Origin: a virus
Length of the DNA: 64,000 nt
Virus record (IMG/VR): IMGVR_UViG_3300032311_000675
Coordinates: 1-64,000 of that record
Strand: one strand, 5' to 3'
Below are positions 1 through 64,000 of this stretch, piece by piece. Position 1 is the first letter of the stretch. Every line of letters starts with the position of its first letter. The position numbers were made by a program, and so were the translations under genes. Below the pieces are notes generated by a model. That model was not told the DNA's origin, ran no database searches, and was given only the letters and a program-made list of their open reading frames with translations.

Positions 1-3000
1 CTCGGCTCTGGGTGAGTTAAGAACCCAAGTCTTTCCATCTGTTGAGATCTGTTGCCTGTTGTAGGACTCCACGAACCGATTGAGCTTGGAGGCGGGCTTC
101 TTTTTGTAGACGGCGACAGGGGAGAGATTCCTAAGTGCAAACTTGGCAAACTTCCCAGCCTTGGTGTCTGGCACGACCTCCGTGAACGGCTTGACTACTT
201 TTTTGCCTTCGTAGTCGTAAGCGTATGGAGTCCTGTATCCAGTAGCTGAGGGGTATGCTCCAACAGCAGGGGCGAACTTGGACAGCATTCTGTCCTTGTT
301 TAATAGGCTTGGCTCTTCGGATGCAGTTCTGGATACATAATCTTTTGAGGCCTCTACAAGACCCCTAGCGATTGGAGGGGCTGTAAATACCGATGCAAAA
401 TCAATAACAGGGTCAACCACGTTCCAGTCGACGAACAATGTCTTTGCTGTACGAAGCTGTCCTCCGAATGTTTTCTGGGTAAGGATTCTGCTGAAATCTC
501 CGACAAGGTTTTGAGAGACAGCGATTCCACCACCACGATGAACCGCATCTTTTACTGCTGTTGCCATTGCAACACCAAAGCCCATAGCGGTCACAAACGG
601 CTCAATTCTGCTCACATCGAACTCCTTGTCGCCAATTCGGATCATATAGGATCTGTTCCCATACCGAGTGGTTCTGCCAGCGGAATCGGCTTGAGCGGCG
701 GGGCCAGTAATCAATAGGAACTTTTTATCGTCGTCCTTGTCTCCCTCCATGCTTCTAAACAGAGCCATCAGAATAGCCGTTCCAACAGCTCCCTCGGTCA
801 AGCCAGCTACGGCGTTTTCGTAGTTGGTCAGATCCATAAACCTCTGGCCTTCTTTATTTGTTTTGACTGAATTCATCGCTCCGATTGCTGAATCGGCCAG
901 TCCTACAGGGGTGAAGGCCATCCCTCTTGCCAGCACGTTGTACGAGATCCGAGCGAACAAGGTAAGGCCTCGAAGGATCTGTAATCCCATCGACCCACCG
1001 AAGGCCACAGGGGCCGTGACAGCTCTTGCTCCACCCTTGCTCGGGTCAAAGCCCCAGTTTTCGAGGCTCTGGGAGGCGTCGGATATGCCTTTGCTAACTT
1101 TATTCAAAGCCCGAGGGATCGCCTTGCCAGCCCTCTTGAATGTAAACGGCTCGTCTTCGTTTGAGGCTACATCCTCGTTAAGGGTCTCACGAGAAGACCG
1201 CTCAACTGCAATTTTCCAAGAGTCAGACCCGTACTCGCTGATTTGGTTCCGCACATAGTTAACCATCTCTTGGCCTTTAAGGCCTTTTGCCTTGGCCATT
1301 CTGAATGCGATAGATCCTACGAGGGTTTCTGCCGTGAATGATTTGGCGAACTCGTCGGCCGCCAAAAGAGCCCGCAGTGGCAAGCGAATCTTCTTTCCAA
1401 AAGAGCCAGGGATCTTTGGATCGTTTTCGTAAAACTTCTGATCGCCTTCGTCCAGCAGGGTCGCATCGGTATGGTCGATGTTGTAGTAGGGCTTTTCGGT
1501 ATTGAATGCCAAGCGGGCATACCGCAGTCCGTTAATTACGGAAGGCCACATCGCCATGAAAGCCTCTTTTGCTTCCTCGCTGGCTCCGTTCACAACATCC
1601 GACACGCTGGCGTATGGGTTCCCGATTGTTCCGTCTGGAAGCCTCACATTGAGGCCAGCCTTGCCCATGAGGTAAGACATCCCAGCCTCCACCATCCGAT
1701 AGAATGGGTTAAGAGCTACGAAAGGAGTCTTCGATACGTTGGCAAGCTGGGTCGATGTGCTGGATACAAGCAGGGCAACGTGGGCTTCAAATACTGCATC
1801 ACCGACGCTGGCTTGTTTGCCTTGAGACCTACGAACCATTTGCATGGCCAGTCCGACGTTGCTTGGCTTCCTCCAGTCGAATAAGGAGCTTTTGCCGTCA
1901 ACATTGTGCCAATCGGACTTGCCAGAGGTGTCTGACTGCCCTGCGTAGTCAAAACCCATCGCCGCAACGATCTCTGCCAGAATCTCTTCTTTGGTGAGGG
2001 GAACCTCATCTGGATTGGCTTCGATACCCCTAGACCGCAGGGATGCTCCGTTGGCAAATGCGGTCAACTTCGCTTTCAACTGGCTTCTTGTGATCCCTTG
2101 GGTCGCAAGCTCTCCAGCCACTTGGTCAAACCTCTGCTTTGTATTTGTCTCAAGAGATTTCATCAACTGCATCACTCTGGCTGGCTTGATTCCAGCCTGT
2201 TTAGCGGCCGCCATCGGAACCATCCCAGCCATCACAAGTCGGATCGCCTCGGCGTCCTCTTTGGACATCTGAATTGTGTCCAGAACGTCTTTAGCTGACT
2301 TGCTTTCACGGATCTTGAGCTGGGCGGTATCCCAATCCATCTGCTCAAGGCTTGTGTTTGCTTTCGCCAACTCTGCCTGTAGGGCTTCGATCTTCTTGGC
2401 AGATTCCTGTTCTAGGACTTGATATTTATCTAACTGATTCGCCCACGCTTGATTGGCGTCTTGGTATTCCTTAATCCGAGCCTCCATATAGGCTCCCCAC
2501 TTCTGCCATTGTTCGTTTGCGTTGAAGGCCTCTCCAGCTTGGCTTCTGGCTTTATCCAGTTCGGCTTGAAGGAGGCGGATCTGCTCGTCATTTGCTTCCA
2601 TCGACCTCTTTTTGAGGGTGGGGGAGATGGCGTTCCTATATAGTTCATCTGAATCTGGGCTTCTTCTGTAGAGTTCAGCATTAAAGAATGACCGATTCCG
2701 CTCATCTGCCGTCATCTGGCTGTCACGCCCGATCCGCAGGGTTCTTCCAAGATTCGTTCTTTTGATGTCGTTTGCCATTGTGAGAATCGCAATTTTACGA
2801 AGTTCCTCTGGGGTCTTGGCTGTCTTGGCGTCCTCGGCGAGGGCCATGAAGACCGCCGCTTGATTGGTTGCTGATGTCTCAAGAGTGCCTTCGAGTAGAT
2901 CTGCATAGAGCTGGTCTTTGTGAGTAGCGACCAAGGCTCTTGCGGCGGCCAGAACGGATGCATCGGTCTCAATGGTATCAATAGGTCGGCGCATTTCTCT

Positions 3001-6000
3001 GGCTACCCGCTGAACATTGCGGAACTCGTCGTTTGCAAATGGGCCAGCACTACGGACATCTTGGCCTACATAGGGTGCGCCGACTTCGTAAGGAGCGTTC
3101 TCTTCGGATGCCCTTTGGTAGGTAGCGTCGATTTCTTCGTCGGTAATGACGCTTCCAGACGCACCCAAGAATCGAGCCAATAGGTCATTGAGCGGAGCTT
3201 GTTGCGAGCCATTGTTGATCGGCTCCTCATCTGGCATACGAAGGCCTCGTGAGAACATGCCCAATGATGGGTTCTCATCTCGTAGAGTCTGAGCCTTGTC
3301 CCTCATGTCTTTCATGGCTGTATATTCTCTTATGTCAGCCGCAGTCATTCCGTATTTATAGGGCTTATTGTTTTCTTCTATTAAGGCATCTCTTTTTAAT
3401 CGTTCTATTTCCTTGTCGGCCTTCTGTACCAGTCGATCCATTTGTTGCTTTTTGGTGATCCCTCGTGAAAAGAGCGAGAGTTGCTCCATTTTGGGAACCT
3501 CGACCTCTGGTACTGCCGACTGCTGTTCTAGGACAAGATTCTCTGGCTTTGTGCTTGTCTCCACTTGCATGAGATCTGACTGGAAGGCGATCCCAGGCCA
3601 TTTCTCTTCACGAGCCTTGTTCATCAGCATCGTGTAAAGAGTTTCCTCTTGTGACGACAACTGCTGGGGAGGTATAGGACGATAGTAGCCGTCGTCTTCC
3701 TTCTGGTAGGATCCGTGCTTTTTCTTGTGTAGCTGTAGGAGCTTGGTCTTTAGGACATCAATGTTGTTCCTGTCCTTGTCTTGGATTTTGATGCCTCGGG
3801 CAAACAGGGTGGCCTGTTCCAGCTTTTTCTCAATGTTCCCTTGGCGAAGATTTTCAACCATCTTCATAAAGTCGAACGGCTGGCTGGATAGTTCCAGAGC
3901 GGCCGATTGCCCTTGGGTCAGAATGGTCGGCTTGATTGCCGAGTTCTGAATCATTGCGTTCCTAGCTTCTTGAGGAAGTTCGGCCGCCAAGGCTTGCATG
4001 TACTCCTTGAGGTTTCCGTTAATCTCAATTCCAGCCTGTCCTGGTATCGAGGCCATCTCGGTTTGGAATCGGTTGTCGCTGTACATTTCGGTGACAAATT
4101 CGTGAATGTTTCCAAGGCCGTAGTAGATCGAGCGAACCTTCTGCGGGTCAGTCTGGATGTCTGAAACCTTTGTTCTGAACATCGGTGCAGAGGCACGCAC
4201 CTTATAGGAAGCGTAAAAGAGTGGTTCCAGATCCTGCTGACGGAGCTTTTCGATACCACTTGGGGTCAGAACAAGGGTCGTGTTTTGCACTCCGCTTGTT
4301 TCCATTCCTTCCAAAGCCTCCTCGTCGGTCTGGTTCAAGAACACGAAGTCTGGGGATCCCTTGGAGGCCACAAGGCTCATTCCAGAGTTCCGACCCATTG
4401 GGCGTGTTCCTTCCAGCCCTTGATCCTTTAGGTACTTGAGGAGAGGGAAGGTATTCTCGCTGGTGATTTCGGCCTTCATGTGGATCCCGTCCTGTCCAAT
4501 CGGTTCTTCGTAAGGAGCCATGTGGAGGGTCACATCGTAGGTCGAGGCCAGTCCAGTACCGAAGATTGCATCTGCCACAGGGTTTCCAGCCGTATCCTTC
4601 GATACGTTAACAGCCGCCAAATAGGCCTTAATTAGGGCTTTGAGGGGCTTGTATCCTCCCTTGCTTCCGTTTGCCAAGGGCAGGGGATTACCCTCTGCAT
4701 CCATCTCGATATCTGGGCGGTTTGCGTACTCGACAAGTCTATCCAGCTCCTTCTTGCCTGTTGCCGTACCGATTCCTTCTTTGACTAAAAGGTTGTGAGT
4801 CAGAACGTGCTTGTATTCATGGATTGTTGTTTCAATCGGTTCCCCGCTGTTCTTGATGCCGTGTAGGCTCAAGACAACCATTCCGTTGCCTTCTTTGGCT
4901 GGCTTGTAGTACGACCTTACAAAGCTCGGATCTGGGTTGATTTCGGCTGGGACATAAAGTCCAGCGGTCATCATGCTTTGCTTTGTGTTTGGCGTAGTAA
5001 GCAATTTCGCCAAAGCTCTTTGGCTGGGCAGGGCGTCTGGCTCGTTCGCAACGGCGTTAAGGAGATCCCTAAACAACACGCTATTTCCAGCGTTGCTGTC
5101 CAGATAGTTCGCCAAACCACGAGAGAACAGGGTCATCTGACCCTTGGTTTCTTCGATAGCCTTAAAGCCCTCCATCGGGCTGGCTTCGGTAGGCTCTTCT
5201 TTTGCGGTAGGTGCTTCGACCCCTAGGAAATTTGCATATTTAGATAGCTGACGCTGGAGGCTCTGGATGTGCTTAAACACCCAGAATCTGTCTGGGGCGA
5301 CTTCGCCATCGAGGTTGCCCACGTTCCTAGACTTGTAGGCCTCGGGGGTCTCGGAGATCTGCTGATAGCTCGCCCCGCTGACATACATCATAAAGATCTT
5401 CCTGTCGGAATCGGCCAGCGAGGCCATGACTTTTTCGAGCTTGTCGTAAAGTTCCTTGTTGGATTCTGGGGCTTCTTTTTGAGCCATGTAATCGCCCACG
5501 GAGGCTTCTTCTTGTTCGACATCGCCCTCTTCGTTGAATGTCCCGCTTATCGGAGCATCTTTTGAGATGGTCTCACGATTCTTGGCTTCCTCTTGCATCT
5601 GCTTGATGCGGTTATCAACGGCAGACAGGATGAAGTTAGGTACGTTCTCAATCAGCTCACCCTTTGTATTCTGTCCGTGGCGATGATTGATCTGTGCCTG
5701 TAGGGCGATTGCGTAGTCGTATAGGTTCTGGTGGATCTCATCCTCGCCTAAGTTTCCAGCTTCGAGCCATCCGTCATCCGATGCCTTCATCGCCTTGTAG
5801 CGAATGTTTCTTCCGATGACTCCTTCTGGGGAGAAGTCTTTTGCGTTATCGTCGGTCAAGAATCCTTCGACGATTTGCTCTTTGGCTCGGCCTTGACCAG
5901 CTTCACGGCGTAGACCCCTTGAGCGTAGCGAGAACCCATTCTTTGGCCCTCGATACATCCAAGCATCATGTCCTTGATTGATTTTAGCCACGATCATCGT

Positions 6001-9000
6001 TGCGATGGCGTTGCTGTTGTCTAATGCCTCTTTCCTGTAACCCTCGTTCTTATCATCGAGGAATGCTTTGTCTGGGATGTAGAGGCTTTGCCCAGAGATC
6101 ATTGACCCGTCGCTGAACACAACAGCCCGAGGTCTGCCTTCCTCGTCGATAATGTTGTCCATTACCTTGCCGACTGGGCCAAGCAGGGATCCTTGGCCTT
6201 TGGCTACTTCTGCCTTGAGGTTTACTAGGTTGTCGGAGTTCACCCCAGCGGGCATCACTACGCCAGTTGTCTTGCCACCATCCTTGGTTGTGAAGGTGGT
6301 GACCGCCGCTGGGACATTAGCCCCGAACATAGAGGAAACGAAATTCGCCCCTGTGAGGAGATTGCCTTCGACCACAAACTGGTCTCTCTGGGTCGCATTC
6401 TGCCTTGATCTATCGTAGGTCTTGCCGAATCCGTCACCCTTACGGCTTTCGGGCATCTTTTCCTCAACGTATCTATTCCAAGAATCTGGATCTAAGGCGT
6501 TATCTCCAGTAGTAAGCACCTTGTTGATTGCCTCGTTGAATACTCGGTTCTCGATCTCAGACTCTTCCATTCCGCTCTCGTGCATCTGAACCGCCATCTC
6601 GTATGCAACTGCATTAACCTCTCGCAGTTGTTCTGGGGGAAGAGTGTCCACGCATAGAAGGCGAGGCCCGCGCATAAAAACGACCAGACCAGATCCGTCC
6701 GTGTTGCGATAAATGCCAACTGGCAAACTTAGTGGGTCTACGCTTGGGTCACGAGTAGGGGCTTCGTTTTCGCCAATGGGTGACTTGTCTAAAGAAATCT
6801 TGAAAGGATTAACGTGAGCAAGTTCCGATGCCTGTAGCGGGATTCGGACTTTGTTCTCAAACCCAGCCGTCTGGAGGACTAGGTACTGCCGACTTTCGGC
6901 GTGAGGGAAGCGGTTGTTCAGCTCAACACCTACGACATAGGCGGGGATCTGTTTTGTATCCTTGCCGAACCAAGCTCCCTTACCAACGAGGTCTAAGGCT
7001 CGTTCCACATTGTACTTGGTCTCGGCGTACTGCTTCCGAGACTTCTCCAAAGCCCTTACCTTCGCCAGTTGCTCCATCCGTGGGTTGCTTGAAATACGGG
7101 CCAGCTTGTCCTTTAGGACAGAGTCGCTGGCTTTTAAGAAGTCTGATACGGCTGTTTCGGCCTGTTGCTTGGCCTGTTCGAGGGTCGGGATTACCTCTGC
7201 CGAGGTCGGAGGAGGGGTCGGGTTATTGAATCGGTATTTGGCGATGCGGGCTGGTTTAGAAAATGCGTCTTCACCAGACTTGGATTCTGGAACGCTTGTG
7301 TTGAAGATCTGTAGGTCTCCAAGCGTAGTCCAAGCGACTTCGTCGGTATAGTTGGATCCATTTTCTAATGCGTTTTGAGCCTTAAGAAGCGTTGCGGATC
7401 CAAAACGCTGTACACCATCCTCAGATGGTTCGCCCGCTTTGTAAACAAGTGTGTCATTACCGCTGTTTTCGTATAAGAACTTTAGGGTTACTGGCCCAAA
7501 CACCTCTCCGCCTTTTGGATTTGCATAGAAATATAATGTATCGAGTTGTTTTTTGTTTGGTAATGCCGTTTTGGCGGGCTTGTCCGAACTCGCAACCCCA
7601 TACGCATCCCAAGCCTTTTCGTCAGACAGCTTCTCGGCCTTGTAATCTTTTTCTTGTGATTCCAGCTCGTAGGTTCCGTTCTGCTTGGCGAAATCAACCA
7701 TCGCAACGTATTCGGCTGTGATCTCCTCGAAGAAATGCCTCTGATCCTCGATATCCAAGATCAACGCCTTGTGGATCATCCTTCGCATCCCATCCCCTGG
7801 CTCACCCGAAGTTAGGATCTTTCGGATATCCTCAAACTTCTCGGGGAAGTTCGTTCCAGCTCTGGTGTTGTAGGCCGTTCGTAGCTCTGGTTCGTTAGCC
7901 AATACAAGGGCTACGGCGTTGTCTCCGTAGGTATTTAGCATATCCAGCCCAAGGTTCTCGCCAGCGGCCGTTGCGTCTTTACCAGTCGTCGAAGCACCAA
8001 GACGGCGCATCTTCTTCTGGGTCATCGCCATAATCCGAACTTCGGCAGGGATGTCTTCGCTGTAGATGTAGACAAGTTTGGGCGCACTTTGCTGATTGTT
8101 GCGGTTTGTTCTGCCCAAAACTTGGATTGTGTCGACGATGTCGGGGGCTGGTTGCATCACAATATGGGTTCGTGGAGCTGAACTCTTGTTGCGGGGATCG
8201 TCGTGTGCCGACAGCCCAGTCGAGCCAGTTCGGCTGACGATCAGAACCTTCGTCTGGTCATTGTTACGGAAAGCGATTAGGGAGTTTTGCTTGTCTTGGT
8301 CGGTGACGGATCTCTGCGAGAAAGCACCAGAAGGGGTGACTGCGATGTCACGACCCGATATCTCAGCACTTAGGATCTGCCGTCTTTGCAGTTCAGCACG
8401 CAAGGCATCAAATGGGCTGATCGGGAGCTTGTTGAGGGTCTCGGCATTGTCTTTGATGATTAGAGCCAGATCCTTGAACCCAGTCTCCATTAAGGAGTCG
8501 TGAAGCTCGATAGACTTCTGGCTTACCCAGTTTGGGATGTTGGACTTGCCGTTGCTCTTGTTCCAATCAATCGTGAACTCAAGGGAGGGGGCGTCGCTTT
8601 TCTCGTCTTTTGGCCCGATCTTGACTTTGTTCGTGTTGAGCTTCCTTGCGTACCGCTCCATGAAATCCTTAAAGGTGACTTTTGCGGTCTTGTCGTAGCT
8701 TTGAAGGCTTCCGCCCTCCATGATCTCCTTGGCGTCCCGAAGGAAGGCTTCGCCTGTCGTGTCCATTGAGATGAACACCTTGCGACCAGCTTTGATTTCA
8801 GCCTCGGCCAAGTCTGCTGTGTCCTTGATTTTAGCTCCAAGAACCATGTTGGCGGCGACATTGTGGAACTGGCCAGAAAGGGGATAGATAAGGGCTTTTG
8901 CTTCCGTTCCGTCGTAGGCTTCCTGTGCATCCTGTACGAGCTGTTGGGTCAGCTTCTTCATCTTTTCGCCGATCTCGATCTGCCTCATTTCACCAAGAAT

Positions 9001-12000
9001 TTCATTGGCGGCATTATGGGCATCAATGACCTCTTGCTTGGCTTTGATCGGGGAGGGAATGAATGGGATCTTCTGACCCTTCCAAGTAAATCCACTCTGG
9101 AGTCGGAACATCTGCCCAGCTCGAGACAGCATACTGCTGGTCATCTGCATAAATGGATTTCCGAACCGCTTGGCGAGTCTCTCGAACTCACTTGCGGTAG
9201 GAACAGCCATTGGGATGCTGGTCTTGGGGAAGTAGGTGGCGATGTTGGCGGGGCTTTTGATAGCCGTTGCCGAAGAGAACACCGCTCCTCGTGATTTTGG
9301 AATTACGCTTCTAAAGAATTCGCCGATGGAGCTGTCTGTTCCCGCCGCATTGTGGCTCTCATCCAAGATGAAGATCGCCCTGTCTGCGATTGCATTAAGG
9401 GCAGGGATAACATCCTTTTTAGTTACCGAGGAGATCTGGGCATAGGTCGTAAAGACTGCGTTATGCTCACTTGGCATCTTGCCAGTCTGTGCGGTGAGTC
9501 GGAGCTTCTGGATCGGGTTCTTCATTGTAACTGGGCGACCCTTGCTACGCATCGAACTCCAGTTGTTATTTGTGATGAGAGGCTTGATCTGCCCCTCGAA
9601 CCCTACGTCCTCGATGTCATCCAGCATCGCTGGGTACAAAGGCTCGGATTTGGTTACAAAAACAGGGATTAGGCCTTTTTTGAGGGCATAAACGGCCATG
9701 ATTGACCCAACGATCCGACCCTTACCAACACCCATCTCGTGTCCGATAGTAAGGCTTTTGCCTTTCTCAATCTGATTGATGGAAAGGGCGATGGTCTCCA
9801 AGGCTTCTGCCGAGAGCCTTTCCTCGCCGTCATCCCGCTTGAAGATCTTATCGACAGGGATCCCGATCATCTTTGAGACGTACTGCGGGATCGGGCCGAC
9901 CTCTTTGACCAGCTCGTTAATAGCAGAGGTCTGTTCGGGTGCGAGGTTGGCAGGGGCTTGTAGCCCTAAAGAGTAGTAGCCATCAATCTTCTTGGATTCT
10001 TCTTCTCCAACTGGAGTCCAGCTCTCTTGTAGCTCGGCCTTTTCTTGGTCTTTGTCGATCTGCTCTTCACGAGGATCTGGGGCAGGGAGGCCTCTGGAGC
10101 TTAATCTGGTTTTAGATAGGGTCTTCTCGACTGCCTTTTGAGCGGCACTTTGAATTGTCTCTCCAAATGAATTCTCTGACGCAATTATTGGAACTCGGTT
10201 CCCAAATATATCCGTCTCGCCCATGTCCTTGAGGTCTTGAATCTTGGCTTCCAGCTCTGAGGCCAGATTGTTTAGGTAGCTCGATAGCTTTGCGCTGGAA
10301 TCTCTGAAATCGTAAATAGGCTGGAAGACGTCGGCGGAAGTCTGGTCGAGGATATTTTCCGCAAGTCCAGGGATCTGGCTTCTGTTGTTCTCGACGAACG
10401 ACTGCCAATCCTTGGGAGTGTTTTCGCCACCAGACCTCTTGGCCTCCAGATAGGCCTGTAGTGACTTGGCAATTGGAACAAGCGGGTCGAGCTGGGATGC
10501 TTTTTCTGCACCTAGAACCTCTGTGGCTATCTGCCGTAATGAAACAAGTCGGGTAACTGATTTCGTTAGGGCGGCGGCCAAAGTCTTTACCCCAGCGTTG
10601 CTGTTCTCTGGGTCGGTAATGGCGGAGATGATGATCTTTTCGGAGTCTGTAATCTTGCCGTTATTGGAGCTGGCAATCGCATCAGCGAGAAGGGCGGAGG
10701 TTACTCGATCCTTGAAGGCCTTGGTAAAGCTCTCGTCGTTGTTCCTGTACTGCTGTGGGGATCCAAATATCTCAAAGAACTTCTGCTGAATCGCAACATT
10801 TTCTGGGGTTTCCGATAGATCTCCGTTTTCGTTTTGCTTGATATCTCGGAGTTCTGGGTTGTCCTGTATTTCACGAGCATCCGCAACCGCAAGCTCCTCT
10901 GTGGCTAAAGTTCCAGCGTTTGCCCTTACGGCTAGTCGCCTCAAGAACTGCTTTGGAGTTTTGTTGACGCCAAGCCCAGTTGCCGTCTTGTTGGACTCTT
11001 CAAAGCTCGCCATTAGATCCATCTCGGTGACCACAATCGGCATCTTCATAGATCGGATCTGTTCGGCCATTTCTGGGAAAACCTCCATCAGCTTGGCTCG
11101 ATAGGCGGCCGCCCGCTCTGGGTAGCGACGGAACATTTCCATCATTGCCTTGATTCGTCCGTGACCGCTTACGATTTTGTTTTCAGCAGTAAGGATGGGT
11201 GCGCCGTCTCCAGTTGAAGTCCCTGGCATCGCTTTATCTGGATCCCAGTTGCGAGCCATTGTTTCGATAAGTTCTTTGTACGCCTTTCGATCTTTTCGGT
11301 TTCTGGGTTGGATGTCCGTGCCTTCCATGTCCTTGGCCTCGGTGGCCTCGATGATTTTGGGCGTCCCGATAACTGTTGACCCAGTAAAGCCCTGCGTGAA
11401 TGCCTTGATCGTATTCTTCTTGGCTGTTGGGGCGGGTTTGTTTTCGCCCATCATCTTTTTGGTGATTTCAGATTGCGGTACTTCAATCGTGTCCTCGTCC
11501 GAGGTCTTGGCGATTTCTTTGATTGAGGCTCGGATATCCATGCCAGCCAGTTTGGCCTCCGCCGAGTTCATGCCTGTCGCATCCATAACGAACTTCATGT
11601 AGTCAGCATCTCTGCGACTGGGGTTCGACTGGGCTATGATGTACAAGGCCTTGTCGATGTCGTTATGGAAGTTTAGGGCAAACTGATTTGCTCCGTAAGC
11701 GTAACGAGGGCTTGCTCCAGCTAGGTCTCTAGGAAGTCTTGGAAGCTCGGTTCTTGGTGCTGGCGGAGCAGGGGGAGCAGGGGGAGCAGGGGGAGCGGGG
11801 GGAGCGGGGGGAGCGGGCGGAGCTGGTGGCTCTGGGGGAGTTGGAGGTGCGGGTGGCTCTGATTGTTCCGTGCTTTGATCCGATTCTGCTGTGGCAGGGG
11901 CGGTAGGCCTTGGATTTGCTCCAGTTGAGGGAAGGTTAGGCTGAACTAGGCCACCAGACCTCTTGCCTGTAATGGACGCTGGCGGGACTCCGAGTCCAGC

Positions 12001-15000
12001 CCAGTCCACCTTCTTGCCTTTGAGTACATCTTGTATCTTGTTCAGGAGGTCATCCAGTTCTGCTCCGACTTGCGGATTTGCGCTGGAAAGAGCCTTACGC
12101 ATCCGACTCAAGGCCTTGTACACCGACATGATGTACTTTTTGATGGAATTGATTAAGTCACGGACGCTCGATTCAGACTTCTGCATCGTTGTTGTGTCTT
12201 TGCCTTGGGCGGAGGCTCTTAGGTCAATTCTGCTTTCCGTAAGCCCAGACTTGCTTTCGATCTGACCTAATTGACGGAGCATTTCGCTCATTACAACCAT
12301 CGTCTTGGTGTCGCTTCCACCCAAGAAGTCCGATATTTCCTCCATGCTCATAGAGGTCGGCATATCTGGGTTGTATAAAGAGATGGAGGAGACCAGCGCA
12401 GTTGCTACTTGTGTGTCGCTTTTGCCTACCTCCAAAATCTTGTTGAAGAGGTCACTCCGCCTCTTGATGTGATAAGGGGCGTACTCCTCTGGCTTTAGTC
12501 CGAGGGCTTTAGCCTCAAGGTAGGAAGACGCAAAGTCGCCAACGTGCAGAAGTTCCTCGTGGAACGCTCTGTTGTTTATCTCTGGGTCTACGGAATCTTG
12601 GAAAGCAAACTGGTTTGGATCCACCCTTAATGTAAGAGAGCCGTCCTCATTTGGGACGACTTGCATTGAGGTCGATTGGCCTGTGATTTCACCTTCCTCG
12701 TAGCCGACCTTAATCCCATCCACCGACAGGCCTTTGGCAATTTCCGAGGTCTTTTCTTTGGCTGACCGCATTCGCTCGATCGTTGTTGTTCCAGCCAGCC
12801 GATTCCCAGTCCTCTGGAGGAGCTTGCTTGGTGAGTTTTCGAGAAGGGGCTTCTCAACCTTTTCTGGTTCGTCTGAGGACCCCTCCGTAGTTGGCATCCC
12901 GAGGCTCTCAACTCTTGCCTCGATGGCAGGGATCATGCTCTTGATGTTTTCGTAATCGATGATTGAGGGGACGTTCTTAAAGAAATCTTCGGCAAAACTT
13001 GGATTTAGGATCGTCGCTCCGTCTTCTCGTGTCTGGAAGATAGGCATTCCCTTGATCTTGTAAGACCCCATCTCCTCGGTTATCTGGCCTCCAGTAATGA
13101 TGTAAGAGGCCGCTTTTGCCGCCTCTCTCTGGCTCAATTCACTTTTGGATGCAGGGACGTCAGATAGCTGGCTGATCTCATTACGGGTGTTGTTTTGGGC
13201 TTTTGCCAATGCAGAGATTGTTTCAGCAACGTGCGCTCTTACTGCGAAGTACTCCATCTCGTCGGCGTTCTCCTTGAGCAAATCCAGCTTGTTGCCGATA
13301 TTGATAAGCCTGTTTGCGGGCTTGAGGGCTTCGGGTTCTGGTTCGCTCTTAGATAGTTCGCTCTTAGATTCAGTTCTCCCCTTTTCGATTGCTTGAAGAA
13401 CTTTTTGTATATTTTGTCGTAGTCTCTCGGGCGACTCGGGTAGATCCTTTTCAACTGGTGTTACCCCGATTTCACCTAAACCCTTATTAATTGAATTTCC
13501 AGACCCAACTGGTTTTCCGCTTGTTTGTGTGCCTAATTGTGCGTCCAATCTCTCTGCCATCGCTTTTAACTCTGGGGAACCATAATGAGCGTTTATTTGT
13601 TCCTGAGTTCCCTTGTTGATCCAACCATCTTTACCAATACCAAAAACTGGATACCATTTATCTGCCTTTACGTTTTTCTTACCAGCTTTTCCAGTTGATC
13701 TGTAAAACGGAATTTTAACCCCGTTAACATCGACAACCACCATCTCTCGATCCGCAAAACGAACTACTTTTGACTTACCGCTAGTCTTCTTTACAGATTG
13801 AGTAGCCTCATCCCATTCTAGATTATTTTCGTAAGATATTTCTTCAAGGTTAACTTCTGGCGTTAATGTAGGAGCGACAGCTTCTGCAACTTGCTCAGCT
13901 AATGGCCTTGCGTTAAGGACAACATCAGAAGGGGATCCAAATCCTTGGCTGTTTGCCCAAGCCTCCCATCCTCCTGGTTCAATGTCTGCCGTGGCTTTTT
14001 GAAGCTCGAACGATGCTCCTTCTTGGGCTTCGTCAGTTGCACCGATCGTGTTAATGAACTCCTGTCCGAACATGACGCTCTTCTCGGCTCCCGCTGTTAC
14101 TTGAACTGCAAGACCTCCAGTTGCGGCCGCAATGATAATGCTCCGTGCCACTTCCTCGTTTGGGTCTCTGGCGGGGTCATAGTCTGCAATCTCAATGGCA
14201 ATCTGATTGAGCCATCTCTGCTGGAGTCCTTCGGTAACGCCTTCTACTGCTCCACCCTTGATTGACGGCCACAAAAACTTTGACGCAGACAGGGCATATT
14301 TAGCCAATAGGTTTCTGGCTTGGGTGGCTGGGAGCTTGGCGAGGGCGAGCTTTTTGCCCAATCCCAAGGTGAACTTGTCTGAAATTGTATCAATCCCTGC
14401 GGCGGGCAGAGCGTAGGTCAATGCGGCAACGTGGCTCTGGCTAGGGGTTAATACTATTCCAGTCTTTTTCTGGGCTTCCTCTTGGTCGGCGATTGCCTCG
14501 GCATACAGAGACGAGACATTCCCAAGATATCCAACAGCACCAGACCCAATAGGCCCAAGCGGAGCGGAGGCAACGTAGGTCATCATCTGAGCTGGAAGCT
14601 CTGAAATGCCCTTGATAACACCGCCTGTTACGCTTGCGTTAAAATCATCATCGGTAGGGAATGTCTGGTCGAGCCAATCCCTGTTCTCTTTGGCCGCTTG
14701 AGATGCGTTAAGGAAAAACTCTCCACCGCTACCACCAAGCTGGCGTCCGACCAGTGCGTAGAACCCGCTGGCTTGATCTTGGTTAAACCGAATCGACCCC
14801 TTGATCGCTTGGTTAATGGTGTTCCCAATAAATCCTCGTTTGTCCTTCGGTGCTTTCTGGATCTCCTTGCTGGCCTCGATGGCTACTTTTGTTGGGATCT
14901 CTTTGTTCTTCGCCTTTTCCATCAGCGAGTCCGTTGGAGCTTCTGGACTGATATCCGCTGGCTTTGGCTTTACCGCTTCGCCAGTTAGGTATTTCCTCTG

Positions 15001-16572
15001 ATTAACAGCTCCAGCGGTCTTGTTTGCCTCATAGTCAATCTTGGCCTTTTGGCTTTCCGCCTCCTGTTTAGCACTTTCAATAGCATCTTTTTCGAGAGAC
15101 TGGGCTGATTCGAGGGACTGGTTGCCCATAATGACGCTTGGCAATTTTCCTTTGAGGTCGGCCTCAAGGACATCAATAGCCCTGCTGGATGCGTCAATTT
15201 CATCTTGTGAAGCCCCAGATTTGATAAGCTCATTGTGTTGGGCAATGGCTAGATCTGTCTTTTTCCGCAACAGAGTCCATACAGCTCTAGCGTTGACGGC
15301 GGGCTTTTTAATTTCGTCGGTGTATTCGGCAAGCTTCTGTTTGCGGTTCTCAAGGTTGGCATCGACTGATTTCTTAACTTGTTCTGCCTCTTGTCGAACT
15401 CCCTTGGCTTCCTCTGATTCTGGGAGGCCAATCATCATTCCGTTAACTACGGATGGGATCATGCCCTCGAGGGCTTTGGGAAGGGCAGGGGCGTCTGGGT
15501 CGAGATTGCCTAAATTGAGGGACGATGCTGACTTTTGTAGCTCTGCATATATCGGATCATCCTTGGGGTCATTTGACTTGGTGCCGTCAGCTTTGACAAT
15601 GCCTTGCTTGCGAACGTCTTGACCTCTTTGCATGAGGGCGTTGAAGGTTGCTTCTTTTTGCTTTTGCTTCGCAAGTTCCGCTTGGAGCATTTTGTGTTTC
15701 GCAAGTTGCGATTCTTTTTCATTTAACTCCTTTGTGCGGGCTTGCTCTTCTTCGGCCATTCTTTTGGCGTATTCCGCTCTTTGATCGTCTGTTGCGTCAG
15801 CGGATATTGGAGGCGGGTTGTTTTTAGCTGTTTCTATTTGGCTCTTAAGATCTCCAATCCCAGCCCGCAACTCGTCTTCGGTTGCCTTTAGGCCTCTGAA
15901 TGCCTCGCCGTAAATCTTGTTGTCTCTGCTTGTTCTCTCATCCCTAGCAATCGTGCGAATGGCCTCGTCATCCGAGTCTACCAGTTCATCGATACTCCCG
16001 ATCCTCTTGGATTTGCGGGTTGCGTCACGCTCTGGGGTTGCTCCCTCGACTTGGGGTTTGCCCATAGGGACTCGGTAGATTGCGTTGGGGTCTTCGCCGT
16101 ACTCCTTGTTGCCAGTAGTGATCTTAACAGGGACTTCTGGCTTATTGATCGGGCTTCCGAATTCGTCAAACTTTGTTGTGCCGCCTAGCTCGTTTGGAGT
16201 TTCCCCAGATCCCCATTCCAGAGTCGGCATTCCTTTGTTGTCAGATGTGACCTTTGGCTCAACTCCTCCACCAGCTACTTGTCGATGTCTTACGCCAGCG
16301 GTATCGAGCGTCCTTTCGGTCTGGGCATTGGAGCGATCCTCCGAAGCCTTGGCTTCTTGCTTGGCGATCTGGTTAAGTTTGTTTGCATCGCTCCTTGAAA
16401 TGTATGTCGGGGCAGGGGCGGGCTTCGGTTGGCTTGCTTCCTGTTCCTCTTGTCGCTTCTTGCGAATCCGAGCCAATAATTTGTCTGCTTCGTCTGGTTC
16501 GGGGCCAGCGAAGGCAGTTCCCTCGATGCGGTTAGGGCGTACCGATGGGTTTAACTCGCTGGGCAAGCCCAT
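1..16572 (-). CDS. Giant polyvalent protein (partial, at least 5,524 aa)
   Basis: One uninterrupted frame runs from an ATG 3 nt after the preceding stop codon to the left edge, so the C-terminus is missing. Visible parts by approximate residue: charged helical N-terminus 1-560; hydrophobic Gly/Ala-rich segment 600-835; HEELLH motif 1338-1343; (Ala-Pro-Pro)n linker about 1580-1605; ParB-like domain about 1720-1980 with a GHGR motif near 1802; Strawberry-notch/SNF2-type helicase about 2180-2960 with GVGKGR near 2280, DESH at 2404-2407 and GRTNRNNQ near 2820; GYF_2-like domain 3010-3065; sigma-factor-like segment 3655-3775; HEYKH at 3918-3922; coiled coil near 4600; hydrophobic helices near 4930 and 5190-5290. 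A hexamer close to LFSRGL occurs seven times from residue 2157 on. Chains with ParB, helicase and peptidase domains together are the polyvalent proteins of phages and conjugative elements, thought to be injected with the DNA. The overall class is well supported. The individual domain borders are by eye. Confidence 0.9.
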   Translation of the reverse strand, partial: MGLPSELNPSVRPNRIEGTAFAGPEPDEADKLLARIRKKRQEEQEASQPKPAPAPTYISRSDANKLNQIAKQEAKASEDRSNAQTERTLDTAGVRHRQVAGGGVEPKVTSDNKGMPTLEWGSGETPNELGGTTKFDEFGSPINKPEVPVKITTGNKEYGEDPNAIYRVPMGKPQVEGATPERDATRKSKRIGSIDELVDSDDEAIRTIARDERTSRDNKIYGEAFRGLKATEDELRAGIGDLKSQIETAKNNPPPISADATDDQRAEYAKRMAEEEQARTKELNEKESQLAKHKMLQAELAKQKQKEATFNALMQRGQDVRKQGIVKADGTKSNDPKDDPIYAELQKSASSLNLGNLDPDAPALPKALEGMIPSVVNGMMIGLPESEEAKGVRQEAEQVKKSVDANLENRKQKLAEYTDEIKKPAVNARAVWTLLRKKTDLAIAQHNELIKSGASQDEIDASSRAIDVLEADLKGKLPSVIMGNQSLESAQSLEKDAIESAKQEAESQKAKIDYEANKTAGAVNQRKYLTGEAVKPKPADISPEAPTDSLMEKAKNKEIPTKVAIEASKEIQKAPKDKRGFIGNTINQAIKGSIRFNQDQASGFYALVGRQLGGSGGEFFLNASQAAKENRDWLDQTFPTDDDFNASVTGGVIKGISELPAQMMTYVASAPLGPIGSGAVGYLGNVSSLYAEAIADQEEAQKKTGIVLTPSQSHVAALTYALPAAGIDTISDKFTLGLGKKLALAKLPATQARNLLAKYALSASKFLWPSIKGGAVEGVTEGLQQRWLNQIAIEIADYDPARDPNEEVARSIIIAAATGGLAVQVTAGAEKSVMFGQEFINTIGATDEAQEGASFELQKATADIEPGGWEAWANSQGFGSPSDVVLNARPLAEQVAEAVAPTLTPEVNLEEISYENNLEWDEATQSVKKTSGKSKVVRFADREMVVVDVNGVKIPFYRSTGKAGKKNVKADKWYPVFGIGKDGWINKGTQEQINAHYGSPELKAMAERLDAQLGTQTSGKPVGSGNSINKGLGEIGVTPVEKDLPESPERLRQNIQKVLQAIEKGRTESKSELSKSEPEPEALKPANRLINIGNKLDLLKENADEMEYFAVRAHVAETISALAKAQNNTRNEISQLSDVPASKSELSQREAAKAASYIITGGQITEEMGSYKIKGMPIFQTREDGATILNPSFAEDFFKNVPSIIDYENIKSMIPAIEARVESLGMPTTEGSSDEPEKVEKPLLENSPSKLLQRTGNRLAGTTTIERMRSAKEKTSEIAKGLSVDGIKVGYEEGEITGQSTSMQVVPNEDGSLTLRVDPNQFAFQDSVDPEINNRAFHEELLHVGDFASSYLEAKALGLKPEEYAPYHIKRRSDLFNKILEVGKSDTQVATALVSSISLYNPDMPTSMSMEEISDFLGGSDTKTMVVMSEMLRQLGQIESKSGLTESRIDLRASAQGKDTTTMQKSESSVRDLINSIKKYIMSVYKALSRMRKALSSANPQVGAELDDLLNKIQDVLKGKKVDWAGLGVPPASITGKRSGGLVQPNLPSTGANPRPTAPATAESDQSTEQSEPPAPPTPPEPPAPPAPPAPPAPPAPPAPPAPPAPRTELPRLPRDLAGASPRYAYGANQFALNFHNDIDKALYIIAQSNPSRRDADYMKFVMDATGMNSAEAKLAGMDIRASIKEIAKTSDEDTIEVPQSEITKKMMGENKPAPTAKKNTIKAFTQGFTGSTVIGTPKIIEATEAKDMEGTDIQPRNRKDRKAYKELIETMARNWDPDKAMPGTSTGDGAPILTAENKIVSGHGRIKAMMEMFRRYPERAAAYRAKLMEVFPEMAEQIRSMKMPIVVTEMDLMASFEESNKTATGLGVNKTPKQFLRRLAVRANAGTLATEELAVADAREIQDNPELRDIKQNENGDLSETPENVAIQQKFFEIFGSPQQYRNNDESFTKAFKDRVTSALLADAIASSNNGKITDSEKIIISAITDPENSNAGVKTLAAALTKSVTRLVSLRQIATEVLGAEKASQLDPLVPIAKSLQAYLEAKRSGGENTPKDWQSFVENNRSQIPGLAENILDQTSADVFQPIYDFRDSSAKLSSYLNNLASELEAKIQDLKDMGETDIFGNRVPIIASENSFGETIQSAAQKAVEKTLSKTRLSSRGLPAPDPREEQIDKDQEKAELQESWTPVGEEESKKIDGYYSLGLQAPANLAPEQTSAINELVKEVGPIPQYVSKMIGIPVDKIFKRDDGEERLSAEALETIALSINQIEKGKSLTIGHEMGVGKGRIVGSIMAVYALKKGLIPVFVTKSEPLYPAMLDDIEDVGFEGQIKPLITNNNWSSMRSKGRPVTMKNPIQKLRLTAQTGKMPSEHNAVFTTYAQISSVTKKDVIPALNAIADRAIFILDESHNAAGTDSSIGEFFRSVIPKSRGAVFSSATAIKSPANIATYFPKTSIPMAVPTASEFERLAKRFGNPFMQMTSSMLSRAGQMFRLQSGFTWKGQKIPFIPSPIKAKQEVIDAHNAANEILGEMRQIEIGEKMKKLTQQLVQDAQEAYDGTEAKALIYPLSGQFHNVAANMVLGAKIKDTADLAEAEIKAGRKVFISMDTTGEAFLRDAKEIMEGGSLQSYDKTAKVTFKDFMERYARKLNTNKVKIGPKDEKSDAPSLEFTIDWNKSNGKSNIPNWVSQKSIELHDSLMETGFKDLALIIKDNAETLNKLPISPFDALRAELQRRQILSAEISGRDIAVTPSGAFSQRSVTDQDKQNSLIAFRNNDQTKVLIVSRTGSTGLSAHDDPRNKSSAPRTHIVMQPAPDIVDTIQVLGRTNRNNQQSAPKLVYIYSEDIPAEVRIMAMTQKKMRRLGASTTGKDATAAGENLGLDMLNTYGDNAVALVLANEPELRTAYNTRAGTNFPEKFEDIRKILTSGEPGDGMRRMIHKALILDIEDQRHFFEEITAEYVAMVDFAKQNGTYELESQEKDYKAEKLSDEKAWDAYGVASSDKPAKTALPNKKQLDTLYFYANPKGGEVFGPVTLKFLYENSGNDTLVYKAGEPSEDGVQRFGSATLLKAQNALENGSNYTDEVAWTTLGDLQIFNTSVPESKSGEDAFSKPARIAKYRFNNPTPPPTSAEVIPTLEQAKQQAETAVSDFLKASDSVLKDKLARISSNPRMEQLAKVRALEKSRKQYAETKYNVERALDLVGKGAWFGKDTKQIPAYVVGVELNNRFPHAESRQYLVLQTAGFENKVRIPLQASELAHVNPFKISLDKSPIGENEAPTRDPSVDPLSLPVGIYRNTDGSGLVVFMRGPRLLCVDTLPPEQLREVNAVAYEMAVQMHESGMEESEIENRVFNEAINKVLTTGDNALDPDSWNRYVEEKMPESRKGDGFGKTYDRSRQNATQRDQFVVEGNLLTGANFVSSMFGANVPAAVTTFTTKDGGKTTGVVMPAGVNSDNLVNLKAEVAKGQGSLLGPVGKVMDNIIDEEGRPRAVVFSDGSMISGQSLYIPDKAFLDDKNEGYRKEALDNSNAIATMIVAKINQGHDAWMYRGPKNGFSLRSRGLRREAGQGRAKEQIVEGFLTDDNAKDFSPEGVIGRNIRYKAMKASDDGWLEAGNLGEDEIHQNLYDYAIALQAQINHRHGQNTKGELIENVPNFILSAVDNRIKQMQEEAKNRETISKDAPISGTFNEEGDVEQEEASVGDYMAQKEAPESNKELYDKLEKVMASLADSDRKIFMMYVSGASYQQISETPEAYKSRNVGNLDGEVAPDRFWVFKHIQSLQRQLSKYANFLGVEAPTAKEEPTEASPMEGFKAIEETKGQMTLFSRGLANYLDSNAGNSVLFRDLLNAVANEPDALPSQRALAKLLTTPNTKQSMMTAGLYVPAEINPDPSFVRSYYKPAKEGNGMVVLSLHGIKNSGEPIETTIHEYKHVLTHNLLVKEGIGTATGKKELDRLVEYANRPDIEMDAEGNPLPLANGSKGGYKPLKALIKAYLAAVNVSKDTAGNPVADAIFGTGLASTYDVTLHMAPYEEPIGQDGIHMKAEITSENTFPLLKYLKDQGLEGTRPMGRNSGMSLVASKGSPDFVFLNQTDEEALEGMETSGVQNTTLVLTPSGIEKLRQQDLEPLFYASYKVRASAPMFRTKVSDIQTDPQKVRSIYYGLGNIHEFVTEMYSDNRFQTEMASIPGQAGIEINGNLKEYMQALAAELPQEARNAMIQNSAIKPTILTQGQSAALELSSQPFDFMKMVENLRQGNIEKKLEQATLFARGIKIQDKDRNNIDVLKTKLLQLHKKKHGSYQKEDDGYYRPIPPQQLSSQEETLYTMLMNKAREEKWPGIAFQSDLMQVETSTKPENLVLEQQSAVPEVEVPKMEQLSLFSRGITKKQQMDRLVQKADKEIERLKRDALIEENNKPYKYGMTAADIREYTAMKDMRDKAQTLRDENPSLGMFSRGLRMPDEEPINNGSQQAPLNDLLARFLGASGSVITDEEIDATYQRASEENAPYEVGAPYVGQDVRSAGPFANDEFRNVQRVAREMRRPIDTIETDASVLAAARALVATHKDQLYADLLEGTLETSATNQAAVFMALAEDAKTAKTPEELRKIAILTMANDIKRTNLGRTLRIGRDSQMTADERNRSFFNAELYRRSPDSDELYRNAISPTLKKRSMEANDEQIRLLQAELDKARSQAGEAFNANEQWQKWGAYMEARIKEYQDANQAWANQLDKYQVLEQESAKKIEALQAELAKANTSLEQMDWDTAQLKIRESKSAKDVLDTIQMSKEDAEAIRLVMAGMVPMAAAKQAGIKPARVMQLMKSLETNTKQRFDQVAGELATQGITRSQLKAKLTAFANGASLRSRGIEANPDEVPLTKEEILAEIVAAMGFDYAGQSDTSGKSDWHNVDGKSSLFDWRKPSNVGLAMQMVRRSQGKQASVGDAVFEAHVALLVSSTSTQLANVSKTPFVALNPFYRMVEAGMSYLMGKAGLNVRLPDGTIGNPYASVSDVVNGASEEAKEAFMAMWPSVINGLRYARLAFNTEKPYYNIDHTDATLLDEGDQKFYENDPKIPGSFGKKIRLPLRALLAADEFAKSFTAETLVGSIAFRMAKAKGLKGQEMVNYVRNQISEYGSDSWKIAVERSSRETLNEDVASNEDEPFTFKRAGKAIPRALNKVSKGISDASQSLENWGFDPSKGGARAVTAPVAFGGSMGLQILRGLTLFARISYNVLARGMAFTPVGLADSAIGAMNSVKTNKEGQRFMDLTNYENAVAGLTEGAVGTAILMALFRSMEGDKDDDKKFLLITGPAAQADSAGRTTRYGNRSYMIRIGDKEFDVSRIEPFVTAMGFGVAMATAVKDAVHRGGGIAVSQNLVGDFSRILTQKTFGGQLRTAKTLFVDWNVVDPVIDFASVFTAPPIARGLVEASKDYVSRTASEEPSLLNKDRMLSKFAPAVGAYPSATGYRTPYAYDYEGKKVVKPFTEVVPDTKAGKFAKFALRNLSPVAVYKKKPASKLNRFVESYNRQQISTDGKTWVLNSPRAE
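2023..10104 (-). repeat. Seven copies of an LFSRGL-like hexapeptide in the giant protein
   Basis: Copies on the minus strand lie at 10087-10104 (LSSRGL, residue 2157), 5911-5928 (LRSRGL, 3549), 5113-5130 (LFSRGL, 3815), 3790-3807 (LFARGI, 4256), 3457-3474 (LFSRGI, 4367), 3241-3258 (MFSRGL, 4439) and 2023-2040 (LRSRGI, 4845). The codons differ between copies, so the likeness is at protein level. They sit between recognisable domains, as a linker tag or processing site would. Confidence 0.8.
11766..11830 (-). repeat. 9-bp tandem repeat coding an (Ala-Pro-Pro)n linker
   Basis: On the + strand the unit GGGGGAGCA/G repeats about seven times. On the coding strand it gives Ala-Pro-Pro triplets. It forms a stiff proline-rich linker near residues 1580-1605 of the giant protein, between the HEELLH-containing part and the ParB-like domain. 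Confidence 0.85.
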
Positions 16573-16575
16573 TGA

Positions 16576-18012
16576 CTACGCCTTCCTTGGGAAGGGGCCA
16601 GGACCAGCATACTTTTTGTTTAGTTCGTCTACATATGCTTGCTTCTTTCTTTGCCCACGAGCCTCCGCACTTCTCTTATTGTCTTCACGTTGCCTTACCC
16701 CAGCTTCTTTGAAAGCCTCCATTCTTTGCTCATACTCGGCTTGCGAGCTTGCTGGCTTATTTGTCATTGGGCCGACAGCCATGCCATCTCCTTCGGCTAA
16801 TATCGATCCTTCAAGCCTTTTGTAGCCTCCCAATGGGGCAAGTTCTGGAGGCCTCTCGCTTTGTCTTCGGGACTCGCCGTTGTCTGGCCCATACGGATTG
16901 CCAAACAACCTATTGTTTCTTCTTCGCTCAAAATCAAGTAGTTGTGATTTTTCGTTAAAATCTTTTTTAACTCCCTCTCTGTCTTCTTGTGCCGCTAATA
17001 TCTCTCTTGAGAGAGCCATGCGTTCACCAGCATCACGAGTTCGAGACATGGCAACTCCAGCGGCCTCTTGCCTTGCGATTGTCCTGTCGATCGTATCGTG
17101 ATCCAGTTTTGGCTCTTGCCCCTCAAAATCTATCTCATCCATTCCTTCTTGTTTTCGGTAAGCGTTAACCCTCTGCATCTGTGCTTGGGGGGACATAAAC
17201 GAGCTGGCTCTTTTGTCTGAGGCGGCTCTTGCTTCTTGCCCGCCCTTGTACGAACCAGCATTCGGATCGGCTGGCCCGAAATCTCCAGATCCAACTGACC
17301 ACCCTTGGTAGGTCACTCCCTTGTCGGCAGGGCCACCAGTAGGATATACGTCTCGGAAAGGAAGCGGCCGTGGCCCTTTTGAAGTTTCCAGCCGTGGCCC
17401 TTTTGAAGTTTCCTTTACTGGAGTTTTGGTTGGCTCGACTTTCGGGGTCTCCGTTGCGGGAGTCGCTGGAGTCGCGGGAGGGTTAACCGCACCCATTGAA
17501 GTGCTTTGAGCTGTTTGAGGTGTGGACTCTGGGACTCGTGGTTTGTTTTGGACTGGAGCTGGGGGTGTTACTTCTGCTCCTCCGTTGACTGCGTCGGTTA
17601 AAGAAGATGATGGAGTCCGTGAAGTCCTTCCTCGAGAACCACCGCCTTCAAGTGCCGCATATTGAGATCCAGCTTTTTTCTTCATCTCTTCGGATGCCCC
17701 CGAAAGATTCATTGTTCCGCCAGTAAGTTTCCCGTCATCTCCGATTCTTGCGGTAGGTGTGCCAAATACGCTGATTCCAGCACCTTGAAGTGCCGCATAT
17801 TCTGGGCTGGCTTTTGCCATTCTGATTCCCTTGGCCGAGCGTCCGTATTTCTCGTAAATGCCCATGACCGCCGCTTGCAAAGTCTCAGCGGACACGTCTT
17901 CACCATAATCTACTGGCTCGGGGCCACTATAAGACGTTTGTTTGGCGCCGCCACCGACGCCTCCTTTGAATTCTTTGTTCCTATAGATTCCAGTTAAATC
18001 TTGTAGAGCCAT
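16576..18012 (-). CDS. Hypothetical low-complexity virion-type protein (478 aa)
   Basis: I do not recognise a family. The protein is rich in Gly, Ser, Pro, Lys and Glu. It has a Pro/Thr-rich stretch around residues 150-215 (VEPTKTP, ATPATPATE), an exact internal repeat of TSKGPR, and a strongly charged helical C-terminal third. There is no signal peptide or membrane segment. The ATG at 18012 (MALQDLTG) is preferred over an upstream TTG at 18021; neither has a good ribosome site. It lies between terminase and the giant gene, only 3 nt before the latter's start, so the two are probably co-translated. An internal virion protein or a chaperone for the giant protein is possible, by position only. 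Confidence 0.75.
   Translation of the reverse strand: MALQDLTGIYRNKEFKGGVGGGAKQTSYSGPEPVDYGEDVSAETLQAAVMGIYEKYGRSAKGIRMAKASPEYAALQGAGISVFGTPTARIGDDGKLTGGTMNLSGASEEMKKKAGSQYAALEGGGSRGRTSRTPSSSLTDAVNGGAEVTPPAPVQNKPRVPESTPQTAQSTSMGAVNPPATPATPATETPKVEPTKTPVKETSKGPRLETSKGPRPLPFRDVYPTGGPADKGVTYQGWSVGSGDFGPADPNAGSYKGGQEARAASDKRASSFMSPQAQMQRVNAYRKQEGMDEIDFEGQEPKLDHDTIDRTIARQEAAGVAMSRTRDAGERMALSREILAAQEDREGVKKDFNEKSQLLDFERRRNNRLFGNPYGPDNGESRRQSERPPELAPLGGYKRLEGSILAEGDGMAVGPMTNKPASSQAEYEQRMEAFKEAGVRQREDNKRSAEARGQRKKQAYVDELNKKYAGPGPFPRKA
17367..17414 (-). repeat. 24-bp tandem duplication in the 478-aa gene
   Basis: GCCGTGGCCCTTTTGAAG plus TTTCC occurs twice, at 17367-17389 and 17391-17413, with a 24-nt period. 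It duplicates the peptide TSKGPRLE/TSKGPRPL. Near-perfect nucleotide identity suggests a recent slippage duplication. Confidence 0.85.
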
Positions 18013-18043
18013 CTCTAACAACTGGACAACAGAGTGTAGGCCT

Positions 18044-18073
18044 CAACAGATTTTCTGTTGGGTGCGACGCATT
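18044..18073. promoter_or_regulatory. Hairpin and GCGACGCAT motif between terminase and the 478-aa gene
   Basis: CAACAG (18044-18049) and CTGTTG (18055-18060) form a small hairpin with no T-run. GCGACGCATT lies at 18064-18073 and overlaps the terminase stop codon. The core TGCGACGCA is nearly palindromic. Read on the minus strand it stands 52 nt before the start at 18012, similar to the spacing at three other copies of this word. Confidence 0.4.
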
Positions 18074-19817
18074 AGGAGTAACTGGCGACAGGGGTTCTTG
18101 CCATATAGATTGGCTGTAGATCCTTTGGCAAAGTCCTAACCGCAGATGGGGTGTTGAATCTTGTCGCCCCAGCGATGGTCGTAATTCCAATAGCTATGGC
18201 CAAAACATCGTCGTCGTGCCTACCAGCGGCCGCCTCGGATCTACCGCTTTCGGTGATAACAAAGGTCTTCAACTCCTCAATGGCGTGACGGCAGAATATG
18301 TCGATTCCAGACCCTTTTTCGTCGTGATCTCTGATAGCTGACGCAAGTTCCTCAATGACAATGCGTCTCGTCTTGTCCGTGGTCTGCCATCCCAAGGCTT
18401 TGCTACGTTTAGATTCTCGTAAATTAAAGATTTCACGCTGATAAAGGTTAATGCTGGACTCTTTGAGTAGCTCGATCAGAGCCAGTCCTGGGCCGTTGAC
18501 CTCTGGGACTACTAAACACCCTCCGTAAAACAGGGAAAGTCTCTCAATAAACTCGGCTAATACGTCAATATCGACTCGGCAGGGAGGTCTGACCCTTGCC
18601 ACAAGAGCGGGACGGATCCACGAGCCGTCTGAATCGAAGTATCCAGCCCTTAAAACGACCACAGAGTGGGAATCTGGGTCAGCTCCAGAGACTTGGGAGT
18701 TGCCTGTCATACAATCCGCTGAAATTAGGTATCTGCCGTTCTCTTTTGGGTTTTCCCATATCCACGCCCAGCTTTCGGCCATAGAACAGCTTCTAAATAT
18801 GGGTTTTGTAAAGTTCGTCGGGACGTCGATTGTGCCGTAAATGGGGTCTTTTATGGTTTTTTCGAGGGCGGAGATCCCAGAAAGATCAAACCGAGGCCGT
18901 CCAGACGCCAAAAAGCAACTAATCGGGTCAGAAGGGTACTCTTGCTCGAATTGTTTAACATCTCCACCGCACTTTTCCTTGATGACTCGACGCCTCCAAG
19001 CAAGCTGGTTGTCGGTCAGCGAAAACTCTTCCTGTAGGGATTGCTCCTTAAAGGACAGCTCAAGAGGTTCAGTTACAGGCTCTTGGTTTTCCTCGAAGTT
19101 ATGCCAAGCGGCGAAGATTCGGATGTATCCGTTTCCTGTTTTTCCGCTCTTGTACTCGTCAAATGTGACCGCACTCTGCCAAGTATTGTAAAAAGCTCCA
19201 CCAGCTCCGTTCGGGGTGGATTCCTCGATGACAATGGTGTTGGGCGAGGTGGGTACGCAATTACGAATGGCCAATAGGATCTTTTCACCAGACCGCTCTC
19301 CAGCTCGGCGATAGTGGGCGACCTCAGAGCAGAGAAGGGCTTGGAGTGTCATGGATCGCCCTGCACCAGGATCGTTGGCGGTTTCCTTGGCAATTCTGCT
19401 TCCGTTGGATAGCTCGCCTCTGGACACGCTGAATGTTTGCCCCCAATCGAGGTTGTCGTTTTCTACATACCGATTGACCATGTTCAGAAGGTTCTGCGAG
19501 GTATCCAGCTCGTCACCCAGAACACAGGCCGTTGCGTTTTCTGTGCTACGGATAAAATGGGTAATGACGGCGGCCGTGATGGTGCTTGATCCCATCTGCC
19601 GAGGCTTCAAGACAACAAGGCGAATAGGTTTTTGGTTCTTCTTTAGCCAGCGGATGACTTGGGCAACGTGCCTCTGGAGATAGTTAGCCCTTGGGCTTAC
19701 CAGCTTTGCGTCCTTAGTAAGGATCTTGGTGTAGGTCTCCCACCACGCAAGGAAGTCGGCCTGTGCAACCGCTTCGATGGTCTCGATGGTTACTTGCGCT
19801 TTTTCTTTTTCGGCCAT
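18072..19817 (-). CDS. terL: Terminase large subunit
   Basis: This is the ATPase-nuclease that drives DNA into the prohead and cuts the concatemer. Its 581 aa are usual for the family. The ATPase shows a degenerate P-loop PRQMGSST (residues 72-79), a Walker B-like LLCSEVAHY (161-169) and the coupling motif ESTPNG (199-204). The C-terminal nuclease shows a first acidic residue in LISADCMTG (Asp368) and a late acidic cluster DDD in RHDDDVLAIAIG. The start codon lies inside the 3' end of a 45-aa basic gene, so translation is probably coupled. No small-terminase gene is identified nearby. Confidence 0.95.
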   Translation of the reverse strand: MAEKEKAQVTIETIEAVAQADFLAWWETYTKILTKDAKLVSPRANYLQRHVAQVIRWLKKNQKPIRLVVLKPRQMGSSTITAAVITHFIRSTENATACVLGDELDTSQNLLNMVNRYVENDNLDWGQTFSVSRGELSNGSRIAKETANDPGAGRSMTLQALLCSEVAHYRRAGERSGEKILLAIRNCVPTSPNTIVIEESTPNGAGGAFYNTWQSAVTFDEYKSGKTGNGYIRIFAAWHNFEENQEPVTEPLELSFKEQSLQEEFSLTDNQLAWRRRVIKEKCGGDVKQFEQEYPSDPISCFLASGRPRFDLSGISALEKTIKDPIYGTIDVPTNFTKPIFRSCSMAESWAWIWENPKENGRYLISADCMTGNSQVSGADPDSHSVVVLRAGYFDSDGSWIRPALVARVRPPCRVDIDVLAEFIERLSLFYGGCLVVPEVNGPGLALIELLKESSINLYQREIFNLRESKRSKALGWQTTDKTRRIVIEELASAIRDHDEKGSGIDIFCRHAIEELKTFVITESGRSEAAAGRHDDDVLAIAIGITTIAGATRFNTPSAVRTLPKDLQPIYMARTPVASYS

Positions 19818-19927
19818 TGCCAGTAGACTTCCGTGCTTTTACCAGATCCGAAGGTGGCTGTTTTCCACTCTCCGAATTTGTTTTCTCTGCGCTTCTCGGA
19901 AAGTCCTTTTGGCTTATTCTTTTTCAT
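19790..19927 (-). CDS. Small basic protein overlapping the terminase start (45 aa)
   Basis: The frame starts with ATG at 19927, sharing one base with the preceding TGA, and ends 28 nt inside the terminase gene. The protein begins MKKNKPKGLSEKR and ends WPKKKKRK, so it is very basic and probably binds nucleic acid. The position directly before terL could fit an accessory packaging role, but it is far shorter than typical small terminases. No family is recognised. Confidence 0.65.
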   Translation of the reverse strand: MKKNKPKGLSEKRRENKFGEWKTATFGSGKSTEVYWQWPKKKKRK

Positions 19928-21123
19928 CACGGACAAACCTTAGTGGCTGTGAAGTTTGGCCAAGTAGCCAGCCAAGGCCGAGGCTGGTTGCTGTATACCC
20001 TTACAATCTCGCCAATGCCTGCGCTGTTCTCGTATATCCATGCAGATCCGTCATATCGGACAACCTCATCGCCATATTGATATGTATCAAGGCCGTATGG
20101 GGCATACCCGATGGGAGACAGGAGACGAGGGCCATAAGGCCATATTGCGTTTGCGCCAGTCATTAAGACTTTTGCCGTTGCGTCTGGACAGCTTGGCAAT
20201 GCCACGCTTCCTCCGTCATAAGAGGCTATGGGATTTGACACGGCCATAGATGACACGTTGTTTGAAACCGTGTAAAAGGCCAAGGTATCGAAACTTGTGA
20301 ATGGCGTTGCGTCTATGTGTGTGAATTTCGAGGAATACCCAGATCCATATATATGGCTGGTTAGTTCAATCGAGCTTGCAATTCTTCTTAGCTTGATGGA
20401 GACGTTGTACTCGTTTTGACCGCCGAATCCACCTACGGAAAAAGTTGAAAGTGGCGTGTATACTCCAGTTGTTGTGCTGAGTAGTGGGGGATTTGCTGTT
20501 TCTGTTCTTTTGAGGATCCTGTTGTCTGCTGGCCCATAACCAAACATATAGCCTGAATATCCATTGAAAACGGCATTGGTTAAGCCGTGGTTGTCATAGT
20601 TTATGTACGATCCAACACTATTGAAGAGTCCAATGCGGATTGCGTTGTTAGACGTAATTGTAAAGCCAGTTCTATCAAGCTTGAGTTTTAAAGAGATGCT
20701 CAATACCCCCCCTTGCGCTATCTGTCTTGGTGTCGGCCTGTATCTAGTCCAACCATTTGCATCCTGCGCGTTTGTGGCGCCTGTATAAACTGGCGCACCG
20801 CTGGCCGATGCTGTTTTCTGATACAATCCATGACCCGCAAAGCCTCCGTAAACAATATCCCCCACATTATATGTCTTTGATGCGCTGTATGTCGGATACT
20901 GATCCTTCATGCAGTCAAAGTGACACAGGCAATGTCTTCCGCTTGCACCAGAGAATATCCTCACTTCGCCATTGCCATAAGCTATTGAGTTGGAATCTCC
21001 AGAGTTTGCTCCAGACGTAACCCATTGTCTGTTTGCAAAGCTACCGCCAGCAGTCAGCATGTCTGAATACAGAGCTACTGGAGCCAACCCGCTAGGGGAG
21101 GTGGATAAGCGGTTGCCGAGCAT
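19927..21123 (-). CDS. Tail fibre / appendage protein (398 aa)
   Basis: The protein is rich in Gly, Ser, Thr, Tyr and Asn with long beta-type stretches, as in phage receptor-binding proteins. An early YSASKTYNVGDIVYGG segment resembles the short carbohydrate-binding repeats that begin with 'Y..G..V'. The remainder looks like a lectin/concanavalin-type beta sandwich. It follows a 93-aa structural gene with a TAATG overlap and precedes the basic 45-aa gene. The assignment to the tail is by composition and by neighbours. Confidence 0.65.
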   Translation of the reverse strand: MLGNRLSTSPSGLAPVALYSDMLTAGGSFANRQWVTSGANSGDSNSIAYGNGEVRIFSGASGRHCLCHFDCMKDQYPTYSASKTYNVGDIVYGGFAGHGLYQKTASASGAPVYTGATNAQDANGWTRYRPTPRQIAQGGVLSISLKLKLDRTGFTITSNNAIRIGLFNSVGSYINYDNHGLTNAVFNGYSGYMFGYGPADNRILKRTETANPPLLSTTTGVYTPLSTFSVGGFGGQNEYNVSIKLRRIASSIELTSHIYGSGYSSKFTHIDATPFTSFDTLAFYTVSNNVSSMAVSNPIASYDGGSVALPSCPDATAKVLMTGANAIWPYGPRLLSPIGYAPYGLDTYQYGDEVVRYDGSAWIYENSAGIGEIVRVYSNQPRPWLATWPNFTATKVCP

Positions 21124-21404
21124 TAGACGTTCCTGTAGGCGATGACTTTTCCGTTGGTCAAAGTAAAGGACGTGAACGATCCAAAAATCGTAGCCCCAGC
21201 GGGAAGGGGAATTGCCGACGCTGTTGACGGCGTCCAGTTGCTTGCGGTTAGGGTAATGACAGATCCCTCGATAGCCTGGATGGCTCCAAAGTTTCCGTCT
21301 GTCTGGGTTGCATCGGCAACGTATACTGCTCCGCCTTGTCCGAGGGACAGGCTGGTGTCTTTTGCGACTCCTTCAATGCTTTGATCTTTTACTGATGTTG
21401 ACAT
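21123..21404 (-). CDS. Small structural-type protein (93 aa)
   Basis: MSTSVKDQSIEGVAKDTSL begins a Ser/Thr/Gly/Ala-rich, largely beta protein with no Cys and no charged clusters. This composition is like small head-decoration or tail-spike base proteins. ATG at 21404 has AAGAGGAGAAAA upstream, a good ribosome site. The stop overlaps the start of the 398-aa appendage gene by one base, so the two are made together. No family is recognised. Confidence 0.65.
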   Translation of the reverse strand: MSTSVKDQSIEGVAKDTSLSLGQGGAVYVADATQTDGNFGAIQAIEGSVITLTASNWTPSTASAIPLPAGATIFGSFTSFTLTNGKVIAYRNV

Positions 21405-21423
21405 ATATGTTTTCTCCTCTTGG

Positions 21424-21627
21424 TTATGACTTCTTCCACCAATCGGCGGAGTCCGTCGGTTTGATTTTTTTTGCTAACGTAGAAATTGTTTTTCTGGCCT
21501 CCCGAAGTCCAATGGTAAGGCGAACGCAGGGAGTTCCGTCTTTATCAAGAAAGCACTCAAGGAATCCCTCGTCGTGAAGGTAGGAGATCGCCGCTAGGGC
21601 TTCTTTTTCTCGGTTGTAGCTCACCAC
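21424..21627 (-). CDS. Hypothetical protein (67 aa)
   Basis: A GTG start at 21627 (or the next GTG codon) follows AGGAG on the minus strand. The protein is a compact alpha/beta chain (EALAAISYLHDEGFLECFL, then LREARKTISTLAKKI) that resembles a small winged-helix fold. It is the first gene downstream of the folded RNA element at 21641-21760, whose stem ends about five nt before this ribosome site. A regulatory role for the protein is speculative. Confidence 0.6.
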   Translation of the reverse strand: MVSYNREKEALAAISYLHDEGFLECFLDKDGTPCVRLTIGLREARKTISTLAKKIKPTDSADWWKKS

Positions 21628-21640
21628 TCAACTCCTAGCC

Positions 21641-21760
21641 CTAACAACAAGCGGGCGGGGGCCTCCCAAGATAACCGAGTCATGCCGACGTAAGGACCTA
21701 CGCCTTCAATTCCCGACTGAGGTGGTTGTCCACCTATCTTGGCCGCCCGCTTGGTGTTAG
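21641..21760 (-). ncRNA. Highly structured 120-nt RNA element (candidate leader or small RNA)
   Basis: The ends pair in an 18-position helix with one mismatch (21641-21658 with 21743-21760). Inside it are a 7-bp helix (CCAAGAT 21666-21672 with ATCTTGG 21736-21742), a perfect hairpin AGGTGG-TTGT-CCACCT (21720-21735), and an arm closed by AGTC/GACT (21678-21681 with 21715-21718) that carries a 6-bp stem at 21687-21704. The result is a closed multibranch fold. No T-run follows on either strand, so it is not a standard terminator. It fills the gap between the tail-fibre stop and the ribosome site of the 67-aa gene. It could be a 5' regulatory leader, a processed small RNA (a packaging-RNA-like molecule is conceivable) or a DNA-level site. 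The strand is inferred from the flanking genes. Confidence 0.55.
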
Positions 21761-21766
21761 CGCTCC

Positions 21767-23446
21767 TCATATGCTTGAGTAGCCTCCAGCGGTAATCAAA
21801 CTATTGTATCCCCAGTAAAACAGAGGCACTACTTCACTAAAACCGAAGTAGTGATTACCAGAATCCATTCCAGACCAGTCTGCTGGACTATCTGGATGTT
21901 TATACGTCCCACGGATCTCAATATTGTCAATTCGCCAGTTTCCCAATGTCGCCGCTGATGTGCCCCCATACCCAATTATTTGTAATTGCGTATATGTAGA
22001 AAGCGGTGCAATTCCTCCAGTATTAAAGGAAGCAACTTGCCAAGTGCTTGTGGTTGAAACTGCGGTAACGCCCGAAGTTAATCCGCTTGATGGCGATGAT
22101 AGACCAGAGTTAATGAACGTCTGTAGGTTTGTTGGACCAGTCGATGTTGAGCGCGTATAAAATTTGTATTCGGTAATTTTATGCGCTGCCGACGAAAAAT
22201 CTATTTGGAATCTTGTGCTTGTATTTATGTTGTATGCCCCTGCGACAGCAGATGCCAATAGGTTATATCCACCCTGCGGGCTTGCTGACGCAAAGCTAAG
22301 TAATGCTGGTGATGGTGAGCTTCCGTCATTGAATCTTTGAACTGATGGATATGCGTATGAACTGTAATCAATGGACGGCTCCATATATGTTGGCCTCGTG
22401 TTTGCCGTGTTGGAAACAGCGACAGATCCATCTGGCCCGTTAAATTGGTAAATCAGCTTTGCGGTTACTGGGTTCTCTACATAGTTAAAAAGTTTTGGTG
22501 CTGTAGATGTATCTGGGGGCCAAGTTGGTTCGCCATTCACTCTTCGTATTACGCTTCCAATCCTTCTTTGCTTTTCAGTTGTATCTTCAATAAACGATCT
22601 GCGTTGTTGCATTCCAAACATCTGCTCTGCAGGCGTTGGGCCGTTAGGGCTGTACACAGATCTGTAGACCTTCCCTATAGGGTCCGTGGTAAAGCTTAAT
22701 GCTATAAAATGCCAGCCCCTTTTAACTCCAAATGTTGCTGGAGAAAATACGGCTGTTTCATCCTCTGCGTTTACTGCAAGGTTTGTTCCAAGATTGCGAA
22801 CAAGGGTCATGTGCCCATTCGAAGTGGGCTGTGTAGATCCGTTGTAGTTGTCTCCAGCAAATAGAGCCGCTGATATGGTTCCAGAATAGTTCTTTACTGG
22901 AATCCTTAAGCTAAACTGAACTGACGCAGTATTTTTGATAAATATAGGAACGTAGTAGATTGGCCTTGATGTTGTTGACCATCCCTCGGTCCCGTCAAAA
23001 AGTGTCGGAGAAGATCCGTAGTTATAGAAGCTTTGCTCCGTTCCTCTTGCGCTAGTCATTGATCCAGAAGGCCAACCAAGCAGGTTTCTGTGAAATATAT
23101 TTGAGCTGTCGTCTTTGTAAGCTAGGTAGGCCGTGTCATAAATCCCATGGATATCGGATGTGTCTTGTCGGTGTGTTTCTAAAGCGTCCGATACGTTCGT
23201 TTGTGTGGCTAGGTTTGCCGTGTTTGCTATGCCGTGAACTGACGTAGTGGCAGAGTTATGTGTTGTGATTTTCCCGTCAACCTCTGCGTCTAGTGAGGCT
23301 TGGTCGGGAAGGTTGGCTGTAGGAACTTTAGCGTTTTCGTCCAGCGGGGCATAGCCGTTGGCTTGCCCCTTGTTATCCTTGGACTCGAAATTGCTTCCGC
23401 CCGCAGGCGTTATAAAGCCGTCCGTGTATGGAAGTTGTATTGCCAC
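21767..23446 (-). CDS. Tail fibre protein (559 aa)
   Basis: The N-terminal part carries the typical fibre phrase YAPLDENAKVPTANLPD followed by repeated H-x-I/V-HGI-x-NTANL units (residues about 30-115), as in trimeric fibre shafts. The remainder is Ser/Thr/Tyr/Asn-rich beta structure, with a likely carbohydrate-binding C-terminal domain ending near the DNIEIRGTYKHP segment. It should act in host recognition. A copy of the GCGACGCATA-type word lies 49 nt before the start at 23446, so this gene probably begins the tail-terminase transcript. Confidence 0.85.
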   Translation of the reverse strand: MAIQLPYTDGFITPAGGSNFESKDNKGQANGYAPLDENAKVPTANLPDQASLDAEVDGKITTHNSATTSVHGIANTANLATQTNVSDALETHRQDTSDIHGIYDTAYLAYKDDSSNIFHRNLLGWPSGSMTSARGTEQSFYNYGSSPTLFDGTEGWSTTSRPIYYVPIFIKNTASVQFSLRIPVKNYSGTISAALFAGDNYNGSTQPTSNGHMTLVRNLGTNLAVNAEDETAVFSPATFGVKRGWHFIALSFTTDPIGKVYRSVYSPNGPTPAEQMFGMQQRRSFIEDTTEKQRRIGSVIRRVNGEPTWPPDTSTAPKLFNYVENPVTAKLIYQFNGPDGSVAVSNTANTRPTYMEPSIDYSSYAYPSVQRFNDGSSPSPALLSFASASPQGGYNLLASAVAGAYNINTSTRFQIDFSSAAHKITEYKFYTRSTSTGPTNLQTFINSGLSSPSSGLTSGVTAVSTTSTWQVASFNTGGIAPLSTYTQLQIIGYGGTSAATLGNWRIDNIEIRGTYKHPDSPADWSGMDSGNHYFGFSEVVPLFYWGYNSLITAGGYSSI

Positions 23447-23494
23447 AAATCACACGCTCGAACCTATTACCAAACCAGCAAACAGGATCTGCGG

Positions 23495-23503
23495 TATGCG
23501 TCG
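23495..23503 (-). promoter_or_regulatory. CGACGCATA motif, candidate phage promoter
   Basis: On the minus strand the word reads ACGACGCATA (9 of 10 matches). It directly follows the stop codon of the HNH gene and lies 49 nt before the tail-fibre start at 23446, the same spacing as at 24592 and 56782. Confidence 0.5.
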
Positions 23504-23773
23504 TTATCGCATAATCATGTGAGCTTCTGAATATGCCCAAGCTGGGTTTTTATGGATCTTGTCGTGGCAACCAGAGCAAACCCCTAGAAAGTAACCAGCG
23601 TCGGTCAGCCTTTCTCCAAAGCGACCTCTTTTGTGGTGGATCTGATCGGCGAGTCTGGAATGGCAGACTTCGCACATAGGCTTCTTGTCTAGGTAGTCTT
23701 TACGGATCTTTGTGTAGAGCCTGTTTTGTTTGGCTCGTTTCTTGGACACCCTGCGGAGGGGCGACCTTTTCAA
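23504..23773 (-). CDS. HNH endonuclease-like protein
   Basis: This 89-aa basic protein carries an HNH/zinc core: CEVCHSR with QIHHKRGR and then VCSGCHDKIH, that is two CxxC pairs plus the catalytic histidine pair. The N-terminus MKRSPLRRVSKKRAK and the C-terminal NPAWAYSE are typical of short phage HNH proteins found near terminase genes, where they can act with packaging as nicking enzymes. Its start overlaps the stop of the 68-aa gene by 4 nt (ATGA). Confidence 0.85.
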   Translation of the reverse strand: MKRSPLRRVSKKRAKQNRLYTKIRKDYLDKKPMCEVCHSRLADQIHHKRGRFGERLTDAGYFLGVCSGCHDKIHKNPAWAYSEAHMIMR

Positions 23774-23976
23774 GACTTTGCTATTTGTTTTAGGGCTTCT
23801 TGAATTGCGTAGGAAATGACGGCCTGTCTGTCTTTTTTCAATAACTTCATTCCGCTTTGGAAAAGCCTCTTCTCGGCTACTGCGTCAAAGGTAACGTCGA
23901 CTTCGACCATTTTCGGAGCTGGCCGAGATTTGCCAAACTTGATTATCCCGAGATTCTTTTTCACTAGCAGTCCCAC
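23770..23976 (-). CDS. Small protein, possible ribbon-helix-helix (68 aa)
   Basis: After a basic N-terminus the chain contains MVEVDVTFDAVAEKRLF followed by two helices (SGMKLLKKDRQAVISYAIQEALKQI), a layout that could be a ribbon-helix-helix or a dimerising helical hairpin. The listed start is GTG at 23976; another GTG at 23964 gives MKKNLGIIKFG. The gene is coupled by ATGA to the HNH gene. Confidence 0.6.
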   Translation of the reverse strand: MGLLVKKNLGIIKFGKSRPAPKMVEVDVTFDAVAEKRLFQSGMKLLKKDRQAVISYAIQEALKQIAKS

Positions 23977-24006
23977 TTGCGAAGGCTCTTATTGATTCGG
24001 GCTGGA

Positions 24007-24225
24007 CTACTCGGCATAAGACTTACGGACGTTTTTCTTGGATAGCTTTGTGGACTGTACTTTTTCTTTCGGAACGAAGTCTCTGATCCTTTCCTTCTTG
24101 TATTTCATCTTGTTCCAGTTGGGATCGTTGATGGAATTATCCGCACCCATTCGCAGGGCGTTATTCTGGTTCTCTGCGTCGGTAGCCATGTAGGCCTCTT
24201 CGGGGCCAGCGTATTTGTCGGCCAT
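24007..24225 (-). CDS. Hypothetical protein ending RKSYAE (72 aa)
   Basis: This is a hydrophilic chain with no recognised domain: acidic and Asn-rich in the first half, Lys-rich in the second. Its last residues, VRKSYAE, nearly match the LRKSYPE tail of the protein encoded just upstream. The shared tails suggest a common docking signal, perhaps for the same virion or enzyme partner. It starts 3 nt after the preceding stop. Confidence 0.6.
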   Translation of the reverse strand: MADKYAGPEEAYMATDAENQNNALRMGADNSINDPNWNKMKYKKERIRDFVPKEKVQSTKLSKKNVRKSYAE

Positions 24226-24228
24226 AAA

Positions 24229-24531
24229 TTACTCTGGGTAAGACTTGCGAAGGTCGATCTTGGGTTTGCTTGCACGAGGCAAAGGCTTTTGCATTGGCCT
24301 TTCAGTCTTTTTTGCCATTTGGGACATTGAGGACATTGATTCAGATAATCCTTCTGCGGCGTTGCTAGATGCGGTGCTATTGAAGTCTTCTTTTTTTGCT
24401 TTGTATTTCTTAATAGCAGATTTCACCCCTTGAGCGGCCGCAACTCCTGGAACAACCGCTCCAGCGATATCGTATCCAGAGAAGCGGGGCTTGCTCATCT
24501 CTTCGTTCATTTTGTTCCAGATGTCTCCCAT
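24229..24531 (-). CDS. Hypothetical protein ending RKSYPE (100 aa)
   Basis: The start at 24531 (MGDIWNKMNEEM) follows GGGAGA-type purines less clearly than usual; MNEEM at 24510 is an alternative. A hydrophobic stretch DIAGAVVPGVAAAQGVKSAI (about 20-40) could be membrane-inserting. A basic patch, a Ser/Met-rich segment and the tail LRKSYPE follow. It is the first gene of the leftward block opposite the SET-domain gene. Its function is unknown. Confidence 0.6.
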   Translation of the reverse strand: MGDIWNKMNEEMSKPRFSGYDIAGAVVPGVAAAQGVKSAIKKYKAKKEDFNSTASSNAAEGLSESMSSMSQMAKKTERPMQKPLPRASKPKIDLRKSYPE

Positions 24532-24559
24532 TCGGCGAGAATGGGAAGTCGCTATTTTT

Positions 24560-24592
24560 CTGAAAGTACTTTTCAGTATTAAGCGACGCATA
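24560..24592 (+). promoter_or_regulatory. Inverted repeat and GCGACGCATA motif, candidate promoter/operator
   Basis: CTGAAA (24560-24565) and TTTCAG (24571-24576) form an operator-like dyad. GCGACGCATA follows at 24583-24592. Its last base lies 48 nt before the ATG of the SET-domain gene, exactly the spacing found at 56782 before the start at 56830. Confidence 0.55.
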
Positions 24593-24639
24593 GCTCCGTG
24601 GTGTGTGGTATCGCTTTTTATTTCAGATATTTGTCTTTG

Positions 24640-25218
24640 ATGGCCGATGTGAAAGAGGCTTGGGACAAGTTGAAGATCGACGGATTCTTCACGCCACACC
24701 TACGAGTCAAGGAGGCTGGAAACAAGGGGCTGGGAGTTTTTGCAAATATCGATATTGAGAAGGGGAAGCCGATTGAGTTTTGTCATTCCATCGTGATGGA
24801 GCATCGCAACCGCTATCAGCACGACCCAGAGTTTCGTCGCTACTCTTACTGGGCTAATTGCGATTGTGATGAATGCAAGAAGCACGGATCCCAAGCTGTT
24901 CTACCTTTGGGCAATGGTTGTATTTACAACTGCGCTGATGCACAGGAGCTGGCGAATTGTGCGTACAAGGTGATTCCCAATCAGAGGTTGGTGGTATTTT
25001 TTGCTGTCAAAGATATCAAAGCAGGGGATGAGATTCTGACTTGGTGGGGGCAGGGGTATTACAACCGATATTGTAAGGCTAGTTCTCCCCCCGATACGAA
25101 GGTGGTTGATGGTACAGCGTCGGCCACTTCTGATTCTTATCCGACATCTCGTACTGAATCTTCGGATCCACGCCCTGTCGAAACTTCGGCAGAAGCAAAA
25201 GTCGAGACCAGCCAGTAA
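24640..25218 (+). CDS. SET-domain protein (putative protein lysine methyltransferase)
   Basis: The first 145 residues match the SET fold: AGNKGLGVFANIDIEKG (26-42, the G-x-G/F-A strand with I..G), a Cys cluster CDCDECKK (74-81), a divergent N-H-S region GCIYNCADAQELANC (93-107), and FAVKDIKAGDEILTWWGQ (121-138, the E-[IL]-x-x-x-Y/W-G signature). SET enzymes move a methyl group from S-adenosylmethionine to lysine side chains. The usual NHSC residues are altered to YNCAD, so activity is uncertain. A low-complexity Ser/Thr/Pro/Glu tail covers the last 45 residues. ATG at 24640 is chosen; the upstream GTG would include the promoter word. It is the only + strand gene within about 35 kb. Confidence 0.8.
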   Translation: MADVKEAWDKLKIDGFFTPHLRVKEAGNKGLGVFANIDIEKGKPIEFCHSIVMEHRNRYQHDPEFRRYSYWANCDCDECKKHGSQAVLPLGNGCIYNCADAQELANCAYKVIPNQRLVVFFAVKDIKAGDEILTWWGQGYYNRYCKASSPPDTKVVDGTASATSDSYPTSRTESSDPRPVETSAEAKVETSQ

Positions 25219-25268
25219 GTTTGTTAAAGACACTAGGCCTTCCAGACTTGGGGATTCCTGTGAGTAGT

Positions 25269-25907
25269 TTAATCATCTTGGCTTCTCGTTGTTGCTTTCT
25301 CCTTTAATACCTTTCGCCACAAACGCCAAGCTGTTCCTGGTGAAAGTCCAAGTGTTCGAGACAAGTGACGGACGCTTACCACCTCACCAGAATCAATCAC
25401 AAGCCTAGCGAGCTGGAGCTGTTCTTGGGTAACCGATGTAACCCGACCACAATGTACGCCTCGATCCATGGCGGCACGCATCCCAGCTTTGGTACGCTCA
25501 CGAATCAGATCACGCTCAAACTCTGCGACGGCCGCAAGCACATTGAGCTGTAACTTGGAGGCGGGGTTCATAGCTCCTCCTGTCGTGTCGATACCTTGGG
25601 ATGGGACACACAAACCGCAGTCGTAGGACAGAAGGTCGTTAATCAATCCAGCCAAGTGTTGGGTAGACCTACCAAGCCTATCAAGTTTCCAAGCCAAGAT
25701 AACTTGGATCTCCTTGTCCATCGCCGCCCGCATCATCTTGTCCAAGGCTGGGCGTTCTGTAACAGACCCAGATATTCCGTGATCCTCGTAAAAAACAGGA
25801 GTCCAACCCCGAGCCTTGCAGATCTGGGTAAGGTTATCCTTTTGAAGGTCGGTGTTCTGCTCGTCTGTCGATACTCTTAAATAGATACCAGCATTTGATG
25901 TAGTCAT
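25269..25907 (-). CDS. Serine recombinase (resolvase/invertase family)
   Basis: This small serine site-specific recombinase of 212 aa carries the nucleophile in YLRVSTDEQ (Ser13), the helix with AWKLDRLGRS, and a Gly-rich dimer loop followed by AEFERDLIRERTKAGM. A C-terminal helix-turn-helix (VSVRHLSRTLGLSPGTAWRLW) contacts DNA. The start at 25907 follows AGGGAT; upstream in-frame ATGs would read through a region with no ribosome site. GTGAC/GTCAC repeats in front of it may be its binding sites. It could serve resolution of replicated genomes, integration or inversion. Confidence 0.92.
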   Translation of the reverse strand: MTTSNAGIYLRVSTDEQNTDLQKDNLTQICKARGWTPVFYEDHGISGSVTERPALDKMMRAAMDKEIQVILAWKLDRLGRSTQHLAGLINDLLSYDCGLCVPSQGIDTTGGAMNPASKLQLNVLAAVAEFERDLIRERTKAGMRAAMDRGVHCGRVTSVTQEQLQLARLVIDSGEVVSVRHLSRTLGLSPGTAWRLWRKVLKEKATTRSQDD

Positions 25908-25988
25908 ATCCCTGTAGTCCTCTGGTGTTCCCATTTTTGCGTTCTGGGTGTCCGAATTAAAAAGGGGTACCCTTTCGGACAAGGTTTC

Positions 25989-26100
25989 TGTGACAGAAAT
26001 CGTGACATAACGGTTTTGTCACGCAAATGTCACGCCTTGGTAGTTCTTAATAATTAAGCTATTCCAAAAGCAAGCCGTGACACGTCACGCTCTGTCACGC
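25989..26100. repeat. Cluster of GTGACA/TGTCACGC repeats (iteron-like)
   Basis: Copies are GTGACA near 25990 and 26002, TGTCACGC at 26017-26024 and 26028-26035, the dyad CCGTGACACGTCACGC at 26075-26090, and TGTCACGC at 26093-26100. At least six half-sites in both orientations fall within 112 nt, with the dyad CTTAATAATTAAG (26046-26058) between them. They stand immediately before the recombinase gene, and could be an operator array, recombination accessory sites or an origin. Confidence 0.75.
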
Positions 26101-26124
26101 CCTTGCAACGAAATAATCACGGGG

Positions 26125-26152
26125 CAGAAGCCAGAAGCCAGAGGCCAGAAGC
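26125..26152. repeat. Four tandem 7-bp CAGAAGC repeats
   Basis: CAGAAGC, CAGAAGC, CAGAGGC and CAGAAGC stand head to tail just after the iteron cluster. They are too short and have no spacers, so this is not a CRISPR array. Confidence 0.8.
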
Positions 26153-26341
26153 TAGATATACAGGGAGTGGCTGTCGCCACATACGTTCGTGCTTTCTTTA
26201 TTAAACTCAAATTAGATGGGGTAGGCAACATTACGCATTCTAACGACTCGGATCGTTTCTAGGGGCATTTAAAAGCGATTGTGGGGCTTTTAATAATAGA
26301 GTCTGACGTTAGATTTTATAAGTAGGGGCTATTAGAAAAAA

Positions 26342-26382
26342 GGGGGAGGGGGGTTATAGGGTAAAAAAATTTTAGGGGGGGG
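26342..26382 (+). other. G-rich tract with quadruplex potential
   Basis: Runs of 5, 6, 3 and 8 G (26342-26346, 26348-26353, 26359-26361, 26375-26382) are separated by loops of 1, 5 and 13 nt, the last of them A/T-rich. Four runs of three or more G allow an intramolecular quadruplex, although the third loop is long. Confidence 0.5.
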
Positions 26383-26709
26383 TGGCTATTTTGAAGCACC
26401 AGGAACAAATTGGCGGCAGGGGGTGGGTGGGCTGTTGAAGTGGGGGAGGGTAGGTATCTATTTCTTTTTATCGTAGAACACGAACGACTGGGATGCGTGA
26501 AATTGGGGGTTGGGTAGGGGTGGCCTCTGGAGATTCGTGCCTGTCGTTGCCTGTGTGTCCTCTAGCGTTCCCTGTGTCCAGCGTCCGAAAGCCTCCCTCA
26601 ACGGACACCGCCCAAACCGCCCACCCTTTCGGACACTCCCGACCCGCCGACCCTCCCCCCATCTCACGCACGACCCCCCAAACGCAAGAAGGGACACCCT
26701 TGCCCTTGC

Positions 26710-26991
26710 CTAGTCCAAGGTAATCGTTCTGGTCTTGTGGTTTGCCCGCTTAAAGATTGCCAGCCTGTTGCGGGGTTGCGTCTTCAGTTCCGCCCATAGC
26801 CTTTCAACCGCTGACAGGTCGGGCGTTTCCGCACATACAGGCGAAGCGGGCGAAGATATCCACGCCGAGCCGTTTTCTAGTTCTTCTAGGGTGTATTCGT
26901 CCTCTGGTAGTCGAAAACTCTGCCTCGCCAGCTCTAGCCGTGGGTCTTCCTTAAATCCGTTCCACAATGTCTTCCAGTTCGTTGTATTCAT
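26710..26991 (-). CDS. Hypothetical early protein (93 aa)
   Basis: MNTTNWKTLWNGFKEDPRL starts a soluble, acidic-then-basic chain with a central PEDEYTLEELENG segment and a C-terminal RLAIFKRANHKTRTI. I recognise no family. It is the last gene of the leftward small-gene cluster, carries the common leader module before its ATG, and lies behind a strong terminator hairpin, so its expression may be reduced relative to the genes before it. Confidence 0.7.
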   Translation of the reverse strand: MNTTNWKTLWNGFKEDPRLELARQSFRLPEDEYTLEELENGSAWISSPASPVCAETPDLSAVERLWAELKTQPRNRLAIFKRANHKTRTITLD

Positions 26992-27021
26992 ACCCTTGCG
27001 TCCTTGCCTGTTGCATAAAGC

Positions 27022-27048
27022 AAAAAGGGGAGGCCGTAAAGCCTCCCC
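27022..27048 (-). terminator. Rho-independent terminator
   Basis: GGGGAGGC (27027-27034) pairs perfectly with GCCTCCCC (27041-27048) around the loop CGTAAA. On the minus strand five T residues follow (27022-27026). It stands after the DUF2958 gene and before the 93-aa gene, so it ends or attenuates the leftward early transcript. Confidence 0.88.
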
Positions 27049-27075
27049 CCTTGCGTCCTTTCTGTGTGTGTTGCC

Positions 27076-27471
27076 TTACACGATGCCCGACTCAACCACG
27101 CTTACAGGCTGGAAGTGTGTGTCAATTTCGATGCCGATGCCCAGCCCGCCTTTGATGCTTGCCAGCTCTGACAGGCTAAACGAACCCCACTCTGGGAAGT
27201 CTCCGACCACATACCCAAAGCAAATGTCCGAGCCGTCCCAGTCTTGCACATACCAAGACCACGAGCCGACAGGGTTAAAGAGTTTAACCCGAAAGACTGG
27301 GCTTATGGTGTTGCCGTCTTGGTCTGTGTTTTCGTCGGTCAAGGGCGTTCCCTGCAAACGGCACGCCTTCTGCATCAATTCAAGCTTCCGCTGTCCGTAG
27401 GTGATGCCGTTCTGGTTTATATGGTCGGCCAAATATACCCCGCCGACCGCTGGGGCTGTTGTTGTGTTCAT
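27076..27471 (-). CDS. DUF2958 family protein
   Basis: The 131 aa fit DUF2958: an N-terminal LADHINQNGITYGQ segment, then PVFRVKLFNPVGSWSWYV, a DGSDICFGYVVGDFPEWGSFSLSELASI core, and GGLGIGIEIDTHFQP near the end. The family is common in phages and mobile elements, often in clusters of anti-restriction or accessory genes; its biochemical role is not known to me. Its ATG overlaps the previous stop by 4 nt, and the leader module lies inside the end of that gene. Confidence 0.8.
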   Translation of the reverse strand: MNTTTAPAVGGVYLADHINQNGITYGQRKLELMQKACRLQGTPLTDENTDQDGNTISPVFRVKLFNPVGSWSWYVQDWDGSDICFGYVVGDFPEWGSFSLSELASIKGGLGIGIEIDTHFQPVSVVESGIV

Positions 27472-27680
27472 ACCTTTGAGTCCTCCGCCGTTGCCTTTTC
27501 CCTGTCCCGCAGATAATACTGCTTTTTAAGTTTCTTCTGGTATGCCGTCCAAGGCTTTTCCCCTAACGCATCCTCCCAAGCCTCCGCTATTGTCTCGCCT
27601 TCGCCTACCTTCACAAAGCCGAGCCAGTTCGTCAGACCGCTGACCGCTTCGATGATATACCGCTTGCCGTGTTGGTTCAT
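27468..27680 (-). CDS. Hypothetical protein (70 aa)
   Basis: A small basic protein (NQHGKRYIIEAVSGLTNWLG, then AWEDALGEKPWTAYQKKLKKQYYLRDRE) with a beta-alpha pattern. A strong ribosome site AAAGGAGGC lies just before ATG 27680. It is coupled by ATGA to the DUF2958 gene and to the 18-codon frame before it. No family is recognised. Confidence 0.7.
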   Translation of the reverse strand: MNQHGKRYIIEAVSGLTNWLGFVKVGEGETIAEAWEDALGEKPWTAYQKKLKKQYYLRDREKATAEDSKV

Positions 27681-27733
27681 TTGCCTCCTTTGGTTAGCTT
27701 CTTAAAAAGTTTCCGCTGTTTGTTTAAGGTCAT
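27677..27733 (-). CDS. Tiny coupled reading frame (18 aa)
   Basis: ATG at 27733 overlaps the stop of the 93-aa gene (ATGA), and its own TGA overlaps the next ATG at 27680. The peptide MTLNKQRKLFKKLTKGGK is strongly basic. Its end encodes the ribosome site of the next gene. It may be a true micro-protein or only a relay that carries ribosomes to the next start. Confidence 0.5.
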   Translation of the reverse strand: MTLNKQRKLFKKLTKGGK

Positions 27734-28011
27734 CGTGTTGCCTCCCTCGCTTCCGCAACTGCCAAACACTCCGCTAGGGTTGGCTCTTGCCAGTAGGCCT
27801 TGCTGAAGGTCACCATCCACGCCCGATTGAAGGGGTGACGGATGCCACGAAAGACCATCTCACCAGCGGGGTGGCTCTCGCACTCGTCGGTCAAAATCTT
27901 AAACTTGCCCGACTTCACCGAGCCTTCGATTGTGTAGCCGACCCGCCGAGCCTCGCTTATGTAAGGCCGTAGGGCTTCCAGCGTCATCAATTTGATAAAT
28001 GTATTTTCCAT
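27730..28011 (-). CDS. Hypothetical protein (93 aa)
   Basis: The start MENTFIKLMTLEALRP at 28011 is chosen for its ribosome site (AAAGGAGAACA); a longer frame to 28092 crosses the leader region and is unlikely. The protein is a compact alpha/beta chain with conserved-looking VKSGKFKILTDECESH and RHPFNRAWMVTFSKAYW segments and a helical end. It has no known family. It is coupled to the tiny basic frame downstream. Confidence 0.7.
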   Translation of the reverse strand: MENTFIKLMTLEALRPYISEARRVGYTIEGSVKSGKFKILTDECESHPAGEMVFRGIRHPFNRAWMVTFSKAYWQEPTLAECLAVAEAREATR

Positions 28012-28055
28012 TGTTCTCCTTTGTGGCCGTTGGGGTTGAACCTTGGCCTTTCGTG

Positions 28056-28172
28056 TTAGCTCAACGCCATTTCGCCGTGATACGAACCGCAAAGGTCATA
28101 CACGGACAGCGTGAGGTCGGTAGAGGTTTCGTTTTGGGTTTCCGTCCAGTTTAGTTCGTTGTTGTTGCTCAT
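28056..28172 (-). CDS. Small protein (38 aa)
   Basis: ATG at 28172 follows the leader module. The sequence MSNNNELNWTETQNETST continues as DLTLSVYDLCGSYHGEMALS. It is acidic and soluble, with one Cys. Its presence between two genes with the same leader, and its exact fit between module and stop, support a real gene. Confidence 0.55.
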   Translation of the reverse strand: MSNNNELNWTETQNETSTDLTLSVYDLCGSYHGEMALS

Positions 28173-28199
28173 AGTCTGGAGTCCGTGGGTGTTGCCGTC

Positions 28200-28694
28200 T
28201 TAGAGTCTGCTCGCACACACCCGCCCAATCCCACGCTCAACGCTGTCGGGATCTGTCAGCCTTGCACCGCAGACAATACACCGCCCGATTGCCCGCCCAA
28301 TCTCTTGGCATTGTGCGAGCGTGAGACGCATTGATTCGTCAAGGCTTCCCATCGCACCCCGCACGAAATCAAACTTTCCTGTCTGGGTGTTGAGGGTGAG
28401 GGCATAGAGATGCCCCGCCGATGCTTTCTGGACTCGGTAGACGATGCCCGATGCGTCCCGATACATTCCTTCCGCCTTCGGGGAATTGGTCGGGGTTGGG
28501 TTAGCCTCTTGCCATCTGTCGAGGGCTTGTCGGAAAGCCACCGAGTCGGCATAGCGGTGATTGGGCAGAAAGTTTTCTGCAAACCAACGCAAGGAGGTTG
28601 CGGGCATATTTGAAACGGCCACGCCCCGCCACTTCCCAACAGGGCAAAGGGCGGAGCGGTAATCTTCTGATAGTGTGTGTGGGTTGTTGTTCAT
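28200..28694 (-). CDS. DUF6011-type zinc-ribbon protein (164 aa)
   Basis: The C-terminal CIVCGARLTDPDSVERGIGR followed by VC is the DUF6011 treble-clef/zinc signature (C-x2-C ... S-x-x-x-G-x-G-x-x-C). The region before it (VYRVQKASAGHLYALTLN) is a beta domain, also frequent in this phage family. The start MNNNPH at 28694 is set by the leader module (6 nt after AGGACTC) in preference to ATG 28700. A nucleic-acid-linked role is likely from the zinc ribbon, but unproven. Confidence 0.8.
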   Translation of the reverse strand: MNNNPHTLSEDYRSALCPVGKWRGVAVSNMPATSLRWFAENFLPNHRYADSVAFRQALDRWQEANPTPTNSPKAEGMYRDASGIVYRVQKASAGHLYALTLNTQTGKFDFVRGAMGSLDESMRLTLAQCQEIGRAIGRCIVCGARLTDPDSVERGIGRVCASRL

Positions 28695-28718
28695 ACCCAC
28701 GAGTCCGTCCGTGTTGCC

Positions 28719-28823
28719 TCATTTCAAAAACTCCAGCCAATCCAACAAGGCCATCCCAATCAGAACGCCGAAGGACAGGACGCACCACCACTTCAACATC
28801 TCGGCAAGCCTGTCGTTCGTCAT
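28719..28823 (-). CDS. Single-pass small membrane protein (34 aa)
   Basis: ATG 28823 overlaps the stop of the upstream gene by 4 nt. MTNDRLAEMLKWWC precedes a hydrophobic stretch VLSFGVLIGMALLDWL that can cross the inner membrane once. This resembles many phage micro-proteins of unknown role. It ends before the leader of the DUF6011 gene. Confidence 0.6.
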   Translation of the reverse strand: MTNDRLAEMLKWWCVLSFGVLIGMALLDWLEFLK

Positions 28824-29275
28824 TTTGTGACCTCCTCGGCGGGCTGAAAGAAGGGTTTATTTTTCGCTATGATTTCGGCGAGGATGCCTTCTGAATCTTC
28901 CGTTTTCTGCCAGTATTCGTGTTTGCGGAGCTGGTCGTTGTCCAGTCGCTTCCAATCCTTTTCTCCGTCTGGGGATTGTTCGAGAACGACTGCGTCATTT
29001 TCAAACGAAATCCTGTATGTGCCGTTGTCGTAGTTTTCGCAGTCCAACTGACCAAGGATTCCGACCCCGACGCTGGTTGTGCCTCCGAAGAAGTTCCCGA
29101 TGATTTGTGCGAGCCTTGCGGTTGCATAGGTTTCATCGTAGAAACGCACCCCGAAGTGTTTTGCGGTCTCGGCAAACGCCAAGACTGATTCCGCACCGCC
29201 GTTCCAATGCAGATAGATTCCGACTGAGTTTTCCGTTGGCTTTTTTGCCAATGTGATGACTGCTCTGTTTCCCAT
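28820..29275 (-). CDS. Conserved phage protein, MGNRAVIT type (151 aa)
   Basis: The start MGNRAVITLAKKP at 29275 has AAAGGAGA upstream; the longer frame to 29500 overlaps another gene and is rejected. It shows the features of a widespread phage family: VYLHWNGG-like IYLHWNGGAESVLAF, ETYATARLAQIIGNFFGG and LDCENYDNGTYRI. The function of the family is not known to me. A 10-codon leader frame ends in front of it, and a membrane micro-protein is coupled behind it. Confidence 0.78.
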   Translation of the reverse strand: MGNRAVITLAKKPTENSVGIYLHWNGGAESVLAFAETAKHFGVRFYDETYATARLAQIIGNFFGGTTSVGVGILGQLDCENYDNGTYRISFENDAVVLEQSPDGEKDWKRLDNDQLRKHEYWQKTEDSEGILAEIIAKNKPFFQPAEEVTK

Positions 29276-29277
29276 AA

Positions 29278-29310
29278 TTAGATTCTCCTTTGGTTGAGGT
29301 TGCTGTTCAT
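29278..29310 (-). CDS. Possible 10-aa leader peptide
   Basis: ATG 29310 sits at the canonical distance from a leader module and opens the frame MNSNLNQRRI, which ends 2 nt before the ATG of the MGNRAVIT gene. Its codons include the AAAGGAGA ribosome site of that gene. Translation of the leader could control access to the second start. Confidence 0.4.
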   Translation of the reverse strand: MNSNLNQRRI

Positions 29311-29360
29311 ATCTTGGAGTCCTTGTTTGTTGCGTAAATGTTTCGGGGTGTAAGAGTCTT

Positions 29361-29543
29361 TCAGTTTTTCGCCCAACCCCACGAACACAGCTTTTCCATT
29401 TCTGCGTCTGCCACGGCTTGAGCGTCGGAGGTTGTCGCCCCCAAGGCCTCCAGCTCCAGCACCCGCTTCTGCCACAGCTCGTCGGAACAGAAGCCTTCAT
29501 TGACAGGGGAGCAGTTGAGATGGCCGTATGTGCAGGGGTTCAC
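29361..29543 (-). CDS. Hypothetical protein (60 aa)
   Basis: A GTG start overlaps the TGA of the upstream gene (GTGA). MNPCTYGHLNCSPVNEGFCS has three Cys in the first 20 residues and a further Cys near the end, perhaps a zinc site, followed by helices rich in Ala and Glu. The length and coupling support a gene; no family is recognised. Confidence 0.6.
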   Translation of the reverse strand: MNPCTYGHLNCSPVNEGFCSDELWQKRVLELEALGATTSDAQAVADAEMEKLCSWGWAKN

Positions 29544-29884
29544 GCCCGACCCACTTTCTTTAGGTAGGACTTGGCTAGGCAGTCGTGCAGGGTTTCAAGC
29601 GTTGTCATAACCTTGGCCGAGTTGAATTCCTTTTGCCTGTCACACTCTCCGACATAGTCGGCAAGGAGCTGAAAAGTATCAGCCAACAGGCAAAGGTCGG
29701 GAGCGTGGATTTCATAATGCCACCGCCACTTCTGGTCGGGGGTTGCTCGGTGTTGTGAGTCCTTGGTGAGGTGAGCGAGTAGGGAAACCAGCAAATCCAT
29801 TTGGTCTACTGATTCCGTGTGACGCTCTACATCGCCACAAAGTCCTCGGATAGAAGCCCAAGAGAATTTTGGGGGGTAACTCAT
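29540..29884 (-). CDS. Hypothetical helical protein (114 aa)
   Basis: MSYPPKFSWASIRGLCGDVE leads into a mostly alpha-helical chain with regular Leu spacing (VDQMDLLVSLLAHLTK, DTFQLLADYVGE, VMTTLETLHDCLAKSYL). It has a strong ribosome site AGGAGGTGATG and ATGA coupling on both sides. It is cytosolic. I recognise no family. Confidence 0.7.
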   Translation of the reverse strand: MSYPPKFSWASIRGLCGDVERHTESVDQMDLLVSLLAHLTKDSQHRATPDQKWRWHYEIHAPDLCLLADTFQLLADYVGECDRQKEFNSAKVMTTLETLHDCLAKSYLKKVGRA

Positions 29885-30000
29885 CTCATCACCTCCTCTA
29901 ATTGTTCCGCCTTGGTAGGCATAAGCTCTGCGATGTCAGTTGTCTTGACCGAGAATACCTCTCGGAAAAGTTGGAATACTAAGTCTTGGTTGTCGTTCAT
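29881..30000 (-). CDS. Small helical protein (39 aa)
   Basis: The start MNDNQDLVFQLFREVF at 30000 is fixed by a leader module; the longer upstream extension runs through that module and is unlikely. The rest, SVKTTDIAELMPTKAEQL, is acidic and helical. It is coupled by ATGA to the 114-aa gene. Confidence 0.6.
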   Translation of the reverse strand: MNDNQDLVFQLFREVFSVKTTDIAELMPTKAEQLEEVMR

Positions 30001-30296
30001 ATCGTGGAGTCCGTTGCCGTTGCAAAAAAAGTTGGCGGGATGGGCAGAACAACAACGAACACCCACCCCGCCAATCAAAAACCCGCACAGGATTAAGGGT
30101 TGCATCATCGACCCTACTACTCTCGCAAAAGTCCAGCCTGTGCTTACTTACGGATCACCATTTTACTGGTGACGGAAAGACCAGCTCGACACCCCGCCCA
30201 CTCCTTACTGACTTCTGGATTAAATCCAATCGTCTAGCTGGAGCAACCGACAGGCCGCCACCCTTATCCGCTTAACTTATCTGGGTTTTTGAAATC
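30001..30296. other. Intergenic gap of 296 nt
   Basis: It holds one leader module (30001-30023), a C/G-rich pairing between GGCGGG near 30036 and CCCGCC near 30078, and a hairpin TCACCA-TTTTAC-TGGTGA near 30156-30173. I looked for a tRNA on both strands and could not fold a cloverleaf. No gene is seen. Confidence 0.5.
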
Positions 30297-30443
30297 CTAT
30301 AATTTTTCTTCCTTCCCATATCTTTCAATGAACACATCTGTATCCGAACCCTCGGTATCGTAATCTTTTATTGTTACCTCGATTCCCTTGGGCTTTCGGA
30401 CTAGGTGAGCGACCCCACCACGGATTTCGACTAACACCTTCAC
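30297..30443 (-). CDS. Small conserved-type phage protein (48 aa)
   Basis: A GTG start overlaps the preceding TGA (GTGA). The chain MKVLVEIRGGVAHLVRKPKG continues with IEVTIKDYDTEGSD and ends YGKEEKL. The pattern V-L-V-E-I-R-G-G-V then V-x-I-x-D-Y-D is common in tiny phage proteins of unknown role. It has a strand-turn-strand shape and no membrane segment. Confidence 0.72.
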   Translation of the reverse strand: MKVLVEIRGGVAHLVRKPKGIEVTIKDYDTEGSDTDVFIERYGKEEKL

Positions 30444-30643
30444 AGGGAAAAGCCTTTCTTGGTCTGGGCGACCAAATTGTCCACCAGCTCATTAAACTGG
30501 TCTGGGGTCACAGATTCTTTTCGTGTTGCGGGTTGCCCGCCCCACTCCGCCAGAATCCACAACAGGCTTTCCACTTGGTTAATGTTTAGGGAAAAGCTGA
30601 ACAGGGAAGGCTTTTCCTCGGTATGTGTCGCAAGGGCGATCAT
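30440..30643 (-). CDS. Hypothetical protein (67 aa)
   Basis: MIALATHTEEKPSLFSFSLN then a helical part with NQVESLLWILAEWGG and DQFNELVDNLVAQT. It is coupled to both neighbours by 4-nt overlaps. It is soluble and acidic; no family is recognised. Confidence 0.65.
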   Translation of the reverse strand: MIALATHTEEKPSLFSFSLNINQVESLLWILAEWGGQPATRKESVTPDQFNELVDNLVAQTKKGFSL

Positions 30644-30891
30644 ACGACCTCCTCAAACTTCACCAGCTTGCAACCCTCTGGGATCGTTTGCTTCTCGCCC
30701 TCTTTTGCCCCGCTGATCTGCTCTAGGACTTGCAAGAGCTTCTCGGTAGAGGGACACCACACGGATTGCCAAGATGAGAGGAATAGGTTGCCAGTTGAAA
30801 CAAGCCACCCGCTTCCATTGTAAGCATCCAAATGGTTTTTGGATACTTCGACCATCCGCTCTCCGATTGTCATTTTGTAGACCAAGCTCAT
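30640..30891 (-). CDS. Hypothetical protein (83 aa)
   Basis: An alpha/beta chain beginning MSLVYKMTIGERMVEVSKNH, with a central STGNLFLSSWQSVWCPSTEK and an acidic end. ATGA overlaps stand at both ends, in the run started by the four-helix-bundle gene. No function can be assigned. Confidence 0.65.
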   Translation of the reverse strand: MSLVYKMTIGERMVEVSKNHLDAYNGSGWLVSTGNLFLSSWQSVWCPSTEKLLQVLEQISGAKEGEKQTIPEGCKLVKFEEVV

Positions 30892-31295
30892 TGTCTTGCC
30901 TCCAAGGTTCTGACGCTGGAAAAGAAGATGCGGATGAGAATGTCTGCATCCTCCAAGCCTTGACGCACCGCCAAGCCATCACAGGGAATACTCGAAGCCT
31001 TGATAAGCTCCAAAGCCCTGCGGGTAATCCGAATCTCGGTCAAGCACGCACGGAACTTCTCGGCGAACTCCTTGGCAGAAGGAGAGCCTTCGGCCTCGCC
31101 GTGACGGAAATACATCGCCGTGGCAGAGCGGAGCAACATCTCGGAAAGATGTCCACCAGCCCGATCTTCTGGAAGGGAGGCGGAGATTCCCAGCATATTG
31201 CTGGTGAATGTCAGAAGCCTGTCCTTCAAGTCTGGGGAGCGGTGTGTGGGGGGTTGTGGTTGCGGTTGTGGAGTAGATTTTAGTTTGGTTGTCAT
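30888..31295 (-). CDS. Four-helix-bundle protein (135 aa)
   Basis: The start MTTKLKSTPQPQPQPP at 31295 follows a leader module and gives a Pro/Gln-rich N-terminus; the frame to 31499 overlaps another gene and is rejected. The remainder matches the Avd/23S-intervening-sequence four-helix-bundle family: LLTFTSNMLGISASLPED, then LLRSATAMYFRHGEAEGSPS, then KFRACLTEIRITRRALELI. In retroelement systems the relative Avd binds nucleic acid with a reverse transcriptase, but no such gene is nearby, so its role here is open. Confidence 0.78.
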   Translation of the reverse strand: MTTKLKSTPQPQPQPPTHRSPDLKDRLLTFTSNMLGISASLPEDRAGGHLSEMLLRSATAMYFRHGEAEGSPSAKEFAEKFRACLTEIRITRRALELIKASSIPCDGLAVRQGLEDADILIRIFFSSVRTLEARQ

Positions 31296-31317
31296 AGGTT
31301 GTAGTCCTTTCGTGTTG

Positions 31318-31884
31318 CTAGTTTTTCTTTGTGTAAGCGTGAGCCTCAACCTCATCGTATTCCTCAAGGGTCGAGCTGATGCCCAGCTCCTCGTCCAGCT
31401 CCTCTGGGGTCTCTTCCTTTTTGGTGTAGTAGTTGTCGAGGGGAGTATCTCCGTTGGCGTAGAAGTAGGTCTCGCCCCAGAATCCAAAGCCCTCGTCAAG
31501 GTAGGTCATACGGATGTCGGCCTTGATGAGCTTCGCCAGCTTCTCAATGACAGGGCAGGGAGGCGTCCAAGCAGTTTGGAGGCTGATGGAATCTCCGTCG
31601 AAGTCCACGGAGTAGCTGTTCCACTTCGTCCCCCAGTTTGCGACACACCATTCATACCAAGTCGGGAATCCATATTTTGCTTTGTTGGCATCGTATTGAG
31701 CTTGGCGGGTGCGACCTTCCTCCGTGTTGAGATCCACCGACCCAGAAGTGATGTTCAACTCCTTGGGCATCGGGATGATCTTGTTGAAGTCGAGGAACAC
31801 CGAGCCTTCGGATGACAGGTATTCTTTGACCAGCTTCCGTGCATTGGAAGGGAAGTAGAGTCTGACGCTAGTATGGTTGGGCAT
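31318..31884 (-). CDS. YubB/DUF1281-like protein (188 aa)
   Basis: The protein has the ferredoxin-like YubB layout: KLVKEYLSSEGSVFLDFNKI then IPMP near residue 38, a central WYEWCVANWGTKWN, and a later TAWTPPCPVIEKLAKL. The family is widespread on plasmids and phages with unknown function. A strong ribosome site AAAGGAGAAAA precedes ATG 31884. Upstream the leader module is followed by ATA where other copies have ATG, as if a leader peptide had decayed. The TAG stop forms the start of the next leader module. Confidence 0.82.
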   Translation of the reverse strand: MPNHTSVRLYFPSNARKLVKEYLSSEGSVFLDFNKIIPMPKELNITSGSVDLNTEEGRTRQAQYDANKAKYGFPTWYEWCVANWGTKWNSYSVDFDGDSISLQTAWTPPCPVIEKLAKLIKADIRMTYLDEGFGFWGETYFYANGDTPLDNYYTKKEETPEELDEELGISSTLEEYDEVEAHAYTKKN

Positions 31885-31932
31885 TTGTTTTTCTCCTTTG
31901 GTTGGTTGTTATCGTGGAGTCCTCTGGTGTTG

Positions 31933-32028
31933 CTAACTTTTCCAAACAATCCACCCATAAAAGCAAAGGATGAACAGGGATAACCCTATGAAGAACCATT
32001 CTTCGTTGGGGGTAAGGGTGGCGATCAT
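31933..32028 (-). CDS. Single-pass small membrane protein (31 aa)
   Basis: ATG 32028 overlaps the previous stop (ATGA). MIATLTPNEEWFFIGLSLF continues as ILCFYGWIVWKS, a short exposed N-terminus and one transmembrane helix. The stop TAG merges with the next leader module. The role is unknown. Confidence 0.6.
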   Translation of the reverse strand: MIATLTPNEEWFFIGLSLFILCFYGWIVWKS

Positions 32029-32225
32029 TTGGCCTCGGCCTCGGTGAGCTTATTGACGAACTGAAAATCCTTGTAATACACACGCCACTCATCCAAGGCG
32101 TGTTCTATATTGACCCATTTCATATAGCTTTTTCTGTCGCCCCTTTGGACATAGCCACATACAGCCTCTGGGTGTATTCGGGTGCGAGTCCAGCGATTCA
32201 CGACTACTTTCCATTTTAAGATCAT
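32025..32225 (-). CDS. Hypothetical protein (66 aa)
   Basis: MILKWKVVVNRWTRTRIHPE is basic and beta-rich; the second half DEWRVYYKDFQFVNKLTEAE is helical. It is coupled to the ligase-like gene before it and to the membrane micro-protein after it by ATGA overlaps. No family is recognised. Confidence 0.65.
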   Translation of the reverse strand: MILKWKVVVNRWTRTRIHPEAVCGYVQRGDRKSYMKWVNIEHALDEWRVYYKDFQFVNKLTEAEAK

Positions 32226-32806
32226 ATAAACCTATCCTTTGCCCAAAATCTGCATTCCGCATCGGGCGAGCGGGTTTGTGTTTCATATTTGGAAAGGGGG
32301 TGTTTGCAGACCACTCCCTCCCAGACCACTTCTTTTCTCAAAGCATTGACCGCCTTCATCGTCTCAATCGCTTGGACGGCCTCGGACTGCGTGAAGCTCG
32401 GTAGGCGGAGGAAACGACCTTTGGGAATGTCATCCCAAGGACACTCCAGAAGCACAGAGAGCCAGTCTCTGCGTTCGGCGTAAGTCCCATCGCCCACGAC
32501 ATCTAACAAGAGGACTGACCCAGCTCCTGTCTTGGTGCGTCGGCCAAGCAACTCGCAATCCAGCCAACGCACAGCTCCGAAGTTGTATCCGTCACCCCGA
32601 ACGACTGACATCACTTGGGAGGCCATCGAGAAAGGTTTGCCGTGTCTTGACCACACGACCCCATCTTGAAGATCGACCAAGCAACGCCAGCCGTTTGCCT
32701 TGCCCTCGAAAGCCCAGTTTGAAAAGGCTTTGTTCTGACTTGCCCCTCTGCAACTGAATGGTCGCAGGGGGTAAGTCAAAAAGGGCATACGCCTCTCAAG
32801 CAACAT
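32222..32806 (-). CDS. ATP-dependent DNA ligase-like adenylation domain (194 aa)
   Basis: The chain carries nucleotidyltransferase motifs in order: EGKANGWRCLV (motif I, K-x-N-G-x-R, likely AMP-binding Lys36), VRWLDCELLGRR (motif III), and VVWEGVVCKHP (motif IV, EGVV-x-K). Only the adenylation domain is present, with no OB-fold, so it is far shorter than viral DNA ligases of about 300 aa. The start could be ATG 32806, which overlaps the previous gene by 11 nt, or ATG 32788 (MPFLTYPLRPF). It could seal nicks, perhaps RNA, or be a minimal ligase. End-joining activity without an OB domain is uncertain. Confidence 0.8.
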   Translation of the reverse strand: MLLERRMPFLTYPLRPFSCRGASQNKAFSNWAFEGKANGWRCLVDLQDGVVWSRHGKPFSMASQVMSVVRGDGYNFGAVRWLDCELLGRRTKTGAGSVLLLDVVGDGTYAERRDWLSVLLECPWDDIPKGRFLRLPSFTQSEAVQAIETMKAVNALRKEVVWEGVVCKHPLSKYETQTRSPDAECRFWAKDRFI

Positions 32807-33386
32807 AGATCCTCGCAGGGCATACGGCCTGTAACGCCATATTCTGTTCGGGGGTGAGGAGCTTGTGACGCTCGGTGTGGAACTGCTCGGTAGGGAGAAG
32901 CCCAGCCTTGATCGTCACCGCCTCGCCAGCACCGCACTTGGCGACCAGATCCCGAAGGCCATCGACAAAGGCTTGAGCGTGGGTTGCGGGAATCTTCGCA
33001 CCCTCGACCTTGAAGTCGAAGGTCTGACGGAATCCCTTCTGGGCAATTTGCTCGCCAACGATGGAGACGAGGGGAGCAGTATCCGTCACCACAGGATAGA
33101 TCCTCGCACAAGTGATGCGGGCGATGACATTGTCACCGAGCATCTCTGCCGTTGAGGCGGGCTCTTGGCCTTGGGATGCCCGCTGATTGTTGAGCTTCCA
33201 GAACTCTTGGGAAGCGTGTTCAAGGAGAATACCCTTGGTTGCCTTGAGGACTCCCTCGGCACTCTCAAAGGAGGCCTTGGCTTCCACAAAGCTAGTCACC
33301 GCCTCCGCAGGGCAGGGGATGATAGGCTTCTCGGTTTTCTTCTTCTTTTCCGTCGTCGTAGTGAATCCAGCTAGGTTGATGTTCAT
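32796..33386 (-). CDS. Hypothetical helical protein (196 aa)
   Basis: The start MNINLAGFTTTTEKKKK at 33386 is fixed by the leader module. After a Thr/Lys-rich tail the chain is helical (VEAKASFESAEGVLKATKGI), then alpha/beta with DTAPLVSIVGEQIAQKGF and AFVDGLRDLVAKCGAGEAVT. It looks like a soluble DNA-metabolism or virion-internal protein but matches nothing I know. It lies directly before the ligase-like gene. Confidence 0.7.
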   Translation of the reverse strand: MNINLAGFTTTTEKKKKTEKPIIPCPAEAVTSFVEAKASFESAEGVLKATKGILLEHASQEFWKLNNQRASQGQEPASTAEMLGDNVIARITCARIYPVVTDTAPLVSIVGEQIAQKGFRQTFDFKVEGAKIPATHAQAFVDGLRDLVAKCGAGEAVTIKAGLLPTEQFHTERHKLLTPEQNMALQAVCPARIYVA

Positions 33387-33411
33387 AAGGTGTAGTCCTT
33401 TGGTGTTTCGA

Positions 33412-33807
33412 TTATTCGTCGTCCGAATAGTCTGTATTGATTGTGATGACTCCGAAGTGGAGAACTCCGTCATCGTTCCAGCACAGGGTTGGGGATTTGA
33501 ACTCAACCTCCCTGTTGCCGTGGTCGGGCTGGCCTCCGTAAGCCACAGGGACAAGCCCGATCAACCCAGCATCGACCCCATATTTTCTGCCACCCTTGTC
33601 GTAATAAACGCCGTCTCCGTGTTTTGTGCCAAAGGCAAGGATCTGGTATCCGCCGACCTCGCCCACAGGGTTGCGGAAGTAATCGCAGTTTTCGAGCAGG
33701 GGGATCCAGTCATCATCACGGATGACATAACAAGGGTCACCCAAGTAATAGCGACCAGCGGGAATAGTAACTTCAAAGGAGGTTTTTGTTTTTATGATTG
33801 TTTTCAT
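33412..33807 (-). CDS. Conserved phage protein, YYLGDPCY type (131 aa)
   Basis: The protein contains VTIPAGRYYLGDPCYVIRDD near residues 12-31, FGTKHGDGVYYDKGGRKYGV near 60-80, and a late DAGLIGLVPVAYGG. These motifs mark a small family found in many phages and gut viruses, without assigned function. It is beta-rich and cytosolic. ATG 33807 follows a leader module. Confidence 0.75.
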   Translation of the reverse strand: MKTIIKTKTSFEVTIPAGRYYLGDPCYVIRDDDWIPLLENCDYFRNPVGEVGGYQILAFGTKHGDGVYYDKGGRKYGVDAGLIGLVPVAYGGQPDHGNREVEFKSPTLCWNDDGVLHFGVITINTDYSDDE

Positions 33808-33840
33808 ATCTGGGAGTCCTTTGGTGTGGCTACATTCGGG

Positions 33841-34110
33841 CTACAGGATCTCCTCGGCCTCTAGGATTTTAGATGGCGTGAGGATGACCTTCCAGCGGGG
33901 GTCTTTTTTGTATTCGTAACAGGGGCGGAGGGTTTGGCCGTGGCCTTTGAGTCCCAGCCAGCGGGCAGGGGAATAGGCTACATAGTCTCCGTTAGGTAAG
34001 ACCTCCTCGATCTTGTAGAAAAAGACCGCACCCTTGTCGTCCGTGATCCTGTATTCGACCCCGCATTTTAGGATCAAGCCCAGGAGAAGTGTTTGAAGGA
34101 GTAGCTTCAT
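33841..34110 (-). CDS. Small exported/membrane protein, paralogue B (89 aa)
   Basis: The start MKLLLQTLLLGLILKCG at 34110 overlaps the preceding stop (ATGA). A hydrophobic N-terminus acts as a signal or anchor; Cys16 could be lipidated, but the lipobox is poor. The body VEYRITDDKGAVFFYKIEEV with PNGDYVAY matches the order of motifs in the next protein upstream (GEYKITHTSGRSTFCKVEGV, PDGDYVVR), so the two arose by duplication. Confidence 0.7.
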   Translation of the reverse strand: MKLLLQTLLLGLILKCGVEYRITDDKGAVFFYKIEEVLPNGDYVAYSPARWLGLKGHGQTLRPCYEYKKDPRWKVILTPSKILEAEEIL

Positions 34111-34436
34111 TGAACTTCTGGTAGCTCTGATTCTGGAATCCAAGTCTTGTTAAGCCTGTTCCAAGAAGTGTCCTCGGCGGCCTTCGGTGGACGGATGAGC
34201 TTGGCCTCAGATATGTCGAGGGCAGATATAACGACCCAGCCCTTGTCCCAAATGATGATTGGAATATGGCCGTTATTATACCCAACGATCTTTTTTGGGC
34301 GACGAACGACATAGTCTCCGTCTGGGGTGACTCCCTCAACCTTGCAGAAGGTAGACCTACCAGAAGTGTGGGTGATCTTATACTCGCCACCGATGGCAAG
34401 GATGATGGCTAGGAACAAGGGGAATAGGCGGTTCAC
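34107..34436 (-). CDS. Small exported/membrane protein, paralogue A (109 aa)
   Basis: The N-terminal MNRLFPLFLAIILAIGG is a signal peptide or anchor. The mature part GEYKITHTSGRSTFCKVEGV, then PDGDYVVRRP, forms a small beta domain shared with the following gene. It probably works in the periplasm or membrane, for example in superinfection exclusion, but this is inference from location signals only. Confidence 0.7.
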   Translation of the reverse strand: MNRLFPLFLAIILAIGGEYKITHTSGRSTFCKVEGVTPDGDYVVRRPKKIVGYNNGHIPIIIWDKGWVVISALDISEAKLIRPPKAAEDTSWNRLNKTWIPESELPEVQ

Positions 34437-34729
34437 GCCAGATCCCTCATCGTTACGACGCTTTCCGCATCGTTGTAGTCACGAGGCTCGTGGGGATCAT
34501 TGACCCGCTGTTTGAACAGGTACTCCCATCTGACGCCGTCGCCTTCCTCGCCTGTTTCCGTGGAGTAAATGTCGCTCTCCTCGGCAAAGTAGGCGTAATG
34601 ATATTTCTTGTGGTTGTTGGGGAACATTTGACGGATGCCACGCTCGAGGATTTGGCGAACAGCCTCCCTGTCGTGCTTGGCGTCAATGGTTAGGCTTACA
34701 TCTATTTGGAGTCTTACTTCTTGTTTCAT
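34433..34729 (-). CDS. Hypothetical protein (98 aa)
   Basis: The start MKQEVRLQIDVSLTIDAKHD at 34729 has a leader module, and the ATG shares one base with the preceding TAA (TAATG). A beta strand is followed by a helix (REAVRQILERGIRQMF) and an acidic, Tyr-rich centre (YHYAYFAEESDIYSTE). It resembles a small ferredoxin-like fold. No family is recognised. Confidence 0.7.
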   Translation of the reverse strand: MKQEVRLQIDVSLTIDAKHDREAVRQILERGIRQMFPNNHKKYHYAYFAEESDIYSTETGEEGDGVRWEYLFKQRVNDPHEPRDYNDAESVVTMRDLA

Positions 34730-35004
34730 TATATGGTGTCCTTTGGTGTGGCTATTTTTCGGTACTTTTTGCCAAAAGCTTTGTCCAAGGCTTTCTTTAC
34801 GCACTCGTTTCTGGAGAAGCCGACATTTTCCAAGGGGAACGAGTCGGAAATTGCGTCACCTTTGGTTTCGTTGAACCAATGACGCACTCCGCCTTCAATG
34901 TCGGCAAGCAATTCGCAAGCCTGTTTTTGAGACAAGGTGTTGCCGTGGCGAACTGCGATGTCTTGGACATCTTCCCAAGTGATTTCAAACTTGATGCTGG
35001 TCAT
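34729..35004 (-). CDS. Hypothetical protein (91 aa)
   Basis: MTSIKFEITWEDVQDIAVRH then SQKQACELLADIEGGVRHWF and a C-terminal basic helix KKALDKAFGKKYRKIA. The helical build resembles small phage regulators, but no known domain is evident. ATGA overlap to the upstream gene; the leader module of the next gene overlaps its end. Confidence 0.68.
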   Translation of the reverse strand: MTSIKFEITWEDVQDIAVRHGNTLSQKQACELLADIEGGVRHWFNETKGDAISDSFPLENVGFSRNECVKKALDKAFGKKYRKIATPKDTI

Positions 35005-35273
35005 TTGGCCGTCCCCACAACTCTGAAGGGTTCTCCACAGACCTCGATAGTGTGGCCGTCCTGTCCGTCATCTACCTCGCCAAGCCGACTGCCGTGAAGC
35101 AATCGGTTGAGGAGTTTGACGAGGTTCGGGGACATAAATCCGTACTCCACAGGCTGGTGAAGGCCGTCGGCCAGCTTTCCGCTGTCGTGGATATCCACCC
35201 ACACCACCTTGTCGGTTGGGGAAGCGGGGGGTTGGTAGTTGGGTTTTAGTTTGGTTCGGTTTTTGGTTTTCAT
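35001..35273 (-). CDS. Hypothetical protein (90 aa)
   Basis: A basic N-terminal tail (MKTKNRTKLKPNYQPPASP) precedes a soluble alpha/beta domain with VVWVDIHDSGKLADGLHQPV and LVKLLNRLLHGSR. There is only an A-rich, weak ribosome site before ATG 35273 and no leader module, unlike most unit-opening genes here. The function is unknown. Confidence 0.65.
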   Translation of the reverse strand: MKTKNRTKLKPNYQPPASPTDKVVWVDIHDSGKLADGLHQPVEYGFMSPNLVKLLNRLLHGSRLGEVDDGQDGHTIEVCGEPFRVVGTAK

Positions 35274-35295
35274 TTGGTTTTCTTTCTTTCTTTGG

Positions 35296-35532
35296 TTAGG
35301 TGTGATTTCTGTTTGCAGTGATGTCTAAATGCCCAGCTCCGTTGCCCTCGGGGTCACGCATAATCCAAGCCGTGCGAATTGTTCCGTCCTTGGCTCGGAA
35401 TACCAATCCGTACTCCTCGTCCCGATGATCCGTGTCGGTGTTTTTCACAATGTCTACGCATGTAGACTTTAGGAGTTGGCCTAGGTACTTGAATGCCCAG
35501 TCGGGCTTGTTGGTGTCGGTTAGGAATATCAT
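35296..35532 (-). CDS. Hypothetical protein (78 aa)
   Basis: The start MIFLTDTNKPDWAFKYLG at 35532 is set by a leader module. A small alpha/beta chain has VDIVKNTDTDHRDEEYGLVF and ends with beta strands and MRDPEGNGAGHLDIT. No family is recognised. Confidence 0.66.
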   Translation of the reverse strand: MIFLTDTNKPDWAFKYLGQLLKSTCVDIVKNTDTDHRDEEYGLVFRAKDGTIRTAWIMRDPEGNGAGHLDITANRNHT

Positions 35533-35554
35533 ATACTGGAGTCCTTTCGTGTTC

Positions 35555-35902
35555 CTAAAATTGCATTTCGGGAAACAATTCGTTCTGTTTGCCATGCCCA
35601 GAAAGGTATTTGCGTCCTTGGCGAACAAATGCCCAAGGATCGTCTACTGGATAGCCAGTCCTCGGGTTTTCGGTGAAAGGTTCTCCAGTAAACAGGGAAT
35701 GGGCAGAGTCTTTACCCTTCTTCCCGATGGCTCGGTAATACGAGTGTTCCATAAGGTATTTTGTGAACTGACCAGTAAGCGGGTTGTACCAGTAGCAACG
35801 CCATAGCCCGCCACGATTTTTGATTCGTCTGGTGACCATCAGCCAAGGGCTGTTCTTCCACGCCTTGAACTTGTGACGGCCTTGAGTGATGTGCTTGTTC
35901 AC
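35555..35902 (-). CDS. Hypothetical basic protein (115 aa)
   Basis: The GTG start at 35902 overlaps the stop of the methyltransferase gene (GTGA); the frame to 36232 is a shadow of that gene. The chain begins MNKHITQGRHKFKAWKNSPW and is rich in Arg, Lys, Trp and Tyr (RGGLWRCYWYNPLTGQFTKYL), so nucleic-acid contact is plausible. Coupling to the methyltransferase suggests a shared pathway. Confidence 0.68.
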   Translation of the reverse strand: MNKHITQGRHKFKAWKNSPWLMVTRRIKNRGGLWRCYWYNPLTGQFTKYLMEHSYYRAIGKKGKDSAHSLFTGEPFTENPRTGYPVDDPWAFVRQGRKYLSGHGKQNELFPEMQF

Positions 35903-36498
35903 GGATTGGCCTCGAAGAAGGCTTGAGCAAACCCAGCAGGGGTGAGTGATCGCAGTTCCTTGGTCTTCTCGCTGTTGCCACCCAGCTTTGCCCACATCCA
36001 AGAACCCTTCTGCCCCTTGGAGTTGGTATACATAATCGGTCGTACGGGATTGCGTACAGGAGGCATCTTGAACTTGCCCCAGAGACCAGTTTTCTTGGTG
36101 TAAGGATCGCCGTACTGCCAAGGCTGGAAGTAGGTCGGGCCGAAGTATTCCATTTCTGGATACAGGCTGTTGATGCGACCCACAGGATTCTCGATGACCC
36201 ACCACTTGGGATCTGTCTTCTGGATAATCCACATTGTTTTGTGGAGTAGCTTCAACCCCTCGGAGGTGCGTCCGTCCTTATCCTTGGCGGAGAAGTGCCT
36301 AGCCCCAGAGACGCAGAAGTGTGTGCAGGGCGGGGCGGCCAAGATGCCGTGGATCTTTCCAGCCTTATCCAGCCAAGCCTCGGTGATGTCTAAAACATCG
36401 TCGCCGTGCTTGATGTCTACTTGGATAGTTTTGTAGCCAGCCTCGTGATAAGGCCGTGACCACGCACCAGAGTAGTCGAATAGTGACAGGATCGTCAC
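35899..36498 (-). CDS. Short DNA cytosine methyltransferase-like protein (199 aa)
   Basis: The N-terminal SLFDYSGAWSRPYHEAGY fits methyltransferase motif I, ILAAPPCTHF carries the Pro-Pro-Cys of motif IV (Cys58), and WWVIENPVGRI the Glu-Asn-Pro of motif VI. These are the catalytic marks of cytosine-5 methylation of DNA with S-adenosylmethionine. The protein is only 199 aa; the usual target-recognition domain and the C-terminal motifs IX-X are not evident. It starts with GTG in a GTGA overlap with the 111-aa SymE-like gene. The product could be a minimal host-mimicking methylase or an inactive relative. Confidence 0.8.
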   Translation of the reverse strand: MTILSLFDYSGAWSRPYHEAGYKTIQVDIKHGDDVLDITEAWLDKAGKIHGILAAPPCTHFCVSGARHFSAKDKDGRTSEGLKLLHKTMWIIQKTDPKWWVIENPVGRINSLYPEMEYFGPTYFQPWQYGDPYTKKTGLWGKFKMPPVRNPVRPIMYTNSKGQKGSWMWAKLGGNSEKTKELRSLTPAGFAQAFFEANP

Positions 36499-36830
36499 CG
36501 ACAGCCCGCCCCAGTAATACGGATTTCGCTTTTGGAGTACTTGACCTCAACAACAGGGGTTTGCGGGGAACACTTGGAGATCTGTTCCGCAAAAGTGCTA
36601 GTTACTACACCACCGCTGATGTCGATGATCGGCTTGTCGCCTTTGCCAGAGACCTTGTATTTCCCCTTGGGGTTGGCGGTAAGCTCAATGACATTTTGGG
36701 TGAGGCTGGCGTATCGGTCATACCGAGTGCCGACCTCGAACCCCGCCTCCACGAGGCGTTTGCCTTCCAGCCAGATACGGCTCGTTCCCTTGCCGTGGTT
36801 AGTTCCGATTATGGTTAGTTGTGTTTTCAT
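36495..36830 (-). CDS. SymE-like small protein (111 aa)
   Basis: Residues 18-34 (SRIWLEGKRLVEAGFEVG) match the core of SymE/AbrB-like proteins (I/L-x-G-x-x-L-x-x-A-G-F-x-x-G). The rest is a beta-rich C-terminal half with ISGGVVTSTFAEQISK. SymE relatives are DNA-binding toxins; here coupling to the cytosine methyltransferase hints at a recognition or regulatory partner. ATG 36830 follows a leader module. Confidence 0.65.
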   Translation of the reverse strand: MKTQLTIIGTNHGKGTSRIWLEGKRLVEAGFEVGTRYDRYASLTQNVIELTANPKGKYKVSGKGDKPIIDISGGVVTSTFAEQISKCSPQTPVVEVKYSKSEIRITGAGCR

Positions 36831-36858
36831 GAGTTGGAGTCCTCTGGTGTTGCCAAAA

Positions 36859-37206
36859 TCAAGGGAAGGGAACCCAGTCCTCGGGGAAGTCGGTTCGCAG
36901 ATCCCTCTTGCGCTTGGCCTCGTCGGCCTGTGCCGTCTCTTTGTCTCGGCGTTTCCTGTGACGCCCTTGAGGAACGTGGCCTTTGGCTGGGTTGAGGTTG
37001 GTGATGGCCTTCTCCTTGTTGACCCAGATCAAGGTCTCGTGGACTGGGTCGTAAGAGATGACCTCGCCTTCGGAAGCCCAGAGCTTGATGTAGTCCAAGT
37101 AGGACTGAGCCTCCTTGAGGTCGGGGAAGGGGATGGAATAGCCGTCAATCCAGACGTTCCATCTGTTTGCGATATACTTGAGCTTATGTATTCCAACCTG
37201 GGCCAT
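36859..37206 (-). CDS. Hypothetical protein with basic tail (115 aa)
   Basis: MAQVGIHKLKYIANRWNVWI starts a small beta-alpha domain (GYSIPFPDLKEAQSYLDYIK) followed by a strongly basic tail (GRHRKRRDKETAQADEAKRK). It opens the leftward early block: both the leader module and the GCGACGCATA word lie directly upstream, the latter 30 nt before the start codon. The basic tail suggests nucleic-acid contact. No family is recognised. Confidence 0.7.
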   Translation of the reverse strand: MAQVGIHKLKYIANRWNVWIDGYSIPFPDLKEAQSYLDYIKLWASEGEVISYDPVHETLIWVNKEKAITNLNPAKGHVPQGRHRKRRDKETAQADEAKRKRDLRTDFPEDWVPFP

Positions 37207-37235
37207 AGGCTGGAGTCCGCATCTGTTGTAAAAGC

Positions 37236-37245
37236 TATGCGTCGC
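37236..37245 (-). promoter_or_regulatory. GCGACGCATA motif at the divergent early start
   Basis: The exact 10-bp word on the minus strand lies between the divergent genes at 37206 and 37298. It is 30 nt before the leftward start codon, with the leader module between, and probably drives the leftward early block. Confidence 0.55.
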
Positions 37246-37297
37246 CTACACGCAGAAACCTTTTGGCTTACTTGGGGGAATAGTCACATTTCGACCT

Positions 37298-37651
37298 ATG
37301 GCATTTAGCGCAACACCATCGGGCTGGCTGGGAGCGGGTTATACCCTCTCGGGTAGCGGAACTACGGCGGCAATCAATTTCGGGATCAGCGGGAATACCA
37401 ACGCAACCCTCCCAGAGATCACTACTGCCGAGGCCAACGCAACTACTGGCGACATTCGCAAGATTTACTACGGAATAGTGGAACAGCTTTACCAATCCTA
37501 CCTAGCCAAGGCCACAGCAGACAGACCCAACAGGATGACTCTCTCGAAATCCTCAAGCGTTGATGCAACGACTGGGTTAATTACCACCAATTACACCGTT
37601 CAGTTCGTTCTGGCCGCTACTGGGCTGGATGTAACTACTGAATCCGCTTAA
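37298..37651 (+). CDS. Hypothetical structural-type protein (117 aa)
   Basis: A Ser/Thr/Gly/Ala-rich chain (MAFSATPSGWLGAGYTLSGS, then TTNYTVQFVLAATGLDVTTE) with one helical segment IRKIYYGIVEQLYQSYL. The composition resembles head-decoration or small tail proteins. It stands alone at the start of a short rightward block, away from the structural genes, and is transcribed divergently from the early block. Confidence 0.6.
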   Translation: MAFSATPSGWLGAGYTLSGSGTTAAINFGISGNTNATLPEITTAEANATTGDIRKIYYGIVEQLYQSYLAKATADRPNRMTLSKSSSVDATTGLITTNYTVQFVLAATGLDVTTESA

Positions 37652-37702
37652 TTTTCCCACCTTACGCTTGACCTCGCTTTTCGTGAAGGTACAAGAAAAG
37701 GT

Positions 37703-38158
37703 GTGAAGCTATATCAGATAGAGGGAATACCCTCACTTGAGCAGTTGAAGAAGGAGCATCCCTTCACCATTTCTGGAATACTTACCGAGGATGAGAGCCT
37801 TGTGGCCTTAGTCGGGCCGAATGTGGAAAGCCAGACTTGGACGGCGATGATCTCGATTAAGAAGAATACAGATACTTGGTCGACCAGAGCTTTCCTGTGG
37901 TGTCACCCAGAGCCGATGAACATCCTTTACGAGAAGTGGGGAGTGGATGTGCAACCTCCGTTCCAATGGGCAAAAATGAAACAGGCACCAGGACACGGAC
38001 TGGAATGGCAGATCGAGGAGAGTGCAGGGGATATGACAGACGCTTTAGACAAGACCCTTACGAGCATCACCAAATGCAGACAGGGGACTCGTTTGGCTAT
38101 GGCTCACTTAAAGGCGGAGGCCGTCAGACTCCAAGCCAGCCGAGTTAGTCTTAATTAA
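37703..38158 (+). CDS. Hypothetical protein (151 aa)
   Basis: GTG 37703 follows GAAAAGG. The chain MKLYQIEGIPSLEQLKKEHP, then ILTEDESLVALVGPN, is alpha/beta, with an amphipathic helical end (KAEAVRLQASRVSLN). No known motif is visible. Its end overlaps the end of the convergent DUF3846 gene by 4 nt. Confidence 0.62.
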   Translation: MKLYQIEGIPSLEQLKKEHPFTISGILTEDESLVALVGPNVESQTWTAMISIKKNTDTWSTRAFLWCHPEPMNILYEKWGVDVQPPFQWAKMKQAPGHGLEWQIEESAGDMTDALDKTLTSITKCRQGTRLAMAHLKAEAVRLQASRVSLN

Positions 38159-38454
38159 AGAATCGTAATCATGCTGGAGGCTTCCAGCAGTTTGAGCTTC
38201 GTACTCTTCTCGCCTTTTGGGCCAAGGATAAGGCCACGCCCACCGACCTTTGTTTTCCCGATAAGGAACTCGCCCTTGTGGCGTTTCGATGGCTCTTTGA
38301 CCTTCCAGTCTTCGTCCACAAATAAAACATCGTTACCAATCCCAATGGCCTCGATATAGCCGCCAACCAGATTTTGGATCCCAGCCAGATCGCCCTTGAT
38401 TTTGATTTCGCTGATGGCAGGGGTGGCTTTGGGATCTATTAAAATTGCTCTCAT
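38155..38454 (-). CDS. DUF3846 family protein (99 aa)
   Basis: MRAILIDPKATPAISEIKIK, then VGGYIEAIGIGNDVLFVDED and a late KVGGRGLILGPKG, follow the DUF3846 pattern of a short N-terminal strand, YIEA, V-D-E, and LILG. The family occurs in many phages and mobile elements with unknown function. The start at 38454 follows a leader module; an upstream in-frame ATG is rejected. Confidence 0.78.
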   Translation of the reverse strand: MRAILIDPKATPAISEIKIKGDLAGIQNLVGGYIEAIGIGNDVLFVDEDWKVKEPSKRHKGEFLIGKTKVGGRGLILGPKGEKSTKLKLLEASSMITIL

Positions 38455-38485
38455 ATTTAGAGAGTCCCTTGCTGTTCCGTTTCTT

Positions 38486-38686
38486 TCAACAAATATCAAA
38501 TAATTGCGTCGCAGAAGTCAGAAGGATCTCCGCTCCGCTACTATTAACAAAGTCCCACAAGATTTTCGCTATCAATACAGATAAGGTCATCCGTTTTTTA
38601 ACAGCGTGCTTTTTTAACGCCTCCTTAAGAAAGCTAGTCGCCCAGAATCCTATAAACTTTCGAGTAGGGTGACGCTTGTTAGGCAT
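38486..38686 (-). CDS. Ribbon-helix-helix-like regulator (66 aa)
   Basis: MPNKRHPTRKFIGFWATSFL leads into EALKKHAVKKRMTLSVLIAKILWDFV, a beta strand plus two helices as in small ribbon-helix-helix DNA-binding proteins. The start at 38686 is more likely than GTG 38743, which would lie in a hairpin. Its place between oppositely oriented blocks suits a switch protein. Confidence 0.6.
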   Translation of the reverse strand: MPNKRHPTRKFIGFWATSFLKEALKKHAVKKRMTLSVLIAKILWDFVNSSGAEILLTSATQLFDIC

Positions 38687-38741
38687 ACCTAGGGCTAGGC
38701 AATCAGCTCTTTTTATCAATAGCAAAAGTATGGTGTTCAAC

Positions 38742-38770
38742 ACCTTGCGGTGTTTTCCACCTTTTTTTTT
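38742..38770 (+). terminator. Hairpin with T-run, possible terminator or attenuator
   Basis: AACACC and GGTGTT pair around TTGC, followed by TTTTCCACC and nine T. It stands 43 nt before the + gene at 38813, so it could stop read-through from the left or attenuate that gene. Confidence 0.5.
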
Positions 38771-38812
38771 GAGGTTGTGCGATTAACCAATCACCAATTT
38801 AATTACAAAAAT

Positions 38813-39436
38813 ATGAGGTTCTATTTTATAGATCCTACCGATATCCCCGAAGGGACATCGGGGGTATGTCTAAGCCCTATAATTCATGGCTTTATGACTC
38901 TTTCGCACGGATTCGTACACGATTGTATGAAGAAATTAAGGTATTGTCCCTCTCGGAGCTTGGTTGATTCTCCGTGGGGAGCGTTACCAGTCGGGTTCAA
39001 AGCTGGAGCTGATTGCATCGTGTTTGAGAAGGATGGCCGTTGGTATGCAAAATCAGAGAGGGGAACTAACACCTATCCGCTCTTCCACGAGGCACAGGTA
39101 GAAACAGAGTTCCAGCCTGTCCTGTCGTGCTGGCGAGGCTCTAGGAAGGGCTGTGTAGACTGCTCCAGAGCCTGTCCAGACATCGACCCCGCAGTCAAAA
39201 GACGCCGAGAACTGCAAATGTCGCCCGCTGTCGTCGCTTCCAAGAGGGCTAAAAAAAGAGTCGAAAGATTTTTGTTGTCATACGAGCCCCATTTAGCAAT
39301 ATCTTCGGAATGTCTCTCCGAGAAAGTCTCCAATCTGATGAAAGTTTTGGGAGCAAAAGGTGGGAGAGTTAAGAGTGAAAAAAAGCGTCTCGCCGCAAAA
39401 GCAAACGCACTCAAACGATGGAGTGCCAACCGATAG
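38813..39436 (+). CDS. Hypothetical Cys-containing protein (207 aa)
   Basis: The start MRFYFIDPTDIPEGTSGVCL at 38813 is preferred to the ATG 38750 inside the hairpin tail, though no clear ribosome site precedes it. Mid-protein CWRGSRKGCVDCSRACPD has four Cys in 16 residues, a probable zinc or iron-sulfur site. The C-terminus is very basic with helices (GGRVKSEKKRLAAKANALKR). It may bind DNA. It overlaps the next gene by 62 nt in another frame. Confidence 0.62.
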   Translation: MRFYFIDPTDIPEGTSGVCLSPIIHGFMTLSHGFVHDCMKKLRYCPSRSLVDSPWGALPVGFKAGADCIVFEKDGRWYAKSERGTNTYPLFHEAQVETEFQPVLSCWRGSRKGCVDCSRACPDIDPAVKRRRELQMSPAVVASKRAKKRVERFLLSYEPHLAISSECLSEKVSNLMKVLGAKGGRVKSEKKRLAAKANALKRWSANR

Positions 39437-39764
39437 CTCTCAAATTCGATACAATATTTACTCTCCGCAGAGAGTCCCGCTTGGCATCGACATAGTATTA
39501 TCTGAGAGTGAAATCGCTCTCCCAACCGAAAAAAAATCCGAAGTAGAAAAAAAATTTTGGTCAAATGTATCGGTTGGCACTCGCAACCCGTTGAAGGGAA
39601 CACTCGCTTCCCGACTCTCTCCACTCGTACTCGCTAAACGCCTCGGCTTCTCTCTCTGCCAAGTCTTCGAGCTTATCGAAGCTGGCTCAATTATTTGCCG
39701 TAACGGACTTATCCCTGCGGAGGAGGCCGAACGCCTTCTCCAACCCAAAATAGAAAAAGTATAG
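39375..39764 (+). CDS. Helix-turn-helix protein (129 aa)
   Basis: GTG 39375 with GGGAGAG upstream starts MKKSVSPQKQTHSNDGVP. The last third, LAKRLGFSLCQVFELIEAGS then GLIPAEEAERLL, is a MerR/excisionase-type helix-turn-helix. The first part is hydrophilic and disordered. It overlaps the end of the 207-aa gene and precedes the annealing-protein gene by 9 nt, so it may regulate the recombination set. Confidence 0.62.
   Translation: MKKSVSPQKQTHSNDGVPTDSSQIRYNIYSPQRVPLGIDIVLSESEIALPTEKKSEVEKKFWSNVSVGTRNPLKGTLASRLSPLVLAKRLGFSLCQVFELIEAGSIICRNGLIPAEEAERLLQPKIEKV
39421..39582. repeat. Perfect 15-bp inverted repeat spanning 162 bp
   Basis: GAGTGCCAACCGATA (39421-39435) recurs in inverted form as TATCGGTTGGCACTC (39568-39582). 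The left copy overlaps the TAG stop of the 207-aa gene and the right lies in the helix-turn-helix gene. The arms enclose 132 bp that hold further GAGAG/CTCTC pairs. It may be a recombination site or a long RNA stem. Confidence 0.8.
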
Positions 39765-39773
39765 GAGAACATC

Positions 39774-40637
39774 ATGACAACTCAGTTAGCAGTTCCAGAA
39801 AATCAGTTAGCAGATCCGACTTTGTTGCATCGTCGCAATATCGCCGTTGCCAACGCCGTCCGTGAAGGGGTGCTTGGCCAGACCATCGAGATCCAAGGAA
39901 AGAAATATATCCAGTCCCCAGGTTGGGCGATGATGGCGAACGCATTTGGTTTTGTAGTCAGCGGTGGCGAGGTTCGCAAGGAAGGCGAAGGGTTTGTTGC
40001 CAAAGCCTACCTAAAACGTGTGGATGACGGAGTAGTGGTAGCAGAAGCCGAAGGATATTGTGACCGCACAGAAACCCGCTGGAAGTCAGCCCCAGAGTAT
40101 GCAGTTCGCTCAATGGCTCAGACTCGTGCGGCGTCCAAGGTTTGTAAGATGGCTCTGGCCTCTTGCGTGCCTTTGATGGGCGTAAAGAACCTCTCTGTCA
40201 CCCCAGCCGAAGAAGTTCCAGAAGGTGGCTTCTCTTCTTCCTACGCAAACCAAGCCCCTGTGAAGATCGTCTCTACTCCAGCTCCAGCCCCCAAGCTTGA
40301 GATCGTCAAGGAAGAGGAGAAGTCCCTCAAGAAAGACTTCGCAGAGGCGATTGTTCGGGAAGCCAAGGCGATGCCAAAGCGTGACCCCAACGCCCCGACT
40401 CGTGATATGGCTCTGACCTTTGGGAAGTACAAGGGTCTGACCATTCGCCAAGTTGCCAAGGATGAGGATGGTCTTCGCTACCTCGAATGGCTGGCCTCCC
40501 AAGACTTGAAATTGGCCAATGACGGCAAGCCTTTCAAAAAGGATGTCGAGCGTAACGAGATCATTGCCGAAGTGCTGATTGAAAACCCCGAGAAACCTCA
40601 AGGAGGAGCCGATGAATCTGATGACCTCCCCTTCTGA
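39774..40637 (+). CDS. ssDNA-binding/annealing recombination protein (287 aa)
   Basis: The N-terminal 150 residues contain RNIAVANAVREGVLGQTIEI and YAVRSMAQTRAASKVCKMAL, a pattern seen in phage single-strand-binding or annealing proteins. Residues near 210-240 (LTFGKYKGLTIRQVA then DGLRYLEWLASQDL) match the exonuclease-X C-terminal-type DNA-binding domain. The extreme C-terminus DESDDLPF is an SSB-type acidic tip used to recruit replication partners. AGGAGAACATC before ATG is a strong ribosome site. With the DUF2800 nuclease and RusA downstream it forms a recombination module. Confidence 0.78.
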   Translation: MTTQLAVPENQLADPTLLHRRNIAVANAVREGVLGQTIEIQGKKYIQSPGWAMMANAFGFVVSGGEVRKEGEGFVAKAYLKRVDDGVVVAEAEGYCDRTETRWKSAPEYAVRSMAQTRAASKVCKMALASCVPLMGVKNLSVTPAEEVPEGGFSSSYANQAPVKIVSTPAPAPKLEIVKEEEKSLKKDFAEAIVREAKAMPKRDPNAPTRDMALTFGKYKGLTIRQVAKDEDGLRYLEWLASQDLKLANDGKPFKKDVERNEIIAEVLIENPEKPQGGADESDDLPF

Positions 40638-40785
40638 TTTTTCGATCTGGAAAGAACTCCTGTCATGGATCCACACCATCGTCTTTGTCTTGCTTGGCGT
40701 AGGGCTGGGGGTGTCGGGTCTCGTTTTCTTGGTGGCTTGCTTTTGCACAGCCATCGACTGGGTGCGGAAGGAGCTAATAGATTGA
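40612..40785 (+). CDS. Single-pass membrane protein (57 aa)
   Basis: The start MNLMTSPSDFSIWKELL at 40612 has AAGGAGGAGCC upstream and lies inside the end of the annealing-protein gene, so it overlaps by 26 nt in another frame. A long hydrophobic helix TIVFVLLGVGLGVSGLVFLV spans the membrane and a short basic end follows. The function is unknown. Confidence 0.7.
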   Translation: MNLMTSPSDFSIWKELLSWIHTIVFVLLGVGLGVSGLVFLVACFCTAIDWVRKELID

Positions 40786-40796
40786 AAATAAATAAA

Positions 40797-40979
40797 ATGA
40801 AGACTGCCTCAATCAAGGAGGCCATCGACAGGCTTGAGGCAATGCGAAGCGGTAAGTGGACGGCTGAACAGGACAAGAAGACTTGGACTGAATTCCCAAA
40901 AGGTCGGGAGACTGGAAGCCTCTACTACAAACATCTGCAATCTGAAATACAGGCGAGAGCCTCGGAGGGTGCAATATGA
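40797..40979 (+). CDS. Hypothetical protein (60 aa)
   Basis: MKTASIKEAIDRLEAMRSGK is helical; the rest, including EFPKGRETGSLYYKHLQSEI, is charged. It is coupled by ATGA to the DUF2800 nuclease gene. No family is recognised. Confidence 0.65.
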   Translation: MKTASIKEAIDRLEAMRSGKWTAEQDKKTWTEFPKGRETGSLYYKHLQSEIQARASEGAI

Positions 40980-42061
40980 CATTTGATGACGGACGGATGG
41001 GGCTTCCTAGTGCATCGAAGGCCGAGCGGTGGACAAACTGCGTCGGGTCGGTGCAGTTGGAAGAACTGATCCCAGACGCAGAGCAGGGACCAGAGGCAAG
41101 AAGAGGGGATCGGATTCACCTCGCCTTGGCTGACGGAAAGGTCAATGACCTACCCAACGCCGACGAGGTGGAGTGTGCCGAGCTTTTGCAAGAGATGGAA
41201 AAGCAAGCCGTGGAGGCATTCCGTCTTGAGGTCAAGGCCGTTGACGAAACTTTTAAGGGCAAGCTGACCGCCAGCAGGGAACAGCGACTTGTTTTGAAGC
41301 GTGGGGAAACCCCGCTGATGACAGGGAAGCCCGACCTTGTTCTGTGGACGGATACCATTGTTAAGCGTGGGCTGATCGTAGACTACAAGACAGGGATGGG
41401 GATCGTTCCCACCGAGAAGAGCCACCAGCTTCGGGTGTTGGCATTCTTGGCGGCGGACGAATACGGACTCGAGGAGGTCTATGTGACTATCCTCCAGCCG
41501 AACAACCCGATCGTCTTGCAAAAGATGACTCGGTCGGAGATCCGACTGGAGCGGGAACGCACCTTGTTGGCCTTGGACAGGATCGCAGACAAGTCTGCCT
41601 ATCGCCAAGTTGGGCCTTGGTGTCAGTACTGCAAAGCCACAGGGATCTGCCCAGAGGCACAGGAAGCCACAAAGTCCCTCACGACCACAGGATCAACAGC
41701 GGTTATCGACCCCAGCCAGCTCCCAAGGCTTCTGGAGGTCTGCACCTTGGCTGAATCCGTGATTGAGAATGTTCGCAAGCGGGCAAGGGAGATCCTTGAC
41801 GCTGGAGGCGAGATTCCTGGTTGGAAGTTAATCAACAGCAAGCGGAGATCCATCACCAGCTCTGCATCGGCGTATCACCTCATCAAAGAGGCGTTCGGCG
41901 AAGAAGTGGCGATGGGTGCTTCCTCTGTTTCGTTGACGGATGCGACAAGGAGCTTGGCGTCCAAGGCGGGTCTCAAGGAGAAGGAGGCAAAAGCAAAAAT
42001 CGAGTCGGTGCTGGCCGACATCATTGAAATGAAACAATCACAACGACTGATGAGGTCGTAA
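40976..42061 (+). CDS. DUF2800 PD-(D/E)XK nuclease, Cas4/AddB-like (361 aa)
   Basis: Core motifs are GKPDLVLW (Asp120) and LIVDYKTGMG (Asp136, Lys138) of the PD-(D/E)XK fold. Cys22 near the N-terminus together with WCQYCKATGIC (Cys216, Cys219, Cys225) gives a C-x(n)-C-x2-C-x5-C arrangement like the iron-sulfur cluster of AddB and Cas4 nucleases. It should trim DNA ends in recombination, next to the annealing protein. The helical C-terminus is usual for DUF2800. Confidence 0.88.
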   Translation: MTFDDGRMGLPSASKAERWTNCVGSVQLEELIPDAEQGPEARRGDRIHLALADGKVNDLPNADEVECAELLQEMEKQAVEAFRLEVKAVDETFKGKLTASREQRLVLKRGETPLMTGKPDLVLWTDTIVKRGLIVDYKTGMGIVPTEKSHQLRVLAFLAADEYGLEEVYVTILQPNNPIVLQKMTRSEIRLERERTLLALDRIADKSAYRQVGPWCQYCKATGICPEAQEATKSLTTTGSTAVIDPSQLPRLLEVCTLAESVIENVRKRAREILDAGGEIPGWKLINSKRRSITSSASAYHLIKEAFGEEVAMGASSVSLTDATRSLASKAGLKEKEAKAKIESVLADIIEMKQSQRLMRS

Positions 42062-42069
42062 GGAGAATT

Positions 42070-42561
42070 ATGGAATCCACATACGAAAAGATTAAGACTC
42101 TAGTAGCTGGTTCAGAGGTCAGTCTTTTGAACGAGCAGATCTGGCAACAGCACAAAACGATCATGTTCCTTGAGGAGCGTGTGACGGCATTTGAGCGAAT
42201 GATGCACGCCTACACAAGGGTCACGATGGATCTAGCAAAAGAGGTTCGCTTTCAGATCACTCTTGAGGGGATGAGAACCACCCCAAGGAAAAGATACGGA
42301 AGATCGCCAGAAGAGGTCGCAAAGCGGTGGGCAGAATGGAAGGCCTTGTCAGATGGAGGTATGCCAGCAATTCAGATTGCAAAACGCTACAAGGTGGACA
42401 AGGCAACTGTTACATACGCAAAGCGAAAAGGGTACACCGTTGTCCCGCATAAAACCAAAAGCTCAGTTCCACAGAGCCTTATCGGTCACGAGCTTGTTTC
42501 ACTCCCGCCAACCCGCAAAGGCCCCCGCAGACAGAAAGAACTAATGAGGCTGGCGGCGTGA
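42070..42561 (+). CDS. Helix-turn-helix protein with coiled coil (163 aa)
   Basis: Residues 1-70 are helical and coil-like (LVAGSEVSLLNEQIWQQH, then MFLEERVTAFERMMH). A helix-turn-helix follows near 95-120 (EWKALSDGGMPAIQIAKRYK then VDKATVTYAKRKG). AAGGAGAATT precedes the ATG. It may be a transcription or replication factor. It is coupled by GTGA to the next gene. Confidence 0.7.
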   Translation: MESTYEKIKTLVAGSEVSLLNEQIWQQHKTIMFLEERVTAFERMMHAYTRVTMDLAKEVRFQITLEGMRTTPRKRYGRSPEEVAKRWAEWKALSDGGMPAIQIAKRYKVDKATVTYAKRKGYTVVPHKTKSSVPQSLIGHELVSLPPTRKGPRRQKELMRLAA

Positions 42562-42767
42562 AGGCAGACGAAAAGGCAATCAAGGCTCTTTCGAGCCTAA
42601 AGGAATCCAACGCCACCTATCTGGTGTTGGTCGAGTTCCAAGAAAGCCCCGATGTGTTTGTCGACAGCCGTGGAGATCAGACGAAAGGACAGCGAAGCAA
42701 GTTCATGCAAGCCCTGTACCACCATTGGTCTGGGCAACCCAAAGCAAAGGAGAAAGACGATGAATAG
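42558..42767 (+). CDS. Hypothetical protein (69 aa)
   Basis: GTG 42558 overlaps the previous TGA. MKADEKAIKALSSLKESNAT, then YLVLVEFQESPDVFVDSRGD, is a small alpha/beta chain with a Lys/Glu-rich end. The function is unknown. Confidence 0.65.
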   Translation: MKADEKAIKALSSLKESNATYLVLVEFQESPDVFVDSRGDQTKGQRSKFMQALYHHWSGQPKAKEKDDE

Positions 42768-43032
42768 GCCTCAAAAAACCAAACCCGAGCAAGTCATTGG
42801 ATCCGCACGGAAGCAGACGAACTTCTGGCAGAACGTGGTTGCCCTCTACGCCTTTCGATATGGGGCGATGGAGATCACCGAGGAGTGTGCTTTTGAAGTG
42901 CTAAAAAGCACTGAGCAAGCCGTGGTGGATCTGGATAGGACAGGGGAAAACCTCGTCGTCTCGCTTCGTGGAAACAAGCGGAGCGTCTTGCAGAAACTGA
43001 AAGCGTGCTGGCAAACATGGAATTCAAACTAA
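42760..43032 (+). CDS. Hypothetical protein (90 aa)
   Basis: ATG 42760 follows AAAGGAGAAAG. The chain is helical in the centre (QTNFWQNVVALYAFRYGAME and ECAFEVLKSTEQAVVDL) and basic at the end. It overlaps the RusA start by 16 nt. It resembles small single-strand-DNA accessory proteins only in size. Confidence 0.65.
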   Translation: MNRPQKTKPEQVIGSARKQTNFWQNVVALYAFRYGAMEITEECAFEVLKSTEQAVVDLDRTGENLVVSLRGNKRSVLQKLKACWQTWNSN

Positions 43033-43415
43033 ACATCGAACCCAAGACGATTCAGTCTGGTCTCCGCTTCTCTAGCAAGGGCGGTAGGCCAAGGGTGTTC
43101 CGTGACTCCTCTTCCAAGGCCTATGTGCGGGAGCTGATCTTTGCTTCCAAGCAGTACGCCAAGGAGCAGATCCAAGGACCCCTTCGGTGCGATGTTACTT
43201 TTGTACTAAGGCGACCCCAAAGGCTTAAGGCCAGCGGGCGTCAGCCAGCTCCAGTCCGTCCAGACAGGGACAACCTACTCAAACCACTACAGGACGCCCT
43301 TACCCAAGCGATGTTCTGGGTGGATGACAGCCAGATCGTTGCTGGCGAAACCTTAAAACTATATGCGGGGAAGACAGAAAAGCCCTGCATCGAAGTAAAG
43401 ATTACAAAACTATGA
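43017..43415 (+). CDS. rusA: RusA-type Holliday junction resolvase
   Basis: This 132-aa endonuclease cuts four-way junctions symmetrically. The key run RPDRDNLLKPLQDAL (Asp83, Asp85, Asp93) followed by FWVDDSQI (Asp103-Asp104) is the RusA signature for metal binding. ATG 43017 is used; an earlier ATG at 43005 lies in the previous gene. It sits among replication genes, as usual for RusA in phages. Confidence 0.93.
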   Translation: MEFKLNIEPKTIQSGLRFSSKGGRPRVFRDSSSKAYVRELIFASKQYAKEQIQGPLRCDVTFVLRRPQRLKASGRQPAPVRPDRDNLLKPLQDALTQAMFWVDDSQIVAGETLKLYAGKTEKPCIEVKITKL

Positions 43416-44209
43416 AACTACCTTGGATTAAATTCTTCCCATCCGACTGGCTCTCCGACGAAAGCCTTCGCTCTTGCTCGATTGGGGCAAGGGGTCTCTG
43501 GATGGATCTACTGGCAATGATGGCAAAGTCCAATACCCACGGATTCTTGCTGATAGGTGGAACCCCAGCATCCGTGGAGCAAATAGCTCGGATTGTTGGA
43601 GAGGATTCCCAGACCACCAGGAAGTTGCTTGAGGAGCTTGAGGCCAATGGAGTTTTCAGCAGGGACGAAAAGAATGTCGTTTTTTCAAGGAGAATGCGGA
43701 GGGATGAAGCTGTAAGGGAGTCGGATCGGGAACGCCAGATCCGCCACAGATCCAAAGATGCTGAATGTCCCCAAAGGGACATATCCCCAAAGAGTAGCAA
43801 GCCTACTCGTGAAGAGTGGCTTGAGCACGCAAATACCATCAAGGGCTGGAATGCTGGGGATGCGGAGAAGGCTTTTGACTACTACGAAGCCAACGGCTGG
43901 AAGCTAGGTGGTCGTAGTGCTGTCCTAGACTGGAAAGCTTGTGCTAGGAACTGCGCCCGCAGATCCGATTCCTCGGGTGTAAGTCCAAAACAAGTCCAAG
44001 CCCAAAAGCCAGCCGTCAAATCATCGTGCGACAGCCCTCGGCCAAAGCCGATTGACTACAACTCCGTGGATGTGGTCGTTGGCCTAATCGGAACTGCAGT
44101 AAGAGAAAGACTTAGTTTAGCGATGCTCCAAGCGTCAACGCCGAAGGCTGTCTGGGAAAGAGCATTCCAGATGGCAAATGCAAATAAGGAGGCCGTATGC
44201 CAACGCTAA
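43412..44209 (+). CDS. Winged-helix replication protein (265 aa)
   Basis: MKLPWIKFFPSDWLSDESLR with CSIGARGLWMDLLAMMAK is the opening of phage replisome-organiser or DnaD-like winged-helix proteins; the helix-turn-helix continues to residue 85 (EEDSQTTRKLLEELEANGVF). A charged linker precedes a C-terminal WLEHANTIKGWNAGDAEKAF domain typical of the same family. It likely binds the origin and recruits a helicase. It is coupled by ATGA to RusA. Confidence 0.8.
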   Translation: MKLPWIKFFPSDWLSDESLRSCSIGARGLWMDLLAMMAKSNTHGFLLIGGTPASVEQIARIVGEDSQTTRKLLEELEANGVFSRDEKNVVFSRRMRRDEAVRESDRERQIRHRSKDAECPQRDISPKSSKPTREEWLEHANTIKGWNAGDAEKAFDYYEANGWKLGGRSAVLDWKACARNCARRSDSSGVSPKQVQAQKPAVKSSCDSPRPKPIDYNSVDVVVGLIGTAVRERLSLAMLQASTPKAVWERAFQMANANKEAVCQR

Positions 44210-44601
44210 CCACCAGAGAAAAGGTATCCGAACTATCCAAGAAAAAGACCGAGTGGCTCGAAAACGAGCTGAACTCTCCCGAGATGCAGAAGACCATCCT
44301 CTCTGTGTTGAAGGAGGGTCTTGGAGCAACCAAGTTTCAATGGGACGGACAAAGGCAACAGGCCGACGAGGTCGTGGATTTCCCAACCCGCCTCAAGTCT
44401 TGCGAACTTGCCTTGGCCTACGCCATCGGACGCCCGATGGAACGCCAGCAGATCATGGTCGCTCATCAACAGATTAAGGATCCCGCAGAGCTGGTTAAAG
44501 GATCGCCAGCCCTCAAAGAAGCGCTTCGAGAACTCCTCGATGAGAAAGAAGAAACCCACACCATAAAGTCACAAAACATAAAAGAGGTCACAAAACAATG
44601 A
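44197..44601 (+). CDS. Hypothetical helical protein (134 aa)
   Basis: AAGGAGGCCGT precedes ATG 44197. MPTLTTREKVSELSKKKTEW and helical segments throughout (FPTRLKSCELALAYAIGRPM) suggest a DNA-binding regulator or a small terminase-like protein, but no diagnostic motif is present. It starts the long ATGA chain. Confidence 0.62.
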   Translation: MPTLTTREKVSELSKKKTEWLENELNSPEMQKTILSVLKEGLGATKFQWDGQRQQADEVVDFPTRLKSCELALAYAIGRPMERQQIMVAHQQIKDPAELVKGSPALKEALRELLDEKEETHTIKSQNIKEVTKQ

Positions 44602-44912
44602 TATCACAACAAGATCTAACCACAGGAATGGTCGCCGCCCTCGGGTTGCGAGTAAAGAAGGTGGAGGAACGAGTCGAAGTCCTTGAAGGGAAGCGTCTCG
44701 TAAAGCCCACCGAAACCGATGACGATCAACTTGAAAAGGAATGCCAGAATGTTGGCGTTTCGATGGACATCGTCCTACGCCACGACCGATATGGCGTTGG
44801 AGCTGATGCCCGATACCAAGTCGCTCGCAATTTAAGCAAGTTGGGCTGGGACACTCGAAGGATCTCTAGGGTTCTTCGTCGGTCAGTTCGCTCAATCCAG
44901 AGGATGATATGA
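44598..44912 (+). CDS. Helix-turn-helix protein (104 aa)
   Basis: A short coiled coil (RVKKVEERVEVLEGKRLV) is followed by a helix-turn-helix at the C-terminus (QVARNLSKLGWDTRRISRVL then RRSVRSIQRM). It probably binds DNA, perhaps as a replication or regulatory partner of the winged-helix protein before it. ATGA overlaps on both sides. Confidence 0.68.
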   Translation: MISQQDLTTGMVAALGLRVKKVEERVEVLEGKRLVKPTETDDDQLEKECQNVGVSMDIVLRHDRYGVGADARYQVARNLSKLGWDTRRISRVLRRSVRSIQRMI

Positions 44913-45172
44913 CCGAAGAACTGCTGTCTAAATACGAGCTTATGTTGAGCAGAGCAAGACGACTTGACGAAGTGTATGCAGATTCCCTTGTGAGCATCTT
45001 GCCCCTCAAAGACGAGGAGCATTACAGCTGGTTTTTCGACAGGAAAGTACCTTTGTACGAGGAGAGGCTTATTCGCCACCCATTCCTAACCAAAAAGACT
45101 CGGCTGTGGATGCGGAAGGTTCGGGAAATGGAGCTTAATCATAATTTCGTACCCAATTTCAAAATGTTATGA
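44909..45172 (+). CDS. Hypothetical protein (87 aa)
   Basis: A helical chain with MTEELLSKYELMLSRARRLD and aromatic-rich EHYSWFFDRKVPLYEERL. Both ends overlap neighbours by 4 nt. No family is recognised. Confidence 0.62.
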   Translation: MTEELLSKYELMLSRARRLDEVYADSLVSILPLKDEEHYSWFFDRKVPLYEERLIRHPFLTKKTRLWMRKVREMELNHNFVPNFKML

Positions 45173-45495
45173 CCGAACCACTTCAAGCCTTAGACTTTAT
45201 ACGAGACAACGCCTTGCCGTTGGCACAGGCCAAGGCCAACCGCATCTATCTGGAGGAATTCAGAAAGACCAAGAAGGCGATGCTGATGCGGGATGCCAGC
45301 GACGATGGGATGGTCACAATCGCCGCCCAGGAGCGAGAGGCCTACTCCCACGAAGAGTACCAGAAGCTGTTGCTTGGATTGAAGGAAGCCGTCCAAGAAG
45401 AGGAGCGTCTGCGTTGGCTGATGATTGGAGCGCAAGCCAAGATCGAGGTCTGGCGGTCGTTTGAGTCATCCAAGCGGGCGGAGATGCGACTATGA
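45169..45495 (+). CDS. Hypothetical coiled-coil protein (108 aa)
   Basis: MTEPLQALDFIRDNALPLAQ leads into continuous charged helices (EEYQKLLLGLKEAVQEEERL). It may form a dimer. ATGA chain member with no recognised family. Confidence 0.62.
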   Translation: MTEPLQALDFIRDNALPLAQAKANRIYLEEFRKTKKAMLMRDASDDGMVTIAAQEREAYSHEEYQKLLLGLKEAVQEEERLRWLMIGAQAKIEVWRSFESSKRAEMRL

Positions 45496-45698
45496 GCGTG
45501 AAGAGATTTTCTAGGCTATTGGACAGCCTTGACCATGGGAACAGGCTCCTTCGTGCAGTCTTGAAGTCAGCCCCGACTCCAATGGCTCACACGCTTCAAG
45601 AGTGCCTCAATCACTACGAAGCCGTCACCCTAATGGCAAAAGAGTCGCTTGAGCTTGCCAAGAGGCACAAGGCCAAGGCTCTGGAGGAACGGATGTGA
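45492..45698 (+). CDS. Hypothetical helical protein (68 aa)
   Basis: MSVKRFSRLLDSLDHGNRLL is a basic helix; the rest LNHYEAVTLMAKESLELAKR is also helical. Its stop overlaps the next GTG start (GTGA). The function is unknown. Confidence 0.6.
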   Translation: MSVKRFSRLLDSLDHGNRLLRAVLKSAPTPMAHTLQECLNHYEAVTLMAKESLELAKRHKAKALEERM

Positions 45699-46216
45699 TT
45701 GTTGTCCGTTTAGAGAAGTACGAAGCCGAGGTGGCTGTCCTAGTAGGTTCGGCTAGAAACAAGTCTGCTCTAAATAAGGAGTCGAAGGACGTATACCCAG
45801 TTAACCCTGTTATGTCTTGGGGTCAGCACGTCGAGGCCGCTGGGGCTGAAATGGCGGTGGCAAAGTACCTAGGTCTTTACTGGGATGGATCCGTGGACAC
45901 CTACCGATCGGGTAGCGGGGATCTGCCCTATACCCAAATTGACGTTAAGCATTCACAGGACGGCAAGTGGAAGGTTAAGGATCGTGATGAAGGAGAACTG
46001 ATTCTCGTTAAGGGAGTCATGCCCGAATACACGATTGAGGCCTACTGCATCACGGATGAGGTAAAAAGGGCTTCTGACCCTTGCAAGATGGGCGAATCTA
46101 AACTCTGGTTTATTTCGGACAGGGTAAAGAGAAAGGATCTTGAAGGCCTAAAGAAGACTCTTTGGAGGAGGGCATTTGACGCACGGCAAGCGTCTCCGCC
46201 CTGTGAGGTTAAATGA
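45695..46216 (+). CDS. Possible PD-(D/E)XK-fold nuclease (173 aa)
   Basis: QHVEAAGAEMAVAKYLGLYW, then SGSGDLPYTQIDVKHSQDGK, fit the early Glu, the G-D-L and D-V-K of restriction-like endonuclease folds, here predicted to process DNA. The rest is beta-rich (LWFISDRVKRKDLEGLK). GTG start in a GTGA overlap. Seen only as motifs; activity is inferred. Confidence 0.65.
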   Translation: MIVVRLEKYEAEVAVLVGSARNKSALNKESKDVYPVNPVMSWGQHVEAAGAEMAVAKYLGLYWDGSVDTYRSGSGDLPYTQIDVKHSQDGKWKVKDRDEGELILVKGVMPEYTIEAYCITDEVKRASDPCKMGESKLWFISDRVKRKDLEGLKKTLWRRAFDARQASPPCEVK

Positions 46217-46386
46217 GGGCTTTAGCTTGGACTCTCTATTGGATTGGGGACTTCATATCCAACACCATCCTGCGGTTCGGTTGGGGCTATTCGATTTACA
46301 ACAAGGTCATGGGCTGGTCTTTAAGCCTTGATAAAGACGAGGCCATTTGGAGGAAGATTAAAAACGAGTCCTCTTGGATTAAATGA
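46213..46386 (+). CDS. Small Trp/aromatic-rich protein (57 aa)
   Basis: ATG 46213 and the stop at 46386 fit 4-nt overlaps at both ends of the chain. MRALAWTLYWIGDFISNTIL is hydrophobic and may attach to the membrane; KDEAIWRKIKNESSWIK ends it. The exact fit in the chain of overlaps is the main support. Confidence 0.65.
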   Translation: MRALAWTLYWIGDFISNTILRFGWGYSIYNKVMGWSLSLDKDEAIWRKIKNESSWIK

Positions 46387-46610
46387 CCTCCTACTTACCA
46401 TCTCCTCGCTGGGTTCAGACGCCCCTAGGACAGGCTCTATGGATTGCCACCATCGACTACGGAATTTCACATAACCCTATTTACTTGGTCGAGATCTGCT
46501 CAACAGGGGAACACCGATGCGTGGACATGAGGGAGATCCGAGGAATGGAGAATTACACCTTTGATATCAATAGGCCAGAGATGGCCAGAAAGAGAGACGA
46601 GTGGCTATGA
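46383..46610 (+). CDS. Hypothetical protein (75 aa)
   Basis: MTSYLPSPRWVQTPLGQALW with GISHNPIYLVEICSTGEHRC and an RRxxW-like end. A small beta-type domain with two Cys. Chain member, no known family. Confidence 0.63.
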   Translation: MTSYLPSPRWVQTPLGQALWIATIDYGISHNPIYLVEICSTGEHRCVDMREIRGMENYTFDINRPEMARKRDEWL

Positions 46611-46927
46611 AAGACATGACAGAAGACACGAAACACGTTCCATCCATTGCCGAGATGGCTAGTGCGGCCGCCGAGATAACTTGGAGAATTATGAGCAATG
46701 GGTCGGCCAAGTCGGCGTTTGGAGAATGGCTACATAAGGATAAGCCCACCTACGACTACCATATTTGTAGGGCAATCAAACACGCTGTAACTGCCCAGCA
46801 ACAGATCCACCTCAACGAACCCCAGCCCGACAATAATGGCGAGACAGCCATTGACCACCTTGAGAGAACTATCGTTCGTGGTCTCTTTGCTTGGTTTCAG
46901 CTCAAGAGGAAAATGCCTAGACTATGA
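46607..46927 (+). CDS. Acb2-like helical protein (106 aa), tentative
   Basis: The last part, LNEPQPDNNGETAIDHLERT followed by IVRGLFAWFQLKRK, and the preceding KPTYDYHICRAIKHAVTAQQ look like small helical phage proteins that carry an N-rich H-x-x-x-A/I-x-x-H pattern, such as those that bind cyclic nucleotides. This is a weak resemblance. ATG 46607 sits in an ATGA overlap. Confidence 0.5.
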   Translation: MKDMTEDTKHVPSIAEMASAAAEITWRIMSNGSAKSAFGEWLHKDKPTYDYHICRAIKHAVTAQQQIHLNEPQPDNNGETAIDHLERTIVRGLFAWFQLKRKMPRL

Positions 46928-47982
46928 AGGTTTATATCTGGGGCTATCTGCATCAATGCGGTGGGGCGGGACCCGAAACAGGGCACGCCATCGAGCTATT
47001 CCGAGACAACGGAGTCGAGGTCACTTGTGTTGTTCCACAGGGAACAGATGTCCTTTCAACCCACGAGCCTAGAAGGCGGTACTTGGATTCTCTAGGGGTA
47101 GCCACGGAAGCATATAGTCCTGGTATGTTCAACGACCAGAATGTCTGGTGCTGGTGTGAGGACAGCATTTTTGAGTATCTGGCTAGGCACGAAGAGACTC
47201 CTCGGCAAGTTGTGTACTGGCCCTGTATGAATGTTCTTCGGGACAAGGAGCTAGTAGGCATAGCCAAGACAAAGAATCTAAAGATACTTTGCCAGTCGAA
47301 CTACCAGCTTGGGGAGCTTGCTAAACGCCTAAACGAAGTAGGGCTTTCTGCGGATCTCCAGCACGTTTTCCCCTTCTTCAACATTGATAGTAGATGGGGA
47401 AGGTTAAGGTTTTCCAATAAGTCCCTAGATACTCTCAATGTATTAAGAATTGGCAGGGACGATGAACCCTTCAAATACCCAAGGGATATGTGGGATCTGT
47501 TCTACAAGGTGACAGCTCCTGTCGGGGTCACAACAAGACTGAATGTCATTGGATGGGGCAGGGAGGGTGAGGCTCTCTTGGGTGATGTAGGTAAAGAAGG
47601 GCATCCATATCACGGCAGAATAAACGCCGAGCTTATACCTCATATCTACAGCCCATCGACTTTGGCTAACTACTTCCGAGACGCCCACGCTTTATTGATG
47701 TGGTATCCAGTACATGAAAATGCCCCCAGAGTCCTTTTTGAGGCAATTACCAGCGGAGCTGTTGTGGTAGGAGCATCCCACGGAGGCATCCCAGAGTTCG
47801 TTAGAGACCAAGAGACTGGCTTTCTGGTCTCAAGCAATGATGAGGCCTCTCACAGGCTTTCACAGCTTGCCTTTAATCCAAACAAAACAACTCGAATGGC
47901 TGAAAATGCCTACGACAATCTCAAGAAGGGGATTGGATGCCCGAAGTGTGCCTTTGCTAGGTTTAGTGCGGAGTTCCGATGA
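46924..47982 (+). CDS. GT4-type glycosyltransferase (352 aa)
   Basis: This is a GT-B-fold protein: an N-terminal Gly-rich start (GYLHQCGGAGPETGHAIELF), and a C-terminal half with the E-x7-E signature ENAPRVLFEAITSGAVVVGA then GGIPEFVRD, where a nucleotide sugar binds. It transfers sugars to an acceptor, perhaps DNA bases or a host surface glycan. A cluster CPKCAF ends the chain. ATGA overlaps tie it to the preceding and following genes. Confidence 0.85.
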   Translation: MKVYIWGYLHQCGGAGPETGHAIELFRDNGVEVTCVVPQGTDVLSTHEPRRRYLDSLGVATEAYSPGMFNDQNVWCWCEDSIFEYLARHEETPRQVVYWPCMNVLRDKELVGIAKTKNLKILCQSNYQLGELAKRLNEVGLSADLQHVFPFFNIDSRWGRLRFSNKSLDTLNVLRIGRDDEPFKYPRDMWDLFYKVTAPVGVTTRLNVIGWGREGEALLGDVGKEGHPYHGRINAELIPHIYSPSTLANYFRDAHALLMWYPVHENAPRVLFEAITSGAVVVGASHGGIPEFVRDQETGFLVSSNDEASHRLSQLAFNPNKTTRMAENAYDNLKKGIGCPKCAFARFSAEFR

Positions 47983-48245
47983 AAAGCGAGTGGGCTGTAG
48001 CCTTACAGAAACATTTAAGGGAGAAAGTTGAGCCACCTCCCGCTGGGTGGAAGTCGGTCAAGCAGATCTCCGAAGAGCTTGGCAAATCAGCTTGCCACAC
48101 CAGCAAGGTAATCAAAAAGATGATTAAGCTTGGTCTTGCCGAAACAAAGAGCTACCGATGCTTAATGTCTGAAAATGGTAAAAAAGCACCTTACGGCAGA
48201 ATGATTCCGCACTACCGCCTGTTGCCAAAGGCTAAATCTCCTTAA
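47979..48245 (+). CDS. Winged-helix protein (88 aa)
   Basis: KSVKQISEELGKSACHTSKV with KKMIKLGLAETKSYRC is a clear helix-turn-helix with wing. It likely regulates transcription. Last gene of the + chain; its end overlaps the convergent metallophosphoesterase gene by 14 nt. Confidence 0.75.
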   Translation: MKSEWAVALQKHLREKVEPPPAGWKSVKQISEELGKSACHTSKVIKKMIKLGLAETKSYRCLMSENGKKAPYGRMIPHYRLLPKAKSP

Positions 48246-48978
48246 AATCCATCGGCAAGATCCACTTCCCAGAGATCTGCCTAGCTTGGTAGACGGCAAA
48301 GCTACCATCATCAAAGATAAGTCCATACACCCAGCCATTCTCGTGATTCAGAGTACCAAGCATCGAGCGGTTGTATTCGTAGTCTAGCTGACATAAGCAT
48401 CCAGCCACCCAGCCTTGTTTGGGAACAAGCCCCTCGACAGATACGGATTGGATGGTGTGGGTATGTCCCATGATGACATTCTCCCCATAAGACTGGAGGG
48501 TTTTGCGGAGGGCATAGACCCCAGCGGCATATCCGTGAAGGAAGCAAAGGCGACCCTCCCTGTGGATCCCAAGTCTTTTTGAGTAGGGGTAGGTTTTAAT
48601 CCCAAGGGTCTTACATAGATCGTCCAGCTCTTGGACTCCTTTGATCGCCGCATCTCGCTTTAGTCCGTCTGATTCGCTTTCGGCCACATCCCATAGTCGC
48701 TGACAATGATTTCCACGAAGCCAGACCTTTGTGCCTTTGCCATCCATCCATTTACTCAAGAACTCGATCCCACAGGCTACGTCATCTGAAAGGCTTTCTG
48801 CCTGTTCTGCCTTGTCGGCCTTCTTCCTCAACCCACGAAAATCAAAGAGGTCTCCGCCCATTATTTTGATATCGGGCTTAAATGCCTCTGAAAATTGGAA
48901 GAACTTCTTTGTCACAGCTCTATCTTGCATATCTCCGTGGAGGTCGAACCCAGCCATGAACTTTTGGTACTTTTTCAT
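48232..48978 (-). CDS. Metallophosphoesterase (248 aa)
   Basis: The two-metal signature is complete: AGFDLHGD (Asp12, His14), GGDLFDFRG (Asp43, Asp46), LRGNHCQR (Asn-His), and late IMGHTHT (His pair). The fold cleaves phosphomonoesters or diesters; phage relatives act on nucleic acid ends or nucleotides, and the target here is not evident. It is coupled by ATGA to the 64-aa gene before it. Confidence 0.88.
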   Translation of the reverse strand: MKKYQKFMAGFDLHGDMQDRAVTKKFFQFSEAFKPDIKIMGGDLFDFRGLRKKADKAEQAESLSDDVACGIEFLSKWMDGKGTKVWLRGNHCQRLWDVAESESDGLKRDAAIKGVQELDDLCKTLGIKTYPYSKRLGIHREGRLCFLHGYAAGVYALRKTLQSYGENVIMGHTHTIQSVSVEGLVPKQGWVAGCLCQLDYEYNRSMLGTLNHENGWVYGLIFDDGSFAVYQARQISGKWILPMDFKEI

Positions 48979-49169
48979 CGGTAGTAGTTGTCGTCCTTTT
49001 GAGGCTCAAAACGATCGTCGTATCCGTCTCTATCTTTATCCTTAAAATCCCACGGAGTCCGAGTACCAGGACGCTTGCTCCACAGCCAACGAGAGAAGGG
49101 AGATCTGTCTTGTTCGGGCTTTCGCTCCACCCACAACTCAATCAACCCTTTGATGAACTGGGCTATCAT
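48975..49169 (-). CDS. Small protein with EF-hand-like loop (64 aa)
   Basis: MIAQFIKGLIELWVERKPEQ is helical; the C-terminal FKDKDRDGYDDRFEPQ shows the D-x-D-x-D-G-x-x-D spacing of a calcium-binding loop. It is part of the lysis-metallophosphoesterase group, with 4-nt overlaps on both sides. Calcium binding is an inference from the pattern. Confidence 0.65.
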   Translation of the reverse strand: MIAQFIKGLIELWVERKPEQDRSPFSRWLWSKRPGTRTPWDFKDKDRDGYDDRFEPQKDDNYYR

Positions 49170-49657
49170 TTAAGCCAATCTCGGCACACGAGCGTTCGCA
49201 TCGACCTTTTCCTTCGGTATACGCCGTCACCCCCGCCAGCTCCCCGATCCCCAGCAGAGTTAGTATTGCCCTCGATTGTGGTGGCAAAGCCATTCTCGGT
49301 TCGCTCAATCAGTCCTGTATGGGCTATACGGCCAAGGGAACTAAAGTAGATCCCAAAGACGGAAGCAGGGGGTGAGTAGGAGACTCTCTTGCCACCAGCC
49401 ACCCACGACGGACTCCAGCCTGTTTTTGGTACTAGGTTGCCATACCCAGCTTCACGGAAGACATAGTAGTTAAAAGCGGCACACCAAGGATTTCCTGGTT
49501 CAAGTCCAACCGATGACAGGATAATATCTACCTCTGGGCCTGTATTTACTCCCCATTCCTTTACTCCAATCATCTTTCTGGCTTGGACAAGGATGCATCC
49601 TCGGTCATCAGCAAAAGACAGGAAGGGGATTAGGATTAACGCCAGCCAAGAAGGCAT
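49166..49657 (-). CDS. Endolysin, CHAP-type amidase (163 aa)
   Basis: The enzyme cleaves peptidoglycan for lysis. The start MPSWLALILIPFLSFADD at 49657 gives a signal peptide. The core has the nucleophile in GNPWCAAFNYYVF (Cys), the histidine in GRIAHTGLIER, and the third residue in TIEGNTN, the CHAP/NlpC-like triad. Its start lies inside the holin gene and its end overlaps the 64-aa gene. Length fits secreted phage endolysins. A cell-wall binding domain is absent. Confidence 0.88.
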   Translation of the reverse strand: MPSWLALILIPFLSFADDRGCILVQARKMIGVKEWGVNTGPEVDIILSSVGLEPGNPWCAAFNYYVFREAGYGNLVPKTGWSPSWVAGGKRVSYSPPASVFGIYFSSLGRIAHTGLIERTENGFATTIEGNTNSAGDRGAGGGDGVYRRKRSMRTLVCRDWLK

Positions 49658-49986
49658 ACCACGGCTCCTATGAAAAGGACGCACCATAGGCAAAGCACAA
49701 TGACGAGGCGGGTCGTTCTGCTGGTGGCTCTCCAGTCCTGTAGCCAGCTCAAGGTATCGATATACTCGTTGATCGAAGGCCACTCCATTTGCACAACAAA
49801 CCACGCCAGCCATACCGCTAATAGGTAGGCAGAAGCCCCAAGGATTAAACCATGCAGGGATCCTCGGTCATACGTCCCAGCCGATGGATCAAACTGCTGG
49901 ATCAGCGGGGCGGCCGACCAAAACACAATTATGGCTATACAAAACGACCCAAGACCTTGGAACTTGGAAAGGAACTTCTTCACCAA
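49636..49986 (-). CDS. Holin candidate (116 aa)
   Basis: Three hydrophobic helices (residues 15-29 FCIAIIVFWSAAPLI, 44-65, 94-113) and a short basic N-terminus fit a class I holin, which opens the inner membrane at lysis. The gene lies between the spanin and endolysin genes and overlaps both. There is no sequence family I can name, so the call rests on topology and place. Confidence 0.75.
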   Translation of the reverse strand: MVKKFLSKFQGLGSFCIAIIVFWSAAPLIQQFDPSAGTYDRGSLHGLILGASAYLLAVWLAWFVVQMEWPSINEYIDTLSWLQDWRATSRTTRLVIVLCLWCVLFIGAVVCLLGWR

Positions 49987-50375
49987 GGGATCCCTACGAA
50001 CTTTCTAGCCACAAACATAATACCACCAAATATGACCCCTCTAAACATCCATAGCCCTAAAGCGATAAGCGCACCTCGATAGATCCAAAGCTCCTTCAAG
50101 GCCTTCCGCTGTTTATCCTTCCAGACCCCAGCGTTCTTAATGGCCTCGTTCTTCTCTTTGACGGCCTCGTCCAGATCCACGGAGGTCTGCTTACAGGCCT
50201 GTACGGCACTCTCTAGCTGTGCCTTGGCTACAACTAGGTGCTTCTTGGCCTCTGGGTTGGCGACAGCGATTGCCTCGTCGATACGAGCTTCCGCTACAGA
50301 AAAGTCAGCCGACTGCCGAGGTGTTGAACACCCGCAAAGCAATACAATTAAAAATGAGATTAAGTACATGTGCAT
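49980..50375 (-). CDS. Unimolecular spanin candidate (131 aa)
   Basis: MHMYLISFLIVLLCGCSTPR is a signal peptide with a lipobox ending at Cys16. A charged helical middle (VAEARIDEAIAVANPEAKKH and on) is followed by a C-terminal membrane helix (ALIALGLWMFRGVIFGGIMF). A lipid anchor in the outer membrane joined to an inner-membrane helix in one chain is the layout of u-spanins, which fuse the two membranes at lysis in Gram-negative hosts. It overlaps the end of the preceding gene and the start of the holin gene. Confidence 0.75.
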   Translation of the reverse strand: MHMYLISFLIVLLCGCSTPRQSADFSVAEARIDEAIAVANPEAKKHLVVAKAQLESAVQACKQTSVDLDEAVKEKNEAIKNAGVWKDKQRKALKELWIYRGALIALGLWMFRGVIFGGIMFVARKFVGIPW

Positions 50376-50983
50376 GGTGTTACAGGAAGATTTGCGAGAT
50401 TGAGCTGTCCTTGGCCTCCCCAAGTTCCCTCTTCCTCATCAAAAGTCCTAGAAGCTCGGTCATTTCCCTCTGCGTGTCTCTCAAGTTGCCTAGATTGACC
50501 TTTCTTTGTATCGGACTGCCATTGCCCGCCCGATTGCTGTTTATTGTCACTCTCTTGAGAAGAGTCAACGGAACCCGCCTTGCCGTTCCGCTTGTCTCCC
50601 TCTTGGGTATTTTGAGATTCTTGACTGATTTCTTTAGTGAGTTCCGCTTGACCTTCTCTTGATGTTTCGTTGTTTTGAGACAAGTTTCCGCTGGATGTGC
50701 GAGAGATTGCCCTAGCAGATTCGATAGATGCGTTTAGGCTCTTCTGGGACTCCGAAGTAACCTCGGAAGAATTATCTGAATCGCTTGAGACAACATTTCT
50801 CGTGAGGCCTTGGTGAGCCGATGTGACCATGATCTCGAAATCTATTTTTTCTGGCAGATCGACCATCACTCCATTTAAGGGGTTTGCCTGTGTTGCATTT
50901 CGCGAGTTGGCAATCCCTCTTCTTACTTCAAACAGGGAATCACGGATAAATGTATCGAGATCGGAAAGATCAACGATTGTCAT
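50360..50983 (-). CDS. Paralogue A of a duplicated trypco2-like protein (207 aa)
   Basis: Residues 12-55 (LFEVRRGIANSRNATQ then NGVMVDLPEKIDFEIMV) are nearly the same as residues 18-60 of the protein at 51675-52265, and resemble the trypsin-co-occurring domain 2 fold. The rest is low-complexity Ser/Gln/Glu/Asn. It is coupled to the coiled-coil membrane gene by a 4-nt overlap. A virion or host-envelope role is possible; the domain name is tentative. Confidence 0.7.
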   Translation of the reverse strand: MTIVDLSDLDTFIRDSLFEVRRGIANSRNATQANPLNGVMVDLPEKIDFEIMVTSAHQGLTRNVVSSDSDNSSEVTSESQKSLNASIESARAISRTSSGNLSQNNETSREGQAELTKEISQESQNTQEGDKRNGKAGSVDSSQESDNKQQSGGQWQSDTKKGQSRQLERHAEGNDRASRTFDEEEGTWGGQGQLNLANLPVTPCTCT

Positions 50984-51231
50984 CTGTTCCTCCAGTTTAT
51001 CGCCGCCTCAACAGCAAACCCCACCAGCGACCCAACTGCGGATGCGGCCAAAATAAAGAACTTCTTAAACCCCTCAAGTGCCGAAACTCTATTGGCTAGA
51101 TCGCCAAAGCTTGAGAAGCTCTTCTCCATAACCTCCTTCATTTCGGTGACATCCTTTGACATGGAAATCATGCGCTCTTCCATTCTTGCCATACGCTCCG
51201 ACATAAACTCACGATGTTCGGATCGGCTCAT
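50980..51231 (-). CDS. Coiled-coil membrane protein, XhlA-like (83 aa)
   Basis: MSRSEHREFMSERMARMEER continues as a coiled coil with a terminal hydrophobic helix FFILAASAVGSLVGFAVEAA. The order, coil then one C-terminal membrane helix, matches hemolysin XhlA-like lysis accessories. ATG 51231 overlaps the poly-Ser stop by 4 nt. Function by topology only. Confidence 0.7.
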   Translation of the reverse strand: MSRSEHREFMSERMARMEERMISMSKDVTEMKEVMEKSFSSFGDLANRVSALEGFKKFFILAASAVGSLVGFAVEAAINWRNR

Positions 51232-51665
51232 GAGACATCTCCTGGGTATTGGACAACAATCGGCACGCTGAACCGAATGACACAACCGATATCGTCCTTT
51301 TGAGTTTCAATTCTGCTAGAGATTCCAGAGCGACTCGTGCTGGAGGACTGGGATGAGCTAGTGGACGAAGATCCACTAGAGGACTGACTCGAGCTTGAGC
51401 TTCCAGAAGTCGAGGAGCTTGAGGAACTACTTCGGCTTGTCGAAGAACTTGAGCTATTCGAGCTAGATCGGCTACTGCTACTGCTGGAGGAGGAGGAACG
51501 ACTACTGCTGGAGCTGTTCGAGGAGGATCGACTAGAGCTATTACTACTGGACGAACTAGAAGATCCGCTTGACGAATTGCTCGAAGACGAAGAATTCGAC
51601 GAGGATACGCTCGCAGAATTGTTGGCAACGGATGTATTCTGTGTGTCTACTAATGAGTATCCCAT
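51228..51665 (-). CDS. Poly-serine protein (145 aa)
   Basis: Residues about 18-118 are almost entirely Ser, broken by single Asn, Arg, Gly, Thr or Gln. The Ser codons are mixed (AGC, AGT, TCC, TCG, TCT, TCA), so the tract is kept by selection on the protein and not by simple slippage. A short ordinary N-terminus (MGYSLVDTQNTSVANNSASV) and a beta-like C-terminus (IGCVIRFSVPIVVQYPG) flank it. AAGGAGGCTTT precedes ATG 51665. It could be a flexible virion spacer or a target for phosphorylation or glycosylation. Confidence 0.85.
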   Translation of the reverse strand: MGYSLVDTQNTSVANNSASVSSSNSSSSSNSSSGSSSSSSSNSSSRSSSNSSSSSRSSSSSSSSSRSSSNSSSSSTSRSSSSSSSTSGSSSSSQSSSGSSSTSSSQSSSTSRSGISSRIETQKDDIGCVIRFSVPIVVQYPGDVS

Positions 51666-51674
51666 AAAGCCTCC

Positions 51675-52265
51675 TTAAATAGAAATCCCCTCAATCTTGC
51701 CTGTGTCCGAATCGAATTTGTCGTATAGTCTCTGGGCATCGTGTCTTTGGAATGTGCATCTGTTTTCAACCTCTCCGTCGCTACTTGCCCCATTGCCCTT
51801 ACTTCCTTCTGTTGAGCCAGACTGAGATTTTCCATTTTCTTTTTCGTTGCTGGTTTCGTCTTCTAAACCTTGAGCAGACTCTTGAGAACTTTGAGATCCG
51901 CCTTCATTGCCTACACCTATGCGGGATGTCTGTTCGGAGTCTTGACCACGAGTCTGCTCTTGGGAATTTGTCGACTCCAGATCACCAGAGACCTTGCTTG
52001 AAACAGACGATTCATTGGACGTGGTGACCCTTGACTCTCTTCCACCTTCGGTGGCCGTTGCCTCAACAAGCCTTTGATAAGAAGATGACTGGTGGGTTTT
52101 GAGGAGAGTCATCTCAAAATCAATCTTTTCGGGGAGATCCACCATTACCCCTGTGTTTGGATTGGCCTGTGAAGCATTTCGAGACAACGCAATCCCTCTC
52201 CGCACCTTGAAAAGGATGTTCTCGATGACGCTGGCAGAAGAGGCGAGTGGTACGACAAGGGCCAT
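51675..52265 (-). CDS. Paralogue B of the duplicated trypco2-like protein (196 aa)
   Basis: The N-terminal module (ILFKVRRGIALSRNASQANP then TGVMVDLPEKIDFEMTL) matches paralogue A, then a Ser/Glu/Gln/Gly-rich tail follows. The pair flanks the poly-Ser gene, so a duplicated cassette with different tails is likely. It starts 2 nt before the next-upstream gene's stop and is probably co-translated with it. Confidence 0.7.
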   Translation of the reverse strand: MALVVPLASSASVIENILFKVRRGIALSRNASQANPNTGVMVDLPEKIDFEMTLLKTHQSSSYQRLVEATATEGGRESRVTTSNESSVSSKVSGDLESTNSQEQTRGQDSEQTSRIGVGNEGGSQSSQESAQGLEDETSNEKENGKSQSGSTEGSKGNGASSDGEVENRCTFQRHDAQRLYDKFDSDTGKIEGISI

Positions 52266-52266
52266 A

Positions 52267-53136
52267 CTAGAACCCCACAGGAGTCATCATCTTGTTCATC
52301 GCACCGCTGATAGGCTCGTGGTACGACTTCAAGAAGGCCAAGGACTCCGATGCCTTCTTTACGACAAGGTTTTTGTCTAGGTCTGGTTTGAGCAGGGAAG
52401 TTGTCGCCAGCTCCCCAACGATAAGGGGAACTAAGAAGGCCTCAATATCAGAGCTGGGGGTGTAGATCCCAATAGGAATCTGTAGATCCGAGAGAACCAA
52501 CTGCTGTGGCTCTAGCGAAGCCGAGAAGCGGATTGAGGAAGCCTTTGTAGGCAAGGGGATGACCCGAACTAAAGCCCTAGCCCCACCGCCAATAGTGTCT
52601 CCGAGGTATTCTGCCGTGTAGTAAGCGGGAAGCCCGCTCTGCCTATAATAAGTAAGGGTGTCTTGGCGTACTGGAGCTTCTGAAAGAAAGGTTAGGCGAT
52701 GGTCTTCGTCCCAGATTACAGACCCTTCGATGCGACGGATTGGTGCCCACAATGGGATCGCATCGTCATAAAGAAGGCCAGTATAGGTTCCAGAAGCCAA
52801 AGACCACGGATCACGAAGGGTAGATCCAATAGCAAGAGGACACTTGCGATCACCGACCTCAAGTGTATCCCCGATCCGTTCGGTATCAGAGGACAGGGTG
52901 AGGCCTGTCACATTCCTAGATCCTTGGGTCAGTCCAACCGACACGCTTACAGGGGCAAGCTGGAACGAGGTGACAGGAGTTGTCTTACGCCCAGAAGGGG
53001 CTGAAAAGTAGTATTTTGCAAACCCAGCATTGATCGCACCAATTAGTGTAGAGGCTTGGTCTACTGGGATTGAAATTGGATCGTTCGGTAGGTTTGTGAA
53101 CGAGATTACCCTTTGGGCGAGCTGTAATGATGTCAT
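52267..53136 (-). CDS. Head-tail connector / tail protein (289 aa)
   Basis: This largely beta-rich protein has a helical start (MTSLQLAQRVISFTNLPNDP) and long beta strands through YYRQSGLPAYYTAEYLGDTI. Position directly after the adaptor gene, in a block leading from the coat gene, suits a tail tube or connector. No motif proves it. Confidence 0.65.
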   Translation of the reverse strand: MTSLQLAQRVISFTNLPNDPISIPVDQASTLIGAINAGFAKYYFSAPSGRKTTPVTSFQLAPVSVSVGLTQGSRNVTGLTLSSDTERIGDTLEVGDRKCPLAIGSTLRDPWSLASGTYTGLLYDDAIPLWAPIRRIEGSVIWDEDHRLTFLSEAPVRQDTLTYYRQSGLPAYYTAEYLGDTIGGGARALVRVIPLPTKASSIRFSASLEPQQLVLSDLQIPIGIYTPSSDIEAFLVPLIVGELATTSLLKPDLDKNLVVKKASESLAFLKSYHEPISGAMNKMMTPVGF

Positions 53137-53810
53137 TTGGCCTCCTCCAGGGTTTTCAACGCCCTGTCATATTCGGCCTTTAACAAAGGCTCTCTCTGTT
53201 TGCTTTTATCGGCAAAAAACAACGAACTGCTGGATAGGTAGCGGGCGATGGGCAACAGCAGGGTCTCTGCGTAGTTGTGAGGCATCGGGATAATTGTGGA
53301 GGCCGAATAATCGCTAGTTGTAAAGGCAGGGGCTTTAATCGAAACCTCCACGGACAGAGCTGTGCTTGTGGTGGGAGAAGGCACAACAAACATCGTGATC
53401 TGGGTGGAATCGGCGGCGTCTGGGGAAGGCCGTTTCTCGTCTGCAAAGTAGGCTTGGGGTGGCGCACCAGTAAGGGCAGTCAGACTGCCAGCATAAATGG
53501 AGGCAAATGAATCGTACTCGCCTCTTGTGCGGATCGGGCGAAGGCCTACGCCATCAGAAACACGTTTTACAGGGCCGAGAACCGCTTCAACCGAGTCATC
53601 GAGCGTGACGTTATTTGAGTTGGCTGAAATCGTCGCAGTAATCGTCTGGCGTGTGTAGTAATCCAAGAGCCGATGCCCCTTGGCCCAAATGAGTTGTAAC
53701 GCCGAATTAAGGTCGTTGAATATCCGCCTCCGCATGATTTCGGGGGCAGATGCGTTATTAGGGATGCCGAATACTTCATAAATTGCATCTATGGCTTGGG
53801 TGACGTTCAT
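53133..53810 (-). CDS. Head-tail adaptor-like protein (225 aa)
   Basis: MNVTQAIDAIYEVFGIPNNA then a helical RIFNDLNSALQLIWAKGHRL and an extended beta region (DYYTRQTITATISANSNNVT) resemble head-completion adaptors (P22 gp4-type) that cap the portal. The C-terminal helices LLKAEYDRALKTLEE complete the pattern. Placement after the coat gene supports it. Confidence 0.65.
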   Translation of the reverse strand: MNVTQAIDAIYEVFGIPNNASAPEIMRRRIFNDLNSALQLIWAKGHRLLDYYTRQTITATISANSNNVTLDDSVEAVLGPVKRVSDGVGLRPIRTRGEYDSFASIYAGSLTALTGAPPQAYFADEKRPSPDAADSTQITMFVVPSPTTSTALSVEVSIKAPAFTTSDYSASTIIPMPHNYAETLLLPIARYLSSSSLFFADKSKQREPLLKAEYDRALKTLEEAK

Positions 53811-54097
53811 ACAGCCACCGCCTTGCGAGGCCTCCTAGGCTTTTCCAAAGGGGCAGGGGTTTCATCAATAACAGGCTCATCTTTAAGAATCTTAACTGAT
53901 GGCCTATAGAAAGCATCTTTCGTAGCGAAAATATCATCCACCGATGAGGAATCCTCTTGGCTAATAACGCCTCGATTCCAGACATGGGTATTAAATTCGT
54001 TGTTCCAGATAAAAGTGTAGTACCTACCAGAACCACCAGAGAGTCTGATGGCTGGGTTGTAGCGTGAAGAACCAGTAATTGTGATGACGAGATTCAT
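53807..54097 (-). CDS. Small structural-type protein (96 aa)
   Basis: MNLVITITGSSRYNPAIRLS, then a Tyr/Trp-rich beta part, and a C-terminal Pro/Lys-rich tail (PAPLEKPRRPRKAVAV). It lies between the coat gene terminator and the adaptor gene, with 4-nt overlap to the latter. It may be a small head protein. Confidence 0.62.
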   Translation of the reverse strand: MNLVITITGSSRYNPAIRLSGGSGRYYTFIWNNEFNTHVWNRGVISQEDSSSVDDIFATKDAFYRPSVKILKDEPVIDETPAPLEKPRRPRKAVAV

Positions 54098-54107
54098 AAA
54101 AGGAAAG

Positions 54108-54137
54108 GCGGGGCCGAGGGTTTCCCCCCGACCCCGC
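54108..54137 (-). terminator. Hairpin terminator/attenuator after the coat gene
   Basis: GCGGGG (54108-54113) pairs with CCCCGC (54132-54137), with further pairs inside. On the minus strand CTTTCCTTTT follows. It stands just behind the coat gene stop and before the next start at 54097, so it may set the high coat to low connector ratio. Confidence 0.75.
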
Positions 54138-54149
54138 TCTCCAATAGAC

Positions 54150-55712
54150 TTAGACGTTGTCTACGGGCAACACCAAGCCTGCGTAACGAACAGCGTGGTT
54201 CAGTACGAGGTAGTTGGGTTGTTCGCCGTCAACACGGACATAGGGGCTTTGGCCGAATATGCTCGTGATGTAGGTCTTGCGAATGAACTCGCCATCGAAC
54301 GTCTCTTCGGAACGCTCGCCGTCCAAGGATCCGTAGCCACGAACTGCGGCCATAGCTCCCAGAACCATCGTGCGACCAATCGGTACGCCCTGTGCGTTAC
54401 ACTCGATCACCAAATCACCGACGGCGTGATCGTTAGTGATCTTGCTGTCAGCAAATGCGTTGGCGTTGAGGGTGACGCTTTCGGAGGCATCCCATCCAGT
54501 CGAGGCCGTGGCCTTTTTGACTGCAAGGGTGTTGCTTCCACCAATAGTATCGGTTGATTTAACCAATGCTTTGGTGATGTTCAGCGTGTTTCCGTTGTTG
54601 GTGGTGTATTTGTACAAGCCATACTTACCGCTCGACAGGATCAGAACGTATCCAGCCGTGTAGCTCGTCCCGCTGGCTGTGCCAGTAGGATTCGAGAAGT
54701 TGATTGCGGTTTCGGTCTGGTCGGAACCAGTCGGATAGCTGTACCCGCTGAAGAACTTGAAGTACTTCGGAGCGGTTTTGGCGGCGGCAGTAGCAGATCC
54801 ACCACCCTTGAGGGTGAGGGCAGTCTTGCTGGCGGCCAAGATATCAGCAGAAGAGCTGACAGCGACGCCCAAGCTGGCTTTGGCGTTGATCGGAGATCCG
54901 ATCGCACCGAAACCATCGTGGTCGGCAGGGTCAAACTGACGGATGACGTGACCATCGAGATCAACGTATCCACCAGTGAACTGCTTCGCACCTTCACCTT
55001 CAGCGGCGGCGGCGGCGTTCAAGGCGGCCAGATATTTCGATTCGCTCTTGAGGGAAAGCAAGCCTTCGCCTGTGGAAACGATAACGAACTTCTGGATCTT
55101 GTTCTTGCCAACCTGCCCGATGGTCGCAGGGCGAGCCCCACGAGTGCGGAGTTGCTGACCAGCGGCGATCAAGCCGTCGTAGGAGAGTGTATCGGTGTGC
55201 GTCAGCGCATCAATCGAGCCACGTCCGTTAGCCTGGTAGTAGTTTTTCGCAGTACCTTTGTGGAGGAACAGCTTCTGGAGGCGTTCGGTTTTCATCCGTC
55301 CGAGCCAGTTGCCGAGCATCACAGGCACATTGCTCTTCAATTCGCTGGCGAGAGCAGTTTTCTCCTCGAGCCGACGATTGTAAGAGACAGCGTGACGCAA
55401 GAAATCCACAGTCAGATTATAAGATCCGACTCGGAAGTCTTCCGTGTTGTCCTGGATGAGTGTTTCACCCTGCACGCCTTCGCCGTAGAGTTGAGCCATC
55501 GTGCGGAACGTGATTTTCGTCCCTGCACCTTTGCTCAAGTCCCGAACGGACATGACTGGGTAGCTTTCTGTGGGTCCCTCGAACTGCTGAAAGAAATTCT
55601 CAGCGGCCTCCGAGAGTTGAACCCCTTTCTTCCAAAGTTCGGGAAGAAAATTGGAAGCTTGCGACGAGATATCGCTCGTCGCGTTGTTTGTAGGAATTAA
55701 AAGGTTAGCCAT
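54150..55712 (-). CDS. Major capsid protein (520 aa), N4 gp56-like
   Basis: The chain shows an HK97-type coat layout: an N-terminal helix (ASNFLPELWKKGVQLSEAAE), the VDFLRHAVSYNRRLEEKTAL with LGNWLGRMKTERLQKLFLHK spine-helix region, and a C-terminal LGAMAAVRGYGSLDGERSEE domain. An inserted Ser/Thr/Gly/Tyr-rich domain near residues 280-430 may be a surface decoration. The distribution of motifs resembles the N4 gp56/DUF4043 family. AATAGGAGGATATTAA precedes ATG 55712, the best ribosome site in the block. Confidence 0.85.
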   Translation of the reverse strand: MANLLIPTNNATSDISSQASNFLPELWKKGVQLSEAAENFFQQFEGPTESYPVMSVRDLSKGAGTKITFRTMAQLYGEGVQGETLIQDNTEDFRVGSYNLTVDFLRHAVSYNRRLEEKTALASELKSNVPVMLGNWLGRMKTERLQKLFLHKGTAKNYYQANGRGSIDALTHTDTLSYDGLIAAGQQLRTRGARPATIGQVGKNKIQKFVIVSTGEGLLSLKSESKYLAALNAAAAAEGEGAKQFTGGYVDLDGHVIRQFDPADHDGFGAIGSPINAKASLGVAVSSSADILAASKTALTLKGGGSATAAAKTAPKYFKFFSGYSYPTGSDQTETAINFSNPTGTASGTSYTAGYVLILSSGKYGLYKYTTNNGNTLNITKALVKSTDTIGGSNTLAVKKATASTGWDASESVTLNANAFADSKITNDHAVGDLVIECNAQGVPIGRTMVLGAMAAVRGYGSLDGERSEETFDGEFIRKTYITSIFGQSPYVRVDGEQPNYLVLNHAVRYAGLVLPVDNV

Positions 55713-55752
55713 TTTAATATCCTCCTATTCTTTTGTGTTTGTAAGCCTCGCC

Positions 55753-56721
55753 CTACAGCTTGGCCATCAAGAGCTGATACGCCTCTAGGTCGTCCAGTTT
55801 GTTAGCCAAGTCTCTAGCATTAAGCGGGGCTTGTGGAGTTGTGCGGGCGTTACCGCTCGCTGGTTGAATTGACGGAGCCTTGCGGGCGACACTTGGCGAG
55901 GGTGCTTTTGCACTAGGGTTGCGAGGTGCAATCCCAAGCTCATTAGCGGCCATTTGTGTCAGCTTGAATGGCATCGAGGGGTCTTTTACGAGGGGATTCC
56001 CTGTATCGACCATAACGTCGAAGATTTCATTCATCTTCTTAACAAGGGCTGAATCGGCCTTGCCCGCATCGGGATAAAACTCCACGGCACGAGCTTTCGC
56101 TTCTTCGATTCCCTTGGCACGTTGCGTCTGCTGAACATTTTCACGCTCCACGGCCATCTTTTCAGATTTCCGAAGCTCTCTGTTCAGTTTCAGCATCTCG
56201 ACTTCAAGTTCGGCAACCTTGTCGAATTCAAGATTCTTAAAAGCGGCGGCTTTCGCCTGTGCTACTTCTTCAATCTTGTTTTCGATGTCGGCGGGAGCTA
56301 CGAACTGCTCCTCTTGTGCCTTGGCTGGTTCAGCCTCTCCTTTGACCATGGCCATAGCCTGTTCAAGGGTGAGGTCTGGATTCCTAGCCCGAATCTTGAG
56401 AGCTTTGCGTTCATTCTCCGACCAGCTTCCGATCCGCACCCTTTCGGGGAGTTCGGCTTCTGCTTCTGGAGTCTCGTCTTCGGCCTTGGGTTCGACTGGA
56501 GCTTCCTCGACCGCAGGGGCTTGTTCAGCCGTAGGCTCTTCCTTGGGAGCCTCTGGAGTCGGGGCGGGTTCCGCCGATTCTTTTAAGCCTTGAACGAGTT
56601 CGTGATAAGCACGCTCATCAAGTGTCGCCACGTTAGATTCCGTCCGTGCAGTAACTTGTGGTTCTGCACCCGTTGTTTGAGGGGTTATCTCGGCTTGCGC
56701 CAGAGTGTTATTTTCGCTCAT
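55753..56721 (-). CDS. Scaffold / internal head protein (322 aa)
   Basis: The acidic Glu/Ala/Pro-rich N-terminal part (KEEPTAEQAPAVEEAPVEPK) and a helical coiled centre (KVAELEVEMLKLNRELRKSE) end in a helical C-terminus (ANKLDDLEAYQLLMAKL). This is typical of phage scaffolds found directly before the coat gene. The start MSENNTLAQ at 56721 is preferred; ATG 56742 adds seven residues. Confidence 0.8.
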   Translation of the reverse strand: MSENNTLAQAEITPQTTGAEPQVTARTESNVATLDERAYHELVQGLKESAEPAPTPEAPKEEPTAEQAPAVEEAPVEPKAEDETPEAEAELPERVRIGSWSENERKALKIRARNPDLTLEQAMAMVKGEAEPAKAQEEQFVAPADIENKIEEVAQAKAAAFKNLEFDKVAELEVEMLKLNRELRKSEKMAVERENVQQTQRAKGIEEAKARAVEFYPDAGKADSALVKKMNEIFDVMVDTGNPLVKDPSMPFKLTQMAANELGIAPRNPSAKAPSPSVARKAPSIQPASGNARTTPQAPLNARDLANKLDDLEAYQLLMAKL

Positions 56722-56772
56722 GACATAAGCCAAAAGATCCATAGCAAGAACGGAAGAGATTTGTTAGTGGAT

Positions 56773-56782
56773 GCGACGCATA
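56773..56782 (+). promoter_or_regulatory. GCGACGCATA motif, divergent late promoter candidate
   Basis: Within ATGCGACGCATAG the word GCGACGCATA ends 48 nt before ATG 56830 on the + strand. The palindromic core also points toward the scaffold start at 56721, 52 nt away. It is the only marked element between the two divergent structural blocks. Confidence 0.55.
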
Positions 56783-56829
56783 GTGATAGGCGAGGTTGCT
56801 CGATGGGATCGAGGGAGGATTAGTTGAGC

Positions 56830-57375
56830 ATGAGCAATATGAAATCCCTTGGCCCGCTAGGGGTTAGTCCAGCGTCTGGGTATGGGTATGTTTCTGGGTC
56901 GAATGCCGCAAGGTTTTTTGGTGAGGGGACTATCACCCCCAAGTTCTTTGCTTGGCACGCATTTTTCCAGATCCGACCAGGAAAGTTTACTGGTAGCGTT
57001 ATGTCAAAATATTATGTCGGCCCTAAAGGCTCATTTATTTACGGATCTACAGTTGAAGTTCAAGGCCTTGACGAAGCGCTAACTCCAGCAGGGACAAAGA
57101 CTTATGTATATATTGAGTGCGGTGTAACAGATGCGGCGATAACTACCGCTGAAATCAAGGGGTACTCAACTCAAAAGCCCTTGTTTGAGCCAGAGGCCGA
57201 ACTTGCGGAGCAGACGAAGGTACGTCACTTCCTTGGCGTTGTTGTAAAGCAGAGGCCGTTTCCAAAATTTGGGCATAATTTAACCTACCCAGTAATTCAA
57301 AGCTCATTTTCTGTCCCAATCGCCGTCCCTGCGTGTATCAATGGATATCGTGGGGTTCTGATTACAACTTCATGA
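56830..57375 (+). CDS. Virion surface-associated protein (181 aa)
   Basis: MSNMKSLGPLGVSPASGYGY begins a beta-rich chain (VEVQGLDEALTPAGTKTYVY) with Gly/Pro turns and no Cys. GGGAGGATT precedes the ATG; a TTG at 56824 is an alternative start. It is coupled by ATGA to the long Cys-rich gene and may be its chaperone or base. Confidence 0.65.
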   Translation: MSNMKSLGPLGVSPASGYGYVSGSNAARFFGEGTITPKFFAWHAFFQIRPGKFTGSVMSKYYVGPKGSFIYGSTVEVQGLDEALTPAGTKTYVYIECGVTDAAITTAEIKGYSTQKPLFEPEAELAEQTKVRHFLGVVVKQRPFPKFGHNLTYPVIQSSFSVPIAVPACINGYRGVLITTS

Positions 57376-59936
57376 AGGGCAGACGCACTTCCTTCCAGCG
57401 TTTTGGGAGTATGGTCGGAGTTCAAGGGTCATCTCTTAACAAGTGGCCGAGGGGTTATGAAGTCCGTAGGGACATGGACACACCCATATCCAGCTCTCCT
57501 CCAACAGATCAGTCTGATGGCAAAGGCATTTATAACCTAACGCTAAAAAATAACGACAAGCTTGAATACACGCCGTCAGAGGCCGACATGGGTGAAGAGG
57601 TGTATGGATGTATCACATCTGGATACACGAAAAACCAGAAAGCTCCTCAAATCGAGTACAATACAGATATCGCTATAGCTAACAGGCGAGAGAGAGAAGA
57701 TTACGAAGCCGAGAAATATCACTTCTCTAGCTCTGGGCGCATTTGGGCAGTTGGAGAGAACCGAGAGGTTGGAAGTGTAGATAGTTCCTGTATCCCTACA
57801 GAAAATGTCCCGCTAGTAGCTAATTCCAAGTTCAAGATGAAGTTTTGGGATGAAGCAACAAGCAAAATGATAGAAATCCCGAAGGGTGCTGGATTCACTT
57901 CTGGAAGTTTGGTTAGGCCGATCGCTTTCAGCGATAAGGCTGACAAAATACCGAATGGTGCTGGAGTGGGTGATATGCGTGCCCACACGATTGAGGGCGT
58001 ACCAATCAAGATTGCTCATGCAATCCTAAATCGTTGCAAGGAGGTCTCCCTAACTGGTTCTGTTGATTACACCATAGAAAGAAACAGCAAGGAGTGTGAG
58101 GGTCCAACAACAAGCACTTATAGTTGGACTTCCGAGAGTGGCCCTAATGGATGTCCACCAGGAACGTGCGAGGACACAAGTGGAAGCATCACGCTTACGT
58201 GTGTCTCTGAGAAGCAAACTACAAAGGTTGGCCTTACTGGCTCGATTGACATGACTGCCTATAGGTACAAGCAACTATCTGATGTTTGGGAAGACCCAAC
58301 GTCGCTAGATTTATCCCTAAATTACTTTTATGGAAGCGTGGAAGATGGTGCTTCGTTAAGGAAAGTCTCACTTTCGAGTTGCGAGCCAGAAACAGACAGC
58401 GTCCAAACGCCAATTCCTCCACCGACGCTTGAATATATCACTGATTACGACAAGCAGACAAAGTTAAGCTCTGGATGTCTGGTCTACCCGCACTCTAACA
58501 ACACCATCCTTTGCGCCACGCTAGAGGACAACCTAAAGACAACTGACTTTACTGCGGATAACTGCATTCCAAGTACGGCAAAGACAACTTACGACCTAAT
58601 CACAACGCCATACTCATTTTATGTCTACGCAAATTATTTTTATGACATAGATAATTTTTTCCCAGACGGAGTTCCTCGTGGCCTCCCGCAGATATGCCCA
58701 CAGCTTATTGCTGGCCCAAGCCTTGAAGCTTTTTTTCAAGGTGATGGCTGGGATTTTAGCGGGATTGGAATTGAGGGGCCAGAGCCTTGGTATACTGATA
58801 ACGACTGCGGAGATAAGGCTCAAAACTATAAGAACTACAAAATGGATTGGAAAGGTACTGGCCTCAAGAAGGTCATTCTATCTGGAGCGTGCGGAAATGG
58901 CTTTGCTGGTATGGGTAAATATGACAGGGAGGGTTCTAGCGGTTGCAAATGCGACTCGGGTTGCGAGGCGTGTACAAACAAATACGGAGACTTAAAGTTC
59001 AGCTGTGAATGCCAGCCCCTGTGCAATGATCCAGATTATAGCGGTGGTTTTGATGAAAACCCATGCAATGGCGAGCGCAAGGACAAGTGTGATGGTAATT
59101 TCAGGGCTAGGATTGCAATCGGAAAATATGTCGGAGTCGAAAATTACCCAGAGTACAAACTTTACAATGTTGCGCCAGTTCCGCTTTCAACAAAGGCAAC
59201 AACAAAGACAGAAGATCTGACTCTGTGGTGGTTTGCTGCTTTTACGGATATACTTGAGTACGCTTGGTATCTCGAAACTGGATTGCTATCCGTTCCAGTT
59301 TTTCTTAACGCTGAAAGCATTAAGATGCCCTCTGACAATTCTCTAACAAGATATGAGAAAAAAACTGTAGGGAATCTGACAGTCAAATGTGATGACTGGT
59401 CAACCACAATACCGCTGTTGGGCATTTTTGCTATATCCAAAGAGACGGAGTGCATAGGCTCTAGCAACTCTGACGGGTACAACGTAATCGTTGGATCCGA
59501 AGCGGGCACACCACGGCAATATTGTGTTGGGTGTGACGGGGCGGATTTACAGAGATGCTGTTCGCCAAGCGGATGTAGCGGATCAGAGGGGCAGGGTGAT
59601 TGTTGCGTGTCAACTTATTGCGGGATTGATGACCCATGCGGTTATGCTTACAGGTCATCAAAGTATGGGCATGAGTGCGACCAAAACAAAAATGCTGGGG
59701 ATTGCTCTGGTTCGTGTGAATCCTCGAATGGAGAGGACTGCGGGTGTTGTGGGTGTAGTTTTGAAGCAGACAACTACTGCGAATCAATATGTCCGCCGAT
59801 GACAACTTGCAAACCTTACGTTGTAACCCAGCCATTCAAAGCATTGGGTTGCTACGGCGACGCCCACGAAGAAGACAAACACGAAGCATCAGTAAACCTC
59901 ACGCTTGAATTCAAACTTTTCACAGAAATGGAGTAA
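57372..59936 (+). CDS. Large cysteine-rich surface/appendage protein (854 aa)
   Basis: ATG 57372 overlaps the previous stop (ATGA). The N-terminal half is Ser/Thr/Tyr/Asp-rich beta sequence. Two Cys-dense regions follow: residues about 500-580 (GCKCDSGCEACTNKYGDLKF and following) and about 715-830 (CVGCDGADLQRCCSPSGC, GDCCVSTYCGIDDPCGYAYR, DCGCCGCSFEADNYCESICP). The Cys spacing recalls EGF-like and knottin modules of extracellular proteins, stable outside the cell. Such Cys-rich proteins are uncommon in phage virions, and no signal peptide is seen. A host-binding appendage is the most likely role. Confidence 0.72.
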   Translation: MKGRRTSFQRFGSMVGVQGSSLNKWPRGYEVRRDMDTPISSSPPTDQSDGKGIYNLTLKNNDKLEYTPSEADMGEEVYGCITSGYTKNQKAPQIEYNTDIAIANRREREDYEAEKYHFSSSGRIWAVGENREVGSVDSSCIPTENVPLVANSKFKMKFWDEATSKMIEIPKGAGFTSGSLVRPIAFSDKADKIPNGAGVGDMRAHTIEGVPIKIAHAILNRCKEVSLTGSVDYTIERNSKECEGPTTSTYSWTSESGPNGCPPGTCEDTSGSITLTCVSEKQTTKVGLTGSIDMTAYRYKQLSDVWEDPTSLDLSLNYFYGSVEDGASLRKVSLSSCEPETDSVQTPIPPPTLEYITDYDKQTKLSSGCLVYPHSNNTILCATLEDNLKTTDFTADNCIPSTAKTTYDLITTPYSFYVYANYFYDIDNFFPDGVPRGLPQICPQLIAGPSLEAFFQGDGWDFSGIGIEGPEPWYTDNDCGDKAQNYKNYKMDWKGTGLKKVILSGACGNGFAGMGKYDREGSSGCKCDSGCEACTNKYGDLKFSCECQPLCNDPDYSGGFDENPCNGERKDKCDGNFRARIAIGKYVGVENYPEYKLYNVAPVPLSTKATTKTEDLTLWWFAAFTDILEYAWYLETGLLSVPVFLNAESIKMPSDNSLTRYEKKTVGNLTVKCDDWSTTIPLLGIFAISKETECIGSSNSDGYNVIVGSEAGTPRQYCVGCDGADLQRCCSPSGCSGSEGQGDCCVSTYCGIDDPCGYAYRSSKYGHECDQNKNAGDCSGSCESSNGEDCGCCGCSFEADNYCESICPPMTTCKPYVVTQPFKALGCYGDAHEEDKHEASVNLTLEFKLFTEME

Positions 59937-59937
59937 T

Positions 59938-60549
59938 ATGAACAAATCAGAACTGGTATGGAACGAAACTGGAATTGTTATGACCCAAGGCCTTATGTGC
60001 CTAGAGGTTGACAGGCGAGTTTTTAAGCTAGATCCAAACTCCCCAGACCAACTGATGCTTGAGCTTGGCCGTACAAAGACCCTCCAGTACGAAAGTTCTA
60101 GTAGAACCGCCTATCTCTTTGAGGCTCCGATGAAGGAAGACGTGCCTCACTTAAGGCCTTTTGTGAAAAGGGGGATGATCGGTAGGTGCTATGAATCAAA
60201 TGCTTTAACCCATCAGACCATCACAAGCGATTGGGTTTGCTCTGTGGATGGCGATATTCTCCCATCTCCTCGGCCTGTCCTTGAGTTGTTTTATAAGGCT
60301 CCGTCTCTTGTCCAACAGGCCATGTCGTTTGGATCTGCCATAAAAAAGGCTACTTCCGATGGGACTTTAGCGACTAAAGTAAGGCCAGAGACGTTCGCCT
60401 TCCGTAAGGAAATCTGTTTTGGGTGCGAGTACTACGATCCCTCAGCCTTCTTGGGTACTGGAAGGTGCAGGGTGTGTGGGTGTGGGGTTGGAAAACTGCA
60501 CATGCCGTCCCAGAGCTGTCCTAAAGGTAAATGGGGTAAAGAAGAATGA
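59938..60549 (+). CDS. Zinc-ribbon protein (203 aa)
   Basis: The body is alpha/beta (GLMCLEVDRRVFKLDPNSPD). The C-terminal 45 residues hold CFGCEYYDPSAF, GRCRVCGCGVGK and SQSCPKGKW, a Cys-rich zinc site of the type common at ends of small phage proteins. It starts 2 nt after the Cys-rich gene and is coupled to the following one by ATGA. Confidence 0.7.
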   Translation: MNKSELVWNETGIVMTQGLMCLEVDRRVFKLDPNSPDQLMLELGRTKTLQYESSSRTAYLFEAPMKEDVPHLRPFVKRGMIGRCYESNALTHQTITSDWVCSVDGDILPSPRPVLELFYKAPSLVQQAMSFGSAIKKATSDGTLATKVRPETFAFRKEICFGCEYYDPSAFLGTGRCRVCGCGVGKLHMPSQSCPKGKWGKEE

Positions 60550-61922
60550 TCGTTGTGATGCAGATCTGGGACGGAGACAAGGACGACTCCGTAATGACGG
60601 CAAAGGCTGTCAAAGAGGAGTACCCCGACTGCCAGCTTGGGATCCTAGCTAATAACTGCGTCCATCCAGAAGAGCTGGAGGGCTATGCTGACTTAATCCA
60701 TACGACAACCGAGGATGTCTACCATGATCGAGCAGGGGGTTTAGCTATCCACGAGCTACTCGTTTTAGGTCTTCGCTTGTCTGGGAAGGTGATCGTTAAG
60801 ATAGATCCAAACACGGACATATCTTTTCAAGAAGGCCTCGAGGAGGAGCTAATCAGGAGCGGGGTGTTCGGTCAGCTTAATATGATCGAAAGAGACCAGT
60901 TGCTCGTTTCAGCCAGTATATTTGCAGTCTCCAGAATCACAGCACGAGAGCTTGTGGATTCCTGTATTCTTCTTGATACGGCCATTCAGAATCCTTCAAA
61001 AGGCAACCAAGCAATGCTTCGTAGGTACTTTAACCCAAAGAAGGGGTTGTCCTCGCACGACTGGCCGATTGCCTATGCCTCATCTGCTTTGGGCATCCCG
61101 CACCACTATTCTGGTAAGCTATTGAAGGCCTTTCATCACAACCCAAGAGAGCGGGTATCGACAATGATGTTCAAGAAGACTTCCGAGGAGACTTCTAGCG
61201 GAATCGTGATTCCTCCAAGTGCCACAGATTTGCGTTCCGAGATCCTTGCCGAGTCCCCAGAACATATTGGGCTTAACAAGGCCATTGAGTTTCTATCAAT
61301 GATTTGGGGTAGCGAAGGGGTTTCCATATCCATGAAGCGTGACCCCGATGCTCGGATGTATATTGGAGATAAGATGGATTCTGATGGGGTTCTTCATCAT
61401 TCCGCACCCACATTCAACGACATAGCAGAAGCCAAGAAGGTGCTTAAAGAAGGTGTGTTTTCTTTCAAGGTAATGAATGCCAAACCAGACAACGGAGCAG
61501 GGGTTTCGATGCTTGTCTTGGACATTGACCGCCCAGTCCCAGAAGACTGCCAAGCCTCGGTCATCTCAACCTCTCATACCCACTCCCAGATCTTCATGCT
61601 GATGGATCAAAACATCACGCAGGAACAAGCCCTAGAGCTTATCAAAGAAGCCGACTTCGCCGACAAGAGCGGAAGTAAGGCCACAACCTTGCTGGTGGGA
61701 GTCCGAGTACCAGGATCTGCGTCTTACGAGGAGGTTTGCCTACACAATACAACTGAAGACAGATGCACCGCCCATAAGGTTTTGGCTGACGAAAAGGTTC
61801 GGCTGGTCAAGCTCGTGGATAAATTCTTTACTTACGACGAGGCTCTGGCCGTGATTCGTGGCCTTGCAGAATCCTATAAAGTGCGGCCTCCTGTGACGGA
61901 ACCAGAGCCAGTACTTCCTTAA
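60546..61922 (+). CDS. Possible glycosyltransferase-like protein (458 aa)
   Basis: The start MIVVMQIWDGDKDDSVMTAK, with LRLSGKVIVKIDPNTDISFQ near residue 85, looks like a GT-A fold with an acidic nucleotide-sugar site. The remainder is a second alpha/beta part (SVSISMKRDPDARMYIGDKM-like region) with no known mark. It follows the zinc-ribbon gene; glycosylation of the surface proteins encoded just before is an attractive guess. Its end overlaps the convergent 89-aa gene by 95 nt. Confidence 0.5.
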   Translation: MIVVMQIWDGDKDDSVMTAKAVKEEYPDCQLGILANNCVHPEELEGYADLIHTTTEDVYHDRAGGLAIHELLVLGLRLSGKVIVKIDPNTDISFQEGLEEELIRSGVFGQLNMIERDQLLVSASIFAVSRITARELVDSCILLDTAIQNPSKGNQAMLRRYFNPKKGLSSHDWPIAYASSALGIPHHYSGKLLKAFHHNPRERVSTMMFKKTSEETSSGIVIPPSATDLRSEILAESPEHIGLNKAIEFLSMIWGSEGVSISMKRDPDARMYIGDKMDSDGVLHHSAPTFNDIAEAKKVLKEGVFSFKVMNAKPDNGAGVSMLVLDIDRPVPEDCQASVISTSHTHSQIFMLMDQNITQEQALELIKEADFADKSGSKATTLLVGVRVPGSASYEEVCLHNTTEDRCTAHKVLADEKVRLVKLVDKFFTYDEALAVIRGLAESYKVRPPVTEPEPVLP

Positions 61923-62097
61923 CTGCCATATAGGCCGAGTGCCTGTTTTGACGTTCTTCTGGGGTAATTCCCGCCTCTAAAACTGCCTCTTTAAGGCCTT
62001 CCAGATGCCTTGAAAGGGTCGGTAGGTACCACTCGTTGTACCCAGAATTGTCTTTTAACCGCTCTATGAGTGCCAGTTGGCTGGCTGGATCGCTCAT
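61828..62097 (-). CDS. Hypothetical helical protein (89 aa)
   Basis: MSDPASQLALIERLKDNSGY then GLKEAVLEAGITPEERQNRH are helical; the end HESRPEPRRK is basic. The start overlaps the portal stop by 4 nt (ATGA), so it is made after the portal. It may be a head accessory. No family is recognised. Confidence 0.65.
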   Translation of the reverse strand: MSDPASQLALIERLKDNSGYNEWYLPTLSRHLEGLKEAVLEAGITPEERQNRHSAYMAVKEVLALVPSQEAALYRILQGHESRPEPRRK

Positions 62098-64000
62098 GCG
62101 GGTGTGGGATTACCGCCAGCTAGGCCAGCATCAACAGGGACACTTTTCGTTCCACCAACGCTAGGAGCGGGTGAGCTAGGGGATCCAGCTTGGCCGAATA
62201 CTCGTCCGTCTGGAGTGATTCCATTCTGGGTGGGAGGCGGGGCAAAGGGCTGAATGATCGACTCTGCATCCACAATCCCGAGGGCTTTGAGGCTCTGGTT
62301 GTAGAACAGGGCGACCTTCTGCTGAACTTCTGGGGGCAATCCATAGAACTGGGTGACAAGACCCGCCGCTTGAGCGTTGCTCTGGAGCTGTTGCTCTCCG
62401 TGGTAGCGGGTCAGAAGGAGTCGGATATTGATGTTAATATCGGCAATTTCTTCTGGGGTGATTGTCACAAGCTGGACTGCATCGCCTTCCAAGTAGTTGA
62501 ACATTTCTTTTTTGTTCATGTTGTCCAACAGGATCAAGACCAGCCGATTGACCACTTGGGACAGGGCTGGCTCCAAGGACATCAAGTACTGCGAGAACAT
62601 TTCGTTGCCAGCTTGGTCGATGCTTCGGATGCCAGTAGCCAGCTTGCTCGATGGCAATCCAGAGAACTCTTGGTCGCCACCAGTCATCACGCCCGACTCA
62701 AGTTGAACGAGCTGGGTGAAGTATTGAAGCATGAAATTGAGATCCTTTTCCTTGGACTCTGGGAGAGCCACATAGGTCAAAGCATCGGCGGCCGCAAAAC
62801 CTGGGCGGAGGGTATAAGTGCCTCCCGAATTGAGAATGAGATTTGGATTTGCAGACCCTTCAAAGGTCGCATCTGGACGCCAGAATGTGACTCGCCCGCT
62901 TGAGCTTTGGCTGAAATTGAGGCGGTTAATGGTCAGATCCATGAAGTCTTGCGAGGTCTTGAACTGCTCCACTCCACCCATTCCGTACCAGCGTCCGTCC
63001 ACAGGGTTCACTCGGACTACTGTGAAAGGTCTACGGCCATCGGAGGTCACATTTGCCACATACTCGTAGAAGATTGCCCGCTGATTGCGAACATCCAGCA
63101 GAAGCATGATTTCTTCGGTGATTCCGTCTCCGTTTGCATCGTACCGCAGATAGCATTCTGCAATTTCCATCGTCGGGTTGTTGAAGGTATTGTTTGGCTC
63201 GTAAGCCTCGCCACGCTCCGTTCTGGCCTGTTTAGCACCAGTCTTGGGGATCCCAGACTCGGTTGCAGACAGGCGGATCTGGTCAATCGCCGCTTGGATT
63301 CGGAGCATCTCCTCTTCGGGTGTCTCTTCGCTTTTCGACCCTTTCTTGTTGTAGAGGTCGGCCAGCTCCATAACAGGAGCGTCATAAAGGTGAGCCACAA
63401 AGTCGGCATCATCCACAGAGGTTGCATTGAGTGGGCAAATAAAGTCTTGGTAGTAGACAGGCTCGGCAGTTGGGCCTTCTGAAATGATTGCCCTTCGGCT
63501 GATCGTTTGCTCGATGAACACAGGAACAGGGGGCTGGATCGTGGCCATATCCCGCCTCAAAAGCATAATAGGTTCGCCGATCTCGTTCTGGGCTGGGACA
63601 AAGCTGTCCTTATCGGTAATGAAATCTCCGTCCGTTGCGAGGATTGGCTGGCCGTTTAGATCCACCAGAACCTTGGCATTCCGCTGATAGACTTGCTCTT
63701 TTTTAACGTGGGTCGTCTTGACCACGCATTCGCCACGGACAAAGGCCAGTTGCAAGGCCATCGCCATGGCATCTTTCACCCCAAGCCTGTTGAACTTGTA
63801 GCGAGCATATCGCTCAACCTTGTCTGCGATGTCCCGATCGGCCGCTCCTTCGGGCAGGGCAGAGAACCAAGGATCTGTGCCAAGGAAGTATTTCTGTGCC
63901 TTTGCGATCATTTGCCGAACGATACGGCGGGTGACAGGCACGATAAGATTACTCTGCTCGAAGATCCCTCCCATTACCGCTGGACGCCAAGAAACATTGT
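62094..64000 (-). CDS. Portal protein (partial at right edge)
   Basis: This is the dodecameric ring at the head vertex through which DNA enters. The frame is open past ATG 63974 to the window end (residues WRPAVMGG precede it), so the true start lies outside. Visible marks: an N-terminal helix (RRIVRQMIAKAQKYFLGTDP), a beta-rich wing with GRRPFTVVRVNPVDGRWYGM, the stem SQDFMDLTINRLNFSQSSSG, and a Gln/Pro-rich C-terminus. It fits podovirus-type portals of 600-750 aa. The gene is followed by the 89-aa gene and terminates the block. Confidence 0.85.
   Translation of the reverse strand, partial: NVSWRPAVMGGIFEQSNLIVPVTRRIVRQMIAKAQKYFLGTDPWFSALPEGAADRDIADKVERYARYKFNRLGVKDAMAMALQLAFVRGECVVKTTHVKKEQVYQRNAKVLVDLNGQPILATDGDFITDKDSFVPAQNEIGEPIMLLRRDMATIQPPVPVFIEQTISRRAIISEGPTAEPVYYQDFICPLNATSVDDADFVAHLYDAPVMELADLYNKKGSKSEETPEEEMLRIQAAIDQIRLSATESGIPKTGAKQARTERGEAYEPNNTFNNPTMEIAECYLRYDANGDGITEEIMLLLDVRNQRAIFYEYVANVTSDGRRPFTVVRVNPVDGRWYGMGGVEQFKTSQDFMDLTINRLNFSQSSSGRVTFWRPDATFEGSANPNLILNSGGTYTLRPGFAAADALTYVALPESKEKDLNFMLQYFTQLVQLESGVMTGGDQEFSGLPSSKLATGIRSIDQAGNEMFSQYLMSLEPALSQVVNRLVLILLDNMNKKEMFNYLEGDAVQLVTITPEEIADININIRLLLTRYHGEQQLQSNAQAAGLVTQFYGLPPEVQQKVALFYNQSLKALGIVDAESIIQPFAPPPTQNGITPDGRVFGQAGSPSSPAPSVGGTKSVPVDAGLAGGNPTPA

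What the first reader, a model, noticed from the sequence alone, without database searches (positions are those of the whole stretch)
21641..21760. Strongly folded 120-nt RNA element with an 18-bp closing helix
Nested and branched helices (outer 17 of 18 pairs, 7-bp inner, 6-bp hairpin, second arm) fill the gap between two tail genes, with no terminator T-run. It matches no RNA I know. On the minus strand it ends about 5 nt before the ribosome site of the next gene. It could be a regulatory leader or a free packaging or effector RNA, since terminase lies 2 kb on.
Basis: partly seen in the sequence, partly recalled or inferred. Interest (0 to 1): 0.78.

Follow-up and report, generated by a model that had tools for sequence, protein, structure and literature searches.

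The report
Folded RNA element trailing phage fibre gene
Right after the gene for a virus's host-gripping tail fibre sits a 128-base stretch that folds into an elaborate hairpin; the same hairpin, with different but still matching letters, follows the same fibre in another phage whose neighbouring genes differ, so the fold is real and travels with the fibre, but what it does is not known.

Summary
Window 21641-21760 (really 21637-21764) is the longest inverted repeat in the window. On the minus (coding) strand it folds at -57.4 kcal/mol, z = -4.85. No Rfam family matches. A homologue was found in one other phage contig (L015), which differs in gene order and downstream genes. There the fold is stronger (-80 kcal/mol, z = -6.8). 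Its outer arms differ in sequence and length yet pair 18 of 18, and the 96-nt core keeps all 31 shared pairs despite 9 substitutions.

The element belongs to the upstream fibre gene. It is shared with L015 only as the 3' end of an exchanged block (fibre residues ~90-559 plus element). Sister phages with near-identical flanking genes carry other fibre tips and lack it.

Best explanation, mostly inferred: a cis-acting intercistronic mRNA structure at the 3' end of the fibre cistron, protecting, processing or insulating that message, inherited with the fibre module. Only two independent alleles were found, so function remains open.

The parts
21637..21764 (-). whole structured element (extended)
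   Evidence: inverted repeat, score 16, top of window; MFE/z of the inner 120 nt; homologue in L015 6455-6599
21743..21764 (-). P1 5' arm AGCGCTAACACCAAGCGGGCGG
   Evidence: 20/22 pairs with 21637-21658; L015 arm differs in sequence and length but pairs 18/18
21637..21658 (-). P1 3' arm CCGCCCGCTTGTTGTTAGGGCT
   Evidence: as above; similarity to L015 ends one base past this arm
21659..21665 (-). one-sided 7-nt bulge GAGGCCC; AGGCCC could pair with the P5 loop (pseudoknot), with one U-A to A-U change in L015
   Evidence: such a complementarity arises by chance in about half of shuffles, so tentative
21735..21742 (-). P2 5' side CCAAGATA, pairs with 21666-21673 TATCTTGG
21721..21734 (-). P3 hairpin GGTGG-ACAA-CCACC
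   Evidence: identical in L015
21675..21716 (-). P4/P5 arm with loop GGUCCU; P4 has one C-G to U-A double change, P5 one G-U to G-C change in L015
21621..21770 (-). 49-codon reading frame through the element (MRSANTKRAAKIGG...GLGVEW); its ATG overlaps the fibre stop and its TGA overlaps the gene B start
   Evidence: L015 has a 47-aa homologue; codon usage borderline; no family match; AlphaFold pLDDT 64, pTM 0.24
21767..23446 (-). tail-fibre-like protein, 559 aa; residues ~90-559 shared with L015 (91% aa)
21636..23180 (-). exchanged block: fibre C-terminal region plus element
   Evidence: L015 matches only this stretch (90.5% nt); sister phages match on both sides of it but not inside
21424..21624 (-). 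gene B (downstream small gene, MSYNREKEAL...), conserved in sister phages with ATG start

Best explanation
A conserved RNA structure in the intercistronic region directly 3' of the receptor-binding fibre gene, transcribed with it in the sense (minus-strand) direction and inherited as the 3' end of the exchangeable fibre module. Most likely it acts in cis on the polycistronic late mRNA: the long P1/P2 stem just past the fibre stop codon serves as a processing or protection site (RNase III-type cleavage or a block to 3'-to-5' decay) and as an insulator, so that the fibre message and the following gene are expressed separately. Shown: the fold, its conservation, its travel with the fibre, its absence from sister phages with other fibres. 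Inferred: transcription, sense-strand action, processing or insulation. Open: whether the 49-codon frame is translated and gives translational coupling through the structure.
For: Fold z -4.85 and -6.78 in the L015 homologue. P1 arms diverged in sequence and length between the two phages but remain complementary (20/22 and 18/18). The core has 9 substitutions in 96 nt, none breaking the shared 31-pair structure, with one double compensatory pair and two G-U/G-C exchanges. The sense strand folds better than antisense in both alleles, and the single-sided changes in shared pairs give G-U, never A-C, in the sense strand. The element sits 2 nt after the fibre stop and follows the same fibre with different downstream genes. 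Block boundaries. The gene B Shine-Dalgarno lies outside the helix and is mostly unpaired in the prediction. Analogy: transcribed ~107-127 bp palindromic elements (NEMIS, ERIC) in mRNAs have been linked to RNase III processing or altered mRNA stability (PMC2229807).
Against: Only two independent alleles, so covariation is thin: with the window's own MFE structure, which L015 breaks at two pairs, the joint chance value is about 0.04, and the shuffle control is uninformative with two rows. Palindromes can be kept perfect by template-switch correction without selection. No transcript data. The host is unknown, so no RNase III can be named. An open reading frame runs through the element, so ribosomes may cross it.
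Confidence: 0.4

Rival explanations
1. A small protein gene. The 49-codon frame is translated by coupling (ATGA with the fibre stop, GTGA with gene B), like the small ORFs that other fibre alleles have in the same slot, and encodes a small fibre-associated protein; the fold is secondary or serves the coupling.
For: Open frame over the whole element in both alleles, starting at the same ATGA overlap. Sister phages have 50-80 codon ORFs between fibre and gene B (L010, L011, L014; sequences), and gene B starts are usually overlapped by or close to the preceding stop. The frame has the best codon score of six.
Against: Codon score falls at the 18th percentile of real genes and 81st of non-coding, so inconclusive. 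Eight core differences fall at codon positions 2,2,3,3,2,3,2,2, not a typical coding pattern. N- and C-terminal residues are not conserved although the DNA arms stay complementary; an 8-nt insertion changes the frame at the 3' end in L015. No family match; poor AlphaFold model.
Confidence: 0.25
2. A palindromic mobile-element relic (MITE/ERIC/NEMIS/RPE-like DNA) that inserted once behind an ancestral fibre gene and has since been carried along, with or without a later function.
For: Size, long terminal inverted repeat and read-through ORF resemble these elements as described in PMC2229807. Similarity between alleles ends at the helix base on the 3' side.
Against: Single copy in the record. No exact match to its P3 21-mer in ~85,000 prokaryote species genomes, none in phage or plasmid collections. 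No target-site duplication or empty site seen.
Confidence: 0.15
3. A DNA recombination site: the hairpin/cruciform at the 3' edge of the fibre block is cut or recognised to exchange fibre modules (integron attC-like, or used by the serine recombinase encoded 1.8 kb upstream).
For: It marks one edge of the exchanged block. Gene-stop-palindrome order with CTAAC...GTTAG ends recalls attC, and attC sites occur in phages (PMC9892861). A DNA-invertase-family gene at 25269-25982 is present.
Against: The other edge lies inside the fibre gene with no such site. R-box consensus not fully met; no unpaired central spacer or extrahelical bases; no second site seen. The recombinase is 97-100% identical in sister phages that lack the element.
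Confidence: 0.12
4. An independent small RNA (packaging, effector or regulatory) made from this region.
For: Compact three-way-junction fold with a possible pseudoknot.
Against: No sigma-70-type promoter-like site on the coding strand in the ~830 bases scanned upstream and no terminator at its end; other promoter types are not covered. Not retained by sister phages. No Rfam match.
Confidence: 0.08

Closest known systems
ERIC / NEMIS (Correia) / Rickettsia palindromic elements (reviewed in PMC2229807)
   Same: 100-155 bp, long terminal inverted repeat, stem-loop when transcribed between genes, open frames through the element; some affect mRNA processing or stability
   Different: single copy here, no family in searched genomes, tied to one fibre module, branched core with conserved loops
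T7-type intercistronic RNase III sites (from general knowledge)
   Same: position between late genes of a polycistronic phage message; long stem with internal asymmetry
   Different: much longer and branched; no processing data; the phage is not T7-like
Integron attC sites, including phage CALINs (PMC9892861)
   Same: palindrome directly after a stop codon, CTAAC...GTTAG ends, at the edge of an exchanged segment
   Different: no unpaired central spacer, no extrahelical bases, R-box consensus off at the outer positions, no second site seen, conserved branched core
phi29-type pRNA (Rfam Phage_pRNA)
   Same: about 120 nt, closing helix plus two arms
   Different: no Rfam match; ordinary large terminase; sister phages with the same terminase lack it
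Shared receptor-binding modules between distantly related phages (PMC10579305)
   Same: fibre tip plus the next small locus moves as a block between phages of different backbone
   Different: there the passenger is a chaperone gene; here a structured element with only a 49-codon frame

Membership tests
Any Rfam family (incl. pRNA, ribozymes, riboswitches) | covariance-model score at gathering threshold | tested here: not met
   no hit at gathering on the whole window; only chance-level E>=0.28 hits on the element and its homologue
Intrinsic terminator | G+C-rich stem followed by T-run | tested here: not met
   none at the element on either strand
MITE / ERIC / NEMIS | terminal inverted repeats, about 100-155 bp | tested here: met
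   22-nt arms, 128 bp
MITE / ERIC / NEMIS | multiple dispersed copies in host or related genomes | tested here: not met
   single copy; no match in GTDB species genomes to a 21-mer, phages or plasmids; the host itself is unknown
Integron attC | R'' RYYYAAC and R' GTTRRRY | tested here: not met
   window CGCTAAC / GTTAGGG, L015 CCTTAAC / GTTAGGG: AAC and GTT present, outer positions off (sequences)
Integron attC | unpaired central spacer and extrahelical bases in the folded strand | tested here: not met
   helix continuous except single mismatches in the window, fully paired in L015
Integron attC (CALIN) | second attC-like site within 3 kb | tested here: inconclusive
   no other comparable palindrome near it; no attC-specific model was available here
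RNase III processing site | about two turns of double-stranded RNA between cistrons | tested here: met
   20/22 bp P1 plus 8-bp P2, as predicted folds
RNase III processing site | cleavage by RNase III | not testable with these tools
   needs RNA from infected cells; host unknown
Protein-coding small gene | codon usage and substitution pattern of a coding sequence | tested here: inconclusive

The most novel reading that the evidence does not exclude
A new class of structured nucleic-acid element that is a functional part of exchangeable phage receptor-binding modules: a fibre-linked RNA (or single-strand DNA) fold with a pseudoknotted three-way junction that controls fibre expression or marks the module for exchange.
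Probability: 0.12. Interest if true: 0.72.

Novelty: new variant of a known kind. Interest (0 to 1): 0.42.

Why it matters
Fibre tips decide which bacteria a phage infects and are known to move between phages. If a structured element regularly moves with them, either fibre dosage is controlled by an RNA that must come along, or the element helps the exchange. Either would be testable, and such elements would be missed by protein-based annotation.

Tried and rejected
A 17-base core pattern hit a third contig (L028), but it lies inside a ribonucleotide-reductase-like coding sequence with no matching palindrome: chance. One viral scan was wasted by a spacing error in my pattern. Scans with the fibre protein, the 49-aa peptide and core patterns found only the same two alleles. 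GTDB species genomes: nothing for an exact 21-mer or the fibre alignment. INPHARED phages: no fibre, element or peptide match (at chance level). A covariance model of the core found no further copies in 13 related or candidate records. AlphaFold of the 49-aa peptide was uninformative. The pseudoknot is kept as tentative only. A whole-window shuffle scan timed out and was replaced by a GC-regressed scan.

Full report
OBSERVATION. The 120-nt stretch 21641-21760 folds on the minus strand to -57.4 kcal/mol against -38.8 +/- 3.8 for shuffles (z -4.85); the plus strand is weaker (-50.8, z -3.83). It is the best short-range inverted repeat in the window, and none of 25 first-order random windows matched it. 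Energy alone is less exceptional: other 120-nt windows deviate more from the GC expectation. Minus-strand anatomy: long P1, 7-nt one-sided bulge, 8-bp P2, three-way junction with hairpin P3 and an interrupted arm P4/P5. There is no terminator T-run and no nearby promoter-like site, and no Rfam match.

GENOMIC SETTING. The record is a 64.7-kb virus contig with an SU10-type portal and a Phage_capsid_3 capsid protein, hence probably a podophage. The element lies 2 nt after the stop codon of a 559-aa fibre-like protein (21767-23446) and just before the Shine-Dalgarno of gene B (start best placed at 21624). Sister phages share the flanking genes (fibre N-terminus, HNH, gene B, terminase 91-99% identical), but their fibre tips differ and the element is absent (covariance search of the full records).

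HOMOLOGUE. One contig with different gene order and downstream genes (L015; IMGVR_UViG_3300032266_000608) carries the same fibre C-terminal region (residues ~90-559, 91% aa) followed at the same distance by a homologous element. Similarity starts inside the fibre gene and stops one base past the P1 helix (GTTAGGGCTA), where different genes follow. So the element is the 3' end of an exchanged fibre block and its constant partner is the upstream gene. Exchange of receptor-binding modules between distant phages is known (PMC10579305). A third record (L012) carries the same allele as the window, 100% identical over the element, so it is not an independent witness.

IS THE FOLD CONSERVED? In L015 the element folds to -80 kcal/mol, z -6.78 (antisense z -4.78). 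The outer arms have other letters and are longer through insertions on both sides, yet pair 18 of 18. In the 96-nt core, 9 substitutions leave all 31 pairs of the shared structure intact: one C-G to U-A double change, two G-U/G-C exchanges, the rest in loops, plus one U-A to A-U change in a possible loop-bulge pseudoknot. L015 prefers a slightly different inner pairing by 1 kcal/mol. Statistically this is modest, because there are only two alleles: simulated chance is 0.0015 against the shared structure, which was chosen with knowledge of both, and about 0.04 against the window's own MFE. The pseudoknot complementarity alone is not significant. The arms are the stronger argument. Template-switch correction of palindromes is a non-selective alternative that I cannot exclude.

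AN OVERLOOKED READING FRAME. A 49-codon ORF spans the element, overlapping the fibre stop (ATGA) and the gene B start (GTGA); L015 has a 47-codon counterpart. Relatives often have a 50-80 codon ORF in this slot. Codon usage is borderline, core differences do not favour third positions, the ends of the peptide are not conserved, and there is no family match or confident model. Verdict: undecided, about one in four that it is the main function.

HOW IT MOST LIKELY WORKS. The element follows the fibre irrespective of the next gene, folds better in the sense strand, leaves the gene B ribosome site mostly free in the window and provides about two turns of double helix. I therefore favour a cis-acting intercistronic mRNA structure that protects, processes or insulates the fibre message (confidence 0.4). 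Transcription and processing are inferred, not shown. In L015 any ribosome site of the next gene would be inside P1, so coupling through the small frame is possible there.

COMPARISON. ERIC, NEMIS and Rickettsia palindromic elements share size, terminal repeats, read-through frames and, for some, effects on mRNA (PMC2229807), but they are multi-copy families; none was found here. attC sites share the gene-stop-palindrome order and occur in phages (PMC9892861), but the unpaired spacer, extrahelical bases (structural elements described in PMC6393395), full R-box consensus and a second site are missing. pRNA and terminators are excluded on tested features. I therefore call it a new variant of structured intercistronic or palindromic elements, not a member of a named family.

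SCORE. Real, conserved and linked to a mobile host-range module, but only two independent alleles and no function shown: interest 0.42.

Noticed in passing
window 28.1-37.3 kb, minus strand (e.g. 36842, 35544, 34741, 33819, 30012, 29322, 28184): At least eight minus-strand starts share an extended leader, roughly AACACCAAAGGACTCCAnnnTATGAA, with ATG at a fixed distance (12 nt) from GGACTCC. It may be an extended ribosome site or operator common to an early-gene block.
   Followed up: partly
window 39421-39582: Second unusual palindrome: perfect 15-bp inverted repeat 132 nt apart, fold z about -5.4 on both strands, at the junction of two plus-strand genes; only partly kept in relatives, with one paired change and some breaks.
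   Followed up: partly
window 25269-25982: Serine recombinase of the DNA-invertase type on the minus strand, about 1.8 kb upstream of the fibre gene, nearly identical in sister phages.
   Followed up: partly
window 21424-21627: Gene B starts in relatives are usually overlapped by, or within a few bases of, the stop of whatever small ORF or fibre precedes them, although the preceding sequence is completely different each time: a fixed downstream edge for fibre-module exchange.
   Followed up: no
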